Assembly: GCA_029975915.1 (NCBI GenBank)
Contig: JARKOC010000255.1
Span: forward strand, 1-9,285
Length of the DNA: 9,285 bases
Reading direction: 5' to 3'
Source: Bryobacteraceae bacterium
Lineage (GTDB): Bacteria > Acidobacteriota > Terriglobia > Bryobacterales > Bryobacteraceae
The notes beneath the pieces were generated by a model. That model did not search any database. It had not been told where the DNA came from and worked only from the letters and a program-made list of their open reading frames with translations. The position numbers were made by a program, and so were the translations under genes. Below, piece by piece: positions 1 to 9,285 of the stretch (positions within the stretch are counted from its first letter, which is position 1; each line of letters opens with the position of its first letter).

Positions 1-288
1 CTCCCGCTCAACGAACACGGCGGTGTAGCCGAGGTGGCCCGCAATGGAGCCTGACCTCATCGGTCAGGAAAAGCTCAGGCAGCAGCGAATCCAACGATTC
101 GGCGTTACCCCGCAATGGAGCCTGACCTCATCGGTCAGGAAAAGGGGCCATGATCCGGCGATCATAAGCGCCGTCGGGGATCCCGCAATGGAGCCTGACC
201 TCATCGGTCAGGAAAAGTCCTCGGCGGTCGACATACCCAGGATGACGTCGGGCCCGCAATGGAGCCTGACCTCATCGGTCAGGAAAAG
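1..288 (-). CRISPR. CRISPR array, four identical 36-base repeats, cut by window edge
   Basis: Four identical 36-base repeats lie at 38-73, 109-144, 182-217 and 253-288, separated by spacers of 35 (74-108), 37 (145-181) and 35 (218-252) bases. The 37 bases at 1-37 are a further spacer, complete or partial, so the array probably continues to the left. The repeat contains a perfect 7-bp stem (CCTGACC / GGTCAGG) around a 5-base loop. Read on the minus strand it begins CTTTTCC and ends CTCCATTGCGGG, so ATTGCGGG is the likely 8-base crRNA 5' handle, resembling the ATTGAAAC-type ends common in type I repeats. This, and the position downstream of cas2, indicate minus-strand transcription from a leader at 289-454, making 218-252 the newest spacer. 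Flanking bases differ between copies, which fixes the repeat limits. No repeat shows decay. I cannot assign spacer targets without a search. Confidence 0.97.
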
Positions 289-454
289 GGCTCGCGAGAA
301 ACGGAGCGTTTGGCTAGGCGCGACGCGGTAGCTCGCGAGCGCTTGGGTGGTGAAGCCGTCCTGGACCTCTGATGGCAGTTCAGACGAGCATTCAATTCCC
401 TCCTGGCAAGGATGCGAGCGCTTGCGCTTGGGGGTGTCGGCATGGAAGCGCTCG
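289..454 (-). promoter_or_regulatory. CRISPR leader region
   Basis: These 166 bases separate the cas2 stop from the leader-proximal repeat and should hold the array promoter and the signals that direct Cas1-Cas2 to insert spacers at the first repeat. There is no convincing open reading frame. The palindromic 9-mer GCTCGCGAG occurs twice, at 290-298 (touching the first repeat) and 331-339, 41 bases apart. An 8-bp inverted repeat lies at the cas2 side. I see no clear -35/-10 pair, and the region is GC-rich, unlike the AT-rich leaders of many low-GC hosts. The assignment as leader rests on position and on the repeat orientation. Confidence 0.75.
416..453 (-). terminator. Inverted repeat directly after the cas2 stop
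   Basis: GAGCGCTT at 416-423 pairs perfectly with AAGCGCTC at 446-453, leaving a 22-base loop, and the stem starts one base after the cas2 stop codon. It could attenuate read-through from the cas operon into the array or be a structural part of the leader. There is no U-tract, so intrinsic termination is only a possibility. Confidence 0.35.
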
Positions 455-739
455 TCATACGATCTGGTCTCCTCTCTCGGGAAGCCGTTCTCGGTGGCCG
501 ACGAAGGTGAACCGGGCACCATCAATACTGCCGAGATCGATTATCACGACGGAGTCCACTTCCAGATTCATGATGCCCTCTGCATCTGATCGTAGATGTG
601 TGAGCTCGGTTCTGGTCAGATCGCAGACGAATACGGAATACTGCAACCGATCTCCATGTGCTTCCATCAGCTTGCAGATGCGCCGGAGACGTGCGGGTTC
701 GCGAATGTCGTATGCAATCAAGTGACGACGACGGGCCAT
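455..739 (-). CDS. cas2: CRISPR-associated endonuclease Cas2
   Basis: This 94-residue protein is of normal Cas2 length. It begins MARRRHLIAYDIRE, the first ferredoxin-like beta strand ending in the conserved Asp (D11), and continues with the helix and the strand LQYSVFVCDL typical of the family. Cas2 dimers bridge two Cas1 dimers in the integrase that inserts new spacers at the leader end; the Asp is not always needed for integration. The ATG at 739 is preceded by GAGGTGA, which overlaps the end of cas4-cas1, and the gap to that gene's stop is only 3 bases, so translation is probably coupled. It is the last protein-coding gene of the operon before the leader and array. Identification is by family pattern and context. 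Confidence 0.96.
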   Translation of the reverse strand: MARRRHLIAYDIREPARLRRICKLMEAHGDRLQYSVFVCDLTRTELTHLRSDAEGIMNLEVDSVVIIDLGSIDGARFTFVGHRERLPERGDQIV

Positions 740-742
740 CGG

Positions 743-2422
743 TCACCTCGTTACGAAAGGAGTATACGCGGATAGCTCCCCGAGAAGATGGGCAGCAAGC
801 ATCCGAACTTGGACCTCAAGTGCGCGGCGATAGGTCACTCGATAGCCAAAATGGGGGTGCGTGATCTCGTGGTCTAGCCGTCGCTCGTAGGCGCGGAGTA
901 CAGCCTTTCGTCCTTCAGGCTGGAGTTGACAGCCGCCAGCGCGAGTCACGAGACTTCCTTCTCGGACCTCCCCATTGTTCAGCACCTGAAGCACGACGCT
1001 TTCCGCAATGAGTGGTCGAAACTCCTCGGCGACGTCGAGTGAGAGCGCGGGTCGTCCGAATCGTGGCTTGTGAAGGAAACCCATGTACGGGTCAAGCCCG
1101 ACAGAGTGAATCGTCGTCGTGAGATCTTTCACCAGCAGGGCGTATGTGAAAGATAGCAGGGCGTTTACGGGGTCGGGCGGTGGCCGCCGGGCCCTGCCAT
1201 TCGCGTCGAATGCGGATATATCAACTTTGACTGCCTCGGACAACATTGTGGTGAACTTTCCAAAATAGAGCCTCGCAGCGGTTCCCTCGATCCCAAGCAG
1301 GCTCTGAGTCGACTGGACCCTTCTGGCTGATGCGGAGAGTGCTCGCAGCTGACCATTCACTGCATCGGCCTGGCTCCGGGAGTTGCGACGAAGCAGGGTA
1401 GCACTGTTACGAATCTTGCCTGCGATCATTGCAGAGGCGATACTCAGCGCGGCTTCAGGCGAGGCACAGTACTGAGTTCGTCGCAGTTCGACATTCTTGG
1501 CTGGCAGACCCTCGGCCATGCCGCAGAACCATCCGCCGTATGTGAACCACAACAGCGGCGCCTCCCGTGCCATGAGCTCGCGGATGGCTTGGGCTGACAC
1601 GGAGATGTTGCCGAAGACACAGACTTGCGATACGTCGATCATCCGAAAGCTCGCAGTCACCTTGCCCTCGTGAAACACCTCGAGCCTTCCACGACGCACT
1701 CCGACTGTCGCGCCTTGAGTCGATACATACACCGGGCGGGCATCCTTGTCTGGTGCCATCACACGGCGGAGAGGTTCTCGATCGCGCGCCCGGACGGCTA
1801 ACGCATTTGTCTCGTCAGGCAGACAGACTCCGACAAGTGAGCATCGTGGGCATTTCGGGCTGCCAACGAGTGGCGCTGGAGCGTCAGGCGAGGCGGCGGT
1901 GTGCCATAGACGGCGGAGAATCCCCATGATCTCTGCTATTGCCTCGTCATCCACGGCGAAACACACTCTCCGCCGAGCTTCGGCATACCAGATCTCAGCT
2001 TGGTTCACTTTGTAGCCTGCCTCGCGCAGGAGCATTGCCTGAATGAGCGACTGAGTTCTATCGTTCGGCCAAGCGCCACCATCATCAGCGGTCCGGCCCT
2101 TCTTGTAGTCGACTGGGATAACGACGCCTCCGCTGGCGCCCTCTACGAGGTCAATCTGCGCTGTCAGCCCGAGCCTCTGCGATGTGAGCCAGACCGAGGT
2201 GGCACGGCGCCCTTCCCATGCTTCTGCTTTGTCCGGCAAGTTACCTGCCTGTGCATCTACTACTCTGTGAACGTACAGCCCCTCTTCGACGTCGTCATTC
2301 GTTGTGAAGCTTGACCGTACCCATTCCAAGTAGAACAGCCGCGGGCAATACACAAATTCGTTGACGATTCGAGCCGGCACAGTTTCGGGTAGGCCAGGGA
2401 GATCGGGGCGTATGGCTGTCAT
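743..2422 (-). CDS. cas4-cas1: Cas4-Cas1 fusion protein (spacer acquisition)
   Basis: This 559-residue protein joins a Cas4 nuclease (about residues 1-215) to a Cas1 integrase (about 228-559), a fusion characteristic of type I-U/I-G loci. In Cas4, C26 (in YCPRLFYLEW) and C191, C194 and C200 (CPRCSLVGVC) are the expected 4Fe-4S ligands; H52, D91 and the D105/K107 pair (VDYKKG) form the RecB-type nuclease site, followed by Q124/Q128. In Cas1, E379 (GIEGTAARLYF), H451 (FLHKPRFGRP) and E466 (DVAEEFRPLI) match the metal-binding catalytic residues. Cas4 checks and trims the PAM end of prespacers; Cas1 with Cas2 integrates them at the first repeat. All key residues are present, so the protein looks active. 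The start ATG overlaps the cas8 stop by four bases (ATGA). Its own ribosome site is weak, so translation probably depends on coupling. Confidence 0.97.
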   Translation of the reverse strand: MTAIRPDLPGLPETVPARIVNEFVYCPRLFYLEWVRSSFTTNDDVEEGLYVHRVVDAQAGNLPDKAEAWEGRRATSVWLTSQRLGLTAQIDLVEGASGGVVIPVDYKKGRTADDGGAWPNDRTQSLIQAMLLREAGYKVNQAEIWYAEARRRVCFAVDDEAIAEIMGILRRLWHTAASPDAPAPLVGSPKCPRCSLVGVCLPDETNALAVRARDREPLRRVMAPDKDARPVYVSTQGATVGVRRGRLEVFHEGKVTASFRMIDVSQVCVFGNISVSAQAIRELMAREAPLLWFTYGGWFCGMAEGLPAKNVELRRTQYCASPEAALSIASAMIAGKIRNSATLLRRNSRSQADAVNGQLRALSASARRVQSTQSLLGIEGTAARLYFGKFTTMLSEAVKVDISAFDANGRARRPPPDPVNALLSFTYALLVKDLTTTIHSVGLDPYMGFLHKPRFGRPALSLDVAEEFRPLIAESVVLQVLNNGEVREGSLVTRAGGCQLQPEGRKAVLRAYERRLDHEITHPHFGYRVTYRRALEVQVRMLAAHLLGELSAYTPFVTR

Positions 2423-3378
2423 GGTGCGACCGGGATCAAGACGCCAGAGGATTTGCCTCCGGAGGGCCTATAGCGTCTGGCTCGGCATACATGGATGATC
2501 CCGAGAGGTTTCAGCTTGGACAGTTGGGCATCGCTACCGACATCGTCAATGCTGGCCAAGGCTGGGTGCTCAATGAGAGCTGTTATGCCATGGGTGCCCA
2601 CGGGTTGGTCCCAGACGGGAAGCCGAAGCTCGTCATACGTCCTGGATCCGGCCGCCCTAACTGTGTGCCAGCCGCTGCTGAGCGGTCGTCTTCGCGAAGA
2701 GACGGTGGTGCGCAGCAAGGGGTAGCTCATCAGAGCAAGCCAAGTGGCTCCGGGGACTCCTCGCATGCTTGGCGATCCAGTGCCGTCCTCGGTGGCATCC
2801 CACATTGCCCGGTGATCGAGATATTCGCCGGTCACGCCAGCCACCCGACGCCATCCGGTGAGTGCTTGTCGCAGATAGTCCGGTTCTCTCTGAATCTGCT
2901 CGAGTGGCTTCGCCAGCATAGTTGCCATGGACTGCTTGCCTGAGGGCGCCGTGAATTGGCTGATCGCAATACGTCCCTTGTCATCCACAGCAAGATCAGT
3001 GACGAGAGACGATAACCAACGACGTGCCTCGGCGGCCTCTCCGGACTCCATGCCGGCGAGTAGCATTCGGCTGAGTCTGCGTAGATCGCTCGGCGGAACC
3101 CGTAGACCGTCTGGCGCAGCGCCGGGGGGCGGAAATCCTGGCGCAACGCCAGGCAGCACTGATCCGTCAGTGATCCCGGCAACAACTGTCTGTAGGCCGG
3201 CCGCGACAGCGTCTACGCTGCCGTAGCGGCCACAGATGACTGCGGTCAGATTTGTGCGATCCCATCGCAGCCTCGTTGAGTCGTCGGAGAATTCCGCCAG
3301 GAGGCGGAGAACGCCGATGGCCGCCAAGATGCCTAAGGGTGATTCGCCAGTGAGCGCTGGCAGTCGTACTTCATTCAT
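2419..3378 (-). CDS. cas8g: Short Cas8-like subunit of type I-G effector complex
   Basis: This 319-residue protein sits between cas3 and cas4-cas1, where type I-U/I-G loci carry their Cas8-like subunit (Csx17, or GSU0052/Csb3). The N-terminus (LPALTGESPLGILAAIGVLRL) resembles the proline-containing, hydrophobic start of those proteins; the rest has no motif I can place. It is much shorter than the roughly 700-residue Csx17 proteins and closer to the GSU0052/Csb3 size. The expected role, known for Cas8 in general, is PAM recognition and holding the crRNA 5' handle in the surveillance complex. I chose the ATG at 3378 because it overlaps the cas3 stop as ATGA and has GGGAG seven bases upstream; an in-frame upstream ATG at 3444 would lie inside cas3. 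No separate cas11 gene exists in the operon, so a small subunit may be missing, fused or internally translated. Function comes mainly from context. Confidence 0.75.
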   Translation of the reverse strand: MNEVRLPALTGESPLGILAAIGVLRLLAEFSDDSTRLRWDRTNLTAVICGRYGSVDAVAAGLQTVVAGITDGSVLPGVAPGFPPPGAAPDGLRVPPSDLRRLSRMLLAGMESGEAAEARRWLSSLVTDLAVDDKGRIAISQFTAPSGKQSMATMLAKPLEQIQREPDYLRQALTGWRRVAGVTGEYLDHRAMWDATEDGTGSPSMRGVPGATWLALMSYPLLRTTVSSRRRPLSSGWHTVRAAGSRTYDELRLPVWDQPVGTHGITALIEHPALASIDDVGSDAQLSKLKPLGIIHVCRARRYRPSGGKSSGVLIPVAP

Positions 3379-6284
3379 GATCCTTCTCCCGACACGGTCA
3401 TATCCGCACAGCGAACGACAGCTTCTAGCAGTGCCAGTCCCCACCTGCCATACCGCCGATTGAGTAGATGGAAGGCGTCCGCATGGCCCAGATCCACGGC
3501 TCGCGGCAGTTCGGCAGTCATCTCGATGCCGTCGGCGTACACGCTCAGTTGGTGATTCGCGTTGTCGGTGACAATGGGCAATAGCGGGCGCGCGTGTCCG
3601 TGGTGACTCGCGATCAGATGCAGGACGAGGTCAGCATCCGCCGAGTAGCCGTCCGCCAATGTCATCAGATACTGAGTGATCAGCGCGACAGACCAAGTCT
3701 CGTGCCGCGCGCGTCTAGGAAGGCCACTCCGCCGTCGGGCTTCCCGCTGTCGCTGCAGATCCCCCGGAGGCATGCCGGACTTGGCGAGCGGTTCAACGGC
3801 AATCGCGGCACGTACGGGATCGCCATCAAGGAGCATCGCTTGAAAGCGCGGATCTGCCTTGCCAAGATCATGCCAGCGAGCGGCATCGTAGACGGCCTGC
3901 GCGAGGTCGTCGGATAGCCCCAGGTGTTCTACGATCTCCCTCGCCCGATCAGCTACGGCCTGACAGTGTTTCGCGAGCGTGACCCGTCGATTGAGATGTA
4001 CTGTTCCTTCAGTTGCATCGTCGGATGCTTCCTGCCACCGAACGGTGGAGCCCGCCGGACGCATGAGTGCGACCGGAAGCAGGAAGCGTTGCTCAACAGT
4101 GTCCCTGCGGTTCACGGATTCGGGAACAGGCTGCACTGTGGCGTTCTCCATGATCTGGCGCAGGCGTTGTCGGCGGTTCTCCCTGTCCCATGCGCTTTCT
4201 GTTAGCGGCTGGGCTTCGTCGAGCCACGCCAGCAGCCAGCCCTTGCAGCGCTGCTCGAGCTCGAGCCTGATCTCGGGATCATCTGTCGTCTGCCAGGCCT
4301 GGATTCCCTCCCAGAGTTCGGGGTTCGGGAACGTCAGCGCGAGACGGTTGGGTAGTCGCAGATCGAGTCGTAGCGCAGGTTGATTGCGCTCAAGAGCGGC
4401 CAACTCCGCGATATCGGTGACTCTCTGTTTGCTGGTGGGTGACCAACCGTACTGATCAAGACCACCCATCTCAGTAGGCACCACCACGAGATCTCCGGGG
4501 CGTAGTTGCGCCGCCGAGGCCCACCGCCAGGCTGCAGACCCGTCGATCTCAGTAACGCGCCGCAAGACAGAATCCATAGAAGTGTGCCCAAAGGGAGGTG
4601 CCTCCCAATCATCATCGTCATCCCAATCGCTCACGGGCTCAGACTTCACACCGACTAGCCATCGGCGCACCGCTGAGAGCGGGACCTCGACGCACTCTTC
4701 CGCTCGGACAGGGATTGAATCAATGGCTTGCGTGGCTTCACCTTGACCGGCCGCCGAGCCATCGCCGTTGAGCAAACCGTCTCGCCACGCCAGCGAGACG
4801 GGCGCAACGCCGTTGTCAATCCCGTGCAGGTAGGGATCCAGGGGGGCATCGTTGGCTGGCGCGGGCCCGGTCCGCGTCCAGGCGTCAAGATGCGGGGGTA
4901 ATAGGAGAGGAATCGTTGGTGGGTCAAGCAGCGCATCCCTAGGCGGTGAGAACCCGCGGAGTGCCAGAGGAGAGACATCGATTGGGCCATGATTCGCTCG
5001 AATGAGGTCTTGGAGAAACTCGGCCGCATGTGCACTGGCAGTTCCGTATACGGGAGCGTTGGGGTTGTCGGTGTGGATGACAGTGACGGACGCGCTGCTG
5101 CGGAGGCCACGCCGATTGACTCGACCAATTCGCTGTACGAGTGCGTCCCAGGAAGCGCTTTCGGTCACCAAGTCGGTGGCATCGAGGTCGATCCCCACCT
5201 CCACTGTTTGTGTTGCGACCAAGACCGCGCTTCCCCGATCCTCGGTGCGTCCAGCTGCAAACAACCCCAACGCTTGCGCGACGATCGCCTCGCGATCGTA
5301 CTGACGAGTACGGCCGATCAACAGGAGAAGCTGCGCTGGCTCAGGGAGTCGCTTCGTTAGCTGAGCGTGCACTGCCCTTGCTCTGTCAATAGTGTTACAG
5401 ACCACGAGCACTCGACTTCCAGCATCAGTCGACTTGGCCAGTGCTGCCTCTGCCAGCTTCTGCACCGCAGAGTCCTCGGCCGCGGTCTCAACCACGAGCG
5501 TCTTAGTTGCAGTAATGCGCTGCCGCGCTTCAGCATTGGCGAGGTGGGCTTGGGTATCGAACTTCGGTGTCCAACCCGTCGGCTGGTCTCGGGCCGTCGC
5601 GGTGAGTTGGACAACAGCGGCCTGAGGGATACCCAGCGAGGCGCGCGGGGAATCATAGCTCTCGGCAGCGCCGAGAGTCGTCGTCAGCGCTGTCGCCAGA
5701 TGTGCCTCGTCAACAAAGATGACAGAGTCTGTCCCGACGAGCGCGGCATCAATCGGCCACCGCCGGGGACTCACACCGTAACCACGGAAGAACAAGCGAC
5801 TGCCAACCTGATCAACAGTCCCTGTTATAATGCCTGGTTGATCGGGTCGAGTCAGCCAGGCGGAGTCCCAGGTGACGCCACCGCGCATCTTCACCACCGG
5901 CAGCAATGTGCTGGGTGCTGACGGGCTCACGAGCTTGCGGAGCCCAGCAGCAACTTGGGCTGCGACGCTCCCTGGTCGCGCGCTTTCAAGTCCTTGCGCT
6001 ATTCGACTCGCGTGGGATGCTGCCTGGTCGACGACGATGCGGCGATCGACCACGAAGAAGATGCGACGACGACCAATGCGCGTGTTGTCTTTGATATCGG
6101 CGGTGAGCGCGCTGAAGAAGACGGCAATGTCGAGCATCGTTGTCTTGCCCAGACCTGTTGGCACATCGACAAGTGATGGCCAAGAGCCATGTTCGAGGAC
6201 CTCATCGACGAGATCACGTTGCCACGGGAACGGGCGCCAACCGTGTATCTCGCGGTGGAAATCCGTGAAGTCGTCAGCCTGCAT
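3375..6284 (-). CDS. cas3: CRISPR-associated helicase/nuclease Cas3 (C-terminal HD)
   Basis: This 969-residue Cas3 has the domains in the order of type I-U/I-G: superfamily 2 helicase first, HD nuclease last. Helicase motifs are the FPWQ Q-motif (Q22), Walker A PTGLGKTT (42-49), DEAH (192-195), TAT (228-230), the TVEVGID segment near 360 and motif VI QRIGRVNRRG (384-393). The C-terminal HD site contains H773, H805-D806 (WHDLGK), H861, H894-H895 (HHGH) and D961 (CAD), so it appears complete. Cas3 is recruited to a target-bound complex, nicks the displaced strand and unwinds and degrades DNA. A run of acidic residues at 553-560 (DWDDDDDW) falls in the middle linker. The ATG at 6284 has AAGAGGG eight bases upstream and overlaps the csb2 end by 11 bases; a longer in-frame start at 6353 lies inside csb2 and is not needed for homology. 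Its stop overlaps the cas8 start. Confidence 0.96.
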   Translation of the reverse strand: MQADDFTDFHREIHGWRPFPWQRDLVDEVLEHGSWPSLVDVPTGLGKTTMLDIAVFFSALTADIKDNTRIGRRRIFFVVDRRIVVDQAASHASRIAQGLESARPGSVAAQVAAGLRKLVSPSAPSTLLPVVKMRGGVTWDSAWLTRPDQPGIITGTVDQVGSRLFFRGYGVSPRRWPIDAALVGTDSVIFVDEAHLATALTTTLGAAESYDSPRASLGIPQAAVVQLTATARDQPTGWTPKFDTQAHLANAEARQRITATKTLVVETAAEDSAVQKLAEAALAKSTDAGSRVLVVCNTIDRARAVHAQLTKRLPEPAQLLLLIGRTRQYDREAIVAQALGLFAAGRTEDRGSAVLVATQTVEVGIDLDATDLVTESASWDALVQRIGRVNRRGLRSSASVTVIHTDNPNAPVYGTASAHAAEFLQDLIRANHGPIDVSPLALRGFSPPRDALLDPPTIPLLLPPHLDAWTRTGPAPANDAPLDPYLHGIDNGVAPVSLAWRDGLLNGDGSAAGQGEATQAIDSIPVRAEECVEVPLSAVRRWLVGVKSEPVSDWDDDDDWEAPPFGHTSMDSVLRRVTEIDGSAAWRWASAAQLRPGDLVVVPTEMGGLDQYGWSPTSKQRVTDIAELAALERNQPALRLDLRLPNRLALTFPNPELWEGIQAWQTTDDPEIRLELEQRCKGWLLAWLDEAQPLTESAWDRENRRQRLRQIMENATVQPVPESVNRRDTVEQRFLLPVALMRPAGSTVRWQEASDDATEGTVHLNRRVTLAKHCQAVADRAREIVEHLGLSDDLAQAVYDAARWHDLGKADPRFQAMLLDGDPVRAAIAVEPLAKSGMPPGDLQRQREARRRSGLPRRARHETWSVALITQYLMTLADGYSADADLVLHLIASHHGHARPLLPIVTDNANHQLSVYADGIEMTAELPRAVDLGHADAFHLLNRRYGRWGLALLEAVVRCADMTVSGEGS

Positions 6285-7686
6285 CGCGTTCACCCTCTTC
6301 GATCTTCTCGGGCTGGAGAAGTCCCACTCCGAAGTAACGCCCGGCACCAACAATCACCGGGCCCGCGACCGGCTGGTCGAAAGTGACTCGCGCATGGCAG
6401 AACAGTCTCCCTCTCGCTCTGCGCGGGAGTTCCTGAGGTCGGAGATTGACCGCTCCCGTGATCATCCCCGCTGTGCTTACCTCGACCAGTTCGGGCGTTG
6501 GGAAGCCTGCGAGGGCCACGCTCTGCAAGACGCCTGCAGCCAACTCCCCACTCTTCGGATAGCGATCCAACACAATCGGGGTGGCGGTAACCCACCGACG
6601 CGATGCTCGTCTCCAGTGCCAAGGGCTTGCAGCTCGCGGTAGAGGCTCGTCCGGTCTGTATTCGAGCACGAAGTCATTGCGAAAGCCTGGTACGTGGAGA
6701 ACTACTGTTCCATCGACACCCGAGCCCAGAATCCCGCTGAGGATGCGTCGGCGCGTCGCTTCATCCATACCAGGTACGGCAACTGCGAGCCCAACAAGAT
6801 GACCATCCGCGAACGGGCTACCGCAAACCGGCAGACCGAGGTAGGCAACATGCGGGTTGCCCTCGAACCCGTGGCCGTGAAGTGCCGGAGGAAGAGGTTC
6901 CTTGGTCTGACTCATGACCATTGAGCGCAGCGCGGCGGTGAATATCGGGAGCAGCCTGCCGGCAGGCCGCTGGTCGCGGAACCGGAGGACGACGAGGTCA
7001 CGATAGGGCGACTGAAACGTTACTGCAGGTGACTCTGCCTCAAGCTCGCCAAGACGTTGATATGTGCGCCTGGCCCTGGCGCCGTCGCTTGCCTGCCAAG
7101 CTGAGAGCCCCTGCTCATGAAGCGTGTTGAGTTCGTCTGTGTAGCCGGGATACGGCACTCGTAGCTGCAGCTCACCGGGCCCATCGCCGACGGGTTCGAA
7201 CACGTCTAAGCCGTCCGGGATAGAGATCTCATGAACGCGCCGCACGCCCATCAGGACGACGGATGTCGATCGCCCCAGGTAGGGCACGCGCCGCGCCAGC
7301 GAATCGAGGCAAGCGACTGCTTCATCGTTCAGAGTGTCATCGGACGCCCACACCAGTTGCACCCGCGACTGCATGGGGAATGCGGATCGTCGTTCTCGAA
7401 GACCACTCGTGCGACCGGGGTGGTTGAGATTGCCACCTTTCGGCGCAACGGCGTTAGTCACAACGTAGGTTCGGCTCCGACTGGCCAGCGCATCGGACGC
7501 GTGTAGCCGGGGTGGTGGCAGGAGCTCCAAGGCTCGCAGGGCTGGAAGGGCTTCGCTGCTCGCCACCGAACGCAATGCCGAGAAGACCCGAGCAGGATGG
7601 GGTGGCCATTCGACTGTCCGCGGATCTTGCCCCCCTGCCGCGTCATAGCGATCAGCCGCCAAGAAGAGGTCGAGGCAGATGGCCAT
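6274..7686 (-). CDS. csb2: Csb2, Cas5-Cas6 fusion (GSU0054 family)
   Basis: This 470-residue protein matches the Csb2/GSU0054 pattern, in which a Cas5-like half caps the crRNA 5' end and a Cas6-like half cuts the precursor at the repeat. Near the N-terminus VEWPPHPARVFSALR (25-39) matches the family's EWPPSPxRLLRAL motif. VPYLGRSTS (134-142) is typical of the central part. The C-terminal half has TPIVLDRYPKSG (from 369) and ends in the Gly-rich loop GAGRYFGVGL (447-456) characteristic of Cas5/Cas6 RAMP proteins. I cannot identify the cleavage residues with certainty. The ATG at 7686 is one base after the csb1 stop, with GGGAG inside the csb1 end, so the two are translationally coupled. This protein would bind the array repeat hairpin. 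Whether it also handles the degenerate repeat upstream of csb1, which lacks that hairpin, is unclear. Confidence 0.92.
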   Translation of the reverse strand: MAICLDLFLAADRYDAAGGQDPRTVEWPPHPARVFSALRSVASSEALPALRALELLPPPRLHASDALASRSRTYVVTNAVAPKGGNLNHPGRTSGLRERRSAFPMQSRVQLVWASDDTLNDEAVACLDSLARRVPYLGRSTSVVLMGVRRVHEISIPDGLDVFEPVGDGPGELQLRVPYPGYTDELNTLHEQGLSAWQASDGARARRTYQRLGELEAESPAVTFQSPYRDLVVLRFRDQRPAGRLLPIFTAALRSMVMSQTKEPLPPALHGHGFEGNPHVAYLGLPVCGSPFADGHLVGLAVAVPGMDEATRRRILSGILGSGVDGTVVLHVPGFRNDFVLEYRPDEPLPRAASPWHWRRASRRWVTATPIVLDRYPKSGELAAGVLQSVALAGFPTPELVEVSTAGMITGAVNLRPQELPRRARGRLFCHARVTFDQPVAGPVIVGAGRYFGVGLLQPEKIEEGERDAG

Positions 7687-7687
7687 G

Positions 7688-8833
7688 TCATTCTCCCGCG
7701 ACTTCGGCCTTGGTAAGGCTGAAGTCGATGGCCTTACCAAGGGCAGGTGACGGAGTGAGTTCGATAGGCTCCAACTCAAGTCCGACTCCTGCCGCTAGTG
7801 CGGCATCCAAGGCCGAGTTGTACAGCGCAATCGCTTCGTCCGCGTTCAAGCGGAACGATTTTGTGAGGCCCCCCCGCCCCACCCATTCGAGCTTCTCGTC
7901 TTCGACGACAAGCTCGCACCCACTGCGCAACCAAAGCCCCGGACCGCCGAAAGCCAGCCTGTCGCCCAAGAGGGCGTACGCTGCCAACAGGACCCGCGAG
8001 GCGAGTTGTTGCTCTGCGCTGGCAGAACCGAAACCGAGGCGAACCAGCGCGCCCAGGCTTAGCGTCGCCATGCGAGTTGCGCTCGTGATGGTTACGCCAC
8101 CATGGGCAGGGTTTGGGGCGATATTGCCATGCCCAATCTCGCTGAGCTTTCCCTTAACGGTTTTCTCACCGCTGGCGGAGTAAGTCCACTCATCTCCTTC
8201 GCCCTTCCTGGAGCCAACGAGGTTGAGTGGGTCCATGCGGCCCGCCTTGCGGGATCCTTCGATTGGGTCCCAGCCCACGATCTCGCTGGCATAGACACGA
8301 GGGAACTTGGCTTGGCGTCCCGTGCGGTGGCTGTTCCAGCTGCCGTAGACAAGGCTTCCAGGATCATGCTTCAGAACCGCAGCCGCATTATCGAGGTCTG
8401 CCGATTGAAGTGCTCTACCCAACATGGTCTTGTCGAACTTGACGCCATCCAGGAGTGAGTCGCGCCAATAGGCATCGAACACGCGGTGAGGGGCGTCCAG
8501 ACCCGTGATCACTGCGTCTGCGGCGCCATGGTGAGTAAGCCGGAGCATCGGGACTCGAATGAATCCCGCAGCCCAGGCTTGGCGAAGCGCTGTCTCCGCG
8601 CGGTTGGCCTCGGAAGGAATCTGGTCAAGCAGCACGGCCTTCCGCTGCTCTCCGTCGCGGACACGCTCTTCAAAGAGATAGGGAGAAGCGTCGTTGCCTG
8701 ACATTGGAAAGGTCGGCGGGAACACCTTGCTGCCAGGGCCTCCGCCGGCCTGATACGTAACGTTGATACGCGCAAGCGCGAACTCGTCGCCCCGGACGTT
8801 GTCCTGCAGTTGCTCGAGCGTAAGAGATTCCAT
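7688..8833 (-). CDS. csb1: Csb1, Cas7 backbone protein (GSU0053 family)
   Basis: This 381-residue protein is the Cas7-type backbone of the type I-G surveillance complex, which polymerises along the crRNA spacer. Family patterns are AGGGPGSKVFPPTFP (29-43), KAVLLDQIPSEANRAE (65-80), LDAPHRVFDAYWRDSLLDG (112-130), SLVYGSWNSHRTG (160-172), SEIVGWD (183-189) and IGHGNIAP (233-240) followed by GGVTI. Cas7 proteins make the RNA thumb contacts that flip out every sixth guide base, which matters for the regulatory guide upstream. The ATG at 8833 was chosen because GAGGAG (8840-8845) lies six bases before it; an in-frame TTG at 8890 has no such site and adds residues unlike the family. It is the first gene of the operon, and its upstream region holds the likely cas promoter and the proposed target of a crRNA-like RNA. 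Confidence 0.94.
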   Translation of the reverse strand: MESLTLEQLQDNVRGDEFALARINVTYQAGGGPGSKVFPPTFPMSGNDASPYLFEERVRDGEQRKAVLLDQIPSEANRAETALRQAWAAGFIRVPMLRLTHHGAADAVITGLDAPHRVFDAYWRDSLLDGVKFDKTMLGRALQSADLDNAAAVLKHDPGSLVYGSWNSHRTGRQAKFPRVYASEIVGWDPIEGSRKAGRMDPLNLVGSRKGEGDEWTYSASGEKTVKGKLSEIGHGNIAPNPAHGGVTITSATRMATLSLGALVRLGFGSASAEQQLASRVLLAAYALLGDRLAFGGPGLWLRSGCELVVEDEKLEWVGRGGLTKSFRLNADEAIALYNSALDAALAAGVGLELEPIELTPSPALGKAIDFSLTKAEVAGE

Positions 8834-8839
8834 GATGTG

Positions 8840-8845
8840 CTCCTC
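8840..8845 (-). promoter_or_regulatory. Ribosome binding site of csb1
   Basis: GAGGAG on the minus strand, six bases before the ATG at 8833, fixes the start of the operon's first gene and excludes the longer TTG start at 8890. Confidence 0.85.
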
Positions 8846-8892
8846 GTTGAGTTGGTTGCCTGGTCGGATCGTAGTAGCGCGGTCTGACAATC

Positions 8893-8923
8893 ATGATATG
8901 CCTTCGCCTGGGGTACGCGTCAG
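8893..8923 (-). promoter_or_regulatory. Candidate cas operon promoter
   Basis: On the minus strand CTGACG (8918-8923) resembles a -35 box (4 of 6). It is 17 bases from CATATC (8895-8900), or 19 from the better -10 TATCAT (8893-8898). Transcription would begin near 8886, giving a leader of about 50 bases containing the GAGGAG site. A second -35-like hexamer, TTGATG, lies at 8953-8958 but lacks a well-spaced -10. The match is modest and the start site is not proven, but either choice is overlapped by the proposed full-length protospacer (about 8919-8958). Confidence 0.4.
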
Positions 8924-8932
8924 GCACATAGC

Positions 8933-8958
8933 GTTCCAACCCAACCAATTACCATCAA
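8933..8958 (-). promoter_or_regulatory. Proposed target site and PAM of crRNA-like RNA
   Basis: Read on the minus strand this is TTG (8958-8956) followed by ATGGT, AATT, GG, T and TGGGTTGGAAC (8955-8933). The 23 bases after TTG match the spacer-like sequence at 9006-9028 at 19 positions; mismatches are at guide positions 6, 8, 9 and 12. The last 11 bases are identical without a gap. TTG fits the TTN PAM known for type I-U, on the correct (5', non-target strand) side. A bound complex covering a normal 35-37-base spacer would reach about 8919 and so cover the -35 of the candidate cas promoter. Sequence identity and register are seen directly; regulation is inferred. Confidence 0.75.
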
Positions 8959-8974
8959 TGATTCGGCGGTATCC

Positions 8975-8980
8975 TATAGT
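8975..8980 (+). promoter_or_regulatory. -10-like element for the divergent crRNA-like RNA
   Basis: TATAGT differs from the consensus TATAAT at one base and overlaps an alternative TATCCT (8970-8975). Initiation about 7 bases downstream would fall near 8986-8988, directly before the degenerate repeat. No good -35 is seen at 17 bases; TTACCA (8949-8954) is at a poor spacing of 20 (or 15 from TATCCT) and lies inside the proposed protospacer. Confidence 0.45.
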
Positions 8981-8990
8981 TGCTTGAGCC

Positions 8991-9005
8991 GGGCTCCATT
9001 GCGGC
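8991..9005 (+). repeat. Orphan degenerate CRISPR repeat (3' portion)
   Basis: The 13 bases GGCTCCATTGCGG (8992-9004) are identical to positions 23-35 of the array repeat in its transcribed orientation. The last repeat base is C instead of G (9005), so the expected 8-base handle reads ATTGCGGC against ATTGCGGG. The 5' half of the repeat, including the left arm and loop of the 7-bp stem, is not recognisable. It lies about 8.7 kb from the array and in opposite orientation. By a rough estimate, a 13-base match of this kind in a window this size would arise by chance in well under one case in a hundred. Confidence 0.88.
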
Positions 9006-9047
9006 ATGGTCAGCGGGTGGGTTGGAACCCGTGCTTTCCCGGTGCGT

Positions 9048-9077
9048 TTGGCCGGCGGCGAGAATGCCGCCGGCCAA
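9048..9077 (-). terminator. Strong GC-rich hairpin after putP, possibly bidirectional
   Basis: TTGGCCGGCGGC (9048-9059) and GCCGCCGGCCAA (9066-9077) form a perfect 12-bp stem with a 6-base loop, starting 7 bases after the putP stop. It lacks a U-tract on either strand, as is common in high-GC actinobacteria. It most likely ends the putP message and, being symmetric, could also end or stabilise the plus-strand crRNA-like RNA that runs toward it. Confidence 0.8.
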
Positions 9078-9084
9078 GCCCCCC

Positions 9085-9285
9085 TCAGAACGCCCGAGCC
9101 GCCGCCAACTCAGCCGCCTCGTCGAACTCGGTATCGATATCAGGCGCCTTCGTCAGCAGCGACACCACGACCGCGACAATGACGTTCACGATGAACCCCG
9201 GCACAATCTCATACAGCGCGCTCCACGAGCTGTAGTGCCACACGAACACGGTCACGGCGGCGCTCAGCATGCCCGCGATCGTGCC
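9085..9285 (-). CDS. putP: Sodium/proline symporter PutP, C-terminal 66 residues (partial)
   Basis: The frame is open to the right edge, so the gene is cut by the window rather than broken. The 66 visible residues start GTIAGMLSAAVTVFVWHY and contain LYEIVPGFIVN followed by a hydrophobic stretch VIVAVVVSLLTKAP, the last membrane segments of PutP (E. coli PutP has the similar LYEIIPGF ... VVSLLGKAP near its end). The tail is short and acidic (DTEFDEAAEL), as expected on the cytoplasmic side. PutP imports proline with sodium. It is on the same strand as the cas operon but separated from it by a strong hairpin and 251 bases, so it is a chromosomal neighbour rather than a functional partner. Confidence 0.9.
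   Translation of the reverse strand, partial: GTIAGMLSAAVTVFVWHYSSWSALYEIVPGFIVNVIVAVVVSLLTKAPDIDTEFDEAAELAAARAF

Follow-up and report, generated by a model that had tools for sequence, protein, structure and literature searches.

The window analysed here (the whole 9,285-nt stretch) carries a type I-G CRISPR–Cas operon on its minus strand. The first gene of the operon and the one predicted to be regulated, csb1/cas7g (7688–8833, TIGR02570), is followed by csb2 (Cas5-Cas6; 6274–7686, TIGR02165), whose product is the predicted processing enzyme, by cas3g (3375–6284, TIGR02621), by a gene for a 319-aa protein of the I-G “Cas3-extension family” (2419–3378, NF049934), by a cas4-cas1 fusion (743–2422, NF049935) and by cas2 (455–739, TIGR01573). 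The subtype hallmarks Csb1, Csb2, Cas3g and the Cas4-1 fusion all score above the cut-offs of the models named; a scan of seven window proteins gave no Csx17 match for the Cas8g/Csx17 large subunit, and the operon position without a recognised Csx17 is occupied by the 319-aa Cas3-extension protein. A CRISPR array on the same strand (38–288) contributes four 36-nt repeats to the window (repeat end ...GGCTCCATTGCGGG in cas sense) separated by spacers of 35–37 nt; an Rfam scan returned only weak CRISPR-repeat matches for it, together with one microRNA match at chance level.

Upstream of csb1, the plus strand carries a minimal CRISPR-like unit in which a repeat analogue, a 36-nt spacer analogue and a repeat-like hairpin follow one another from 8986 to ~9077. 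The first, degenerate repeat (psi-R1, 8986–9005) folds only weakly. A preliminary description of this DNA had recognised a repeat remnant at 8991–9005 with a self-matching guide attached to it, and base-by-base comparison bears this out: 13 bases (8992–9004) are identical to the 3′ end of the array repeat, seven of the eight bases of the handle included in psi-R1 (8998–9005; ATTGCGGC versus ATTGCGGG) agree, the guide abuts the degenerate repeat, and pairing starts at guide nucleotide 1. This guide (9006–9041, its 36 nt assumed from the array spacers of 35–37) matches nucleotides 1–5, 7, 10–11 and 13–23 of a 36-nt protospacer upstream of csb1 (8920–8955, minus strand); over the part that had been claimed to pair (9006–9028 against minus-strand 8955–8933), 19 of 23 positions do agree, with mismatches at 6, 8, 9 and 12, and the stretches 8933–8955 and 9006–9028 form an 83% inverted repeat. 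The TTN PAM expected on the correct side is there as TTG (minus strand, 8958–8956), and the self-target lies 99–122 nt from the csb1 start. Repeat end, handle, PAM and a self-target before csb1 are what a CreR predicts (RNAs that regulate cas genes, demonstrated in types I-B, I-E and V-A; PMC13131331), and they support that reading of the unit.

The borders of the unit needed some revision. It had been placed at 8986–9047, where it does exist, but its actual end is near 9077 once the 3′ hairpin is included; the second repeat analogue (psi-R2, 9042–9077) holds this hairpin at 9048–9077, starting 6 nt in, and may also serve as a terminator. Only 1.3% of 300 random local 36-mers are as stable as 9042–9077, and a scan for consensus terminators found nothing. 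The stop codon (9085–9087) of a gene for a PutP-like sodium/proline symporter, whose C-terminal end occupies 9085–9285 on the minus strand, falls just past the hairpin, which could double as the terminator of the PutP-like gene. On the 5′ side, the −10 said to precede the degenerate repeat is present as a plus-strand TATAGT (8975–8980), the −10-like hexamer of the predicted CreR transcript, but a sigma-70 consensus scan of 8800–9130 on both strands found no full promoter, so that the claimed element reduces to the hexamer.

When 8834–8985 was dinucleotide-shuffled 20,000 times and both strands were searched, the best guide match was 18, reached once, and 19 never occurred. A sister genome (G001), 98.8% identical to the window across 9,165 columns, leaves the guide, the PAM and target nucleotides 1–11 unchanged, with pairs 18 and 20 lost in the target; a search of this genome (97% complete), blind to weaker sites including the csb1 target itself, gave no further site for the guide at three or fewer mismatches. 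No exact 18-nt guide match was found in viral contigs and no phage record matched 8834–9084, which leaves a phage origin of the guide unsupported.

Relatives of Csb1 were gathered through a protein search, genome scans and region fetches; a first scan of genome contigs with Csb1 alone gave no relative, and a scan with alignment A1 gave 30 loci. From 106 loci (the window and L023–L127), 86 distinct csb1-upstream regions were scanned, six loci being dropped as duplicates (L044, L060, L070, L073, L074, L088), three for a Csb1 score below 80 (L042, L086, L087) and one as lacking upstream DNA (L072), with ten set apart for their more distant Csb1 (L108, L109, L110, L113, L115, L117–L120, L122). L001–L022 are shorter first versions of loci and were superseded (L018, from G099, stands outside the comparison); also outside are Csb1 matches in G1023, G1105, G1187, G1264, G1334 and G237 and one of two in G1106, nine weak second-type matches (G780, G792, G793, G798, G799, G800, G811, G814, G823) and 23 plasmid records, and G949 is the L045 locus. 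To count as a candidate, a region needed a repeat-end-like sequence with a guide directly behind it whose match, flanked by a PAM, lay in that region too; the looser-rule searches and the phase and 13-of-15 counts given below had T[TA]N as a search condition. L059 and L033, where no array was found in the locus, were scanned with a panel of repeat ends. Two pairs of loci, L023/window and L033/L103, are near-copies.

Such a unit is carried by 19 of the 86 regions, or 17 lineages after merging near-copies. Fifteen were retrieved under the main rules (window, L023, L024, L031, L033, L103, L034, L051, L052, L059, L061, L079, L098, L105 and L107) and four weaker ones under looser rules (L104, L112, L063 and L068); L059 and L079 score 16/20 and 17/20 on 24 nt and both 12/15 on 18 nt, and the ten more distant loci gave no candidate at 12/15 or better. 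Related loci lacking guide/target pairs had been named beforehand as the outcome that would speak against a CreR, and what was found favours the CreR reading: pairs are present in 18 other regions of the 86 (17 without the near-copy L023), with letters mostly different in guide and target alike, against 67 regions in which no guide/target unit was found. The guides are mostly unrelated across loci, yet each has a target in its own locus, and when 16 of them were searched against the other 85 regions none had an equally good PAM-flanked match except within window/L023 and L033/L103. Re-dealing guides among loci gave at most 9.1/15 against a mean of 13.5/15 for own pairs, which mainly tells that the guides differ, the pairs having been chosen for matching.

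Of 63 ectopic repeat ends across the 86 regions, 13 (counting those of L023 and L103) possess a target of at least 13/15 next to T[TA]N, where ~0.11 would be expected, random guides in the same regions reaching a PAM-flanked 13/15 in 0.17% of cases (58/34,075). Where the locus has its own array (59 loci), PAM-flanked targets follow 11/46 ectopic ends before csb1 (L023 included) versus 1/252 elsewhere (Fisher p = 4e-9); the single match elsewhere, in L052, was judged to be array sequence. The 36 nt after the spacer are stable in combination (p = 1e-6 across 17 loci), with 5/17 singly below 5% of random 36-mers and the 3′ hairpin absent by this measure in some loci, for example L051 and L033. 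Several PAM-bearing rows (L039, L048, L062, L075, L080, L085, L106, L124, L126 and L052 at −696) and looser-search rows (L066, L075, L082, L084, L095, L106) were left out of the candidates, their preceding bases being judged unlike a repeat end.

A score blind to positions 6, 12 and 18 is biased towards mismatches at just these positions, and an unmasked selection and a phase control were run for this reason. In the unmasked selection (14 loci, without L023 and L103 and including the non-candidate L057), mismatches occupy 20/28 of positions 6 and 12 versus 23/210 elsewhere in nucleotides 1–17; in the phase control, ignoring 6/12/18 gave 13 PAM-flanked sites and any other phase 3–6. Positions 6 and 12 are those at which bases flip out in type I Cascade. 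The effector structure reported for I-G Cascade has the sixth base flipped out (PMC9638904), and for CreA of type I-B positions 6 and 12 are reported to be dispensable and a seed of 1–5 and 7–11 essential (PMC8501985). Past nucleotide 17, each position matches in 2–8 of 15 loci (counted without L103 and L023), which is near chance; pairing in the window extends to nucleotide 23. Within the seed as mapped for type I-B (1–5, 7–11) the window pairs at 8/10 positions, the 16 tabulated loci at 8–10 and L063 and L068 at all ten. The window's seed mismatches, at 8 and 9, recur as an identical pair in L061, and L059 has mismatches at 9 and 10. In type I-B, mismatches 8 and 9 would have abolished CreA function; given that L061 has the same two, type I-G may tolerate them, or the unit in the window may be weakened.

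The PAM emerges even where it was not required: 15 of 20 pairs scoring at least 15/20 (near-copies L023 and L103 among them) have T[TA]N, versus 4.5% of equal-scoring random guides (p = 8e-17). The five pairs without it were rejected, those of L057, L062 (twice) and L069 being judged repeat-array artefacts, and the fifth coming from L111, in whose locus no array was found. PAM letters also sort with the repeat end (in L059 and L033 read from the ectopic repeat): ...TTGCGG or ...TAGCGG goes with TTC or TTG (window, L024, L051, L052, L059, L061, L063, L068, L107), ...TTGAGG with TAC or TAT (L031, L033/L103, L034, L098, L104, L105) and ...TGAAG with TTA (L079, L112), groups that we infer to be PAM classes. 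Reported PAMs are TTN in one I-G system (PMC9638904) and TAT in Bifidobacterium lactis (PMC12915315); the TTG of the window agrees with TTN, a PAM known from another I-G system and not from the window organism.

In a Csb1 tree of 84 rows the window, L024 and L107 are neighbours on moderately supported forks (90/65 and 90/50), and all three have a unit close before csb1; L024 is assigned to Tessaracoccus palaemonis, and its Csb1 is 71% identical. Pairwise comparison finds positions at which a guide letter has changed and the target has changed alike, keeping the pairing: seven between the window and L024, seven between the window and L107, and eleven between L024 and L107. The three units may be either one renewed element or separate gains. 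No unit was found in a 13-row clade branching beside L107, so either loss is common or decayed units were missed by the search.

The best predicted csb1 promoter of the window (8893–8923, minus strand) combines a −35-like CTGACG (8923–8918), a 19-nt gap and a −10-like TATCAT (8898–8893), with a predicted transcription start at ~8885. The end of the protospacer overlaps this −35 by 4 nt; the promoter call is weak (11/100 shuffles score as well), and the overlap is for that reason only a hint. Together with the seed mismatches at 8 and 9, a weak promoter call is the chief weakness of the CreR reading. A simple promoter score places the best csb1-side −35 at protospacer nucleotide 33 in the window, 36 in L107, 25 in L024 (tied with nucleotide 7) and 31 in L098, and at nucleotides 21 and 23 in L031 and L033, in both of which a small ORF comes next. 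The −35 of the best promoter thus falls within protospacer nucleotides 21–36 in these 6 of 14 loci, and in the other eight the best promoter is not so placed; shuffles equalling the promoter score number, per 100, 3 for L107, 2 for L024, 34 for L098, 9 for L031 and none for L033. As predicted from these elements, the self-target of the window would sit between two divergent start regions.

From these lines of evidence we consider it probable, with good confidence, that 8986–9077 encodes an RNA of the CreR type, by which the cell's type I-G Cascade would be directed to DNA upstream of csb1 and would likely repress the cas operon. Judged from the DNA, the anatomy of the unit is that of a CreR; membership of that class rests on repression. 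The RNA would start near 8986–8988, with its 5′ end set either by Csb2, which is reported to leave an 8-nt 5′ handle on crRNA (PMC9638904), or by the transcription start alone, and its 3′ hairpin would be bound by Csb2. The complex would then pair with protospacer nucleotides 1–5, 7, 10–11 and 13–23 and little past that, probably insufficient for Cas3 cutting, so that the outcome would be binding without cutting and likely repression. Such limited pairing fits the binding without Cas3 cutting described for CreA (PMC8501985) and CreR (PMC13131331). The PAM-distal end of the bound complex would cover part of the predicted csb1 −35, and owing to the divergent start regions on either side of the target CreR may be damped by the binding as well. 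On the model of CreR in other types, CreR and ordinary crRNAs would compete for Cascade, and a shortage of effector would lift repression; the idea that the cell thereby responds to a lack of crRNAs or to anti-CRISPR attack comes from types I-B, I-E and V-A (PMC13131331).

With CreR as described in that source, the unit of the window shares a mini-CRISPR beside the cas operon, a guide partly complementary to cas-upstream DNA, and no recognised toxin. Unlike known CreR, it would work through a type I-G effector (Csb1/Csb2, with no separate Cas5), pairs up to nucleotide 23 (most relatives to ~17) with seed mismatches 8 and 9, and has its target between predicted divergent start regions. RNA-guided autorepression of a cas operon is shared by the Cas9 long-form tracrRNA (Workman et al, 2021, via PMC8730458), which differs, as described there, in being a class 2, tracrRNA-derived system with no mini-CRISPR. 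A review calls CreR “widely distributed in Type I” (PMC12737573). Among the type I subtypes, I-G has been described as the least understood; its effector is described as having no Cas5 at the crRNA 5′ end, and PAM reading is posed there as an open question (PMC9638904). Among the open-licence literature matches listed, which did not include the primary CreR survey, we found no report of CreR or CreTA in type I-G or I-U. That survey, reportedly Liu et al (2023, Cell Host Microbe), may already list an I-G case.

CreA, the guide of CreTA modules in types I-B and I-F (PMC8501985, PMC9458426, PMC10097628), bears its own likeness to the unit, with degenerate repeats around a spacer analogue, a PAM-flanked target and, as reported for I-B, pairing at 1–5 and 7–11 with 6 and 12 free. 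A CreTA- or CrePA-like antitoxin guide, through which Cascade would repress a small toxin gene upstream of csb1 and not the cas operon, nevertheless seems unlikely in the window: CreA represses a toxin RNA gene, whereas none was recognised here between target and csb1 among ORFs of at least 40 aa, and the csb1-strand ORFs of that size in this stretch run into csb1 in a different frame. What speaks for it is that some CreT genes encode no more than a very short RNA, and ORF lists limited to at least 40 aa would miss these, that L031, L033 and L103 have a conserved 85-aa ORF between their target and csb1, and that L059 and L061 have small ORFs between target and mini-CRISPR; given these ORFs, units of this layout may act on other genes in the relatives.

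That the unit is instead a functionless relic, left from an array in decay and matching its own locus by accident, would sit well with the degenerate first repeat, the two seed mismatches and the two distal pairs lost in G001. We regard it as quite improbable, as unrelated guides elsewhere match their own targets with mismatches clustered at the flipped positions, the pairs are enriched upstream of csb1, and the guide of G001 is unchanged. The 83% inverted repeat formed by 8933–8955 and 9006–9028 could also be read as a pair of operators for a protein repressor; this is very improbable, since it leaves the abutting CRISPR repeat, the PAM and the 6/12 mismatch pattern unexplained and since the relatives show unrelated sequences and other orientations. 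Coincidence of a short repeat remnant with a partial match, conceivable at any single locus given the 0.17% of random guides that reach a PAM-flanked 13/15, can hardly be credited against 0/20,000 shuffles in the window and 13 pairs observed versus ~0.11 expected over 63 ectopic ends.

If the CreR reading is true, effector-guided autorepression extends to one more subtype, and a low cas expression that rises on effector titration would be explained. The natural guide/target pairs would moreover give an in vivo readout of PAM, seed and flipped positions for type I-G, and they suggest the pairing length permitted without cutting (~17 nt in most); Tessaracoccus palaemonis (L024) is a named organism carrying such a locus. 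On a broader reading, whose prospects we regard as evenly balanced, type I-G Cascade of Actinomycetota would be widely used as an RNA-guided repressor, with mini-CRISPRs renewed before csb1 that repress either cas (CreR) or small guard genes, one architecture thus serving self-control and addiction; the examples of guard genes would be the 85-aa ORF (L031, L033, L103) and an Arg-rich mini-ORF (L059).

The 85-aa ORF lies between the self-target (~−500) and csb1 and is conserved between L031 and L033, its presence in L103 being deduced from near-identity to L033. The L031 copy is 71% identical to P0121, a HicA-like fold is only hinted at by the model (AF2 pLDDT 80), and a promoter-like pair lies directly behind the target; we take this ORF as a candidate CRISPR-guarded toxin. 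In L059, reading by eye finds a 36-codon Arg-rich mini-ORF ~−364 to −254 before csb1 (assuming a TTG start), with what looks like a strong ribosome site, an early AGA codon and a stem-loop behind; it stands between target and mini-CRISPR, an order that resembles CreTA. L061, also read by eye, has two tandem target-like copies at ~−520 to −460, each after TTC and the two together ahead of a small ORF, hinting at possible double-site binding. L063 and L068 combine a 10/10 seed beside TTC with little pairing past nucleotide 11 and have a repeat-like hairpin downstream. In L052 (~−800 to −300), the candidate guide comes after the last repeats of a csb1-upstream array and before a further degenerate repeat, a layout suggesting how such units arise.
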